DNA from: an uncultured Faecalibacterium sp.
GTDB lineage: Bacteria > Bacillota > Clostridia > Oscillospirales > Ruminococcaceae
Assembly: GCA_934561485.1 (NCBI GenBank)
Contig: CAKTGS010000006.1
Span: 1-44,815 of the forward strand
Reading direction: 5' to 3'
Length of the DNA: 44,815 nucleotides
A program made the translations under genes and the position numbers. The notes under the pieces were generated by a model, which worked only from the letters and a program-made list of their open reading frames with translations, ran no database searches and was not told the origin of the DNA. Within the stretch, counting starts at the first letter, position 1. Each line of letters starts with the position of its first letter. Of the stretch, positions 1 to 44,815 are shown in pieces.

Positions 1-599
1 GTGCCGCCCAGCATGTTGCTCCACTGGTCATCGCCGCCGAACTGCATGTTGCAGCCGTAGTGCTGGAACATGTAGTAGAAGTCGTAGCTCTGCATGATCA
101 TGTAGTTGAATTCCAGGAAGGACAGGCCCTTTTCCATGCGCTGCTCATAGCACTTGGCACGCAGCATGTTGTTCACCGAGAAGCAGGCACCCACATCACG
201 CAGCAATTCCACGTAGTTCAGGTTCAACAGCCAGTCGGCGTTGTTCAGCATCAGAGCCTTGCCCTCAGAGAAATCAATGAACTTCTCCATCTGCTTTTTG
301 AAGCAGGCGGCGTTGTGGGCAATGTCCTCCTTGGTCAGCATCTTGCGCATATCCGTGCGGCCGGAAGGGTCGCCGATCATGGTGGTGCCTCCGCCGATCA
401 GGGCAATGGGCTTGTTGCCTGCCATCTGCAGGCGCTTCATCAGGGTCAGGGCCATAAAGTGGCCGGCGGTCAGGCTGTCGGCGGTGCAGTCAAAGCCGAT
501 GTAAAAGGTGGCCTTGCCGTTGTTGATCACGTCAATGATCTCGTCATCGGTGATCTGTGCCACCAGGCCGCGTGCCTTGAGTTCTTCGTACAAAGTCAT
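1..599 (-). CDS. tyrS: Tyrosyl-tRNA synthetase, 5' part only
   Basis: Charges tRNA-Tyr with tyrosine in the cytoplasm. Only the first 199 codons are present; the gene runs off the left edge. The start is the ATG at 599, with AGGAGG eight bases upstream. The class I catalytic fold is visible: the GFDCTADSL stretch is followed by TAGH at residues 44-47, the HIGH-type signature, then [14 protein letters not shown] (about 68-81), typical of bacterial TyrRS. The KMSKS loop and S4 domain lie outside the window. A tyrosine-type T-box leader directly upstream supports the substrate assignment independently. Confidence 0.95.
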
Positions 600-634
600 G
601 GAAAAGTCCTCCTGTTTTACGGGGCAGAGGAACC

Positions 635-672
635 AAAAACGCCCTCTGCCAAACTGAAATTTGGCAGAGGGC
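635..672 (-). terminator. T-box attenuator terminator
   Basis: A perfect 13-bp stem, GCCCTCTGCCAAA with TTTGGCAGAGGGC, around a 6-base loop, followed on the minus strand by a run of five T. It competes with the T-box antiterminator and sits just before the tyrS ribosome site. Confidence 0.9.
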
Positions 673-926
673 GAGAAAACTTCGCGGTACCACCTCTGTT
701 TGCCGTTTCCTCACAGAAACGGCCTCACGAGTGCGCACCCCAGAGTAGAAGTGACACTCCTGCGTTTGTAACGCTCGCACGCGGCACAGCCTACGAACCG
801 TTGGACGGCATTCAGCCTGCAGCTCCGGGAGGTATTTCGCCTGCTGCTCTGCAGCCCCTTTCACCAGCCGGGGCCTCTCTGGGCAAAGCACTTCAGGGTA
901 CTTATTCCCTTCATCGCCATTCACAA
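635..926 (-). promoter_or_regulatory. Tyrosine T-box riboswitch leader of tyrS
   Basis: tRNA-sensing leader that lets tyrS be transcribed when uncharged tRNA-Tyr accumulates. Read on the minus strand, the T-box core AGGTGGTACCGCG lies at 683-695; its UGGU would pair with an ACCA tRNA end. The Stem I landmarks AGAGAGG and GGCTGGTGAAA are recognisable, followed by GCGAAATACC, in which the tyrosine specifier codon TAC falls at 832-834. The alternative terminator is a 13-bp stem (641-653 with 660-672) followed by GTTTTTGG. The upstream limit is set from the likely transcription start and is approximate. Confidence 0.93.
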
Positions 927-931
927 CCAAT

Positions 932-960
932 ACTTTATCACAAGCCGATGGGCTTGTCAA
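932..960 (-). promoter_or_regulatory. Sigma-A promoter for tyrS inside the recN 3' end
   Basis: On the minus strand, TTGACA (955-960) and TAAAGT (932-937) are separated by exactly 17 bases. The -35 is a perfect consensus and the -10 matches 4 of 6. The element overlaps the last codons and stop of recN and would start RNA just ahead of the T-box Stem I. Confidence 0.7.
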
Positions 961-2617
961 GCCTTGCTTCCAGCATTTCGCGGGCATTTGCGCGCGAAAG
1001 CTCGGTTACGTGATCTCCGGAGATCAGCCGGGCCAGTGCTTCTACCCTGCCCGATTCATCCAACGGATGAATCTCGGTATAGGTGCGCTCATTGGCCACA
1101 TTTTTCTGGATCAGCAGGTGGCAGTCGGCCAGGGCGGCAATCTGTGCTGTGTGGGTGATGCAGAGGATCTGATGCCCATTGGCGCTCTGCCGCAGCACTT
1201 CGCCAATGCGCCCGGCGGCCTTGCCGGAAACACCGCTGTCAATTTCGTCATAGATCACCGTGGGCACTGCATCCTTGTCGGCCATGGCATTTTTGATGGC
1301 CAGCGTGATGCGGCTCAGCTCGCCGCCGGATGCAATCTTTGCCAAAGGCTTGGGAGCTTCTCCGGGGTTTGTAGAAATATAAAACTCGATGCTGTCCTGC
1401 CCATGGCTCGCCAGCGGGCCGCGGGTGTGGCGCAGCGTCATGCGCACGCCCGGCATGTTCAGAAAATTCAGCGTGCCGGAAATCCGCCGGTTCAGCTCTT
1501 CAAACGCTTTCAGACGGGTCTGGGTCAGTGCTTCGGCCTTTTCACGGGCCAGTCCGTAAAGGCGCAGCTTCTCGGCCTGCAGGTGGTCGTACCGCTGCTC
1601 AGAGGTCTGAATTGCTTCCAGTTCTTCCTGGGCTTTCTGCCCGAAGGCAATCACATCCTCTACGGTATCGCCATACTTCCGTTTGAGCTTGTACAAAAGA
1701 TCCAGCCGCTGTTCAATTTCATCCAGTTCGGCATCGTTTGTATCATAAGCATCCAGCCGCCCGATCAGATCCGCTGCCGCATCTTTTGCAGAGTAATACA
1801 GGTCCATCAGCTGCCCTGCGGTGCCCGAAAGAGCATCGTCCAGCTGGGCTGCGGCATCGGCTGCATTGGAAGCTTCTCCCAGCAGATCCACCGCTCCGGA
1901 CGTTTCATCGTCCCCGGAAAGCAGCGCGTAGGCCTTGGCAATGCTGTCCCGGATGGTAGATGCGTTGGCCAGCACCTTGCGGCGGGCTTCCAGCGCCTGT
2001 TCTTCGCCCGCAGTCAGTGCAGCATTTTCAATTTCCTGCACCTGGTAGCTCAGCAGGTCTATTCTGCGCTGCTTTTCGCTCTCGTCCAGAATCATGGCAT
2101 CCAGCTCTTTTTTGATCGTCACAAGCTGGCGGTAAAGGGTATAATAGACCCGGTATGCCTCTGTGTTCTGCGCATAATCGTCCAAAATCCCCATGTGGCG
2201 GGCCGGGTTCAGAAGGCCGACCGAATCATGCTGCCCGTTGATGTTGATCAGGCCACCACACAGCTCCCGCAGAACAGCCGCAGTAGCCGGCATACCATTG
2301 ATCCGGCAGGTGCTTTTGCCCTCTGCCGTGATCTCGCGGCTCAACATCAGCTCTTCCGAGCGCTCGTATCCGGCGCGCTCCAGGCTGTCCAGCACACGGG
2401 TGGGCACTTGGTCAAAGGCGGCACGGATCACGGCCTTGGAAGCCCCGGTACGCACCAGGTCCTTGGAAGTGCGGCTGCCCAGAATGGCGTTGATCGAGTC
2501 GATCAGAATGGACTTTCCGGCACCGGTTTCGCCAGTGAGCACATTCAGCCCCGGCTGAAAATGCACCTCAGCCTTCTGAATGACCGCAACGTTTTCAATT
2601 TGCAGGCTGTTTAACAT
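938..2617 (-). CDS. recN: DNA repair protein RecN
   Basis: SMC-like ATPase that acts early at double-strand breaks. The 559 residues match the family length. The N-terminal half-ATPase carries Walker A GETGAGKS at residues 29-36. A long central region rich in charged and heptad-like sequence (about 160-380) fits the coiled coil. The signature and Walker B region ends in VIYDEIDSGVSG near residue 456, followed by the HTAQIA motif. The ATG at 2617 has GGAGAG nearby. It follows argR by 18 bases, as the ahrC-recN pair does in Bacillus and clostridia, and ends the housekeeping run. Confidence 0.97.
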   Translation of the reverse strand: MLNSLQIENVAVIQKAEVHFQPGLNVLTGETGAGKSILIDSINAILGSRTSKDLVRTGASKAVIRAAFDQVPTRVLDSLERAGYERSEELMLSREITAEGKSTCRINGMPATAAVLRELCGGLININGQHDSVGLLNPARHMGILDDYAQNTEAYRVYYTLYRQLVTIKKELDAMILDESEKQRRIDLLSYQVQEIENAALTAGEEQALEARRKVLANASTIRDSIAKAYALLSGDDETSGAVDLLGEASNAADAAAQLDDALSGTAGQLMDLYYSAKDAAADLIGRLDAYDTNDAELDEIEQRLDLLYKLKRKYGDTVEDVIAFGQKAQEELEAIQTSEQRYDHLQAEKLRLYGLAREKAEALTQTRLKAFEELNRRISGTLNFLNMPGVRMTLRHTRGPLASHGQDSIEFYISTNPGEAPKPLAKIASGGELSRITLAIKNAMADKDAVPTVIYDEIDSGVSGKAAGRIGEVLRQSANGHQILCITHTAQIAALADCHLLIQKNVANERTYTEIHPLDESGRVEALARLISGDHVTELSRANAREMLEARLDKPIGL

Positions 2618-2635
2618 GGTTTTTTCTCTCCTGCA

Positions 2636-3124
2636 TTATTTTTGCCCGATGTGCCGGGTCAGCTCCGAACAGATGGTTTTGGCATCCCGCTCTGAGCGCG
2701 CCACGATGAGAAATGTATCATCGCCCGAAAGGGTGCCAACCACATTTTTCCACTGAAGGGCGTCAAATACTTCGCAGGCTGCATTGGCCATGCCAGAGTA
2801 GCACTTCACCAGCACCACGTGCCCGGCGTAGTCCACACCCAGCACCGATTCATGGAAAATCGTTTCAAAGCGGCCCTGTGTTTTGGGATTGAAGCTCTCA
2901 TTCCTGCTGGAAACATAGCGGTACCCTTCCGGCGTGGCCGCCTTGACCAGGCTCAGCTCCCGGATATCGCGGGAAATGGTTGCCTGCGTTACCTCAAACC
3001 CTTCCTTGCGCAGGTAGTCCAACAGAACTTCCTGTCGGCTGATGGGGTATTCCTGCACAAGGCGAAGGATCGTCTGCAAACGATCTCCTTTGCTTCGGGC
3101 ATCTTCTTTCCGGCTGCGTCCCAT
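2636..3124 (-). CDS. argR: Arginine repressor ArgR/AhrC
   Basis: Arginine-responsive regulator of arginine biosynthesis and catabolism, acting as a hexamer. The 162 residues comprise an N-terminal winged helix (about 10-85, with VTQATISRDIRELSLVK as the recognition region) and a C-terminal oligomerisation and arginine-binding domain ending in GTLSGDDTFLIVARSE. The first 10 residues are basic and slightly longer than in the Bacillus protein. It sits between nadK and recN. No arginine genes are in the window, so its targets lie elsewhere. Confidence 0.95.
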   Translation of the reverse strand: MGRSRKEDARSKGDRLQTILRLVQEYPISRQEVLLDYLRKEGFEVTQATISRDIRELSLVKAATPEGYRYVSSRNESFNPKTQGRFETIFHESVLGVDYAGHVVLVKCYSGMANAACEVFDALQWKNVVGTLSGDDTFLIVARSERDAKTICSELTRHIGQK

Positions 3125-3142
3125 AAAATTGCATCTCCCCTC

Positions 3143-3994
3143 TTATCGTCTGCTCCGCAACTTCTGATCAATGGCCTGGAACTGGTCGGCCTTGCTGAAC
3201 GTGATCAGCTGCACGATCTGATCCGAGAGCCGGATCTCTGCGGTAGCTCCGGCTTTCAGCGGGTAACCGGCTGCACCATCACAGCTGATGAACACCTCAT
3301 CATCCGCTACCTGCCCCACGCAGACATTCAGTTTGCGCTCCTGGGCAAACACCATAGCTGGGCTTGCCAGGCTGTGCGGGCAGATGGGGGTGACTACGAT
3401 GCCCTTGGTCTGCGAGTCCAGAATGGGGCCGCCCGCCGCAAGCGAATATGCCGTAGAACCGGTGGGGGTTGCCACAATCACACCATCGCCGCGGTAATGC
3501 TCCACCAGGATATCATCACAGTAAATGCTGAAGTCGATGGCCTGCTGCAGCCGGCCTTTTGTGACCACCACGTCATTCAAGGCATGGCCTTCCCAGCCGT
3601 CATTGCCCAGAATGCGGGCATACAGCAGCATCCGGTTGTCCAGCTGGAATTCCCCGCGTGCAACAGCCGAGAGCTTTGTTTCCATTTCAGTGACTTCGCA
3701 GGTAGCCAAAAAGCCGCAGCGCCCAAGGTTGATGCCCAGGATCGGCTTGGAGTGCTTGAGCGAAAGACCGGCCTCATGCAGGATCGTTCCATCGCCGCCG
3801 ATCGTCAAAATCACGTCTGCACGCTCCAGGCAGGTTTCCAGTGGGAGGTACTCCACACCCATTGTGCTGCAGGTCTCCCGCAGCGCATCGCACATCAGAA
3901 CGGTGGCGTTGTGGGTCAAAAGGATCTGGGCAGCACGCAGTGCAACCTCACTGGCAGAAATTTTTCCGGGGTTGGGAGAAATATAAACCGTCAT
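3143..3994 (-). CDS. nadK: NAD kinase (ATP:NAD 2'-phosphotransferase)
   Basis: Makes NADP from NAD. I place the start at the ATG at 3994, giving 283 residues, because AAGGGAG lies 8 bases upstream; a GTG 12 codons earlier (4030) has no ribosome site. The family GGDGT motif is at residues 66-70 and LNDVVV near 143. TGSTAYSLAAGGPI in the second domain is the other NadK signature. Clostridia commonly carry nadK between tlyA and argR, unlike Bacillus subtilis. Confidence 0.95.
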   Translation of the reverse strand: MTVYISPNPGKISASEVALRAAQILLTHNATVLMCDALRETCSTMGVEYLPLETCLERADVILTIGGDGTILHEAGLSLKHSKPILGINLGRCGFLATCEVTEMETKLSAVARGEFQLDNRMLLYARILGNDGWEGHALNDVVVTKGRLQQAIDFSIYCDDILVEHYRGDGVIVATPTGSTAYSLAAGGPILDSQTKGIVVTPICPHSLASPAMVFAQERKLNVCVGQVADDEVFISCDGAAGYPLKAGATAEIRLSDQIVQLITFSKADQFQAIDQKLRSRR

Positions 3995-4047
3995 TCCAAA
4001 TGCTCCCTTCTCGTCCGTCTGTTTTTTCACCGGGGAGAGCAGCTGCC

Positions 4048-4851
4048 TCAGCGGTCCAGGGTCGTATGGCTGGCGGCAACCACCTGCTCGGCGGCAGAAT
4101 CGTCCAGCACACAGGGGGCTTCGCTCTTCTGCACAAACATCAGATATTCGATGTTGCCTTCGGGGCCCTTAACCGGGCTGAAGTCCAGTCCGCGCACCGC
4201 AAATCCATTTGCGGCGGCATAGTCCATGGCATTGTGCAACACTTCCCGGTGGGTGGCAGGGTCACGCACAACACCATTTTTGCCCACCTTTTCCCGTCCT
4301 GCTTCAAACTGCGGCTTGACCAGGCAGACGCCCATGGCGTCCGGCGTGGTGATCTTCTGCGCCACCGGGAAGATGTGATGCAGCGAAATGAACGAGACAT
4401 CCACGCTGAAAAATTCGATTGGCTCGGCAAGGTCCTCGGGCGTTACATTGCGGATATTGGTGCGTTCCATGTTTACCACCCGCTCATCGGTGCGCAGGCT
4501 CCAGGCAAGCTGCCCGTACCCCACATCCACGGCATATACCTTGACCGCCCCGTTCTGCAGCATACAATCCGTAAAGCCGCCAGTGGATGCACCAATGTCC
4601 ATGCAAACTTTACCGTTTGGGGTCAGCGGGAAACACTGCATTGCCTTTTCCAGCTTTAGGCCGCCGCGGCTGACATAGCCAATGTCGTGCCCGCGCACTT
4701 CCACCTTGGCATCTTCTTTGATCATCTCGCCGGCCTTGTCCACTTTTTGCTCATTAACAAAAACAATGCCGGACATGATCAGCGCTTTTGCACGCTCGCG
4801 GCTCTGCACCATTCCATGCTGAACAAGATATTGATCCAAACGAATTTTCAC
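4048..4851 (-). CDS. tlyA: TlyA family rRNA 2'-O-methyltransferase (YqxC)
   Basis: Predicted S4-domain methyltransferase; TlyA relatives methylate ribosomal RNA and some have been called hemolysins. The GTG start at 4851 overlaps the dxs stop in a GTGA junction, giving 267 residues, the usual length; a longer upstream reading (to 5055) is only dxs antiphase sequence. Residues 1-60 form an S4 RNA-binding domain (KIRLDQYLVQHG, RERAKALI). An FtsJ-like Rossmann domain follows with SAM motif DIGASTGGFTD at 85-95 and VKPQFEAGR further on. Activity on 16S/23S rRNA is by family only. Confidence 0.92.
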   Translation of the reverse strand: MKIRLDQYLVQHGMVQSRERAKALIMSGIVFVNEQKVDKAGEMIKEDAKVEVRGHDIGYVSRGGLKLEKAMQCFPLTPNGKVCMDIGASTGGFTDCMLQNGAVKVYAVDVGYGQLAWSLRTDERVVNMERTNIRNVTPEDLAEPIEFFSVDVSFISLHHIFPVAQKITTPDAMGVCLVKPQFEAGREKVGKNGVVRDPATHREVLHNAMDYAAANGFAVRGLDFSPVKGPEGNIEYLMFVQKSEAPCVLDDSAAEQVVAASHTTLDR

Positions 4852-6731
4852 AGTTCCGAATCTCCTTTTCTCTGCATCCCGCGCACCGCCTGCGCAAGGT
4901 GTTCTGCATCCAGTCCGGTGGTCAGTTTGATCTGTGGGACCGTTGCATGCGGCAGGCAGGCCGTGCGCACAGCAGCGTGCAGATACCGGCCATTCCAGCC
5001 TTTTTGCTGCAGGGCATATTCCAGATGCTCTCCAATGCCGCCGGAAGCAACGCATTCCTCAGCAAACAGTACATTTTTGTAATTGCACACAGTATCGACA
5101 AATTCTTCCGTAAAGGGATATATCTTTACAAGTTTGACTACATCACAGGAAATGCGTTCCTTCGTCAGAATTTCCTGCGCCCGCAGAATGTCCTCAACCT
5201 CATCGGCATAGCTGATCAGTACCGTCTGTGCGCCCGCCTGCTGCTGCAGAAGATCGAATGTCTGCCCGGTGCATTTGTACTTGGCAAGGCAGCCGGATTC
5301 TCCGCCGCGCGGGTAACGGATCGCCCGGGGGCCATGTTCTGCATCGTGCAGCAGCGCATGGAGCCAATACTTCAGCTCTGCATAGTTGGACGGTGCATAC
5401 AGCGGAATGCCGATCTGGCTCAGGAATGCCGGATCGTAAATACCCTGGTGGGTTTCACCATCTCCCGGCACAAACCCGGCGCGGTCTATTGCAAACACAA
5501 CGTTTTCCTTTAACAGGTTCACGTCATGAATGATCTGATCATAGGAGCGCTGCAAGAAGGTGGAGTACAGGCAGACCACCGGCAGCATTCCCTGGCTAGC
5601 CAGACCGGCTGCAAAGGTAACTGCGTGCTGCTCTGCCATGCCCACGTCAAAGAAGCGTTCCGGGTGGCTGTGAGCAAAGAACTGCAGGCCGGTTCCATAT
5701 TTCATGGCAGCCGTAATGGCACAGATCTGCGGGTTGATCATTCCTTCTTTTTCCAGCGTATGGCCAAACACGGTTGAAAAAGATTCCTTTGGGGCCACTT
5801 CAGGGTCCGGAATCCCGTCCGGGCCAAAAGCCGATACGCCGTGGTAATTACCGGGGTTCATCTCAGCAGGCTGATAGCCCTTGCCCTTTTTGGTGACGAT
5901 GTGCAGAAAATGCGGCCCAGGGCGTTTGCTGATGGTCCGGAGTGTGCGCTCCAGTTCCTCTACGTTGTGGCCATCCATCGGCCCGATGTACTGGAACCCC
6001 ATATCTTCAAACATGGTGGAGTGATACATGGCCCGCCGCACAAGCGACTTGCTTTCTGTGATCACATTTTTCAGCGGGGTTCCCACCACAGGAACACTGT
6101 CCAAAAAGCTGCGCACATTATCTTTGGCGTCAAAATAGACTGTTGTGGTGCGCAGGTGGGTCAGATATCGTGCCAGCGCTCCCACATTTTTGGAAATGGA
6201 CATTTTGTTGTCATTCAGGATCACCAGCAGATTGTCCAGGCTGCCGATGTTGTTCATGCCCTCGTAGACCATGCCGCCGGTAAATGCGCCATCTCCGATG
6301 ATGGCTACCACAAGGCCCGGCTCTTTGTGAATCTTTTTGGCCCAGGCCATTCCGATAGCCAACGAAAGAGCAGTATTGCCATGGCCCGCAATGAAGGCAT
6401 CGTGTACACTTTCGTTCGGGTTCGGAAAGCCGGAAATACCGTCCAGCTGGCGCAGTTTGCCAAACTGTTCCCGGCGTCCGGTCAGCAGTTTGTGGGTATA
6501 GCACTGGTGTCCCACATCGAACACGATTTTATCCCGGGGTGTTTCCAGCACCCGGTGCAGCGCAACCGTCAGTTCTACCGTGCCCAGGTTAGAAGCAAGA
6601 TGTCCGCCGGTTTTTGAGATGTTTTCCAGCAAAAACTGCCGGATCTCCGAACAAAGCTGCTCCACCTGCTGGTTGTTCAATTTTTTTAAATCACTGGGCT
6701 GATTGATGCTGTCCAGCAGCAAAGATCCCAT
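4848..6731 (-). CDS. dxs: 1-deoxy-D-xylulose-5-phosphate synthase
   Basis: First enzyme of the MEP isoprenoid pathway: pyruvate plus glyceraldehyde-3-phosphate to DXP, thiamine-diphosphate dependent. The ATG at 6731 is preceded by AAAGGA at 9 bases and yields 627 residues, the normal size; the in-frame extension to 6788 lacks a ribosome site. Visible motifs are SNLGTVELTVALH (about 47-60), FDVGHQCY (71-78), the ThDP/Mg site starting GDG at 146-148, and DVGMAEQHAVTFAAG with the catalytic glutamate. It works with ispA upstream in supplying polyprenyl precursors and is translationally coupled to tlyA. Confidence 0.97.
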   Translation of the reverse strand: MGSLLLDSINQPSDLKKLNNQQVEQLCSEIRQFLLENISKTGGHLASNLGTVELTVALHRVLETPRDKIVFDVGHQCYTHKLLTGRREQFGKLRQLDGISGFPNPNESVHDAFIAGHGNTALSLAIGMAWAKKIHKEPGLVVAIIGDGAFTGGMVYEGMNNIGSLDNLLVILNDNKMSISKNVGALARYLTHLRTTTVYFDAKDNVRSFLDSVPVVGTPLKNVITESKSLVRRAMYHSTMFEDMGFQYIGPMDGHNVEELERTLRTISKRPGPHFLHIVTKKGKGYQPAEMNPGNYHGVSAFGPDGIPDPEVAPKESFSTVFGHTLEKEGMINPQICAITAAMKYGTGLQFFAHSHPERFFDVGMAEQHAVTFAAGLASQGMLPVVCLYSTFLQRSYDQIIHDVNLLKENVVFAIDRAGFVPGDGETHQGIYDPAFLSQIGIPLYAPSNYAELKYWLHALLHDAEHGPRAIRYPRGGESGCLAKYKCTGQTFDLLQQQAGAQTVLISYADEVEDILRAQEILTKERISCDVVKLVKIYPFTEEFVDTVCNYKNVLFAEECVASGGIGEHLEYALQQKGWNGRYLHAAVRTACLPHATVPQIKLTTGLDAEHLAQAVRGMQRKGDSEL

Positions 6732-6788
6732 AATCACACGTCCTTTAGCAATTGGATTTTCCTGCGCGCTCTGCAGCGCACAAAGCAC

Positions 6789-7259
6789 TTACGCAAGCGG
6801 GTACAAAAAGCCCACGGCAGTCCCCACCAGCACACCGGCCAGCACCTGCAGCGGCGTATGACCGACCATTTCCTTCAGGTGCATATTCTGCAGGAACGGT
6901 GCGTTTTTCTCGCTGACGTCAATCCACTGGTCGATCATCTGATTCAGCACCTTTGCCTGCTCGCCGGTTTCGTGCCGGACGCCCATGGCATCGTGCATGG
7001 TGATGATGGCCACCACACTGGCCACCGCAAAAATAACGGACGACACGCCCTCACAGCGGCCGGTGGCAATGACCATGGCGCATACGGTGGCACTGTGCGC
7101 ACTGGGCATACCGCCATCGCCCCACATGCGTTCCAACTGAAATTTGCCCAGCAGAATAAAGTTGATGATGGTTTTCAGAACCTGTGCAACAAACCAGCCC
7201 AGAAGCGACACGGTAAGGATCTGATTGACTGAGAGAAGCTCACGAATAAACTGTATCAT
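6789..7259 (-). CDS. Divergent PAP2 family membrane protein (DUF212, YuiD-like)
   Basis: Small integral membrane protein of the divergent acid-phosphatase/PAP2 family. The 156 residues contain about four hydrophobic segments, the signature GDGGMPSAHSATV (about 47-59) and a C-terminal GHTPLQVLAGVLVG. PAP2 enzymes remove phosphate from lipid phosphates. Its place between ispA and dxs fits a role in polyprenyl-phosphate handling, but that is inference. It lies 58 bases upstream of the dxs start. Confidence 0.85.
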   Translation of the reverse strand: MIQFIRELLSVNQILTVSLLGWFVAQVLKTIINFILLGKFQLERMWGDGGMPSAHSATVCAMVIATGRCEGVSSVIFAVASVVAIITMHDAMGVRHETGEQAKVLNQMIDQWIDVSEKNAPFLQNMHLKEMVGHTPLQVLAGVLVGTAVGFLYPLA

Positions 7260-7298
7260 TGGGGGTCCCCTTTTGTTGTTTGCGGAACAGATTCCGCT

Positions 7299-8180
7299 TT
7301 ATTTTTTACGTGTCAGCAGCTGCTGTGCAAGCTGCTGCAGAAATTCTGCCTTGTCACCAAAATGCTCGCGCAGAGCTGCACAGGTTTCATCGTTCAGCTG
7401 CTGTGCAAGCTCCATGGCACCCTGCACACCGTACAGGGTTACAAAGGTTGTTTTACCGTTTTCGCTGTCACTGCCAATGGGCTTGCCCAGTTCCTCCTGT
7501 GTGCTGGTCACATCCAGCACATCGTCCACGATCTGGAACACCAGGCCGATGCCGTAAGCATACTGTTCCAGCGCTTTTTTCTGTGCATCGGTGGCATTGG
7601 CGGCAGCAGCACCCATCTGGATGGCTGCATTGATGAGTGCACCGGTCTTGTTGCGGTGGATCAGGCGCAGCTGTTCTTCCGTGGCAGCAAGGGCCTCGTA
7701 TTTCAGATCCAGCTCCTGGCCGTAGACCATGCCGCGGCTGCCGGCACCGGAACCGAGCGCCCGGGCTGCCTGTACACAGGCCAGCGGGGAGGCAGGTGCA
7801 TTGGCAATCACCTCAAAAGCTTCCGTCAGCAGAACATCACCGGCCAGCATGGCAGTCGATTCGCCAAACGCCTTGTGGCAGGACGGACGCCCGCGCCGCA
7901 GGTCATCGTTGTCCATACAGGGCAGGTCATCGTGAATCAGCGAGTAGCAGTGCAGCATTTCAACTGCGGCGCTGAACGAGCCGGCTGCCTGCAGGTCGCC
8001 GCCCAGCATTTCGCAGACGGCCAGAACCAAAACGGCACGGATTCGCTTGCCGCCGCCCAGCAGACTGTACCGCGCGGCGCGGCAGACTTCCGATTCTTCC
8101 GGCAAAAACTGTGCACATGCTTCCTCCAGTGCCTTGGATGCCTGCGCGAGATACTCCTGGTACTTTGCTTGATACTCCAT
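7299..8180 (-). CDS. ispA: Polyprenyl (farnesyl/geranylgeranyl) diphosphate synthase
   Basis: Condenses isopentenyl diphosphate onto allylic diphosphates to make short-chain prenyl diphosphates for undecaprenyl and quinone synthesis. The 293 residues show GGGKRIRAVL (42-51), the first aspartate-rich motif DDLPCMD (84-90) and the second DDVLD (219-223). Its ATG shares one base with the xseB stop (TGATG), so translation is coupled. Exact chain length cannot be told with certainty; FPP synthase is the usual occupant of this locus. Confidence 0.95.
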   Translation of the reverse strand: MEYQAKYQEYLAQASKALEEACAQFLPEESEVCRAARYSLLGGGKRIRAVLVLAVCEMLGGDLQAAGSFSAAVEMLHCYSLIHDDLPCMDNDDLRRGRPSCHKAFGESTAMLAGDVLLTEAFEVIANAPASPLACVQAARALGSGAGSRGMVYGQELDLKYEALAATEEQLRLIHRNKTGALINAAIQMGAAAANATDAQKKALEQYAYGIGLVFQIVDDVLDVTSTQEELGKPIGSDSENGKTTFVTLYGVQGAMELAQQLNDETCAALREHFGDKAEFLQQLAQQLLTRKK

Positions 8181-8404
8181 CAGTTTTCCTCCTGTGCGGT
8201 TGCGGTCAGTTCGGTAAGCTTTGCATCAATTTCATCAATCTGGAGAGCGGTTTTTTCCAGCGCAGTGTGGCAGTACTCCATCAGCGAAGCCGCTTCTGCA
8301 TACAGTTTGACCGATTCTGCCAGCGTTGTTTCCGGCTGCTGCATCTGGGCCAGAAGGGCGTCCAGCCGCTCCATGCCCTCTTCAAAGCTTTTGGGTGCTC
8401 TCAT
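8180..8404 (-). CDS. xseB: Exodeoxyribonuclease VII small subunit
   Basis: Small helical subunit of exonuclease VII, which degrades single-stranded DNA. The start is the ATG at 8404 (MRAPKSFEEGMERLDALL), giving 74 residues, the standard size; the open frame to 8530 is noncoding extension inside xseA. The FEEGMERLDALLAQM and PETTLAESVKLYAEA pattern is typical. It overlaps the 3' end of xseA by 23 bases and the ispA start by 1 base. Confidence 0.95.
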   Translation of the reverse strand: MRAPKSFEEGMERLDALLAQMQQPETTLAESVKLYAEAASLMEYCHTALEKTALQIDEIDAKLTELTATAQEEN

Positions 8405-9605
8405 TGATTTCCTCCACAGTCTCCACATGACACCTTGTCCGGTGGAATGCATCCTGTACATAAACGGTATCTTCCGGCTGCAGCTGACCCACTGCCCGGA
8501 CAGCTCCTTTGGGAGTTCTGACCATGGCATAGCCTCTGGCCAGGGTATGATACGGGCTGAGGGATGCCGTCAGCTCTGTCGCATGACGCAGCTGCGTCTG
8601 CTTTTCTGCCATACGCTGCTGCATTCGTGTGCAAATCGCCTGCTGCAGGCTGTTCAGGCGGGCCGTTTCGCTCTTCCAGATCCGGCGCGACAACCCTTGT
8701 TCCAACACAAAGTTGTATTGCTCCCACTCATTATAGCACAAACTCAGCCGTTTTTGCATATTTCTGCAAATATTTTGTTGTAAATCCAGCAAAACACGTG
8801 TTTGTTCTTCCCGGTCGGGCACGGCAAGCTCTGCCGCCGCCGAAGGGGTCGGCGCACGCTGATCGGCCACAAAGTCCAAAATGGTGTAGTCGATCTCATG
8901 GCCAATGGCACTGATCAGCGGCGTTTTGCACCGGAAGGCTGCACGGGCAATCACCTCTGCGTTGAACACCCAAAGGTCCTCCCGGCTGCCGCCGCCGCGT
9001 GCCACAATGATCTCGTCCACTTTTCCTCTTCGGTCCAGTGTACGGATGGCGGCAGCCACCTGTGCAGCCGCCTCAAACCCCTGCACCGTAACCGGGCAGA
9101 GCAGCAGGTGCACCATCGGCCACCGGCGTCCAATTACGTTGCGGATATCCTGCAGGGCCGCCCCGGTTTTGCTGGTGACCAGCCCGATGGTTTTGGGGTA
9201 GCGCGGCAGCGGCTTTTTGTGCGCTGCATCAAACAGCCCTTCTTTTTCCAGTTTTGCTTTCAGCTGTTCCAGCGCCAGCTGTGCCGCACCGATGCCGTCC
9301 GGGAACATATCGTTCACATAGAGCTGGAATGCGCCATCGCGCTCGTAAAGTGTGGCACGGCAACGCACGACAACACGCATTCCCTCCTCCGGGCGGAACG
9401 CCAGCTTCCGTGCATCGGAGCGGAACATCACCGCTTTTACGCTGCTGGTTTCATCCCGCAGGGTAAAATAGCAGTGTCCACTGCGCGCGTTCTGCACAAA
9501 GTTGGCAATCTCCCCCCGCAGAGCCAGATCAAACAGCGCATCGTTGACATCCAGTAATGTCTTGACGTAATGGTTCAGCTCTGAAACAGAGATCACTTCC
9601 GCCAT
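8382..9605 (-). CDS. xseA: Exodeoxyribonuclease VII large subunit
   Basis: Catalytic subunit of exonuclease VII. The start at 9605 (MAEVISVSELNHYVK) gives 407 residues; upstream in-frame sequence to 9947 belongs to the preceding gene. An N-terminal OB fold (about 1-100, GEIANF..SGHCYFTLRD) precedes the nuclease domain with PKTIGLVTSKTGAALQDI, IIVARGGGSREDLWVFN and SAIGHEIDYTILDFVAD.RAPTPSAAAE. A long helical C-terminus follows. It overlaps the upstream TsaD-like gene by 13 bases. Confidence 0.96.
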   Translation of the reverse strand: MAEVISVSELNHYVKTLLDVNDALFDLALRGEIANFVQNARSGHCYFTLRDETSSVKAVMFRSDARKLAFRPEEGMRVVVRCRATLYERDGAFQLYVNDMFPDGIGAAQLALEQLKAKLEKEGLFDAAHKKPLPRYPKTIGLVTSKTGAALQDIRNVIGRRWPMVHLLLCPVTVQGFEAAAQVAAAIRTLDRRGKVDEIIVARGGGSREDLWVFNAEVIARAAFRCKTPLISAIGHEIDYTILDFVADQRAPTPSAAAELAVPDREEQTRVLLDLQQNICRNMQKRLSLCYNEWEQYNFVLEQGLSRRIWKSETARLNSLQQAICTRMQQRMAEKQTQLRHATELTASLSPYHTLARGYAMVRTPKGAVRAVGQLQPEDTVYVQDAFHRTRCHVETVEEINESTQKL

Positions 9606-10534
9606 AGCCCGGCCTCCCGTGCAGCAAGAATGGACACGCCAATGGCATTGTCGCTGGAATACTGCCCCGGAACGAAATAAACTTGGGGCAGCCGCTGCTG
9701 CACCCAGGCCCGGATCACATCGCTGCTCATCACGCCGCCTGCACAGACTACCGGCAGCCCGGGATATTCCTTCTGGGCGGCTTTGGTCATTTTTACCACG
9801 GTATCTGCCACACAAAGCAAGCAGTATTTGCAGACATATTCCGGTGTTTTCCCGGCAGCAAGCAGGGCATTGCACTGATTCTCCAGCCCGGAAAGGCTGC
9901 ATTGCAGTCCTTTGACACTGGATTTGGGCTTGATTTCTTCGCTGCACTGCGCAGCCAGACGGGAAACCTCTGCTCCCGCCGGGAAGCCGAAGCCCAGTTT
10001 GACCCCCACACGGTCCACCGCCTGCCCGGCATACAGATCGGTGCTGGTGCCCAGGGTCGTGATCTGCCGCACCGCATCACAGAGCAGCAGATCCGTTGTG
10101 CCGCCGGAAATGTGAAACAACAGCACTTTTTGTTCAAACAGCTCCGGCCCCTTTGCAGCATACAGCGCCGCTGCTGCATGGCCCTGCTGATGGGTTGTAT
10201 GGATCAGCGGAATGCCGCGGGCCGCCGCAAACGATGTGGCAGCGCTGACACCGGCCAGAAAGCAGGGCATGTAGCTGCCCTCAACCGGGCGCGGTTTTTG
10301 CGAAACCCCCACAGCTTCAATCCGGGTCAGGTCCACTTCCTGCGCCAGTTCCTGCAGCATTTCCGGCAAAGCCACCGTGTGGTGGAACAGCGCATCGCTC
10401 TGCCGCAGCCCAAGCTGACCGGGTTTAACCGGCAAAAAGCGCTTCTTTGCGCAAACAACCTCTCCGGCTGTGTCAAAAACTGCCAGAGAGGTTGCATAGT
10501 TGCTTGTGTCAAACCCCAGTGTAAGGCGGCTCAC
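9593..10534 (-). CDS. TsaD/Gcp-like (peptidase M22 family) protein, paralog type
   Basis: ASKHA-fold protein related to TsaD, the enzyme that puts threonylcarbamoyl on tRNA with TsaB/TsaE. The 313 residues include an N-terminal GFDTSNYATS phosphate loop, a metal-type pair H115 and H119 (HTTHQQGHA), SGGTTDLLL, GFPAGAEVSRL and C-terminal SSDNAIGVS, whose aspartate matches the TsaD metal ligand. It is shorter than canonical TsaD (about 340) and has no tsaB or tsaE beside it, so I read it as a divergent paralog; the true tsaD is probably elsewhere. The GTG start overlaps the nusB stop (GTGA). It occupies the place where Bacillus has folD. Confidence 0.78.
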   Translation of the reverse strand: MSRLTLGFDTSNYATSLAVFDTAGEVVCAKKRFLPVKPGQLGLRQSDALFHHTVALPEMLQELAQEVDLTRIEAVGVSQKPRPVEGSYMPCFLAGVSAATSFAAARGIPLIHTTHQQGHAAAALYAAKGPELFEQKVLLFHISGGTTDLLLCDAVRQITTLGTSTDLYAGQAVDRVGVKLGFGFPAGAEVSRLAAQCSEEIKPKSSVKGLQCSLSGLENQCNALLAAGKTPEYVCKYCLLCVADTVVKMTKAAQKEYPGLPVVCAGGVMSSDVIRAWVQQRLPQVYFVPGQYSSDNAIGVSILAAREAGLWRK

Positions 10535-10977
10535 TGCTCAGCCGACTCCGCTGCGGCTTCCTCGCTCAGGCCGTGGTCGCGTGCAACTGCACCAAGCAGG
10601 CCGTTCACAAACTGATAGTCCTCGTCTGCGCCGTACTTCTTAGTCAGCTCCACGGCCTCATTGATGGCAATGCTGGGCTTGTGCTCTGCACCAAACAGCA
10701 TTTCGGCAATGGCAAGGCGCAGCACAGTCAGGCTGACACGGGGCAGGCGCTCCATGGTCCAGTTGCGCAGATGAGAGCGGATTTCATCATCCACTTCGGC
10801 GGAATGATCATAGTAGGCGTTCAGCAACAGCTTGCTGAAGGCATCCACCGGGTGCTCCTCATCATTTTCAGCGTGGTTGATCAGCGCTTCGTCCAGCGGC
10901 ACATCGCCAAACGTCTGCGAAAATGCCAGCAAAAATGCATTTTCACGTGCTTCTCTACGGGGCAAAATGTTTTCCAT
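10531..10977 (-). CDS. nusB: Transcription antitermination factor NusB
   Basis: Binds boxA RNA with S10 and promotes rRNA transcription antitermination. The 148 all-helical residues include RREARENAFLLAFSQTF near the N-terminus, PRVSLTVLRLAIAEML and IAINEAVELTKKYGADEDYQFVNGLLGAVAR, the family core. The C-terminus is an acidic alanine-rich tail (EEAAAESAEQ). GAAAGGA precedes the ATG. It lies downstream of asp23, the order seen in Bacillus (yqhY-nusB). Confidence 0.96.
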   Translation of the reverse strand: MENILPRREARENAFLLAFSQTFGDVPLDEALINHAENDEEHPVDAFSKLLLNAYYDHSAEVDDEIRSHLRNWTMERLPRVSLTVLRLAIAEMLFGAEHKPSIAINEAVELTKKYGADEDYQFVNGLLGAVARDHGLSEEAAAESAEQ

Positions 10978-10996
10978 AACGATCCTTTCACAACAC

Positions 10997-11043
10997 GAAC
11001 GCTCCCCGCCGGGGTTTCCCCCTGCGAGGAGGTGCGCTCGTTC
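10997..11043 (-). other. Intercistronic RNA hairpin between asp23 and nusB
   Basis: On the minus-strand RNA, GAACG pairs with CGTTC, CTCCTCGC pairs with GCGGGGAG (one G-U) and an inner GGGG-GAAA-CCCC forms a GNRA-capped stem. No T run follows, so it does not look like a terminator; a processing or stability element between the two genes is possible. Confidence 0.5.
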
Positions 11044-11056
11044 TCTCTCAAATTTT

Positions 11057-11419
11057 TTACTGCTGTTCTTCCACCTGACCGGCCAGAACCAGGTTTACAC
11101 GGCTGACCGTAACGTTGGTCATGTTCTGCACAGCATTCTTCACGTTCTCCTGCACCTTTTCAGCCACAGTAGGAACGCGGGCACCACTGGCCATCATCAG
11201 GTGCAGCGTAAGCTCTGCGGTACCATCCCGCATTTCCACCACAACCGGCGGCTGAATGCTGGCAATCTCCAGCAGATCCTTGATCTTCTGATTCTGCTTG
11301 CCGCAGGACACCTCGGCAACGCCATCCACTTCCAGTGCGGCACAGCGCGCAATCTTGGCGATTACTTCGGTTGAAATCTGAAGGCTGCCGCCCTGAAGAT
11401 CCATGTTCTGTAAATCCAT
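11057..11419 (-). CDS. Asp23/Gls24 family envelope stress protein (YqhY-like)
   Basis: Asp23-family protein. In Bacillus, YqhY is essential under some conditions and linked to acetyl-CoA carboxylase control. The start at 11419 (MDLQNMDLQGG) has GGAGGA 7 bases upstream and gives 120 residues; an ATG at 11434 and the longer frame to 11485 lack a ribosome site. The family pattern is clear: GSLQISTEVIAKIARCAALEVDGVAEV, then two alpha-beta units ending in NVKNAVQNMTNVTVSRVNLVLAGQV. It is the first gene behind a strong promoter and heads the housekeeping operon. Confidence 0.9.
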   Translation of the reverse strand: MDLQNMDLQGGSLQISTEVIAKIARCAALEVDGVAEVSCGKQNQKIKDLLEIASIQPPVVVEMRDGTAELTLHLMMASGARVPTVAEKVQENVKNAVQNMTNVTVSRVNLVLAGQVEEQQ

Positions 11420-11436
11420 TGTGCTGTCCTCCATCC

Positions 11437-11457
11437 AAAAGCAGCTATGCTGCTTTT
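11437..11457 (-). other. Palindromic hairpin in the asp23 leader
   Basis: AAAAGCAGC-TAT-GCTGCTTTT is a perfect 9-bp inverted repeat in the asp23 5' leader, about 18 bases before the start codon. It lies close to the ribosome site and could affect translation. Confidence 0.55.
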
Positions 11458-11471
11458 TGTGTTTCAAACGC

Positions 11472-11504
11472 TCCCTGCCAGCCACGGTTTGTGCTGTGCA
11501 GGGA
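11472..11504 (-). other. Upstream hairpin in the asp23 leader
   Basis: TCCCTGC (minus RNA) pairs with GCAGGGA over 7 bp, and an inner CAGCAC/GTGGCTG helix extends it. It lies between the promoter and the second leader hairpin. Confidence 0.5.
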
Positions 11505-11537
11505 ACTTTTATGCATCTTTGTTTGTATGATGCTGTT

Positions 11538-11567
11538 ATTATACCATTAACGCAGGGGTGATTTCAA
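11538..11567 (-). promoter_or_regulatory. Sigma-A promoter of the asp23-nusB operon
   Basis: Minus strand TTGAAA (11562-11567), an 18-base spacer, then TATAAT (11538-11543). It lies between spoIIIAH and asp23, so the housekeeping genes can be expressed in vegetative cells independently of the sporulation operon. Confidence 0.82.
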
Positions 11568-11613
11568 TACTTGTTTGGAAAACTCTGCGTTGGAATCAGA
11601 ATCGGCCTGCGGG

Positions 11614-12237
11614 TCATTTCACCTCGGTCACGGTAATGTTCTGGGCGGTAACGCTGCTCTTGCCCAGCACAACGTCCCGGATCTGTGCCACCTGCGCAGC
11701 GCTGAGCGGCTCGCCGGAAGTCATCACGGTCAGGTCTGCCCGGCCGGACTGCAAAAAGCACAGGCAGTCGGCAAACCCCTTGGCCTTGATTAGGGTTTCG
11801 ATCTCGTTTTCCGTATTCAGATCTTCCAGAGCGGCCGTCATTTGTGCCGTATATTCCTTCTTTTCCTCGGCGGTGAGAGAGGCTTTTTTCAGGGTTTTCT
11901 GAATGGTGTCCAGCGTTTCATCGTGTGCCTTCTCCCGCTTGAGCCGGGCCTGTTCAAAAAAGGCAGTGCCGCTGTTGCTGGCTACGCTGACCAGCTGTGC
12001 TTCGCCGTAGTTTTTGCTTACGCTGGAAGCAGCTTCCGCCTCCGTGGGCAATTCGTCCAGAATGGCAGCTGCCTCCACCGGTTCCTCCACTGCAGCAGAC
12101 ACCATCTGTGCCCCATCCGTCAGGTCCTGTTCGGCTCCGGTGCGGGCATACTGCCAGTTGAGGTAAACAGCGATCACCAGCGCAGCCGCCAGCGTAACGG
12201 CGGTTGCTCGGCGTGTATTTCTGGAAAGTGCTCTCAT
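11614..12237 (-). CDS. spoIIIAH: Stage III sporulation protein AH
   Basis: Mother-cell ring protein that meets forespore SpoIIQ across the two membranes. The 207 residues start MRALSRNTRRATAVTLAAALVIAVYLNW, a single membrane anchor at about residues 11-27. A variable linker and then a helical plus YscJ/FliF-like region (about 95-207) end in DCLCFLQSGRADLTVMTSGEPLSAAQVAQIRDVVL, the SpoIIIAH signature. AAAGGAGGAACC precedes the ATG at 12237. It is the last gene of the spoIIIA operon. Confidence 0.94.
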   Translation of the reverse strand: MRALSRNTRRATAVTLAAALVIAVYLNWQYARTGAEQDLTDGAQMVSAAVEEPVEAAAILDELPTEAEAASSVSKNYGEAQLVSVASNSGTAFFEQARLKREKAHDETLDTIQKTLKKASLTAEEKKEYTAQMTAALEDLNTENEIETLIKAKGFADCLCFLQSGRADLTVMTSGEPLSAAQVAQIRDVVLGKSSVTAQNITVTEVK

Positions 12238-12266
12238 AGGTGGTTCCTCCTTTGTGTCCGTATGGT

Positions 12267-12770
12267 TCAGCGTTTGGATCGCCCCACACAAATGCGATTG
12301 GAAGGCAGGTCCAGCAGTGCACCCACCAGCTCGGTGATCCGGGCAGCCACATGTACATCGCTGCCGCCCTCGCAAAGCACCGCCACCCCCTGCACCTGCG
12401 GGAGATAGACCGTTTCGGTCAGGGCGGTGCCATTGTCCAGCAGAACATGCGTTTCCTGGCTCTGCATCTGCCCGGATTGTGTATCCAGTGCATAAACTGC
12501 TTCCTCTCCCGTTTCCAAAGTAACCATGACAACGGTTTTGCCGGCTCCATCCAGCTGCCCGATCAGCGCTTCCAGGCGGGTTTCCAGCTGCTGCTGATAC
12601 ACCGCCGTGCGGTCGGTTGACTCTGCTGCCGGGGCTGCTGTATCCTGGGGTAGAAATTCTGACAGAAAGATGAGCAGCATGGCCAGCACGCCAACTGCTG
12701 CAGCCAGCATGGTTTTTCCCTGCGGCGTTTTTAGCTTTCCGCGCAGGGCTGCAACATCAAGTTGTTTCAT
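12267..12770 (-). CDS. spoIIIAG: Stage III sporulation protein AG
   Basis: Ring-forming component of the SpoIIIA channel. The ATG at 12770 (MKQLDVAALRGKLK) gives 167 residues. One membrane segment lies at about residues 21-41 (MLAAAVGVLAMLLIFLSEF). The C-terminal ring-building motif includes YQQQLETRLEALIGQLDGAGKTVVMVTLETGEEAVYA and GVAVLCEGGSDVHVAARITELVGALLDLPSNRICV, typical of SpoIIIAG. Its start overlaps the spoIIIAF end by 14 bases. Confidence 0.94.
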   Translation of the reverse strand: MKQLDVAALRGKLKTPQGKTMLAAAVGVLAMLLIFLSEFLPQDTAAPAAESTDRTAVYQQQLETRLEALIGQLDGAGKTVVMVTLETGEEAVYALDTQSGQMQSQETHVLLDNGTALTETVYLPQVQGVAVLCEGGSDVHVAARITELVGALLDLPSNRICVGRSKR

Positions 12771-13233
12771 GAAACGTTTCCTCTGCCCATATCGGCGCAG
12801 TTCCGGTTTCCTGCTGCACATAGGCGGCAATGGCCTGCCGGACAGCGATGGGGCAACCAGCCGGTACAGCAAGACTTACCTGTTTTGCTTCCACGGTGTT
12901 TCCGTTTTGCCGCAGTGTAAGCGATACCTGCACTTCAGTGCCAAACCGCCGGGCACACTCCACCCGGAGCTGTTCGTTCAGCTGTTCTTCGGCAGCCTGC
13001 AAAGCGGCCTGCTCGGCAGTTTGTGCAAACTGCACCGGCTGCCCGGAGAACGCCGGAAGATCCAGCGTTTCCGGAAGCTGCGGCACTATGCGCAGCAGCA
13101 CTGTTAAAATATATAACCCCGCCAGGGCTTTTATGCATTTGCGCACATTGGGAGACCCTGCCAGCTGTGCAGCCAGCTCTGCCCCTACGCAGGCCAGACA
13201 GAACAGGGCTGCCGCCCGTTGCAATTGCTGCAT
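12757..13233 (-). CDS. spoIIIAF: Stage III sporulation protein AF
   Basis: Membrane protein of the SpoIIIA complex. The ATG at 13233 (MQQLQRAAALFCLAC) has AGGAGG 8 bases upstream; the GTG at 13242 sits too close to that ribosome site. The 158 residues have two N-terminal hydrophobic stretches (about 5-25 and 33-50, with KALAGLYILTVLLRIV) and a soluble C-terminal domain carrying EEQLNEQLRVECARRFG and VEAKQVSLAV. Identity rests on position and pattern. Confidence 0.86.
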   Translation of the reverse strand: MQQLQRAAALFCLACVGAELAAQLAGSPNVRKCIKALAGLYILTVLLRIVPQLPETLDLPAFSGQPVQFAQTAEQAALQAAEEQLNEQLRVECARRFGTEVQVSLTLRQNGNTVEAKQVSLAVPAGCPIAVRQAIAAYVQQETGTAPIWAEETFHETT

Positions 13234-13234
13234 T

Positions 13235-14323
13235 TTACCCACCTCCTGCTGCCATGAGAAGAACTACTCCAAACAATGCCAGTTCAAAAAACAGAGCCGT
13301 GACGGCAGCCATGCAGCGCACCGCCTCTGTCAGGCAGGCAAACAGGGTCTGGCACCGGTGATTGCCTGCCAGCGTACACAACAGCCCGCAGCCGGACAAC
13401 AGCAGCAAATGCAGCAGAAGCTCCAGATACAGCGGCACAAAATCTGCTCCCAGCAAAAACAGCGCTGCGATGCCCAGTGTGCTTTTGAGCAGCTGCATCC
13501 CGGCCAGAACCGTTTCAGCCGCTCCGCTCAGTGCCTGCCCGATCAGCGGCACGCTGCCGGTAAGCAGCTGCCCGAGGTGCAGTGCGGTGCGGTCCAGCTG
13601 CAAAGCCACTACCCGCTGCAGTCCCAGAAGCAGAGCAAAGGCCCGGCCCAGCCATACAAGTCCCTTGCGCAGAAGTGTCCCGGTTGCCCGGCATACCTCG
13701 GCAAGGCTTTTCTGCGGGCTGATGCAGCACGCCATGCAGACGGCCAGATAGCTTTGCAGCAGCGGGCAGACCCATAGTGCAGCTGCCTGCGCCAGCACGC
13801 AAAGGCCGTCCAGCAAAAGCCCGCAGGCCGCTGTTCCGGCATGAGCCTCTCCGCCTGCGGCCAGCACGCCGCTGTAAATCGGGAGAAACCCCAGCAAAAA
13901 GTTTTTCCAGCCGTTCATCTGCTCACAGACCGTCTGCGCCAGTACCAGCAGATCGTTCCATACAAGGGTGCCGCAGCCGCCGGCCGCTGCAAGCTCCAGC
14001 AAGGTGCTGTCTGCGGTATCTCCCAGCAGGAACGAAAGCACCGTCAGCAGCAGCAAAAACAGCAGCAGGTCCGCGTAGCGGTGCAGCACCTGCCGCAGTA
14101 GCCGAAGCGGAGACTGCGGCAGCAATGCCCGCAGTGCCTGCAGCGGCTTCTCCAGAAACTGCTGTGCATCCTGCGGCGCGGCGTTCAGGTACGGCTGCCA
14201 CTGCTCCTGCCCCGGCAGGCCTTCCAGGCTGGCAGCCGCTGCCGCCGGGAGAAACATGCAGCTCAGAAGCACCGTCAGCACAGCTGCCAGCAGGCTGCGC
14301 CAGAATGGATCAAATCGTTTCAT
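13235..14323 (-). CDS. spoIIIAE: Stage III sporulation protein AE
   Basis: Polytopic membrane protein of the SpoIIIA secretion-like complex. The start at 14323 overlaps the spoIIIAD stop (ATGA). The 362 residues begin with a signal-like segment (about 9-31) and then contain about seven hydrophobic segments. Internal family features include QMNGWKNFLLGFLPIYSGVLAAGG, GTLLRKGLVWLGRAF and LLTGSVPLIGQALSGAAETVLAGMQLLKSTLG. One base separates it from the next start. Confidence 0.93.
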   Translation of the reverse strand: MKRFDPFWRSLLAAVLTVLLSCMFLPAAAAASLEGLPGQEQWQPYLNAAPQDAQQFLEKPLQALRALLPQSPLRLLRQVLHRYADLLLFLLLLTVLSFLLGDTADSTLLELAAAGGCGTLVWNDLLVLAQTVCEQMNGWKNFLLGFLPIYSGVLAAGGEAHAGTAACGLLLDGLCVLAQAAALWVCPLLQSYLAVCMACCISPQKSLAEVCRATGTLLRKGLVWLGRAFALLLGLQRVVALQLDRTALHLGQLLTGSVPLIGQALSGAAETVLAGMQLLKSTLGIAALFLLGADFVPLYLELLLHLLLLSGCGLLCTLAGNHRCQTLFACLTEAVRCMAAVTALFFELALFGVVLLMAAGGG

Positions 14324-14703
14324 CCGGCAAGCCCCCAGATTCGTTGACAGACTTCTGCCAGCAGCGGGTACGCCGCCGCCAGCACCAGGCAGCGGCCTGC
14401 AAACCCGGCACACCAGCCCAGAGAATCGGCCCCGGCTTCTTCGCACAGTGTGCGGGTGTAATCCGTCAGCAACAAAATTCCCGCACAGCGCAGCAGGCAG
14501 GCAAAGGCTTGTCCGTCTGTCTGCCGGGTCAGAGCAGCCGCTCCCTGTAAAATCAGCTGCACGGCAGTGCCCACACGCACCAGCAGAGCCGCTGCTGCAC
14601 ACAACGAGAGCAGCCAGGCGTACAGCGGGGCATACTTTTGCAGTACAAGCTGCAGCACGGCAGCCGTCAGCAAAAGCCCCGCCACGACCACAGCGCTGCT
14701 CAT
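14320..14703 (-). CDS. spoIIIAD: Stage III sporulation protein AD
   Basis: Small polytopic membrane protein, 127 residues, about four hydrophobic segments. The order in the operon and the C-terminal TLCEEAGADSLGWCAGFAGRCLVLAAAYPLL fit SpoIIIAD. It overlaps spoIIIAC and spoIIIAE by ATGA junctions on both sides. Confidence 0.9.
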   Translation of the reverse strand: MSSAVVVAGLLLTAAVLQLVLQKYAPLYAWLLSLCAAAALLVRVGTAVQLILQGAAALTRQTDGQAFACLLRCAGILLLTDYTRTLCEEAGADSLGWCAGFAGRCLVLAAAYPLLAEVCQRIWGLAG

Positions 14704-14894
14704 AAGGAGAACAGAGCCTTGATGGTTACAAACAGTGCACTGATCTGCTTGACAAGGATGGACAAAACCACCACCAGTCCGGCCAACGTGGTCATCATGG
14801 CCTGATCCTCTCGGCCGGAGCGGATCAGCAGCTGGTTCAGCACGGCCACAATGATCCCGATGGCGGCGATTTTAAACACAAGGTCGATCTCCAT
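14700..14894 (-). CDS. spoIIIAC: Stage III sporulation protein AC
   Basis: 64-residue, two-segment membrane protein of the SpoIIIA complex. MEIDLVFKIAAIGIIVAVLNQLLIRSGREDQAMMTTLAGLVVVLSILV matches the strongly conserved family. Size and operon position agree with other spore formers. Confidence 0.95.
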   Translation of the reverse strand: MEIDLVFKIAAIGIIVAVLNQLLIRSGREDQAMMTTLAGLVVVLSILVKQISALFVTIKALFSL

Positions 14895-14916
14895 GAGACG
14901 TTTCTCCCTCCTGCCG

Positions 14917-15375
14917 TCAGAACAGCATCAAAGCCAGAACTGCTCCGGCTGCTGCCCCCAGACGACCCGGCAGCCCGCGCTGTTTCTGCGCTGCCTGCCG
15001 GCTTTCCTGCAAGGCATCCTGGAACCGGGCAATGTAATAAGCCAGGCGGCTGCATTCCTGTTCTGCCTGTGTTCTGCCAAGGCCGGAAATGCATTCTGAA
15101 AACAGCGTCTGCTCCCCCGATGTCAGGGCAGCGGGAGCAGGAAGCTGCTGCAATGTGATTTCCGTGCCTGCGGGCAGCAGACCCTCCCGGCACAGCTGCC
15201 GGTACAGCTGCTGCAGATCGATGCGCCGGTATGCAATTTCCTGCCGGATGCGCTGCAGCAGCGTGATCGTCTGCTGCAAAGCCGTCAGGTGTGCTTCGGT
15301 CCTGCCCTGAACGGCATTGCCCGCCAGCCAGCCGCAGACCGGCAGCAGCAGTGCCCCGGCTGCACGCAGCTCCAT
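14917..15375 (-). CDS. spoIIIAB: Stage III sporulation protein AB
   Basis: Mother-cell membrane protein with similarity to GspF-type secretion components. The start is the ATG at 15375, sharing one base with the spoIIIAA stop (TGATG), which gives 152 residues; the much longer open frame upstream (to 16347) is a shadow of spoIIIAA. An N-terminal membrane helix is followed by ALQQTITLLQRIRQEIAYRRIDL and ECSRLAYYIARFQDALQESR. A hydrophobic C-terminus (VLALMLF) ends it. Confidence 0.88.
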   Translation of the reverse strand: MELRAAGALLLPVCGWLAGNAVQGRTEAHLTALQQTITLLQRIRQEIAYRRIDLQQLYRQLCREGLLPAGTEITLQQLPAPAALTSGEQTLFSECISGLGRTQAEQECSRLAYYIARFQDALQESRQAAQKQRGLPGRLGAAAGAVLALMLF

Positions 15376-16271
15376 CACAGCATCCGCACCTCCTGCACAT
15401 GCCCCGGATGTTCCCGCCCGGAAAGCAAAACCATCACGCGCAGCATGGCGTGCTGCACCAGGTATTGCACCTGCGGGCGGCGCAACGCTTCTGCGGCATT
15501 GGCTGCGTGCAGGCTGGCGATAAAATCCACCCCGCCAAAAAAGCCCTGTTCCAATGCAGCCGCTTCTTCCAGTCCGCCCAGCTCGTCCAGCAGGATCACC
15601 CGGGGTGCCAGCGTGCGCAGAGCCATCTGCACTGCAGCCCCCTTGGCCAGACCTGCGATGCAGTCCAGGTCCGGCAGTGCCGCTTCCCGCTCCGGCGGGA
15701 ACAGCTCTTCCCGCTCGTCCACAACTGTCACCGCCTGATGCTGGGCAGCAAGCCACTCGGCCAGCTGCCGCAAAACGGTGGTTTTGCCGCTGCCCGGCTC
15801 CCCTACCACCAGCATTCCGATAAAATGCCCCCGCAGGCAGCTCAGAACCGCTTCCGGCACCGGGATGGCTGCCTGCCTTGCAATGCGGAGATCCAACGAA
15901 GTGACCATTTGCAGCATCGGCTTCTGCCCGTCCAGGGCTGCAAAGCGCCCTGCCACGCCAATGCGGCAGCCGAGCGGCGTGCTCAGATACCCCTGCGTCA
16001 GTTCCTCCTGGTGGGTGTGCACCGAACCGCCGCAAAGGGTCAGAAAAATCTCCTCCATCTGCAGCGGCGTCAGCCGCAGTTCCCGCAGCGGCGGCGGGCA
16101 TTCCGGCAAAGCAGGCAGGGGCTGCTGCCGCCCGTTCAGGGTCAGGCAGAGACTGCAGCCTGTCCGCAGGCGGATCTCCTGCACACCGCAGGCCGTCTGC
16201 ATTGGCAGCGATGCCAGCGGCCGGGCCAGCCAGGACGGCAGCAGCCGGATGGCTTTGTAATAGGCGTCCAT
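15375..16271 (-). CDS. spoIIIAA: Stage III sporulation protein AA, secretion-type ATPase
   Basis: AAA+/GspE-like ATPase at the mother-cell face of the SpoIIIA channel. The 298 residues have Walker A GEPGSGKTT at 157-165, Walker B RVILLDELGG at 224-233 and the SpoIIIAA patterns GCRIGVAGR (101-109) and VVDEREELFPP (183-193). AAAGGAGG precedes the ATG. First gene of the operon; a sigma-E-like -10 lies 35 bases upstream. Confidence 0.95.
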   Translation of the reverse strand: MDAYYKAIRLLPSWLARPLASLPMQTACGVQEIRLRTGCSLCLTLNGRQQPLPALPECPPPLRELRLTPLQMEEIFLTLCGGSVHTHQEELTQGYLSTPLGCRIGVAGRFAALDGQKPMLQMVTSLDLRIARQAAIPVPEAVLSCLRGHFIGMLVVGEPGSGKTTVLRQLAEWLAAQHQAVTVVDEREELFPPEREAALPDLDCIAGLAKGAAVQMALRTLAPRVILLDELGGLEEAAALEQGFFGGVDFIASLHAANAAEALRRPQVQYLVQHAMLRVMVLLSGREHPGHVQEVRML

Positions 16272-16305
16272 TCCACATCCTCCTTTCCTGGGTGGGACAT
16301 GCTAT

Positions 16306-16313
16306 AGTGTATG
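16306..16313 (-). promoter_or_regulatory. Sigma-E-like -10 element of the spoIIIA operon
   Basis: Minus-strand CATACACT matches the sigma-E -10 consensus CATACAnT in all defined positions and lies 35 bases before the spoIIIAA start. I do not see a good -35 at the expected 13-16 base distance, so this is a candidate only. Confidence 0.45.
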
Positions 16314-16344
16314 GCCGCCGCCTGCCGCTTAGAACGCCGGACAG

Positions 16345-16387
16345 CAAAAAGGCCCGGGCCTCTTTGCACAGAGGTCCGGACCCTTTG
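16345..16387 (-). terminator. Terminator after mutS2
   Basis: Minus-strand stem-loop beginning AAAGGGTCCGG, with inner CCTCT/AGAGG helix and closing CCGGGCCTTT, then five T. It closes the phoH-to-mutS2 run and separates it from the sporulation operon. Confidence 0.85.
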
Positions 16388-16396
16388 GGGTTCTCT

Positions 16397-18808
16397 TTAC
16401 TTCAGTTCTACAACGGTCACGCCGCTTTCGCCCTCGCCATAGCGCCCCAGACGGAAGCTTTTGACCATGCGGTTGCCGCGCAGGTGCTTGTGAATGGCGG
16501 TGCGCAGTGCCCCGGTGCCATTGCCGTGGATCAGATACACCACGGTCTGGCCGTTCAGAATTGCACGGTCGATGAAGGAATCCACTTCCGGCAATGCTTC
16601 GTCCACGGTCAGTCCCAGCAGATTGCACTCCATTTTGGCAGAGCGGTTCACCCGTTCCACATGGCCGTTCGGACGGTTGGCATCGCCGGTCAGGCGGGAA
16701 TAGCGCTGCTGCGCCTTGGTCTGGGGCTTCGGGTCCCGGACCAGCTTTTCCGGCTGTTTCAGGCCTTTGAGCGGCACCTTGGTTTTGATGATGCCGGCCC
16801 GCACCAGGACATCGCCGTTTTTGTCCGGCAGCGACAGCACCGTGGCCAGCTGGTTCAGCTCTGCAATGCAGACTTCCTGACCCACCTTGACCTCTTTCAG
16901 CGGCACAAACTCCTTGACGGGGTTGTGCACCACCTCAGTGCCCATAAACAGCTTTTCCGATTCTTTTTTGGCAATTTCCCGGGCGCGCTGGGCTTTCTGC
17001 TGGGTGCTCATGCGCTCATCCTTCTGCAGTCGGCGCAACTCGTCCGTCAGTGCATAGGCCTTGCTTTCCACTTCCTGCGCCAGCGTGCGCGCCTTGGCAC
17101 GGGCCGCTTCCAGTTCGTTTTCGCCCTGGCGGATCAGCTCATCACGCTTTTTCTGGGCAGCTTCCAGCTGGTGGGAGGCCTCGCTCTTCAGCTCTTCCAC
17201 CTCATTCTGGCTTTCCTTGAGCTGCAGCTTCAGGTCATCCAGCTGGCCCAGAACGGCATCCAGCCGTTTGTCCTCCGCAGACAGATGCTGCTGGGCTGCT
17301 TCAATGACCCGCTCCGGAATGCCCAGCTTTTCACTGATGAGAAATGCATTGGATTTGCCCGGCACGCCCACGCTCAGCTTGTAGGTCGGGCGCAGGGTTT
17401 CCAGGTCGAATTCGCAGCTGGCGTTGACCACACCTTTGGTCTCCAGCGCAAACACCTTCAACTCTGCATAATGGGTGGTTGCCATCAGCAGCACGCCGCG
17501 GCGGCGCAGCTCTTCAATGATGGCAACGGCCAGCGCGGCACCTTCGGCGGGGTCGGTGCCGGCCCCCAGCTCATCCAGCAGCACAAGGGTGCGAGGCATG
17601 GCAAGTTCCAGAATGCCGGTGATCTTCTTCATGTGGCCGGAGAAGGTGGAAAGGCTCTGCTCAATGCTCTGTTCATCGCCAATGTCCACCAGGAATTCAT
17701 CAAACACACAGATCTCGCTGCGCTCATCGGCAGGAATCAGAAAGCCGCACTGTGCCATGGCGCACAGCAGACCTGCCGTTTTCAGGGTAACCGTTTTGCC
17801 GCCGGTGTTCGGGCCGGTAATGATCAGCGAGTCGTACTCGCGGCCCAGTGAAATATCCACCGGAACGCACTTTTTGGGGTCGATCAGCGGGTGGCGTGCC
17901 CGGATCAGCGAGAAGGAGCTGTCGGTGCGCACGGTCGGCTTGAATGCCTTGAGGTCCAGTGCCAGACGTGCCTTGGCCAGCAGCACATCAATGTCCAGCA
18001 TGGCCTGATAGCTGTACTGGAACTGCGGCTCAATGGCTGCCACCTGTGCGGTAAAGGCCACCAGGATGCGCTCAATTTCCTGGGCTTCCTGGGCGCGGTA
18101 CTGCAGGATGCGGGCATTGGCTTCCACCACCGCCTGCGGTTCCACAAATACGGTGGCACCGGTGGACGACACATCGTGGATGATGCCGCTCACCTCACCG
18201 CGGTACTCGCTTTTGACCGGCACGACATACCGGCCGTTGCGCATGGAGACCACGCTTTCCTGCAGGTACTTGGAGGTATCCATGTTGCGCACCATGCTCT
18301 CCAGCCGGTCACGGATGCTGTTTTCGGTGGCACGGATCTTCTTGCGCAGGTCGTTCAGGGTGCGGGAAGCTGTGTCCGCCATGGCGTCCGGAGCCAGAAT
18401 GGCGCTGGAGATCTGCTGTTCCAGCCCCGGCTGCGGAGCCAGTGCATAGAACAGATCATCGGTAGGCAGCATCTCGTGTTCCGAAGAGCCGTACCAGGCG
18501 GTCAGGTTCTGGAAGTTGCGCAGTGCACCGGCCACCATCAGCAGTTCGCCCATGGAGAGCACACCACCCTTGACGGCGCGTGCCGCCAGCTGGCTGACCC
18601 CTTCCACCCCGCCAAAGCGCGGGGAACCATTTTTGATCAGCAGCGTGTTGATGGCGTCCGTCTGTTCCAGCGCATAGCGTACCTCATCGGGGTCGCACTG
18701 CGGCTGCAGGGCCAGCAGTTTTTCCCGCGCTTCCCGGCACACGCAGCCATCTGCCGCCCGGGCAATGATCTTGTCCAGCTCTAATGTTTTTAAGTAACTC
18801 GTTTCCAT
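16397..18808 (-). CDS. mutS2: Endonuclease MutS2
   Basis: MutS-family ATPase with a C-terminal Smr nuclease. In Bacillus it has been tied to recombination control and to rescue of collided ribosomes. The 803 residues are a normal length. Walker A GPNTGGKT is near residue 332, with FDEFLVDIGDEQSIEQSLSTFSGHM and LLDELGAGTDPAEGAALA behind it. A charged coiled coil spans about 510-640. The Smr domain (about 725-803) starts NLLGLTVDEALPEVDSF and contains LIHGNGTGALR, the expected catalytic-type motif. AAAGGATC precedes the ATG. Confidence 0.97.
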   Translation of the reverse strand: METSYLKTLELDKIIARAADGCVCREAREKLLALQPQCDPDEVRYALEQTDAINTLLIKNGSPRFGGVEGVSQLAARAVKGGVLSMGELLMVAGALRNFQNLTAWYGSSEHEMLPTDDLFYALAPQPGLEQQISSAILAPDAMADTASRTLNDLRKKIRATENSIRDRLESMVRNMDTSKYLQESVVSMRNGRYVVPVKSEYRGEVSGIIHDVSSTGATVFVEPQAVVEANARILQYRAQEAQEIERILVAFTAQVAAIEPQFQYSYQAMLDIDVLLAKARLALDLKAFKPTVRTDSSFSLIRARHPLIDPKKCVPVDISLGREYDSLIITGPNTGGKTVTLKTAGLLCAMAQCGFLIPADERSEICVFDEFLVDIGDEQSIEQSLSTFSGHMKKITGILELAMPRTLVLLDELGAGTDPAEGAALAVAIIEELRRRGVLLMATTHYAELKVFALETKGVVNASCEFDLETLRPTYKLSVGVPGKSNAFLISEKLGIPERVIEAAQQHLSAEDKRLDAVLGQLDDLKLQLKESQNEVEELKSEASHQLEAAQKKRDELIRQGENELEAARAKARTLAQEVESKAYALTDELRRLQKDERMSTQQKAQRAREIAKKESEKLFMGTEVVHNPVKEFVPLKEVKVGQEVCIAELNQLATVLSLPDKNGDVLVRAGIIKTKVPLKGLKQPEKLVRDPKPQTKAQQRYSRLTGDANRPNGHVERVNRSAKMECNLLGLTVDEALPEVDSFIDRAILNGQTVVYLIHGNGTGALRTAIHKHLRGNRMVKSFRLGRYGEGESGVTVVELK

Positions 18809-18823
18809 ATTGATCCTTTTGGT

Positions 18824-19570
18824 TCAGGGCAGCACTGTTTTTAAAAAGTCGTAGCTCTTCAAAGGCTTGTCCAGGTGGACCAGCGCATAGCGTTCGGTCA
18901 CCGCTGCAAGCTTTTGCAGGCTGCCCAGAGAAATCTTGAATGCAAATATTTTTTTATCTTCCACCAGGCAGATGTGCCGCAGCGCAAACAGTGCGCCCCG
19001 GTCCAGGTTGCACGTCTTGCCCTCTTTGGCGGCACAGTCGGCACACAGCAGGTGCCCCTCCTGCACATCCAGGTAAAAGGCATCGCCCTCGTAGGTGCCG
19101 CAGTCCCGGCAGCAGACCAGCTGCGGCAGAAAGCCGCACTCACTCATGGTGCGCAGTTCAAACACAGCCTTGATCACCCGCAGGTCTGCCTTGTTTTCGC
19201 TGATCATGTACAGGCAGTTGAGCAGCAGCCGCAGTTCCCGTTCCGCTTCCTGCCCGGTGGGGGTCAGGGCAGCCGCCATTTCGGCCAGATACATGGCAAG
19301 GCTCATGCCCTCAATAGACGATGCAATGCCATGAAACACATTTTTGACGGATGCTTCCCGCACGGTGTACATGTTGCGCCCCGGCACCAGCGTAAACTCC
19401 GAGTAGCAAAACAGCCCGCAGGCGCTGAACAATTTGCTTTTCAGCCGCAGGCTGCTCTGTGCCGAAGCCGAGATCACCCCAAGCCCCGGTGTAAGGAGGG
19501 TGAGAATCCGGTCCGATTCTTTATATTTTGTTTCCTTCAGCACCAGCCCCGGTGTTACAAAGGTTTCCAT
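18824..19570 (-). CDS. recO: DNA repair protein RecO
   Basis: Mediator that loads RecA with RecF and RecR and anneals single strands. The ATG at 19570 (METFVTPGLVLKETKYKESDRIL) gives 248 residues; the longer frame to 19708 is the yqzL region in another phase. An OB fold (1-80) is followed by a helical domain with a zinc-type cysteine set: C153/C154, C157, C176 and C179. GAGGCGGAGG precedes the start. It overlaps the end of the yqzL-like gene by 50 bases. Confidence 0.95.
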   Translation of the reverse strand: METFVTPGLVLKETKYKESDRILTLLTPGLGVISASAQSSLRLKSKLFSACGLFCYSEFTLVPGRNMYTVREASVKNVFHGIASSIEGMSLAMYLAEMAAALTPTGQEAERELRLLLNCLYMISENKADLRVIKAVFELRTMSECGFLPQLVCCRDCGTYEGDAFYLDVQEGHLLCADCAAKEGKTCNLDRGALFALRHICLVEDKKIFAFKISLGSLQKLAAVTERYALVHLDKPLKSYDFLKTVLP

Positions 19571-19685
19571 CCTCCGCCTCTTCTGCCGGGTGTGGGTCCG
19601 GCTGCTGCACCTGTTGTTTGTAATCGAGATACCGGAGGATATTCCCCGTGCAGGCAAACGCCCGCCAACTGGCCTGTGCGTCCAT
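19521..19685 (-). CDS. yqzL: YqzL-like small protein
   Basis: A 54-residue frame lying between era and recO, the position of yqzL in Bacillus. The core SWRAFACTGNILRYLDYKQ (residues 6-24) matches the YqzL pattern of W, F, TG, YL and YK at the right spacing. The ATG at 19685 has GAGAGG 6-7 bases upstream. The C-terminal 17 codons overlap recO in another phase and show no family pattern, so the tail may be species specific. Function is unknown in the family. A longer open frame (to 19733) has no better start. Confidence 0.6.
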   Translation of the reverse strand: MDAQASWRAFACTGNILRYLDYKQQVQQPDPHPAEEAEDGNLCNTGAGAEGNKI

Positions 19686-19774
19686 GCGCAGCCTCTCTTT
19701 CCCCGCAAGCTTCGCTGCTAGTATCCACGGCATCGGCCTTGCTCATGCAAGGAAAATCCGCCCTGCGGTGGTGC

Positions 19775-20713
19775 TCAGCGGGTGGTGTTGTTCTGCTTGA
19801 AGCCGAAATTGTTCAGCAGAAACTCGTTGTCACGCCAGTCCGATTTGACCTTGACCCAGCACTGCAGATTGACCCGGCAGCCCAAGAATTCTTCGCAGTC
19901 GGCACGGGCTGCGCTGGCGATCTTTTTCAGCATGGCACCGCCTTTGCCGATCACCATGCCCTTGTGGCTTTCCCGCTCGCAATAAATGTTCACATCAATG
20001 TCGATCAGGCCGGTGCCGGGGCGCTCTTTGAAGCGCTCCACCACCACCGCAATGCCGTGGGGGATCTCGTCCCGCATGAACAGCAGTGCCTTTTCGCGGA
20101 TCACCTCTGCCACCAGCTCTTTTTCCGGCATGTCGGTGTAGGCGTCATCGTCAAAATAATGAGGGCCTTCCACGGCATAGCGGCTCAATGCATCAAACAA
20201 CTGCTCGCAGCCCTCATTGTCGCGGACGCTGATCGTGTAAACAGCATCAAATACACCCAGCGCCTTCAGCTCTTCTTTGCGGGCATCCAGATCTGCCGGT
20301 TCCTTGACCAGGTCAGTTTTGTTGATCACGGCAATGGCCGGACCGCCGCTGCTGCGCAGCATGTCCACCAGTGCCATTTCGGATTCATTCAGCGCACCAT
20401 ACGGCTCAAACAGCATCATGGAAACATCCACATCGGCAATGGAATCGCTGGCCGTCTTATCCATGCGCTTGCCCAGCTTGTTGCGGGCCTTGTGCACGCC
20501 GGGGGTATCCAGCAGCACATACTGCAGCGGCCCCCGGGTGATTACACCCGTAATACGGGTGCGGGTGGTTTGGGGTTTGGAGGTGACAATGGCCACTTTT
20601 TCGCCAACCAGAAGGTTGGTCAGGCTGGATTTGCCAACATTGGGTCGGCCGATCACGGCAACAAATACCGAGGAAGTATCGTAATGACCCTGAATGGGTG
20701 TAGCGTTATTCAA
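19775..20713 (-). CDS. era: GTPase Era
   Basis: Ribosome-assembly GTPase that binds the 3' end of 16S rRNA. The 312 residues from the TTG at 20713 have AGGAG at 7 bases; a GTG at 20749 would add 12 residues but has no ribosome site. G1 GRPNVGKS is at 22-29, then TSKPQTTR, DTPG, NKTD and the C-terminal KH domain with GMVIGKGGAMLKKI. NFGFKQNN at the C-terminus differs from the usual DLGY ending. Confidence 0.96.
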   Translation of the reverse strand: MNNATPIQGHYDTSSVFVAVIGRPNVGKSSLTNLLVGEKVAIVTSKPQTTRTRITGVITRGPLQYVLLDTPGVHKARNKLGKRMDKTASDSIADVDVSMMLFEPYGALNESEMALVDMLRSSGGPAIAVINKTDLVKEPADLDARKEELKALGVFDAVYTISVRDNEGCEQLFDALSRYAVEGPHYFDDDAYTDMPEKELVAEVIREKALLFMRDEIPHGIAVVVERFKERPGTGLIDIDVNIYCERESHKGMVIGKGGAMLKKIASAARADCEEFLGCRVNLQCWVKVKSDWRDNEFLLNNFGFKQNNTTR

Positions 20714-20771
20714 AATGTAACTCCTGTCTGTTTTGTGCGGCAGCCGCACAGGGTAAATGGTTCCCGGCAGA

Positions 20772-21263
20772 TCACTCCGTATAGCTCACGGTGCGGGGCA
20801 GGCCCAGCTGCAGCAGCACGGCCTCTTCCTTTTCGCGCATCCGCATGGCCTCCAGGCCGCCGTTTTCATGGTCATAGCCCAGCAGGTGCAGCATGGAATG
20901 TACGGTCAGAAATGCCACTTCACGCTGCAGCGGGTGGCCGTAAAGGTTGGCCTGCTCCAGAGCGCGCTCCATGCTGATGACAATGTCTCCCAGCATCTTG
21001 CAGCCGTTGTTTTCGTCCACATCATACTGGCCGTCCACACCCAGCGGAAAGCTGAGCACATCGGTGGGCATGGGTTTGTTGCGGTACTGGTTGTTCAGCT
21101 CCGCAATGGCCGCATTGTCCACAAAAGTAACGCTGATCTCTGCCGGGGCATCAAAGTGCTCATATTCCAGCACAGCATTGCAGGCGCGGCGGATGAGAAT
21201 GCGCAGACCGGAAGGCACCTTGACGGCCTTCTGCGAATTGGTGATCAAAACTTTATTGGACAT
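20772..21263 (-). CDS. ybeY: Endoribonuclease YbeY (rRNA maturation)
   Basis: Zinc-dependent RNase for 16S 3'-end maturation and ribosome quality control. The 163 residues include NNQYRNKPMPTDVLSFPL and LGDIVIS, with the metal motif HSMLHLLGYDH near residues 120-131. It follows phoH by 48 bases and precedes era, the conserved phoH-ybeY-era neighbourhood. Confidence 0.96.
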   Translation of the reverse strand: MSNKVLITNSQKAVKVPSGLRILIRRACNAVLEYEHFDAPAEISVTFVDNAAIAELNNQYRNKPMPTDVLSFPLGVDGQYDVDENNGCKMLGDIVISMERALEQANLYGHPLQREVAFLTVHSMLHLLGYDHENGGLEAMRMREKEEAVLLQLGLPRTVSYTE

Positions 21264-21311
21264 AATGTGTCCTCTCCTTTCTGTTGGAAACAGCAGCAGG
21301 TATCTGCCCCG

Positions 21312-22280
<969 letters not shown>

Positions 22281-22474
22281 GTCGGCCTCCTGCTCTGTAA
22301 AATTTGACACCTATATTGTACCACCAAAACTTCAAGAAGAAAACTATGAAAAGTGCACAAAATATTTTCATCTGTTCCATCGGTTTTTCCATACAGCAGG
22401 ACAGCAGCCCCCGCATGGATGCACCGAGCATTCTGGCCGGAAAACATGAGGTTTTCAAAAAGCCGAATTCTCTC

Positions 22475-22503
22475 TTGACAGCTATATCGGGAAGCGATAT
22501 ACT
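22475..22503 (+). promoter_or_regulatory. Consensus promoter of padR
   Basis: TTGACA (22475-22480), exactly 17 bases, TATACT (22498-22503). The spacer and -10 carry one copy of the double palindrome described next, which implies repression by blocking RNA polymerase. Confidence 0.87.
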
Positions 22504-22530
22504 GTTGTCATGATATATCGCTTCCCGATA
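22483..22530 (+). promoter_or_regulatory. Double palindromic PadR operator
   Basis: Two TATCG-N5-CGATA palindromes, TATCGGGAAGCGATA (22485-22499) and TATCGCTTCCCGATA (22516-22530), which are reverse complements of each other. Their centres are 31 bases apart, about three helical turns. The first covers the promoter -10; the second is downstream of it. Confidence 0.7.
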
Positions 22531-22566
22531 CAAAGACGCCCGATAGACTGGAGAGTGACACCTGCA

Positions 22567-22878
22567 ATGGAAAACATTGCCCTGACCGAATCGACCTATT
22601 ACATTCTGCTTTCGCTTTATCATCCGCAGCATGGGTATGGCATCATGCAGCAGACGGAACAGCTTTCCGGCGGGCGGGTGCGCCTTGCCGCCGGGACGCT
22701 TTACGGCGCGCTGACCTCTCTGTGCGAAAAAGGCTGGATCAAGCAGCTGCCCCTGCAGAGTGGCAGCCGCAAAAAAGAGTACCAACTCACCAAAGAAGGG
22801 CGAGCCGTTCTGAAGCGTGAACTCGACCGGCTGCGGCAGCTGGTTGCAAACGGCGAAAGTATTTTACAGGAGGAATGA
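22567..22878 (+). CDS. PadR family transcriptional regulator
   Basis: Winged-helix regulator, 103 residues, PadR subfamily 2 type (short, one C-terminal helix). LTESTYYILLSLYHPQHGYGIMQQTEQLS, GTLYGALTSLCEKGWI and KKEYQLTKEGRAVLKREL are the family landmarks. The start is the ATG at 22567. Its stop lies in the ribosome site region of the next gene, so the two are co-translated. The palindromes over its own promoter suggest autoregulation. The ligand is unknown; these small PadR proteins often control an adjacent membrane protein. Confidence 0.93.
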   Translation: MENIALTESTYYILLSLYHPQHGYGIMQQTEQLSGGRVRLAAGTLYGALTSLCEKGWIKQLPLQSGSRKKEYQLTKEGRAVLKRELDRLRQLVANGESILQEE

Positions 22879-22880
22879 CC

Positions 22881-23384
22881 ATGAACGAGCGCAAAAAGAT
22901 CCACCGGATCTTCTGGGTCTGGGAGTTTGAAAAAGAAGAACGCTGGCTGAACGAGATGGCCCTGGAAGGCTGGGCACTGAACAAGGCTGCTTTTTGCAGC
23001 TATCGCTTTGTGCGCTGTGAGCCGGGCGAGTACATCATTCGCATGGAGATGAGCAAAAGCACCGAATACCGGAATTTTGTGGAAGGCCTGGGGGCAGAAT
23101 ATGTCGGCGGCTGCGTCAACTGGCTCTATTTCCGCCGCAAGGCAGAACTGGGAGACTTTGACCTGTTCTCGGACATCGACTCCCGCATCGGCCAGCTGGA
23201 CCGCATTGGCAAAATGCTGTGGCTGCTCTGTCTGGCCAACCTGCTCATCGGGATCTCCAATCTGATGAGCGGCCGGACGATCTCCATTTTGAACCTGCTG
23301 TGCGCCGCAGTCCTTTCTTACGGGCTGGGCCGCATCCACGGCAAGAAAGAATCGCTGGAGCACGAGCGCACCCTGCACGAATGA
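22881..23384 (+). CDS. DUF2812 membrane protein paired with PadR
   Basis: Membrane protein of unknown function, usual partner of a PadR regulator. The ATG at 22881 is 7 bases after AGGAGG; the ATG at 22875 is too near the ribosome site. The 167 residues have a conserved N-terminal half (about 10-100, with EERWLNEMALEGWAL and YRFVRCEPGEYIIRME) and two C-terminal hydrophobic segments, about 112-129 and 134-150. The conserved half resembles the DUF2812 sequences in many Clostridia. Function is not known. Confidence 0.8.
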   Translation: MNERKKIHRIFWVWEFEKEERWLNEMALEGWALNKAAFCSYRFVRCEPGEYIIRMEMSKSTEYRNFVEGLGAEYVGGCVNWLYFRRKAELGDFDLFSDIDSRIGQLDRIGKMLWLLCLANLLIGISNLMSGRTISILNLLCAAVLSYGLGRIHGKKESLEHERTLHE

Positions 23385-23547
23385 TCTTGTCAAGCCCTTT
23401 TGTGCCACAACCGCAGAGAAAAACAAAACACATCTTTGGACAAAAAGGCAATAGCAAACTTCTCCCCTGCGTGCTACAATAGCAAGCGTTGTGCGGCTTG
23501 CGTCCGGCCAGCCGCTCCGGAATGCTGAAATCAAAGGAGAAGGAACC

Positions 23548-23742
23548 ATGGAACAACTTTTTCTGATGCCCGGTGAAGAACGCTGCGAACGCTTCAAGGA
23601 TGGCAACGGGGTTCCGAAGATTCACTACTCCTATCGCTCGATGCACGGTGCATTTTTTGATTGTGAGAGCCGCAGCCTGGAAGAAGCCCAGCGCTTGTGC
23701 GAGGACTGGCTGGTCGGCCAGGACCGCTGCTACCGCAATTGA
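23548..23742 (+). CDS. Small protein of unknown function, DUF3873-like pattern
   Basis: A 64-residue protein. The start at 23548 follows AAAGGAGAAGG. It has the pattern ERFKDGNGVPKIHYSYR...GAFFDC...SLEEAQRLCEDWL: tyrosine-rich strand, Gly/Phe turn, then a helix ending DWL, which recalls DUF3873 proteins, though I am not sure of the match. No signal peptide or membrane segment. It stands alone, with a TACAAT hexamer upstream and a strong terminator downstream. Confidence 0.6.
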   Translation: MEQLFLMPGEERCERFKDGNGVPKIHYSYRSMHGAFFDCESRSLEEAQRLCEDWLVGQDRCYRN

Positions 23743-23756
23743 CCCCTGAAACCAGC

Positions 23757-23809
23757 AAAGCCTCTGTTCCCGGCACGGCTCAGCCTGCCAGGAGCAGAGG
23801 CTTTTTTTG
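23757..23809 (+). terminator. Bidirectional terminator between small orphan gene and yqeB
   Basis: Long stem with outer AAGCCTCTG/CAGAGGCTT and an inner CGGCA/TGCC helix, followed on the plus strand by seven T. It separates the plus-strand small gene from the convergent selenium operon; the minus-side tail is only TTT. Confidence 0.85.
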
Positions 23810-23815
23810 TTGAAA

Positions 23816-24631
23816 TCAGTGCCACAGCTGTGCACAGACCAGTTCCAGCACACTGCCTGCAATGCAGCGTGCCTTGTCTGAGATCAAGAAGCAGTTGGAA
23901 AGCTCTTCCCGGCGCGGGTCCACGTCCGCCACCTTGAAGCCCGGCGTAACCGGGTAACCGCTGCGCAGCAATCCCCGCAGAATGCCGGAGATCTGTGTTG
24001 TGACCGGCGTAGCTGTTCCATCCGCTGCTTCGATCTGCGCGATCGCTTCCCCGGCTTCCACCAGATCACCGATCTTGCGCAGGTTCACAAAGGTACCGGC
24101 TGCGGCTGCATGGATTACCCGCTCTTTGCCGTAGCCCCCGATCACACCGGGGATGCCGGTGTTCGGGATGGCCGCACCTTCCCGCAGAATGCGCCCCAGC
24201 CGGTGGCCGCGCCTGGTCTCCACCACCATATCCACATCCTGCCCGGCGGTAAAGCCGGGGCCAAGGGCAATGGTCAGCGGTGCCATTGTACGGGTAGTGC
24301 CCAGGTTGCGCTTGGCCAGAATGGCATCTACCACAACTTCCGGCTTTGCCCGGGCAATGCTCTCCCCTTTTGGGTCTACCAAAACCGGCACTGCATGTTC
24401 CGCCCAGACGGCAGCCGCACCGTCCAGCGTTTCAATGCGGACGGCCCGCAGACCTTCCACTGTGGTCTCTCCTTCGTAAACTGCCTCGCTCAGAGCTACC
24501 TGACGGCGGATCGCCGCCGGGTGTTCGGCTTCCAGCACCAGCACCCGCAGACCCGCAGACCATAAGCGGTGGATGGTGCCGGTGGCAAGGTCACCGCCGC
24601 CGCGCACCACAATCAATGCCTCCTGTTTCAT
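23816..24631 (-). CDS. yqeB: Selenium-dependent molybdenum hydroxylase accessory protein YqeB
   Basis: EF2563-type accessory protein, predicted to help mature or insert the selenium-containing molybdenum cofactor. The 271 residues start with VVRGGGDLATGTIHRLW, a Rossmann-like glycine turn, and contain TTRTMAPLTIALGPGFTAGQDVDMVVET, the family signature. The C-terminal half (about 170-250) resembles a biotinyl/lipoyl-like fold (AGTFVNLRKIGDLVEAGEAIAQI), a pattern typical of YqeB. ATGA overlap with the upstream XdhC-like gene. Confidence 0.9.
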   Translation of the reverse strand: MKQEALIVVRGGGDLATGTIHRLWSAGLRVLVLEAEHPAAIRRQVALSEAVYEGETTVEGLRAVRIETLDGAAAVWAEHAVPVLVDPKGESIARAKPEVVVDAILAKRNLGTTRTMAPLTIALGPGFTAGQDVDMVVETRRGHRLGRILREGAAIPNTGIPGVIGGYGKERVIHAAAAGTFVNLRKIGDLVEAGEAIAQIEAADGTATPVTTQISGILRGLLRSGYPVTPGFKVADVDPRREELSNCFLISDKARCIAGSVLELVCAQLWH

Positions 24632-25683
24632 AGCATCGTCTCCTCATTTGCCAGCACCTGCAGCCAGACGTCCATAGAACCGCCGCAGGCAGCCAGAGCG
24701 GCATCCTCATTTTTGCCATCTGCGGAAAAGGCTGCCAGCTGCTGTGGTGCGGCCTGCCCGGCAAGCATCTGCCCGGCTGCCTGCACAGCGCGGTATTCCA
24801 TAATGCCGCCGCCGATGCTGCCCACGGTTTTGCCGTCCGGAAACACCAGCATTTTGGCACCGACTTCCCGCGGCATGGAACCGTGCCGGGCCACAATGGC
24901 AGCCAGAACCACCGGCGTCCGGCTGCCATCTGCCTGCCCCATGGCATCCAGGATCGGCGGCGGAAAGCCCTCAGTCCGGGTGCGGGCGTTTTTGATCTGG
25001 ACCACCTGCGCCAGAATGGAAAGCGCGATCTCTTCTGCGCTCTGGGAGCCGATAGCTAGGCCGATGGGCGCATACAGCGCCTCCACCCGTCCGGCATCCA
25101 GGCCTGCTTCCAGCAGCTGGCGGCGCACCAGCCCGGAACGTCCCCTGCTGCCCATCATGCCCACATAGGCAGCCGGTTTGCGCAGGATTTTTTTCAGACA
25201 TTCCACATCGTAGGTATGGGCACGGGTGACCACGATAAAATAGGTTTCCGCGCCGCCGGGCACTGTTTCCAGCGCCTGTTCAAATGGCTGGCACAAAACA
25301 GCATCCGCCCCGGCTGCGCGAAGAGCCTGCGCATATTCTTCCCGGTCTTCTATGGCAAGCACCGGCAGCCCCAAAAGCTTTGCCAGCCGCACCACCGACA
25401 CGGCCACATGGCCGCCGCCGCATACCACAAGCTGCGGTGCTGCGCCAAAACGCTCTACAAACACCCGGCTGTCTTCCAGTTTCAGAATACCGCTGGCCGT
25501 GCAGTGCTGCAGCGCGCTGCAGCTGCGCGGCAGCAACTGTGCCGCTGCCGTATGCCAGGCAGTCTGTGCACCGCAGAGCAGCAGCTGCTCCCCCAGAAAT
25601 TTTCCGTCCAGCACGGTGGCAAGCGTGCAGCCGCCGTTCGGCTGGCAGGTGCGCAGCGCCTGATACAATGAGCCTGTGTGCAT
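24628..25683 (-). CDS. XdhC/CoxI family hydroxylase maturation protein
   Basis: Member of the XdhC family, which binds Moco and helps sulfurate or load it into xanthine dehydrogenase-type enzymes; here it may handle selenium. The 351 residues run in an unusual order: a short degenerate N-terminal segment, a Rossmann domain (about 85-230, VVCGGGHVAVSVVRLAKLLG and YVGMMGSRGR), then a CoxI-like domain (about 255-315, AIVARHGSMPREVGAKMLVF and GSIGGGIMEYRAV), normally N-terminal. Start ATG has AAAAGGGAG upstream. Confidence 0.85.
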   Translation of the reverse strand: MHTGSLYQALRTCQPNGGCTLATVLDGKFLGEQLLLCGAQTAWHTAAAQLLPRSCSALQHCTASGILKLEDSRVFVERFGAAPQLVVCGGGHVAVSVVRLAKLLGLPVLAIEDREEYAQALRAAGADAVLCQPFEQALETVPGGAETYFIVVTRAHTYDVECLKKILRKPAAYVGMMGSRGRSGLVRRQLLEAGLDAGRVEALYAPIGLAIGSQSAEEIALSILAQVVQIKNARTRTEGFPPPILDAMGQADGSRTPVVLAAIVARHGSMPREVGAKMLVFPDGKTVGSIGGGIMEYRAVQAAGQMLAGQAAPQQLAAFSADGKNEDAALAACGGSMDVWLQVLANEETML

Positions 25684-25707
25684 CGGTTTTCAATCTCCCT
25701 TTTGTTG

Positions 25708-25938
25708 TTATTGTTCCACCCGGTTCACGGCATCCCAGGTGCCGTCTGCCAGCTTTGGCTGCCACTGCTCCCACTCCTCCGGCAGCATTCGCCAGGCAAG
25801 GCCGCACCCGGCCGAGATCTCCCGTGGGAGCGGGATCAGCCGCCCGGGAACGCCTGCTGAAAGGCAATGCTTTTCCCAGGCCATTGCTTCCAGCGTTGTG
25901 CGGAACGAAAGCACAACATACCACTTTTTTACACGCAT
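25708..25938 (-). CDS. DUF3343 protein, putative Se/S carrier
   Basis: A 76-residue protein beginning MRVKKWYVVLSFRTTLEAMAWEKHC, with PREISAGCGLAWR (about 38-50), the DUF3343 core around an invariant cysteine. It is encoded directly after the cysteine desulfurase stop with no spacer (TAA then ATG). DUF3343 occurs with labile selenium genes and has been proposed as a Se/S carrier or delivery partner; no biochemical role is shown here. Confidence 0.82.
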   Translation of the reverse strand: MRVKKWYVVLSFRTTLEAMAWEKHCLSAGVPGRLIPLPREISAGCGLAWRMLPEEWEQWQPKLADGTWDAVNRVEQ

Positions 25939-27078
25939 TTACAGCTCCTGTGCCAGTTCCTGCACAGCCGCTGCGGCACGCAGGACTTCTTCTTTGGTAT
26001 TGAAATGAGAAAAGCTGAACCGCACCACACCCTGCTCTGCCGTGCCCAGTGCCTTGTGCATCAGGGGGGCACAGTGTGCACCGGCCCGCACGCAAATGCC
26101 GTAGTCCTCCCACAGGCGGTCTGCCACATAGGCAGAATCTTCCGCTCCGATGTTCAGCGACACAATGGGCGCACGCCGGGGCAGGGTCATATCGCCGTAA
26201 ACGGTAACCTTCGGGTGGACGGAAACCTTCTGATAAAACAGCTGTGCCAGCGCGTTTTCCCGCTGCGCTATCGTTTCAATGCCCTGTTCCAGCAGCCATT
26301 GCACCCCGGCACACAGTCCGGCCAGGCCCGGAACATTCAGTGTTCCGGCTTCCAGTGCAGTGGGCATCTGTGCCGGGTGATGTTCGTCAAAACTGTGCAC
26401 GCCGCTGCCGCCTACCATCAATGGTGCGATGGAAAGCCCCGGCCGCACATACAGTCCACCGGTTCCCTGCGGGCCAAGCAGTGCCTTGTGCCCCGTAAAG
26501 CACAACACGTCTATCCCCAGCGCCTGCACATCCAACGGCTGTTCGCCCGTCGCCTGGGCAGCATCTACGACCAGCAGCAGACCATGCCGCCTTGCAAAGG
26601 CAGACGCTTTTACAAGGTCGGTGCCGTTGCCGGTGACATTGGAGGCTGCTGTTACCACCAGGGATTTCGTGTTGGGCTGCACAAGGCTGCCCCACCGGTC
26701 CGGCTCCAGCCGGGCCTTTTCTCCGACTGGGGCAATGGTCAGCTGCACACCCTGCTCCCGCAAACGGTACAGCGGGCGTAGAACAGAGTTATGCTCGCAC
26801 ACGGTTGTAATGACGTGATCTCCCGGCACCAGCAGCCCGTTCAGGGCAGTATTCAATGCGGCTGTGGCGTTTGCCGCAAAGGCAATGCAGCCAGGGTCCG
26901 GGGCGTGCAGCAGCTGCGCCACTGCTTCCCGCGCAGCATACACCAGTCGTGCGGCATGAAGCGTTGGTTCATGGGCACCACGCCCCGGGTTCCCTGCGGA
27001 GCGCAGAGCATCCAGCATAGCCGCTTCCACCTGCGGCGGCTTGCGCAGCGTGGTAGCCGCGTTATCCAGATAGATCAC
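25939..27078 (-). CDS. Cysteine desulfurase/selenocysteine lyase family protein (class V)
   Basis: PLP enzyme that removes sulfur (or selenium) from cysteine (or selenocysteine) to a persulfide. The 379 residues start MIYLDNAATT and show VVDAAQATGEQPLDV, then SFTGHK-type CFTGHKALLGPQGTGGL with the PLP lysine (about 199). The catalytic cysteine loop RAGAHCAPLMHKALGT is at about 335-350. Neighbours (SelD, YedF, DUF3343) suggest supply of selenide to the cofactor pathway. The GTG start overlaps the yedF stop (GTGA). Confidence 0.92.
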   Translation of the reverse strand: MIYLDNAATTLRKPPQVEAAMLDALRSAGNPGRGAHEPTLHAARLVYAAREAVAQLLHAPDPGCIAFAANATAALNTALNGLLVPGDHVITTVCEHNSVLRPLYRLREQGVQLTIAPVGEKARLEPDRWGSLVQPNTKSLVVTAASNVTGNGTDLVKASAFARRHGLLLVVDAAQATGEQPLDVQALGIDVLCFTGHKALLGPQGTGGLYVRPGLSIAPLMVGGSGVHSFDEHHPAQMPTALEAGTLNVPGLAGLCAGVQWLLEQGIETIAQRENALAQLFYQKVSVHPKVTVYGDMTLPRRAPIVSLNIGAEDSAYVADRLWEDYGICVRAGAHCAPLMHKALGTAEQGVVRFSFSHFNTKEEVLRAAAAVQELAQEL

Positions 27079-27686
27079 GGCTTGACCACGCTCCCGGCCT
27101 GGGTGAGCTTTTCCACAATGCTGTACATATTGGTCACACTGCCCACGGCCAGCTTTTCGGTCAGGCCATAGAAGTTCAGGCAGGTGCCGCAGGTCTGGAT
27201 CTCCACGCCCTGGGCTTCCAGCGCCTTGAGGTCCTCCAGCATGGGCGAGCCTTCACAGGTCAGGGATGCACCGCCGTTGTAAAACAGAATGGTCTTGGGC
27301 AGCTTGTCCTGCTGGGTAAGCGCAAACACAAATGCCTTGAGCAGGGTTTTGCCCAGTTCCTCTGCGCCATCGCCCATCTTATCCGAACCAATGGCCACCA
27401 CCGTATCGGTGCGGGCATCAGGGATGCAGGTTTCCGGCGCTTCCTCCACAGCGGGAGTATCGCCAAGGGTGAACAGCACCCGATATTCCTGCTCTGCCCG
27501 CTTTTCGGCGCTGTACTGGAAGCCCTTCTGCTGGGCCATTTTGGTCAGGTTCTGCACAGCAATTTCATTGTCCACCAGAATTTCCACCTGACCGGCGTTC
27601 TGCAGCTCTGCAATCGCCTTTTTGGCTTTTACCACCGGCAGCGGACAGGCATCGCCCCGTGCATCCACTTGAATAAAATTTGCCAT
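27075..27686 (-). CDS. yedF: Sulfurtransferase-like selenium metabolism protein YedF
   Basis: Two-domain protein: an N-terminal TusA-type domain with CPLP at 14-17 (cysteine carrier) and a C-terminal DsrE-like domain (about 95-200, VVAIGSDKMGDGAEELGKTLL, ILFYNGGASLTCEGS, CGTCLNFYG). The 203 residues are normal. YedF occurs with SelD and the labile selenium trait. It may carry Se/S to or from the synthetase; this is inference. It shares one base (TAATG) with the selD stop. Confidence 0.92.
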   Translation of the reverse strand: MANFIQVDARGDACPLPVVKAKKAIAELQNAGQVEILVDNEIAVQNLTKMAQQKGFQYSAEKRAEQEYRVLFTLGDTPAVEEAPETCIPDARTDTVVAIGSDKMGDGAEELGKTLLKAFVFALTQQDKLPKTILFYNGGASLTCEGSPMLEDLKALEAQGVEIQTCGTCLNFYGLTEKLAVGSVTNMYSIVEKLTQAGSVVKP

Positions 27687-28741
27687 TATAATCCAGTCTC
27701 CTTTCCTTCACCGCACACGGTGATTTCAACCTCTTGTCCGGGCAGAATTTCGCCCACGATTCTGGCAGGCAGCCCGGCCGCCTGCAGCTCCTGTTCCAAT
27801 GCCGCTGCGTCCTGCGGAGCCACGGCAAGCAGCAACCCGCCGGAGGTCTGCGGGTCAAACAGCACTTCTTCCATGGCAAACGACACCCGCTCGAATCGGA
27901 CGAACGGCCCGGTATGGTTGCGGTTGCGCTGCCCGGCTGCGGTGTACAAAAAGTCATCCGCCGCCTTTTCGGCCCCCGGCAGCACCGGCACCGCCCGGGC
28001 ATCCACCCGGCAGGAAAGTCTGCCGCCCATCATCTCGTGCAGATGCCCCAGAAAGCTGAAACCGGTCACATCGGTGGCTGCGTGCACTTCGTACCGGCGG
28101 CTGATCTCCGCAGCCGCTTTGTTCAGGGTGGTCATGGAAGCAATGGCCGCCGCCATGTGCTCCGGGGCGGCTTCTCCCACGCGGTTTGCGGTGCAAAGCA
28201 GTCCCACACCCAGCGCCTTGGTCAGGATCAGCCGGTCTCCGGGGCAGCCGGTGTCGTTGGCGTACATCCGGTGCGGGTCCACAAGGCCGGTCACCGACAG
28301 GCCATACTTGACGCCGTTGTCGGCAATGGAATGGCCGCCCGCCAGCATTCCGCCCGCTTCCGCCACCTTTTCGGCCCCGCCGCGCAGGATCTCGCCCAGA
28401 ATGTTCAGGTCCATGCTCTCCGGGAAGCAGACCAGGTTCAGTGCGGTTTTTACCTCGCCGCCCATGGCGTAGACATCGCTCAGGGCATTGGCCGCCGCAA
28501 TCTGCCCGAAGGTATAAGGGTCGTCCACCATCGGCGGAAAAAAGTCCACCGTCTGCACCAAAGCCAGGTCATCTGCAATGCGGTACACGGCGGCATCATC
28601 CCGGCTGTCGTAGCCGATCAGAAGGTTCGGGTCTTTTTCGCCGCGCGGCAGTTTTTCCAGGATGCGGCTCAGCACCCCGGCTCCCAGTTTGGCGGTGCAG
28701 CCGCCGCCCGTACAAAACACGATTTTTTCTTCTTTGCTCAT
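27686..28741 (-). CDS. selD: Selenide, water dikinase SelD
   Basis: Makes selenophosphate from selenide and ATP. The 351 residues have the active-site pair C15 and K18 (GGGCTAK), aligned with the catalytic Cys/Lys of SelD, so this is a cysteine, not a selenocysteine, form. Other patterns are [49 protein letters not shown] and [15 protein letters not shown]. Selenophosphate can feed selenocysteine tRNA, seleno-uridine or the labile selenium cofactor; only the last has clear neighbours here. ATGA overlap with yqeC. Confidence 0.96.
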
Positions 28742-29445
28742 GCTCGTTCTTTCTCTGTGAACGCCGTCAGCCGACAGTTCACACCATACTGTTTCTGCAA
28801 TAGGTCCGCCGTCTGCTGCCCCAGTGCCCGGCGCTGTGCCGTATCGGCCTGGTTGAGCACCGCATAAAATGTGCGGCTGCCCACCTGCCTGCGGCCGCCC
28901 TCTCTGCTTGCCAGCAGCTGCGCCAGAAGTTCCGGGGTCAGCAGGGTCTCCGGCCCGGTGTGCAGCAGGGCGCAGGCGTATTCCGTGCGGAAGCAGACCT
29001 CCCGCAGCGGCCTGCCCAGGGCAGAAAGCCCAGCCACTGCCAGCACAACATCGCTTTCCGGCAGAAGAACCGGCTCATGCGCCGCAGGTGCCTTGCAGGG
29101 CAGCCGCTTTGCACCGTCCGCTTCCAACAAGACAAAATCAGCCTGCGGCCGCCAGCCTGCCCACTGCTCCTGCAACGGAAAGGTCAGTTTGCCGCTCGGG
29201 GCAGCCGTGCCCGCCACGGCGTACCTTCCCTGTGCCCACAACGCGGCAAGCTGTGCATCGGTCTGTGCCCAGGCCCCATTTTGCGGGCACCGGATGTGGG
29301 TAGTGGTAGACACCAGCACCCGCCAGCCTTTTTGGGCGCAATGCCGCGCCATGGCATACAGCAGCGTGGTTTTGCCGCCGCCGCCCACCAGCGAGACCAC
29401 ACGGCCTTTTTCGGCCAGAAACGGAAATTCGGTTTCCAGGATCAT
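28738..29445 (-). CDS. yqeC: Selenium cofactor biosynthesis protein YqeC
   Basis: P-loop protein tied to the selenium-dependent molybdenum hydroxylase trait. The 235 residues have GGGGKTTL at 21-28, [12 protein letters not shown] VLVSTTTHI and [22 protein letters not shown], a characteristic YqeC stretch. Predicted ATP/GTP-dependent role in cofactor maturation. It overlaps the molybdopterin subunit stop by an ATGA junction and selD by another. Confidence 0.9.
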
Positions 29446-31733
29446 TTCTGATTCTCGGCCACAGCCATAGCGACCTGTTCCGGCGTGATGGGCAGCTCAT
29501 AGAAGCGGGTGCCGATGGCATTGTAAATAGCATCCGAAATGGCCGGAAGCGGCGTATTGATGACCACCTCACCGATGGACTTTGCACCAAAGGGGCCGTT
29601 CGGCTCGTAGCTGTTTTCAAATTCCATCCGGATCCTGCCCACATCCGTGCGGGCCGGAATCTTGTACTGGAAGAGCGAATTTTCTTCCGGGTAGCCGTTT
29701 TTGTCGTAGGTGATGTTCTCGGTCAGGGTCATGCCGATGCCCTGCAGCAGGCCGCCCTCAGCCTGCACACGGGTCAGATTTGGGTTGATGGGGGTGCCGC
29801 AGTCCACGCAGGCATCAAATTCCAGCAGCTTCACCTCACCGGTTTCGGTGTCCACTTCCACCTCAGCGGCACCCACCATGTACGGCGGCGGCGACAGCGG
29901 CGAAGTGTGGGTCTCGGTGGCTTCCAGCGGCACCATGTGGCCGAACTGGGAGGCGTAGGCGATTTCCGACAAGGTCTTTTTCTTTTCCGGAGCAGTGCTT
30001 TCAAACACCACCTTGCCGTCAAACTCCACCGCATCCTCCGGGCAGCCCAGCAGTTCGGCTCCCAGCTTGCAAATCTGGGTGCGCAGTTTCAGGGCGCACT
30101 TTTCGGTGGCTTTGCCGGTCACGTAGGCGGTGCTGGACGCATAGGAACCGGAATCGTAGGGCGAAGAATCGGTGTCTGCACTGAAAACCGCAATGTTGTC
30201 CAGCGGGCAGTCCAGCACCTCTGCTGCGATCTGTGCCTGGGTGGTGTCCGAGCCGGTGCCCATATCGGCAGAGCCGAGCAGCAGGGTGTAAAAGCCGTCA
30301 TCGTTCAATTTTAGGGTAGCACTGCCCACATCCATGCCGGAAATGCCGGACCCCTGCATGGCCATGCCCATGCCAACGGCCCGCACCTTGCCATTGCCCA
30401 GATCCCGGGACGGATATTTGTGCTCCCAGTCGATCATCTCACGTACCTTGACCAGGCACCGGTCCAGCGCACAGCTGGTGTTCACGGCCCCGTAATAAGC
30501 GGGCATCACATCGCCTTCCTGCACGGTGTTTTTCAGGCGCAGTACAAAGGGGTCCATATTCAGTTTATGGGCCAGCTCATTGACGGCAGATTCCACCGCG
30601 AACAGGCCCTGGGTCGCGCCGTAGCCGCGGTATGCACCAGCGGACATGTGGTTGGTGTACACCACATCGCTGACAAAGCGGAAAGCCTCGGCTTTGCCGT
30701 ACAGCGGGATGGATTTGTGGCCGGACAGGCCCACCGTGGTGGGGCCGTGCTCGCCGTAGGCACCTGTATTGGACAGCGTATACATATCAATGCCCTTTAC
30801 AATGCCGTCCCGGGTGGCACCCAGCCGCACATGGATTTCCATTTCATGGCGGGGCGAAGAAGCGATCTGGCTTTCCACCCGGCTGAAGATGATCTTGGAG
30901 GGCTTTTTGGTTTTCCAGGTCACAAAGGCCGGGTACACTTCGCTGACCGCCGTCTGTTTGGCTCCAAAGCCGCCGCCGATGCGGGGTTTGGCAACGCGGA
31001 TCATGGACTTGGGAATGTGCAGCGCGTTGGCAATGTTGCGGCGGGCATGGAACACGATCTGGGTAGAGCTGAGCACATTCAGCCGCCCGTAGGTGTCAAT
31101 GGAGCAATAGGTGCGGAAGGTCTCCATCATGGCCTGCTGGCAGGCCTTGGTGTGGTACACGTGGTCAATAACGATATCGCTGGCGGCCAGAACGGCATCA
31201 ATGTCGCCGCTGCCGCATTCATCGTGAGCGCACAGGTTGCGCTTGTTGTCGGCTCCCACCGGGCACAGGCTTTCCCAGTTGGCTTCCGGGTGCACAAGGA
31301 TGGGGTTATCCTTGGCGGTGTGGTAATCCAGCACCGGTTCTAGCACCTCATACTCCACCTTGATGAGCTTCAGGGCCTTGTCTACGCACTTTTCATCCTT
31401 GCCAGCCACAATGGCCACCACGTCACCCACAAAGCGCACATGGCGGTCGATCACCAGCCGGTCGTAGGGGCTGGCTTCCGGGTAGGTCTGGCCTGCTTCC
31501 GTATAGCGGCGGCCGTTCTGATCCACGTCCTCCCAGGTATAAATGGCTTCAATACCGGGCACCTTTTTGGCCACCATCGTGTTGATGGCTTTGACCATAG
31601 CGTTGGCATAGGGCGACCGCAGCAGTTTGACGATCAGGCAGTCCTGCGGAATCACATCGTCCATGTACACCGGCTGGCCGGTGACCAGCTGCATGGCATC
31701 CTTTTTGCGGAAAGGCTTATTGATGGTTTTCAT
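29442..31733 (-). CDS. Molybdenum hydroxylase, molybdopterin-binding (large) subunit
   Basis: Catalytic subunit of a xanthine dehydrogenase/purine hydroxylase-like complex. The 763 residues show the xanthine oxidase family order: substrate funnel region with FVGDVVAIVAG, GGGFGAKQ near 255, AYRGYGATQG (Arg in the FRGFG-like loop), and MoCo contacts GSADMGTGSDTTQAQIAAEVL. The catalytic glutamate is at 722 in GAKSIGE. No in-frame TGA. The selenium here would be a labile cofactor ligand, not selenocysteine. Substrate is not decided; purine is likely from the adjacent permease. It lies in the middle of a coupled operon. Confidence 0.93.
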   Translation of the reverse strand: MKTINKPFRKKDAMQLVTGQPVYMDDVIPQDCLIVKLLRSPYANAMVKAINTMVAKKVPGIEAIYTWEDVDQNGRRYTEAGQTYPEASPYDRLVIDRHVRFVGDVVAIVAGKDEKCVDKALKLIKVEYEVLEPVLDYHTAKDNPILVHPEANWESLCPVGADNKRNLCAHDECGSGDIDAVLAASDIVIDHVYHTKACQQAMMETFRTYCSIDTYGRLNVLSSTQIVFHARRNIANALHIPKSMIRVAKPRIGGGFGAKQTAVSEVYPAFVTWKTKKPSKIIFSRVESQIASSPRHEMEIHVRLGATRDGIVKGIDMYTLSNTGAYGEHGPTTVGLSGHKSIPLYGKAEAFRFVSDVVYTNHMSAGAYRGYGATQGLFAVESAVNELAHKLNMDPFVLRLKNTVQEGDVMPAYYGAVNTSCALDRCLVKVREMIDWEHKYPSRDLGNGKVRAVGMGMAMQGSGISGMDVGSATLKLNDDGFYTLLLGSADMGTGSDTTQAQIAAEVLDCPLDNIAVFSADTDSSPYDSGSYASSTAYVTGKATEKCALKLRTQICKLGAELLGCPEDAVEFDGKVVFESTAPEKKKTLSEIAYASQFGHMVPLEATETHTSPLSPPPYMVGAAEVEVDTETGEVKLLEFDACVDCGTPINPNLTRVQAEGGLLQGIGMTLTENITYDKNGYPEENSLFQYKIPARTDVGRIRMEFENSYEPNGPFGAKSIGEVVINTPLPAISDAIYNAIGTRFYELPITPEQVAMAVAENQK

Positions 31734-32200
31734 TCTGCGGCCTCCTTCTGCTTTTTCCAGGCCAGAAAGCTCTGGATACCGCGCAGCTGGCCCTCATAGC
31801 CGGAGCAGCGGCACAGGTTGCCGGAAAGGTATTCTTTGATCTCCTCTTCCGAGGGATACGGCTTTTCCCGGAACAGCGCCAGTGCATTTATGATAAAGCC
31901 CGGGTTGCAGAAGCCGCACTGTTCTGCGCCCTGGTCGGCAATGAACGCGCCGAACTCGGCGGCTTCCTCCTGCAGGCCTTCCAGCGTGGTTACCCGATGG
32001 CCACTGGCACGGACCGCCAGCACCGAGCAGGACAGCACCGGCTTTTCATCCAGAAACACGGTGCACAGCCCGCAGTTGGAAGTCTCGCAGCCGCGCTTGA
32101 CGCTCTTGCAGCCCTGTGCACGCACAAAGTCGATGAGCAGTGTATCCGGTGCCACATCGGCAGAAATTTTGGTTCCATTCAAGGTCAGGTTGATCTGCAT
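31730..32200 (-). CDS. Molybdenum hydroxylase, 2Fe-2S subunit
   Basis: Electron-transfer subunit with two [2Fe-2S] clusters. The 156 residues carry C38, C43, C46 and C58 (plant-ferredoxin cluster) and C95, C98, C130 and C132 (second cluster; QCGFCNPG, GNLCRCSGY). A stand-alone small subunit means the enzyme is of the three-subunit xdhABC-like type. ATGA overlap with the large subunit. Confidence 0.95.
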   Translation of the reverse strand: MQINLTLNGTKISADVAPDTLLIDFVRAQGCKSVKRGCETSNCGLCTVFLDEKPVLSCSVLAVRASGHRVTTLEGLQEEAAEFGAFIADQGAEQCGFCNPGFIINALALFREKPYPSEEEIKEYLSGNLCRCSGYEGQLRGIQSFLAWKKQKEAAE

Positions 32201-32983
32201 TTAGGTTTCCTCCTGTAGGGCACGGTTTTCCAGCTCCTGTGCAGCACGCCGCACCAGCACGCCGGTCAGGTGGCGGCGGTATGCGGCGCTGCCGCGCATG
32301 TTCGAGCCGGTGACCACCTGCTGTCGGATATCCTCGGCCAGCTGCTGTGCCGGTGCAGCCGGCATTTCAAACAGCACGGCCTTGAGCGGGCGGGCCCCCA
32401 CCGCAAACCGGAAGCGGCCATCCTGCAGGCGGGCAGCGGCGCAGGTCAGCACCGGAATGTCGGTCTGACTGTTGCGCACTGACTGATAGAAAAATTCCGC
32501 CGCCTCTTTTTTTACGATCAGCCGCACAAGAATGTCCCGGTCGTAGGGGCGCTCGGCATACTCCCGCAGGGGCACAATGCCGCCCTTGTACAGTTCCACC
32601 GAGCAGTCCATGGCCAGAAACAGGGTCAGCACATCCGAAAAGCCGAACCGGCTGTAAATGCTGCCGCCCACCGTGGCCAGATTGCGCAGCTGCACGCCCA
32701 CAATGTGGCGCAGCGCTTCCTTCACAGCACCGTGGGTATAGGTGTCCAGTCCGGGGTGGGTCTCCAGCTGGCGCAGGGTGACCATGGCCCCAATGGAAAA
32801 GCCCTCCTCCGTTTCCTCAATGGTATCCAGTCCCAGGCCGGAAAGGTCGATGGCTGTGCCAACGTTGATCGTTTCCATTTTAAGCCAGATCATCCCGCCG
32901 ATCACACGGTTGGGCTTTTTCTGATTCAGCCGCCAGGCTTCTTCCAGACTTTCGGCCCGTTTATAGTCTCGGATCGTCATCAT
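32201..32983 (-). CDS. Molybdenum hydroxylase, FAD-binding subunit
   Basis: FAD domain protein of the molybdopterin dehydrogenase family, 260 residues. The N-terminal lobe has RVIGGMIWLKM and the FAD-pyrophosphate region with IVGVQLRNLATVGGSIYSRFGFSD. The C-terminal lobe carries the CO dehydrogenase flavoprotein type domain (RDILVRLIVKKEAAEFFYQSVR, AVGARPLKAVLFEMPA). First gene of the operon, behind a sigma-A promoter. Confidence 0.92.
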   Translation of the reverse strand: MMTIRDYKRAESLEEAWRLNQKKPNRVIGGMIWLKMETINVGTAIDLSGLGLDTIEETEEGFSIGAMVTLRQLETHPGLDTYTHGAVKEALRHIVGVQLRNLATVGGSIYSRFGFSDVLTLFLAMDCSVELYKGGIVPLREYAERPYDRDILVRLIVKKEAAEFFYQSVRNSQTDIPVLTCAAARLQDGRFRFAVGARPLKAVLFEMPAAPAQQLAEDIRQQVVTGSNMRGSAAYRRHLTGVLVRRAAQELENRALQEET

Positions 32984-33016
32984 GTGCAGGTCCCTCTCTT
33001 TTTACTTGCTTTTCTT

Positions 33017-33046
33017 ATTTTAGCACAGACACGGATTGCGTTTCAA
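33017..33046 (-). promoter_or_regulatory. Promoter of the molybdenum hydroxylase operon
   Basis: Minus-strand TTGAAA (33041-33046), 18-base spacer, TAAAAT (33017-33022). Its -35 overlaps the -35 of the divergent plus-strand promoter, so one regulator could control both sides. Confidence 0.72.
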
Positions 33047-33065
33047 TTCCCGATTGCGTTATAAT
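33036..33065 (+). promoter_or_regulatory. Promoter of the mocA-like gene, with GATTGCGTT direct repeats
   Basis: TTGCGT (33036-33041), 18-base spacer, TATAAT (33060-33065). The 9-base direct repeat GATTGCGTT occurs at 33034-33042 and 33052-33060 (18-base period), covering the -35 and the spacer end. A regulator site is possible. Confidence 0.75.
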
Positions 33066-33096
33066 ACAAAAAAACAGGAAAAAGAAGGGCTTGTGT

Positions 33097-33750
33097 ATGC
33101 AAACGCATCCGTCCATTGGCTGTGTGATCATGGCTTCCGGCCTGAGCCGCCGCTTTGGCTCCAACAAACTGCTGACCCCGTTTGCCGGGCAGCCGATGCT
33201 CTGCCGTGCCTTTGCCGCCACAAACACCCCTCTGCTGGCGGCGCGCATCGTGGTGACGCGCTCGGCAGCCGTGCAGAAATTGTGCCAGGCACACGGCGTT
33301 CCCGTGCTGTTGCACGGCCTGCCCTTTCGCAGCGATACCGTCCGGCTGGGGCTGACCGCCCTGCTGGAGCTGCAGCCGGACCTTGCGGGCTGCATGTTCC
33401 TGCCCGGTGATCAGCCGCTGCTGCGCCGGGAAAGCGTGAATCAGCTGCTGACTGCCTTTGCGCAGACACAAAAAGAAACAGAACGGGCAATCTTCCGCGC
33501 AGGGTTCCCGGTCAGCAATGACACAGGTTCCCTTGTGGGAAGCCCCGTTCTGTTTGGAAGCGGATTTTTTACCGAACTGTGCACCCTGCCGGAAGGCAAA
33601 GGCGGCAATGTTCTAATCAAAAAGTATCCTGCGCAGGTTCACACGGTCTGCCTTGCAAACCGGGAAGAACTGCTGGATGCAGACACCCCCGAAGCGCTGG
33701 CACAGCTGGAAATGCTGGCCCGGCAGAAAGGCTGCATTTATTCTGCCTGA
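33097..33750 (+). CDS. MocA/MobA-like molybdopterin nucleotidyltransferase
   Basis: Predicted CTP (or GTP):molybdopterin nucleotidyltransferase of the MobA-like NTP transferase fold, which makes the dinucleotide cofactor of hydroxylases. The 217 residues start at the ATG at 33097 with AAGG 8 bases upstream. The nucleotide loop ASGLSRRFGSNKLL is at about 13-26 and LPGDQPLL near 104. MCD-type cytidylyltransferase (MocA) is favoured because xanthine dehydrogenase-like enzymes use MCD, but MobA-type specificity cannot be excluded by eye. It is divergent from the operon and its 3' end overlaps the convergent permease by 13 bases. Confidence 0.82.
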   Translation: MQTHPSIGCVIMASGLSRRFGSNKLLTPFAGQPMLCRAFAATNTPLLAARIVVTRSAAVQKLCQAHGVPVLLHGLPFRSDTVRLGLTALLELQPDLAGCMFLPGDQPLLRRESVNQLLTAFAQTQKETERAIFRAGFPVSNDTGSLVGSPVLFGSGFFTELCTLPEGKGGNVLIKKYPAQVHTVCLANREELLDADTPEALAQLEMLARQKGCIYSA

Positions 33751-35177
33751 TCGTTTTTCGGCAGCAGGACATTGAGCAGGATCGCCACAAAGGCGGCCGG
33801 GACAATGCCGGACTCACCGCAGATCAGCTGGAAAGCATGGGGGGTGTTGGCCAGAATGCCGCTGTTGGCACCCATGCCGTAGCCCACACCCAGTGCCACA
33901 GAAACAATGGTCAGCTGGCGCGGGGTCATCTTCTCTTTGGTGATCAGCTGAATTCCGCTGACCACGATGGAAGAGAACATCATGACGGCCGCACCGCCCA
34001 GAACAGCCTGCGGCATGATGGAGATCAGCGCGCCCAGCTTGGGGATCAGACCGCACAGGATCAGGAACACGGCACCGGAAGCCAGGGCAATGCGGTTGAC
34101 CACCTTGGTCATGGCCACCAGGCCCACGTTCTGGCTGAAGGAAGTGTTGGGCAGCACGCCGAACAGCGCTGCAAAGGTGGAGCCAAGGCCATCGCAGATG
34201 ACGCCGCCGGACAGTTCCTTGTCGGTGGGTTCGCGGTTCATGCCGCCTTCCATCACGCCAGAGATGTCACCCACCGTTTCCACAGCAGTAACAACGAACA
34301 TGATGAGCACCGGCAGGATGGCACGCATATCAAACACAACTTTGACCGGGAACAGCTTGGGAATTGCAAACCAGGAAGCCTGCGCCACTTTATCCCAGTT
34401 GAGCACCCATGCCTTGGTGAACTCTACTCCATCGGCCGTGACGCCGGTGGTGGGCAGCACAAAGCCCATGACAAAGGCCGCCAGATAACCGGCCAGAATG
34501 CCAATGAGGATGGCCGAAGAACTGAGGAAGCCAGTGGTCCAGTGCTTGAAAATCAGGATGACCACCAGCACAAACAGGGCCAGCAGCAGGTTTTCCATGG
34601 AGCCGAAGTCCTTGGCGCTGTTGCCGCCGCCGAAAGAGTTGATGCCCACCGAGATCAGCGACAGGCCGATGGACAGCACCACCGTGCCGGTGACCACCGG
34701 CGGGAAGAACTTGCGCAAAGGCTTGAGGAAGAAGCCCAGCACACTTTCAAAAATGCCGCCAATAAGGGATGCACCCATAATGGCTCCATAGGCCAGCACA
34801 CCGCCGCCCATGCTGCCCACTACACTGTTGAACACGCCGATAAAACCGGAGCTGGTGCCCATGATGATGGGCACGCCGCCGCCCACAGGCCCAATGGTGA
34901 ACAGCTGCACCAGCGTAACAACACCGGCCACGAACATAGCACTTTGCAGCAGGGTGACCTGCAGGTCTGCAAATTCACCGCCGGCAATGCCGCAGGCACT
35001 GGTGATGATCAGCAGCGGGGTCAGGTTGCCCACAAACATGGCGCAGACATGCTGCAGGCCCAGCGGAATGGCCTGTTTCAGCGACATTTTGGCGTCAAAT
35101 TGGTACGCAGCCTCTTCGAGCTTGACTTCCTTCAAATGTTCCACTCTCCTCAGTTTTGACAAATTGTTGTTGGACAT
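33738..35177 (-). CDS. NCS2 xanthine/uracil permease family transporter
   Basis: Nucleobase:cation symporter-2, 479 residues, about 12-14 hydrophobic segments. The NCS2 signature QNVGLVAMTK is near residue 350; PLGLQHVCAMFVGNLTPLLI marks the N-terminal segment. Substrate could be xanthine, uric acid or uracil. The neighbourhood favours purine, but this is inference. The ATG at 35177 has no clear ribosome site and lies only about 14 bases from the predicted RNA start; a TTG at 35135 with GAGGAG 10 bases upstream is a real alternative. Confidence 0.88.
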   Translation of the reverse strand: MSNNNLSKLRRVEHLKEVKLEEAAYQFDAKMSLKQAIPLGLQHVCAMFVGNLTPLLIITSACGIAGGEFADLQVTLLQSAMFVAGVVTLVQLFTIGPVGGGVPIIMGTSSGFIGVFNSVVGSMGGGVLAYGAIMGASLIGGIFESVLGFFLKPLRKFFPPVVTGTVVLSIGLSLISVGINSFGGGNSAKDFGSMENLLLALFVLVVILIFKHWTTGFLSSSAILIGILAGYLAAFVMGFVLPTTGVTADGVEFTKAWVLNWDKVAQASWFAIPKLFPVKVVFDMRAILPVLIMFVVTAVETVGDISGVMEGGMNREPTDKELSGGVICDGLGSTFAALFGVLPNTSFSQNVGLVAMTKVVNRIALASGAVFLILCGLIPKLGALISIMPQAVLGGAAVMMFSSIVVSGIQLITKEKMTPRQLTIVSVALGVGYGMGANSGILANTPHAFQLICGESGIVPAAFVAILLNVLLPKNDQAE

Positions 35178-35197
35178 GCTTTGTAAAAAGCGGGTTT

Positions 35198-35226
35198 ATT
35201 ATAGCAAAACTGAGAATTCTTGTAAA
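35198..35226 (-). promoter_or_regulatory. Promoter of the NCS2 permease gene
   Basis: Minus-strand TTTACA (35221-35226), 17 bases, TATAAT (35198-35203). The predicted leader is too short for a purine riboswitch. Confidence 0.7.
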
Positions 35227-35272
35227 ATAAGTATGACTTTTCTGTGAACAGGCGGACGGATTTCCTGCCAAC

Positions 35273-35336
35273 AAAAAACAGGGCTTTTGGCGGCCGCATC
35301 CGCCCCGGGCGAATGCTTTTCGCGCAAAAGTCCCTG
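35273..35336 (-). terminator. Terminator after the RmlD-like/DUF1653 pair
   Basis: Minus-strand outer stem CAGGG-A-CTTTTG with CAAAAG-CCCTG, an inner GCATTCGCC/GGCGGATGC hairpin, and six T after the stem. It ends the transcript before the permease promoter. Confidence 0.85.
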
Positions 35337-35341
35337 CTTTT

Positions 35342-35427
35342 GAAGCACTGTTTCCTGTATTTTTGTGCGATACAGAAATTTTGGCGGCAGACAGTCCCTC
35401 CGGTGTTCCGGCCGCTGTCAAGTGCTT
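35342..35427 (-). other. Candidate structured 3' region before the terminator
   Basis: Minus RNA: AAGCACT (35421-35427, within the DUF1653 end) pairs with AGTGCTT (35343-35349) as a closing stem. Inside are a GACAG/CTGTC stem with inner CCGG/CCGG and a CTGTAT/ATACAG hairpin with a 9-base loop. Possible three-way junction; not matched to a known family. Confidence 0.35.
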
Positions 35428-35657
35428 TCCTGCGGAGTTTCCTCTCCGATGTAAACAAACCGCGGCTGCGTTTTGCCGTCCCGGATCACCAGCTCGTTCC
35501 ACATGGAAGCCGGCCGTATCCACAGCCCGTGCTCCCCATACAGCTGCCGGTAGACCACATATTCTTCCTCGGTTTCACTGTGACGGGCTACGCCCAGCAC
35601 TTCATATTCTTTGCCTTTGAAATGCCGGTAGCGCCCCGGCCGGATCGTTTCGCTCAT
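35418..35657 (-). CDS. DUF1653 small protein
   Basis: 79-residue protein with the DUF1653 core: PGRYRHFKGKEYEVLGVARHSETEEEYVVYRQLYG, then LWIRPASMWNE. It is usually encoded near sugar, NTP or methyltransferase genes. No known function. The start overlaps the stop of the RmlD-like gene (ATGA), so the pair is co-translated. Confidence 0.88.
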   Translation of the reverse strand: MSETIRPGRYRHFKGKEYEVLGVARHSETEEEYVVYRQLYGEHGLWIRPASMWNELVIRDGKTQPRFVYIGEETPQEST

Positions 35658-36502
35658 GTTGTACTCCTTTCCAGTCCATAGTCCTGCAGGCAGCGCCGGA
35701 TGCCCTGCTGCGTGGTGTCAAACCGGATGCCAAATCCACTCAGCTTCGTGCCATCCATGACCAGGTTGCGTACCCAGTCCGCCGCCTCGATCTGCACGGA
35801 AATGCCCATTGCCTCGGCAAACTGTCGGGCTGTGTGCACCATATCCTCGGTGTTTCCGCTGCCAAAGTTGTACACACCGCCGGGCAGCTGCAGGGCAGGC
35901 TGCAGCAGTTCCACCGCCTGTCGCACATAGGTCACACCCCGAAAGTCGTTTTGGGAAAAACAGATCGTTTCTCCTCGCAGAGCTGCACGCCAGAGGTTCA
36001 GCGGCAGATTGCCCCGGATGGGCAAGCCATAGCCGGGCAGATCATACATCCAGCTGGCCCGCAGCAGTACGGCATCCGGGCAGCAGTCCAGCACGCGCTG
36101 TTCCATTTCCAGTTTGTACTGCCCATATACATTGGAGGGGTGCAGGGACAGACCCTCCGGCAGCGGGCCGGGCTGTGTGACCCCGGCATAGACCTGATCC
36201 GAGCTGAGCGCCACCAGTTTTGCGCCCGCTGCCCGGGCAGCCTGAGCCACCCAGACCGGCAGTTCCACATTGGCGCGGTACGCTTCTTCCGGATGCTTTG
36301 CACAGGTACCGGTATCCGAAATGGCAGCCGTGTGCAGGATCACGTCCGGCTGGGCCTGCTGCACACAGGCCTGCACTGCGGCCTGATTCGCCGTGTGCAG
36401 AACGCCCTGCGGAATACGCAGCAGATCCGCACGCCCCTGCCACTGCTGCAGAATGCGGGAACCCAAAAAGCCGCCCCCGCCGGTTACCAGGATCTTTTTC
36501 AT
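35654..36502 (-). CDS. RmlD-like NAD(P)-dependent sugar-nucleotide reductase (extended SDR)
   Basis: Short-chain dehydrogenase of the dTDP-4-dehydrorhamnose reductase type, 282 residues. The ATG at 36502 has AAAAGGAG upstream; the longer frame to 36610 is noncoding. The Rossmann turn GGGGFLG is at 8-14, HTAAISDTG is the RmlD-like loop and YGQYK holds the catalytic Tyr/Lys pair. The C-terminal region has VYNFGSGNTED. No rmlA, B or C is near, so the substrate is undecided. Confidence 0.8.
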   Translation of the reverse strand: MKKILVTGGGGFLGSRILQQWQGRADLLRIPQGVLHTANQAAVQACVQQAQPDVILHTAAISDTGTCAKHPEEAYRANVELPVWVAQAARAAGAKLVALSSDQVYAGVTQPGPLPEGLSLHPSNVYGQYKLEMEQRVLDCCPDAVLLRASWMYDLPGYGLPIRGNLPLNLWRAALRGETICFSQNDFRGVTYVRQAVELLQPALQLPGGVYNFGSGNTEDMVHTARQFAEAMGISVQIEAADWVRNLVMDGTKLSGFGIRFDTTQQGIRRCLQDYGLERSTT

Positions 36503-36593
36503 GGATGCAGTTCTCCTTTTTTCAGAAATCTCCCACCTGAAATGCAAATGCGCCCCGAAACGGCATTGCATTTCAGAGGCGCAGAAACAACAG

Positions 36594-36899
36594 TTACAGG
36601 AACAGTTCAATCACAAACACCACCGCACAGCAGGCCACCGAAACCTGGAACAGGCTGGCCCCGAACCATGCAGCGGCAATGCCCACCACCAGGGCCACGG
36701 CACCGGCCACCGGGCTTTGTGTGGCATTGACAATGGCCGGAAAGGTCATGACGGCCAGTGTGACATACGGCACATAGTACAGGAACGACTGGATGAACTG
36801 GTTTTTGATGGGTTTGCGGATGAGCGTCAGCGGCAGAATTCGGATGGCATAGGACACCAGCGCCATCACGGCAATGTAAATGTAATTGTTATGCGTCAT
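36594..36899 (-). CDS. azlD: Branched-chain amino acid export subunit AzlD
   Basis: Small membrane protein, 101 residues, with about three to four hydrophobic segments. The ATG at 36899 (MTHNNYIYIAVMALVSYAIRILPLTLI) is the first start in the coding frame; the extended frame to 37028 overlaps azlC and is not real. RILPL, FLYYVPYVTLAVMTFPAI is typical of AzlD. It overlaps the azlC end by 11 bases. The two-protein exporter removes leucine and other branched-chain amino acids or analogues. Confidence 0.9.
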   Translation of the reverse strand: MTHNNYIYIAVMALVSYAIRILPLTLIRKPIKNQFIQSFLYYVPYVTLAVMTFPAIVNATQSPVAGAVALVVGIAAAWFGASLFQVSVACCAVVFVIELFL

Positions 36900-37674
36900 G
36901 TTCTGCCTCCTGCTCGTTTTGAGGGACCGGGAACAGCACCGCCGCCGCACTGGAAATGAGCACCGTGAGCAGAATGGTGCGGGTACCGTCCGAAAGGGCG
37001 GAGATGCCCGGCAGATAATTGCACACAAAGCTCAGTGCAAAACTGATGGCTACCAGCACCGCTACCACCCGGCTTTTGCGGGCCGGCGGAATGATAATGG
37101 CCAGGAACATGCCGTACAACGCCACGCTCAATGCGCTGACCGCGCGCAGCGGCAGCAGGTTGCCGGCAATGATGCCCAGCGCAGTACCGCTGGCCCAGGC
37201 CGGGGCCGCCAGCAGAATGGCACCATAGGTATAGTAGGGGTTCAGGCTGCCGGGCCGTGAAATGGTAATGCCGAACAGTTCATCTGTGACATCGTAGCCG
37301 ATGATCAGCCGGTGCCAGAAGGGCGTGCCCGGGGCAAAGCGCTGTGCCAGGGCACAGCTCATGAGCAGGTAGCGCGCATTGGCGATCAAGGTGATAATAG
37401 CCACCTGCAGATAGGTTGCATTGGTCATGATCAGGGCAAAGGCCGCGTACTCACCGGCCGAAGCGTTGTTTAACAGGCTGGCCAGAAACCCCTGGAAAGG
37501 GGTAAATCCGGCCCTGCGGGCGGCAATGCCCAGCGAAAAGGACACGGCAAAATAGCCCAGTGCAATGGGCACGCCGTCCCGAATGCCTTCGCAGAACACC
37601 TTTTTGCTGAAGGCATAAGCAGGCTTTCCCTGCTGCACAAGCTCCGGGTCCAGGAGCTTACTGCTTGTTTCCAT
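36889..37674 (-). CDS. azlC: Branched-chain amino acid exporter AzlC
   Basis: Membrane protein, 261 residues, with about seven to eight hydrophobic segments. The ATG at 37674 (METSSKLLDPELV) follows AAAGGAG; further upstream codons have no ribosome site. PIALGYFAVSFSLGIAARRAGFTPFQG, YLLMSCALA and YDVTDELFGIT are AzlC patterns. Partner of azlD below; both follow a TATAAT hexamer. Confidence 0.92.
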   Translation of the reverse strand: METSSKLLDPELVQQGKPAYAFSKKVFCEGIRDGVPIALGYFAVSFSLGIAARRAGFTPFQGFLASLLNNASAGEYAAFALIMTNATYLQVAIITLIANARYLLMSCALAQRFAPGTPFWHRLIIGYDVTDELFGITISRPGSLNPYYTYGAILLAAPAWASGTALGIIAGNLLPLRAVSALSVALYGMFLAIIIPPARKSRVVAVLVAISFALSFVCNYLPGISALSDGTRTILLTVLISSAAAVLFPVPQNEQEAEHDA

Positions 37675-37714
37675 TTGATCTGATACTCCTTTCCTTTTCC
37701 AAACACCGATGTCT

Positions 37715-37720
37715 ATTATA
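37715..37720 (-). promoter_or_regulatory. -10 element upstream of azlCD
   Basis: TATAAT on the minus strand 41 bases before the azlC start. The -35 is weak (TTCCTT at 17 bases). Only the -10 is solid. Confidence 0.5.
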
Positions 37721-37771
37721 CTCCGCCCACTGCCGAGAAGGAAGAGGTTTTGGCAACTTTTTCCGTTCTGC

Positions 37772-37843
37772 AGCACAGCAGCCCGCCGGAAAAGCCATCC
37801 TGCTTCCAGGATCTGCCTTTCCGGCGGGCTGTTTTTCTGTGCT
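37772..37843 (+). other. Large hairpin with T-run on the plus strand, downstream of sipL
   Basis: Plus-strand outer stem AGCACAG/CTGTGCT, core stem AGCCCGCCGGAAA/TTTCCGGCGGGCT and a nested ATCCTG-CTTC-CAGGAT hairpin. The U-tract GTTTTT (37831-37836) is on the plus strand, opposite to the neighbouring genes. No plus-strand gene leads to it. Confidence 0.55.
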
Positions 37844-37848
37844 TCTGC

Positions 37849-39369
37849 TCAGGCACCTGGCACCAAAAAATGCTGTGCCTGCGGCAGAACTTTGGTATCT
37901 GCATCCAGGCCGTTGGCCGCAAGCATCTGCGCCGGGGATACATGGAACCGCCGTGCAATGGCAAACAGCTCCTCCCCTGCCTGTGCATAATAAATGCGCA
38001 GCGAGATCTCCGGGTCTGCTGCCGCAAGGGCTTCGCCCAGCTCAACGCCGCCAAGCCCTGCGTACACCCTGCGGCAGAATACTGCGCCTTCCACGCGGGC
38101 GGTAATGGTCACTTCCAGCGTGCCGCCGGTACAAGTGCACTGCACATTTTCCGTGCTCAGCCAGCATTCCGGGTACAGCTGCTGCCCCGCTGCCGCTTCG
38201 GCCGGAATGGGAAGAACCAGTTCCAGCGTTTTTTCGTAGCTTTCCAGCTCTGCAAGGCTGTTTTCCGCCAGAGCAGTTGCCACTGCGCGGGCCGTGAGCA
38301 CAAAGCCTTCGCCACGCTGCACCATCTGCACCGGCCCATAGGACACAAAACAGGCCCGCAGCTGCGCCCCGGCATCCGGCAGCGGCCCGGAACCGGTTAT
38401 CACGGCGGTATCGTTGAGGGTGGCAACCAGCTGCTCCGCTGCCAGTTCTTGCGGGGTGAGTGCGGTCTCCCACTGGGTAGAGAACGCATCCGCCACATAT
38501 TGCAGCTGATAGGGCCGCCAGGCCCGCAGATGCAGCAGCACGCTGGCAGTCAGGGTGTGGGCGGTTTCGCTTTCGCCCTCCGCCAGCGTAAAGCCCACCG
38601 GTTCCAGTACGCACAGGCATTTACAGTCCTCGGTCAGGTGCTCCACATCCAGCACCTGCTGGAACGGCAGCACCGCCGCCTGGCTCTGCAGGGCCGGGTC
38701 CTGCTCGGCGCGCCAAGCACACTGCACCCGGATCTCCCCCTTGACTACCGCCTTTCCGGTGAGAAGCTTCAGTTCCCGCACGGCAGCGGTTCCGGAAATG
38801 TCCAGCACCGCCGCTGGAAGAGCCGGAAAGGCGATCTCCCCCTCTGCCGTTACCAGCTTATCCAGCACCGCCACGCTGCGCACACCCTGCAGCGTCTGCA
38901 GCTGCTGCTCAATGCTGCCGTCCGCCAGCGCCGTGATCACATCCGCCTTGGCCTGTGTGTGTACCGCTGCCACCAGCCCCACAGCACCGCGCACTTCAAT
39001 GCGGCGCGGGTTCACCGCGCGGCTGTTGAGGTATTCAGTCTGGCCCTCCACCACTGCCGTCCATGTCGTAAAGGCAAATTCCGGCAGTTCCAGCTGCTTT
39101 GTAAAGGGCAGCTTCTGCTCAGTCTGGCACAGGCCTGCTCCCTCTTCGCCCTGATAAAACACAATGCAGCGCAGATAGCCTTCCACGGTAAGCCGCCCGG
39201 GCTGCAGCTGCTTTTGCAGAACCACCGGCTTGGCAAAGCATTTGACCAGTTTGAACACCGAGGGCAGATAATCCGAGATGAGGATCTCGGTTTCGAGCGG
39301 GAGCTCCGCCTTTACGGTGCACTGGGCACCGGCCTGCGGCATCGCATCCCGAAAGATCTTGAGTTCCAT
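37849..39369 (-). CDS. SipL-like spore protein: SPOCS (DUF3794) domains plus C-terminal LysM
   Basis: Spore coat-type protein, 506 residues. At least two SPOCS/DUF3794-like regions (about 20-130 and 160-290, with VEGYLRCIVFYQGEE and VKGEIRVQCAWRAEQD) are followed by a third related stretch, then a LysM (about 457-504, AGEELFAIARRFHVSPAQMLAANGL). This architecture matches SipL of Clostridia, which binds SpoIVA and is needed for coat assembly and engulfment. AGGAG precedes the ATG at 39369. The adjacent spoVM-like gene fits the same spore-surface process. SpoIVA itself is not in the window; another SPOCS-LysM protein is the alternative. Confidence 0.75.
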   Translation of the reverse strand: MELKIFRDAMPQAGAQCTVKAELPLETEILISDYLPSVFKLVKCFAKPVVLQKQLQPGRLTVEGYLRCIVFYQGEEGAGLCQTEQKLPFTKQLELPEFAFTTWTAVVEGQTEYLNSRAVNPRRIEVRGAVGLVAAVHTQAKADVITALADGSIEQQLQTLQGVRSVAVLDKLVTAEGEIAFPALPAAVLDISGTAAVRELKLLTGKAVVKGEIRVQCAWRAEQDPALQSQAAVLPFQQVLDVEHLTEDCKCLCVLEPVGFTLAEGESETAHTLTASVLLHLRAWRPYQLQYVADAFSTQWETALTPQELAAEQLVATLNDTAVITGSGPLPDAGAQLRACFVSYGPVQMVQRGEGFVLTARAVATALAENSLAELESYEKTLELVLPIPAEAAAGQQLYPECWLSTENVQCTCTGGTLEVTITARVEGAVFCRRVYAGLGGVELGEALAAADPEISLRIYYAQAGEELFAIARRFHVSPAQMLAANGLDADTKVLPQAQHFLVPGA

Positions 39370-39403
39370 GCAACGCGCTCCTTTCCCTGTCCGCTTCTAT
39401 CAC

Positions 39404-39432
39404 ACGGTATGCGTGCGCCGGAAAAAGTATGA
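39404..39432 (-). promoter_or_regulatory. Sigma-E-like promoter of the sipL-like gene
   Basis: Minus-strand TCATACT (39426-39432), a 14-base spacer, CATACCGT (39404-39411). This fits the sigma-E consensus (kmATATT, 13-16 bases, CATACAnT). It lies 35 bases before the start codon. Confidence 0.6.
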
Positions 39433-39435
39433 CGC

Positions 39436-39474
39436 AAAAACACCCCCGCACGGCAAGGCTGCCGGACAGGGGTG
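39436..39474 (-). terminator. Terminator after the spoVM-like gene
   Basis: Minus-strand CACCCC...GGGGTG outer stem with an inner CGGCA/TGCCG helix, followed by five T. It separates spoVM from sipL. Confidence 0.85.
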
Positions 39475-39486
39475 CTGGAATGGGAT

Positions 39487-39573
39487 TCATTCCTGTGGTT
39501 CTTTTTTGATGCCGAACAGTCTGCGCAGCAGGCCGCGCAGGTACCGTGGACTCTGAATGACAACGATCTGCAT
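39487..39573 (-). CDS. spoVM: SpoVM-like spore morphogenetic micro-protein, 28 residues
   Basis: Amphipathic micro-protein that, in Bacillus, inserts in the outer forespore membrane by sensing positive curvature and anchors SpoIVA. The frame begins at the ATG at 39573, after AAAGGCGGGG. Like Bacillus SpoVM it has a hydrophobic start (MQIVVIQ), P9, a Y11/L12 region and then a basic amphipathic helix (RGLLRRLFGIKK) and a charged tail. Pro9 aligns with the proline needed for SpoVM function. It lies directly after thiN, the exact Bacillus position of spoVM. It is only 29 codons long, so it is easily missed. Confidence 0.82.
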   Translation of the reverse strand: MQIVVIQSPRYLRGLLRRLFGIKKEPQE

Positions 39574-39600
39574 ATTCACCCCGCCTTTCCATCAGTTACC

Positions 39601-39629
39601 ACAGTATAAGCAGCCGCGGCGCAAAATGT
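39601..39629 (-). promoter_or_regulatory. Promoter upstream of spoVM, sigma-E-like
   Basis: Minus-strand ACATTTT (39623-39629), 14 bases, TATACTGT (39601-39608). The -10 matches 6 of 8 sigma-E positions and the -35 5 of 7. A sigma-A reading (TATACT with a poor -35) is possible. Confidence 0.45.
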
Positions 39630-39649
39630 TCCGGTCAGGGGCGTTTTGG

Positions 39650-40285
39650 TCAGTCGGGCAGGGTTTCCAGCACCACAAGGGCACCGGTGCGGGTAGAAAT
39701 GGTAATGCAGTCCGACCCTGCGGCGTATTCGTTGCTGACGCCCAGCGGGTAGCCTGTGGTCAGCACGGCGTCCGTCAGCTCATAAAAAGAGCCGCGCTCG
39801 CACACGCCATCGGCCCTGCCCTCCATGGGAAAGACCGAAAGATAAAAATAGTTTTCCTTCGGGTAGCGGCGGGTCTCCCCCGGCATCACAAAGGTAATGC
39901 GGGTGCGCTCGTCCTGCAGGACAGCACGCACCCCGCGCTGTTCCAGCCCCAGGCCCGTGGCCAGATTCGCAAGGGTATGCTCCAGGCGGCGTCCGCCCAG
40001 GCCCCCCAGCATCAGCACCTCGTCAAAGCCTTTTTCAGAGGCAAGCTTGGCTGCATACTCGGTGTCGGTATCGTCCTTGACGTGCGGCAGAACCACAATG
40101 TCATCGTCCTCCTGCTGCGGGCAGGGGGCGGTATCGAAATCGCCCACCACAATGTTGGGCCTGCAGTGCAGCGGTGCACAGTTGCGGTAACCGGCATCGC
40201 AGGCAATAATAAAGTCGTCTGCCCGCAGCAGCGCGGCCAGCTCCGGCGAAACCGGGCAGGCCGAAAGGATCACACAACGTGGCAT
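39650..40285 (-). CDS. thiN: Thiamine pyrophosphokinase ThiN
   Basis: Transfers pyrophosphate from ATP to thiamine. The 211 residues include IIACDAGYRNC...PNIVVGDFDT (about 26-53), KDDTDTEYA and GGLGGRRLEHTLANL (about 92-107), the TPK catalytic and substrate motifs. C-terminal strands (SVFPM, TDAVLTTGYPLGVSNE) fit the thiamine-binding domain. It follows rsgA by 16 bases. In Bacillus the order is rsgA-rpe-thiN-spoVM; rpe is missing here. Confidence 0.95.
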   Translation of the reverse strand: MPRCVILSACPVSPELAALLRADDFIIACDAGYRNCAPLHCRPNIVVGDFDTAPCPQQEDDDIVVLPHVKDDTDTEYAAKLASEKGFDEVLMLGGLGGRRLEHTLANLATGLGLEQRGVRAVLQDERTRITFVMPGETRRYPKENYFYLSVFPMEGRADGVCERGSFYELTDAVLTTGYPLGVSNEYAAGSDCITISTRTGALVVLETLPD

Positions 40286-40300
40286 GGTATCCGTCCTTCC

Positions 40301-41179
40301 TCAAACTTTCGGACGCTGCCAGTCCTTGACGTCCTTTACTTCCTCATACATGGCGCAGTAGCTGTCGTACCGGGTCTGCGAAAGCAGCCCCTCGGCCAGT
40401 GCGGCGCGCACGGCGCAGCCTTTTTCGGCCCGATGGGAGCAGCCGGTGAACTGGCACTGGCCCAGGTACGGTCCAAACTCCGGGAACGCATGTTCCAGGT
40501 TCTCCTTTGGGATGAACCCGGCACGGTTTGCTTCCAGGCTCGCAAAGCCCGGCGTATCCGCAATGCGTCCGCCAAAGGCTTCAAAAATGGTCACTTCACG
40601 GGTGGTGTGGCGGCCGCGGCCCAGTTTCTGGCTGATGGCGCTGGTCTCCCGCGCAGCATCCGGCAGCAGAGCATTCAGCAGGGTGGATTTGCCCACGCCG
40701 GAGTTGCCGCAGAAAGCGCACAGCCGCCCGCTGATCCACTGCCGGATCTCTTCCAGTCCGGCCCCGGTCTCGTAGTCGATGCGGATAAACGGCAGGGTTG
40801 ATTTTTCATAGGCTTTCCGCAAAAATTCCGCTTCGGCCAGATCGCCCTTGGTGCACACGATCACCGGCTGCACCCCTTTGTCCACCGCAATGGCCGAAAG
40901 CTTATCCAGCACCAGGGTGCTGGGGGTGGGCTGAGTGGTGCTGGCTACCAGGAACAGCACATCCAGGTTTGCCACTGGCGGCCGCACAAATACATTGCGG
41001 CGGGGTGTGATCTGTGCGATCACGGCAGCACCGTTTTCGGTTTCCAGAGTAACCTCATCCCCTGCCACAGGGGTGATCTTCTGTTTGCGAAAGATGCCGC
41101 GGGGCTTGCATTCCACAAGGCCCTCAGCTGTTTTTACATAATAAAACCCGCCGATGCCTTTTACAATATAACCTTCCAT
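40301..41179 (-). CDS. rsgA: Small-subunit ribosome biogenesis GTPase RsgA
   Basis: Circularly permuted GTPase that helps 30S maturation. The ATG at 41179 has GGAGG 5 bases upstream and gives 292 residues. An N-terminal OB fold (1-70), then G4-type TKGD (110-113), G1 GNSGVGKS (158-165), G3 DTPG, and a zinc-type C-terminus (CQFTGCSHRAEKGC). In Bacillus, PrkC phosphorylates RsgA/CpgA; prkC is directly upstream. Confidence 0.96.
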   Translation of the reverse strand: MEGYIVKGIGGFYYVKTAEGLVECKPRGIFRKQKITPVAGDEVTLETENGAAVIAQITPRRNVFVRPPVANLDVLFLVASTTQPTPSTLVLDKLSAIAVDKGVQPVIVCTKGDLAEAEFLRKAYEKSTLPFIRIDYETGAGLEEIRQWISGRLCAFCGNSGVGKSTLLNALLPDAARETSAISQKLGRGRHTTREVTIFEAFGGRIADTPGFASLEANRAGFIPKENLEHAFPEFGPYLGQCQFTGCSHRAEKGCAVRAALAEGLLSQTRYDSYCAMYEEVKDVKDWQRPKV

Positions 41180-41190
41180 GCGCGCCTCCG

Positions 41191-43092
41191 TCAGGACAGC
41201 AGCGAGGTCCACCAGTCCACAAGGCCGGACTGGTTGTCACTGCTGGCGCCGGAAGTTTCTGCCGAGCTGCTGGAGGACGAACTGCCGCCCCACAAGCCGC
41301 TCCACCAATCGCTGCCGCCGCCCGTGCTCTCGCTGGAAGATGCAGGCTCTTCCGGTTCCGGCTGCGGTTCCGGCCCTGCACTGACCACAATGCTGACACG
41401 GCTGTTCAGTTTGACGCTGGAACCGGCTGCGGGGTCCTGCCCGATCACGGTACCAGCAGGCTGATCGCTGTACTGCTGCGACTGGCTGCCCAGGCCAAGA
41501 TGGTTCTGCACCAGCAGGGTGCGCACATCATCCACGCTCAGGCCGGTGAGCGAAGGCACCTTGGCAGTGGTTGCCACCTGCGGACGGCTGACATAGACTA
41601 CCACCGTGGAACCGGCCTCCACCTGGCTGCCGGCTGCAGGGTCGGTGCGGATGACAGCACCCGTTGCCACCGAGGTGTCCACGGCCTGGGTGACCAGCAC
41701 CGAAACGCCCAGATCCTTGAGCTGCTGCTCTGCATCCGCCTGCACGTAGTTGGTCACATCCGGCACGGTAACGTACTGGGTGCCCAGGCTGACGGTCAGG
41801 GTCACGTTCTGGCCTTCCCGCACGGTACGGCCGGAAACAGGCGACTGCTTGTAGATATAGCCCGCTGCATAGTTGCTGTTGTACTCCTGCTCCCAATCCA
41901 CCGAGATCTGGCCGGAAGCCACCTGGTCCGTGGCCTGGGCCTGCTCCTGGGTCATGCCGATATAATCTCCCAGGGTAATGTCGGCCTTATTGTTCATCAG
42001 GTTGGAGGAATCGTTCAGGATCATCCAGCACAGTGCAAGGCAGGCCACGGCAAATGCAATGGTAATGCCAAACAGCACCGGCAAAAAGGCCGAGCTGCGC
42101 TTTTTTTTGCGGGCTGTTTTTTTGCCCTTGCCGCGCGGGGCGGGCTGTTCGGGCTGGCGATGGGCGCGGTTCTGATTCATCGTTCGTTTCACCACCTTTT
42201 CGGGTGCATCTTCGGTAATATACTGATATTCAAACAACACAGAGGGGTTCTGCACATAGGTTTCCAGCGCGTCCAGCATTTCCCGTGCCGAAGCGTAGCG
42301 GTTCTGCGGGAGCTTGGCCATGGCCTTTTCGGTGATCTCCACCAGCGCTGCCGGAACATCCGGTGCGATCTCGTGCAGCGATTTCGGCTGGTCCGAGATC
42401 TGCTTGATGGCCACTTCCACCACATCGTCCGCGTCAAAGGGCAGGTGGCCCGAGAGCATCTCATACATCATGACACCCACCGAGTAGATGTCACTGGTGC
42501 AGTCGGTTTCATCACCCTTGGCCTGTTCCGGGCTGATGTAGTGGACGCTGCCCATGGCTTTTCCGGCCAGCAGCTGATTTTCTGCACGGGAAATGCGGGC
42601 AATGCCAAAGTCCATCATGCGCAGCTGACCATTGTCCAGCAGCATAATGTTCTGGGGCTTGATGTCCCGGTGTACCACGCCGTTTGCATGGGCATGTTCC
42701 AGCGCCTTGAGGATCTGGGAAATAAAGTGCACGGTTTCGCGGCTGGTCAGCTTGCCGCCCCGTTCGTTGAGGTACTCCCGCAGGGTCATGCCATCCACAT
42801 ATTCCATCACGATATACTGCAGATGGTCGTTGACCGAAACATCGTACACCTTGACGATGTTGGGGTGGTTGAGCAGAGAGATGGCCTTGGATTCATTCTT
42901 GAAGCGGCGCACAAGGTCAGGGTCGTGCATATACTCCTGCTTGAGCACCTTGACGGCTACCACCGTGCCTGCGGGCACCGGGCCGTTCTGCCCCAGCATG
43001 ACCGCTTTATACACATTGGCCATGCCGCCGGAACCGATCAGTTCCCGGACTTCGTACAGGCCGTCCAGCTTTTTGCCAATCAGATTATCCAT
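41191..43092 (-). CDS. prkC: PASTA-domain Ser/Thr protein kinase PrkC (Stk)
   Basis: Eukaryotic-type membrane kinase that senses cell-wall fragments. The kinase domain spans about 10-280: G-loop GSGGMANV (20-27), K48, HRDIKPQN (141-148), DFG 161-163. A basic stretch (about 318-333) precedes one membrane segment, 336-359. Three PASTA repeats follow (about 369-436, 437-507, 508-573). A Ser-rich tail (about 575-633) carries two DWW motifs (595-597, 626-628) and is absent from standard PrkC. The 633-residue length is normal. It overlaps prpC by 8 bases. Confidence 0.95.
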   Translation of the reverse strand: MDNLIGKKLDGLYEVRELIGSGGMANVYKAVMLGQNGPVPAGTVVAVKVLKQEYMHDPDLVRRFKNESKAISLLNHPNIVKVYDVSVNDHLQYIVMEYVDGMTLREYLNERGGKLTSRETVHFISQILKALEHAHANGVVHRDIKPQNIMLLDNGQLRMMDFGIARISRAENQLLAGKAMGSVHYISPEQAKGDETDCTSDIYSVGVMMYEMLSGHLPFDADDVVEVAIKQISDQPKSLHEIAPDVPAALVEITEKAMAKLPQNRYASAREMLDALETYVQNPSVLFEYQYITEDAPEKVVKRTMNQNRAHRQPEQPAPRGKGKKTARKKKRSSAFLPVLFGITIAFAVACLALCWMILNDSSNLMNNKADITLGDYIGMTQEQAQATDQVASGQISVDWEQEYNSNYAAGYIYKQSPVSGRTVREGQNVTLTVSLGTQYVTVPDVTNYVQADAEQQLKDLGVSVLVTQAVDTSVATGAVIRTDPAAGSQVEAGSTVVVYVSRPQVATTAKVPSLTGLSVDDVRTLLVQNHLGLGSQSQQYSDQPAGTVIGQDPAAGSSVKLNSRVSIVVSAGPEPQPEPEEPASSSESTGGGSDWWSGLWGGSSSSSSSAETSGASSDNQSGLVDWWTSLLS

Positions 43093-43837
43093 TGTGCACC
43101 TCCAGCGGTTCTACGCCCAGCAGCAGCGCTGTGATGTTGTCCGGACCGCCGTTTTCGTTGGCTGCCGCCACCAGCAGGTCCGGCAGGTCGTAGAAGCGGC
43201 CGCTGCGCAGCAGCTGTTCCAGCTGCGGTTTGGGCACCGCATTGGTCAGGCCATCGGAACACAGCAGCAGGATATCCCCCGGCTGCACCGCCGTGCAGGT
43301 AAACTCCGGGTCCAGCCGGTAGTCCACGCCCAGGGCACGGGTGATGATATTTTTCTGCGGGTGATGCTCGGCTTCCTCCACCGTAATGGTACCGCAGTCC
43401 ACCAGCTCCTGCACATAGGAGTGGTCGTGGGTGAGCTGCGCAAGGCAGCCGTCCCGGAAGCGGTAGGCCCGGGAATCGCCTGCATGGCACAGATAGGCCT
43501 TGCCGGAGCGCACCAGGGCGCACACCGCTGTGGTGCCCATACCGGCCAGCGATTCCTCGCGGATCGCCTTTTGGAATACAAAGCGGTTGGCACTGAGCAG
43601 TGTCTTTTTCAGGAAGGTTTCCTCTTCGCCGGGCAGGCACTTGGACGCATACTGCTCCTGGAAGCACCGCTCAATAATGTCGCACGCACTCTGCGAGGCC
43701 TCGCGGCCCCCGCGTGCGCCGCCCATGCCATCGCACACCAAGGCCCAGGCAGCCCCGCCGGGCAGCTGCCCGGCCCGGTAATCGTCCTGGTTGTCCTGGC
43801 GGACCCGGCCCACATCCGTTTTTCCTGCAAGTTTCAT
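43085..43837 (-). CDS. prpC: PP2C-type Ser/Thr phosphatase PrpC (Stp)
   Basis: Metal-dependent phosphatase that opposes PrkC, 250 residues. PP2C motifs: DVGRVRQDNQDDY (8-20), DGMGGARGGREAS (about 36-48), GMGTTAV, CHAGDSRAYR, LLCSDGLTNAV and GGPDNIT near the C-terminus. The four metal-binding aspartates are present. Its end overlaps prkC by 8 bases, so the pair is co-translated. Confidence 0.96.
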   Translation of the reverse strand: MKLAGKTDVGRVRQDNQDDYRAGQLPGGAAWALVCDGMGGARGGREASQSACDIIERCFQEQYASKCLPGEEETFLKKTLLSANRFVFQKAIREESLAGMGTTAVCALVRSGKAYLCHAGDSRAYRFRDGCLAQLTHDHSYVQELVDCGTITVEEAEHHPQKNIITRALGVDYRLDPEFTCTAVQPGDILLLCSDGLTNAVPKPQLEQLLRSGRFYDLPDLLVAAANENGGPDNITALLLGVEPLEVHNG

Positions 43838-43852
43838 AGGCTTCTCCCTTTA

Positions 43853-44815
43853 TTATGCCTTCCCGTTCATTTCATCGCGGCGCAGCTGCCCGCATGCGGC
43901 GCTGATTTCGCTGCCCAGACGGCGGCGCACCGTGGCATTGACGCCCAGACTTTCCAGCTTTTGCTGGAAGCGGTGCACGTTGGCTGCATCGGTGGCGGAA
44001 TACGGGCTGCCGTCCACCGGGTTGATGGGGATCAGATTTACATGCGCGCCCATGCCCCGGATCAGGTTGGCCAGCTGTTTTGCGCAGGCATCGGAATCAT
44101 TGACGCCGCGCACCATGGAATATTCAAAGCTGACCCGGCGGCCCGTGGTATCCTGATACCGGCGCACTGCCTGCATCAGCTGCTCCACCGGGTAGGCATC
44201 GTTCACCGGCATCATGCCGCTGCGGATCTCATTGTTGGGAGCGTGCAGCGACACGGAAAGGGTCAGCTGCAGCTTTTTCTCGGCCAGCAGGTCGATCTTG
44301 GGCACAAGGCCGCAGGTGGAAAGGCTGATGTTTCGCATCCCGATGTTGACCCCCTCGGGCGAGGTGATGTTTTCCAGAAACTTCATCACTTCGTCAAAGT
44401 TGTCCAGCGGCTCGCCGATGCCCATGAGCACGATGTGGGAAATGCGCTCACCGATGTCCTTCTGCGCGGTGTAGATTTCCGCGCAGATTTCGCCTGCTTC
44501 CAGGTTGCGCACACGGCCTGCCTGGGTGGAAGCGCAGAAGCGGCAGCCCATGCGGCAGCCCACCTGAGTGGACACACACACCGTGTTGCCGTAGTGGTAG
44601 CGCATGACCACGGTTTCGATGCAGTTGCCGTCTGCCATGCGCAGCAGATATTTTACGGTGCCGTCTTTTGCTTCCTGTCGGCGCTCGATCTTCGGGGCAG
44701 CAATGTAAAAGCGCTCTTCCAACTTGGCCAGCAGGGTTTTGGGCTGGTCGGTCATGGCCGAAAACTCGGTGACCAGCTTCTGATGCACCCAGTGGAAGAT
44801 CTGCTTTGCCCGGAA
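43853..44815 (-). CDS. rlmN: Dual-specificity RNA methyltransferase RlmN, 3' part
   Basis: Radical SAM methyltransferase that makes m2A2503 in 23S rRNA and m2A37 in some tRNAs. 320 residues are visible; the frame stays open to the window edge (FRAKQIFHWV before the first internal Met), so the true start is just outside. Radical SAM cysteines lie in GCRMGCRFCAS (CX3CX2C), with GEPLDNFDEV, and the C-terminal catalytic cysteine in ISAACGQLR. The gene heads the rlmN-prpC-prkC-rsgA-thiN run, as in Bacillus. Confidence 0.95.
   Translation of the reverse strand, partial: FRAKQIFHWVHQKLVTEFSAMTDQPKTLLAKLEERFYIAAPKIERRQEAKDGTVKYLLRMADGNCIETVVMRYHYGNTVCVSTQVGCRMGCRFCASTQAGRVRNLEAGEICAEIYTAQKDIGERISHIVLMGIGEPLDNFDEVMKFLENITSPEGVNIGMRNISLSTCGLVPKIDLLAEKKLQLTLSVSLHAPNNEIRSGMMPVNDAYPVEQLMQAVRRYQDTTGRRVSFEYSMVRGVNDSDACAKQLANLIRGMGAHVNLIPINPVDGSPYSATDAANVHRFQQKLESLGVNATVRRRLGSEISAACGQLRRDEMNGKA

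Follow-up and report, generated by a model that had tools for sequence, protein, structure and literature searches.

A predicted spoVM orthologue beside sipL, conserved under purifying selection in Faecalibacterium and found in a clade without detectable alpha/beta SASPs

We assign a 28-codon frame of the window, by which we mean the whole 44,815-nucleotide stretch of Faecalibacterium DNA analysed here, as an orthologue of spoVM, and its predicted product (MQIVVIQSPRYLRGLLRRLFGIKKEPQE) is thereby a previously unannotated member of the SpoVM family. Such genes are rarely recognised in annotation, owing to their shortness (PMC3533761), and our literature search found no paper joining SpoVM with Faecalibacterium, nor any joining it with Gemmiger. 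As argued below, the gene quite probably serves the normal role of SpoVM in an endospore-type programme that is still in use, the product of which would lack the protection afforded by SASPs.

The identity of the product was probed with several models. It aligned to positions 1–25 of the 26 in the NCBIfam model NF033436 (SpoVM_broad) with E 1.2e-5, its score of 25.2 bits being below the curated cut-off of 31 bits. A profile built on 30 SpoVMs of genomes other than Faecalibacterium scored the same frame at 44.8 bits (E 4.7e-13) and ranked it first among the 1139 open stretches of the window; when 40 windows were shuffled, none of their 71,572 stretches scored above 9.6 bits. Both models thereby upheld the likeness to SpoVM that an initial annotation of the frame had proposed, although the NCBIfam match stayed under its cut-off. 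A Pfam search with the product gave no match, and the 28-mer alone as query matched no PDB chain, whereas a profile of 19 genus and family SpoVMs retrieved one chain, the SpoVM of 2mvh, in a gapless alignment over residues 1–21 (E 0.069). SpoVM proteins have about 26 and at most 30 residues, a size that the window product shares with the other genus copies (24–30 residues in the 29 with a clean frame, 27 residues at locus L085). The same annotation had described a basic amphipathic helix, of which the basic character was confirmed; the amphipathicity was only moderate for the composition (hydrophobic moment 0.67, reached by 131 of 2000 composition shuffles) and on its own is weak as evidence. 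That the frame would instead be a chance ORF, or encode an unrelated small membrane peptide, could be argued from its very short length, its score below the curated cut-off and this unexceptional amphipathicity, but we hold the probability thereof to be practically negligible, considering the outside-genus profile score compared with those of the shuffled windows, the way in which it lines up residue by residue with the B. subtilis protein in 2mvh, in spite of the E value, and the thiN synteny and frame-confined codon conservation described below.

The gene was found to have its own predicted transcription and translation signals (Table 1), including the ribosome site and the terminator that had been noted earlier. 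An in-frame GTG is located two codons upstream of the ATG; the copies in relatives begin at ATG. In all 31 copies (the window and 30 loci of the genus) the motif GAAAGG occurred no more than 22 nt ahead of the start. In 28 of these 31 the gene was followed by TTTT preceded by a hairpin with a folding energy of -12 kcal/mol or lower, that of the window having a stability of -28.3 kcal/mol (z -4.6, with none of 200 shuffles equally stable). Further upstream, 23 of the 31 copies carried a promoter-like block 55–63 nt before the start, found in shuffled sequences at a mean of 0.01 and a maximum of 1. A different pattern preceded sipL in 10 of the 26 regions compared (mean 0.11 and maximum 2 in shuffles), and a pattern of that kind also preceded spoIVA in five of ten cases; we take this sipL pattern to resemble the sigma-E consensus. 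The shuffle counts for both patterns are flattering, because the spoVM pattern was written after viewing the alignment and that of sipL was likewise chosen after viewing the sequences. Since the conserved spoVM block is unlike the pattern before sipL and spoIVA, we do not claim sigma-E control of spoVM.

Table 1. Features at the spoVM locus of the window and their positions.
Feature	Position	Strand	Remarks
sipL, SPOCS (SipL) repeats and C-terminal LysM, 506 residues	37849..39369	-	Pfam
Promoter-like pattern of sipL, (G/T)CATA-N16-CATA	39408..39432	-	Separate from spoVM block
Predicted terminator hairpin, then T-rich run	39439..39476	-	3' of spoVM stop
Predicted spoVM orthologue	39487..39573	-	28 codons and stop, ATG start
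Ribosome-binding site GGAAAGGCGGGG	39579..39590	-	Just upstream of spoVM ATG
Conserved promoter-like block, ACATT-N16-TATA(A/C)T	39603..39629	-	Upstream of spoVM
thiN, thiamine pyrophosphokinase	39650..40285	-	Marks spoVM position
rsgA, ribosome small subunit GTPase	40301..41212	-	Model matches
prkC-type PASTA serine/threonine kinase	41191..43092	-	NF033483, 523 bits
prpC/stp1-type PP2C phosphatase	43085..43837	-	NF033484, 250.6 bits
rlmN	43853..44788	-	TIGR00048, 384.9 bits

The genes at this locus lie in the order rlmN-prpC-prkC-rsgA-thiN-spoVM, then sipL, and the location of spoVM after thiN is one that we take it to have in B. subtilis also. The proposal that the frame lies at the Bacillus spoVM position therefore holds, given the prkC-rsgA-thiN order and the presence of thiN directly upstream of spoVM in all 30 genus loci, with the presumed difference from the Bacillus order that rpe is missing and sipL stands in place of rpmB. 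Downstream, sipL was found in 19 of the 30 genus loci; among the best 30 family loci by score, thiN was upstream in 18 and sipL downstream in five. The product of the neighbouring gene matched PF12673 in two stretches (60.9 bits) and PF01476 (24 bits), both over cut-off, and thus has the SPOCS domains and C-terminal LysM domain that define membership in SipL. Our SipL search gave ten loci, being those of nine Faecalibacterium genomes at 64–77% identity and one Clostridia MAG at 27%. In one genome (G007, L112:1308-5307), thiN, spoVM, sipL and spoIVA were adjacent on one strand, so that three basement-layer genes are clustered. Elsewhere in the window we noted a T-box leader RNA (664-923, minus strand; Rfam RF00230, 115.4 bits) and, at 29442-35177, ORFs that from the impression of their translations resemble a three-subunit molybdenum hydroxylase, adjoined by a xanthine/uracil family permease (PF00860).

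A SpoVM match (E 0.1 or better) was obtained in each of 31 Faecalibacterium genomes, over the cut-off in 19 and under it in 12. The proline at residue 9 of the 28-residue window product, which had been pointed out initially, recurred in all 30 genus copies read, one of which (L085) was first located by a filter requiring Pro9 and later again by profile; the match in genome G147, covering model positions 8–26 only and giving no locus, was left out of these copies. Over 30 aligned copies (29 from the genus together with the window), V5, S8, P9, G14, L16, F20 and G21 were invariant. For the spoVM frame the dN/dS was 0.20 when pooled over 27 distinct sequences, compared with 0.94 and 2.9 for the two other frames of the strand. 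The L085 copy, shifted by a contig end, was omitted from the pooled value and restored for the upstream alignment and the disjoint-pair counts. As the pooled pairs are non-independent, we hand-picked 11 disjoint pairs from the ThiN tree, on which the dN/dS was 0.12 (pS 0.48, pN 0.088). The low dN/dS and the conservation across the genus show spoVM to be a protein-coding gene under strong constraint. A lack of conservation in relatives, or a dN/dS near 1, had been named at the outset as the findings that would speak against the gene, and the results went the other way on both counts. Outside Faecalibacterium, 91 of 96 family copies had Pro9, a contig end truncating one of the remaining five, and the common pattern in the family was M-[KQ]-[IV]-[VI]-V-x-x-S-P-[KR]. 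Four family genomes (G081, G119, G126 and G054) had a SpoVM without Pro9, and in two more (G041 and G111) a stop was found inside the SpoVM-matched stretch; these are possibly decaying copies.

Alpha/beta SASPs normally protect spore DNA. Matches to PF00269 (alpha/beta SASP) over cut-off were found in none of the 31 Faecalibacterium genomes (best E 0.088), in a search that a very divergent SASP could escape and among genomes that may be incomplete; in the family, 85 of 119 genomes had such a match. These 119 were divided into 77 with both SpoVM and SASP, 21 with SpoVM only, eight with SASP only and 13 with neither, all 98 genomes with a SpoVM match being covered in the analysis of family loci. 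Because 13 of the 34 SASP-negative family genomes have no SpoVM match, we conclude that spoVM can be lost. Residue 2 of SpoVM followed the same division: Gln2 was present in 17 of the 21 SpoVM-only family genomes, and among 127 genomes (126 of the family and the outgroup G010) Lys2 was found in 75 of 78 that were SASP-positive (the others having one Gln, one Arg and one unread) and Gln2 in 43 of 49 that were SASP-negative. Outside Faecalibacterium, the corresponding counts were 75 of 78 for Lys2 and 15 of 19 for Gln2.

For the phylogeny of these traits we used a ThiN tree of 79 rows, comprising the window and the ThiN sequences identified in 82 of the 127 genomes, less four of <120 residues. 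Of the 15 genomes outside Faecalibacterium that are SASP-negative with Gln2, seven had no usable ThiN and are absent from the tree. In this tree Faecalibacterium, the window and eight other genomes formed a clade of 39 rows (SH-aLRT 99), wherein every fetched member was SASP-negative and all but two rows had Gln2. The window fell among the Faecalibacterium rows, within a starred group of 15, with F. prausnitzii CNCM I-4541 (G001) nearest to it by path. With a single clade of this kind, the simplest account is that SASPs were lost and Gln2 was gained about one time each, at or close to the same branch, SpoVM having been kept under selection from then on. Starred branches gave one independent residue-2/SASP pair and the full set of branches gave three, and in none of these pairs did residue 2 change in the same direction as SASP. 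As the ThiN tree gives one clade, which both traits mark, a coupling between residue 2 and SASP is untestable with it and we do not claim their co-evolution.

We also analysed other sporulation genes in ten related genomes, nine of Faecalibacterium and the outgroup G010. A classical endospore former would, besides alpha/beta SASPs, have Spo0A with four sporulation sigma factors, a SpoVA channel with the GPR protease, and the DMP engulfment complex. Both SpoIVA and Spo0A were over cut-off in all ten, and the SpoIVA of G007 had the ATPase, middle and C-terminal domains all present. For sigma-E there were matches in ten of ten genomes, with best scores of 301–329 bits in the nine of Faecalibacterium and 354.6 in G010, the only one over the cut-off of 348.6. 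SpoIIE was under its cut-off in all ten, with just 31 bits in G008. In G009, Spo0A, SpoIVB and SpoIIAB passed their cut-offs, and SigE, SigG, SigK, SigF, SpoIIAA, SpoIIGA and SpoIIE were found, all under the NCBIfam equivalog cut-offs; SpoIIGA passed in Pfam despite this. SpoVA (SpoVAC/SpoVAEB) and GPR, the SASP-degrading protease, were present in G010 and in eight of the nine Faecalibacterium genomes, G008 (a 1.8 Mb MAG) being without both. The GPR of Faecalibacterium matched positions 2–229 only of the 306 in the model, and two aligned copies had 73% mutual identity and 38% identity to an outgroup fragment cut at both ends. In Faecalibacterium, GPR is kept beside spoVA (L108:11208-12119 and L109:9337-10206) though no alpha/beta SASP was found. 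With regards to engulfment, what speaks against an intact programme is that, according to PMC7924749, the spoIIIA genes are retained in a group to which Faecalibacterium belongs, but SpoIID and SpoIIB are absent and the rest of the DMP complex (SpoIID, SpoIIM, SpoIIP) is almost missing there.

Such a gene content could mean that spoVM is a not-yet-decayed relic of lost sporulation, as many sporulation proteins are below their curated cut-offs, SASPs were not found in the genus and engulfment genes are reported missing (PMC7924749). We consider this very improbable, since the gene has a match in every genome of the genus and conserved promoter-like and ribosome sites, changes slowly at the protein level on the disjoint pairs while synonymous sites differ at 48%, and has no match in some SASP-negative family genomes, demonstrating that it can be lost. 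The initial annotation was partly sustained: its reading as a SpoVM gene at the spoVM position is well founded, but the gene does not settle whether this lineage builds true spores. Spo0A, SpoIVA and a divergent sigma cascade are present, but against them stand the SASP result, the many proteins under cut-offs and the engulfment genes reported missing in PMC7924749.

We infer that the clade still runs an endospore-type programme, without detectable alpha/beta SASPs. In this programme SpoVM, a basic helix of 28 residues kinked by a proline, would most likely recognise the convex curvature of the mother-cell-derived membrane that encloses the engulfed forespore, insert into that membrane and anchor the SpoIVA polymer there; SipL would then bind SpoIVA and carry coat assembly onward. 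Curvature sensing, SpoIVA binding and mother-cell timing are here attributed to the Faecalibacterium protein by analogy, and nothing in the present data contradicts the SpoVM role known from B. subtilis and C. difficile. The strong conservation of spoVM suggests that the clade still uses the forespore-coating step, judging from its genes, the formation of resistant spores being a separate matter.

The SpoVM-SpoIVA-SipL set could also have been repurposed, either for coating a daughter compartment or a membrane inside the cell during some process other than dormancy, such as formation of a SASP-less non-resistant internal cell, or for a role in the vegetative envelope. SASP loss with SpoVM retention in one clade, the replacement of Lys2 by Gln2 and the common description of Faecalibacterium as non-spore-forming would agree with repurposing. 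We nonetheless regard it as unlikely, because the gene content resembles that of ordinary spore formers: matches over cut-off were obtained for Spo0A, SpoIVA, SpoIVB and SpoIIAB, and a sigma-factor cascade, SpoVA and GPR can be made out. A more specific picture, which we find possible but short of probable, is that Faecalibacterium and its sister lineages run a selectively maintained endospore-type programme and make a coated internal cell, wrapped by SpoVM, SpoIVA and SipL and devoid of alpha/beta SASPs and thus of classical DNA protection. Such a cell may be a spore that is cryptic and fragile, or else offspring that does not go dormant, with the change from Lys2 to Gln in that clade being part of the remodelling. 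If true, a SASP-less coated internal cell would be made by an abundant gut commensal thought not to sporulate.

What is notable is the combination of a genus called non-spore-forming, a SpoVM under strong selection together with SipL, SpoIVA and Spo0A, and a clade without detectable alpha/beta SASPs. The contrast between SpoVM retained and SASPs gone is open to experimental test, and the question that it touches is how the oxygen-sensitive Faecalibacterium is transferred between hosts. In the human gut, few bacteria are as abundant as F. prausnitzii (PMC5814915), and one review calls it a spore-former in passing (PMC8953710). Since two non-sporogenous Clostridia are recorded by Galperin and colleagues as lacking SASP genes (PMC3533761), the finding of either spores or no spores in Faecalibacterium would be informative.

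Compared with known systems, the window product is similar in size to B. subtilis SpoVM (26 residues; PDB 2mvh) and aligns with it start to start over residues 1–21, having in common Ile6, Pro9, a basic residue 10, Leu12, Gly14, Arg17 and Gly21. Pro9 is the sole invariant residue in a published SpoVM alignment, according to its legend (PMC5607322, Fig. 1), and Ile6 of the B. subtilis protein is required for SpoIVA binding (PMC5607322). The window has Gln2 and Leu15 whereas B. subtilis has Lys2 and Ile15, at which the substitutions K2A and I15A block cortex production via CmpA in that species (PMC5607322); as CmpA is reported in the same source to be absent from Clostridia, Gln2 and Leu15 may be tolerated. 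The surroundings also differ, with spoVM being followed by sipL in the window and by rpmB in B. subtilis, and with SipL as the partner in the window setting in place of SpoVID. C. difficile is more alike in providing a clostridial setting with SpoIVA and a LysM-bearing SipL, and there spoVM is a sigma-E gene (PMC5607322) located near rpmB (PMC5607322), unlike that of the window, which lies beside sipL with its own promoter-like block. In both B. subtilis and C. difficile, SpoVM binds SpoIVA and embeds in the outer membrane of the forespore, to which positive curvature directs it; in C. difficile the LysM domain of SipL is in turn bound by SpoIVA (PMC5607322). Under laboratory conditions C. difficile can largely do without its SpoVM (PMC5607322), and for that reason a Faecalibacterium spoVM mutant might look mild too.
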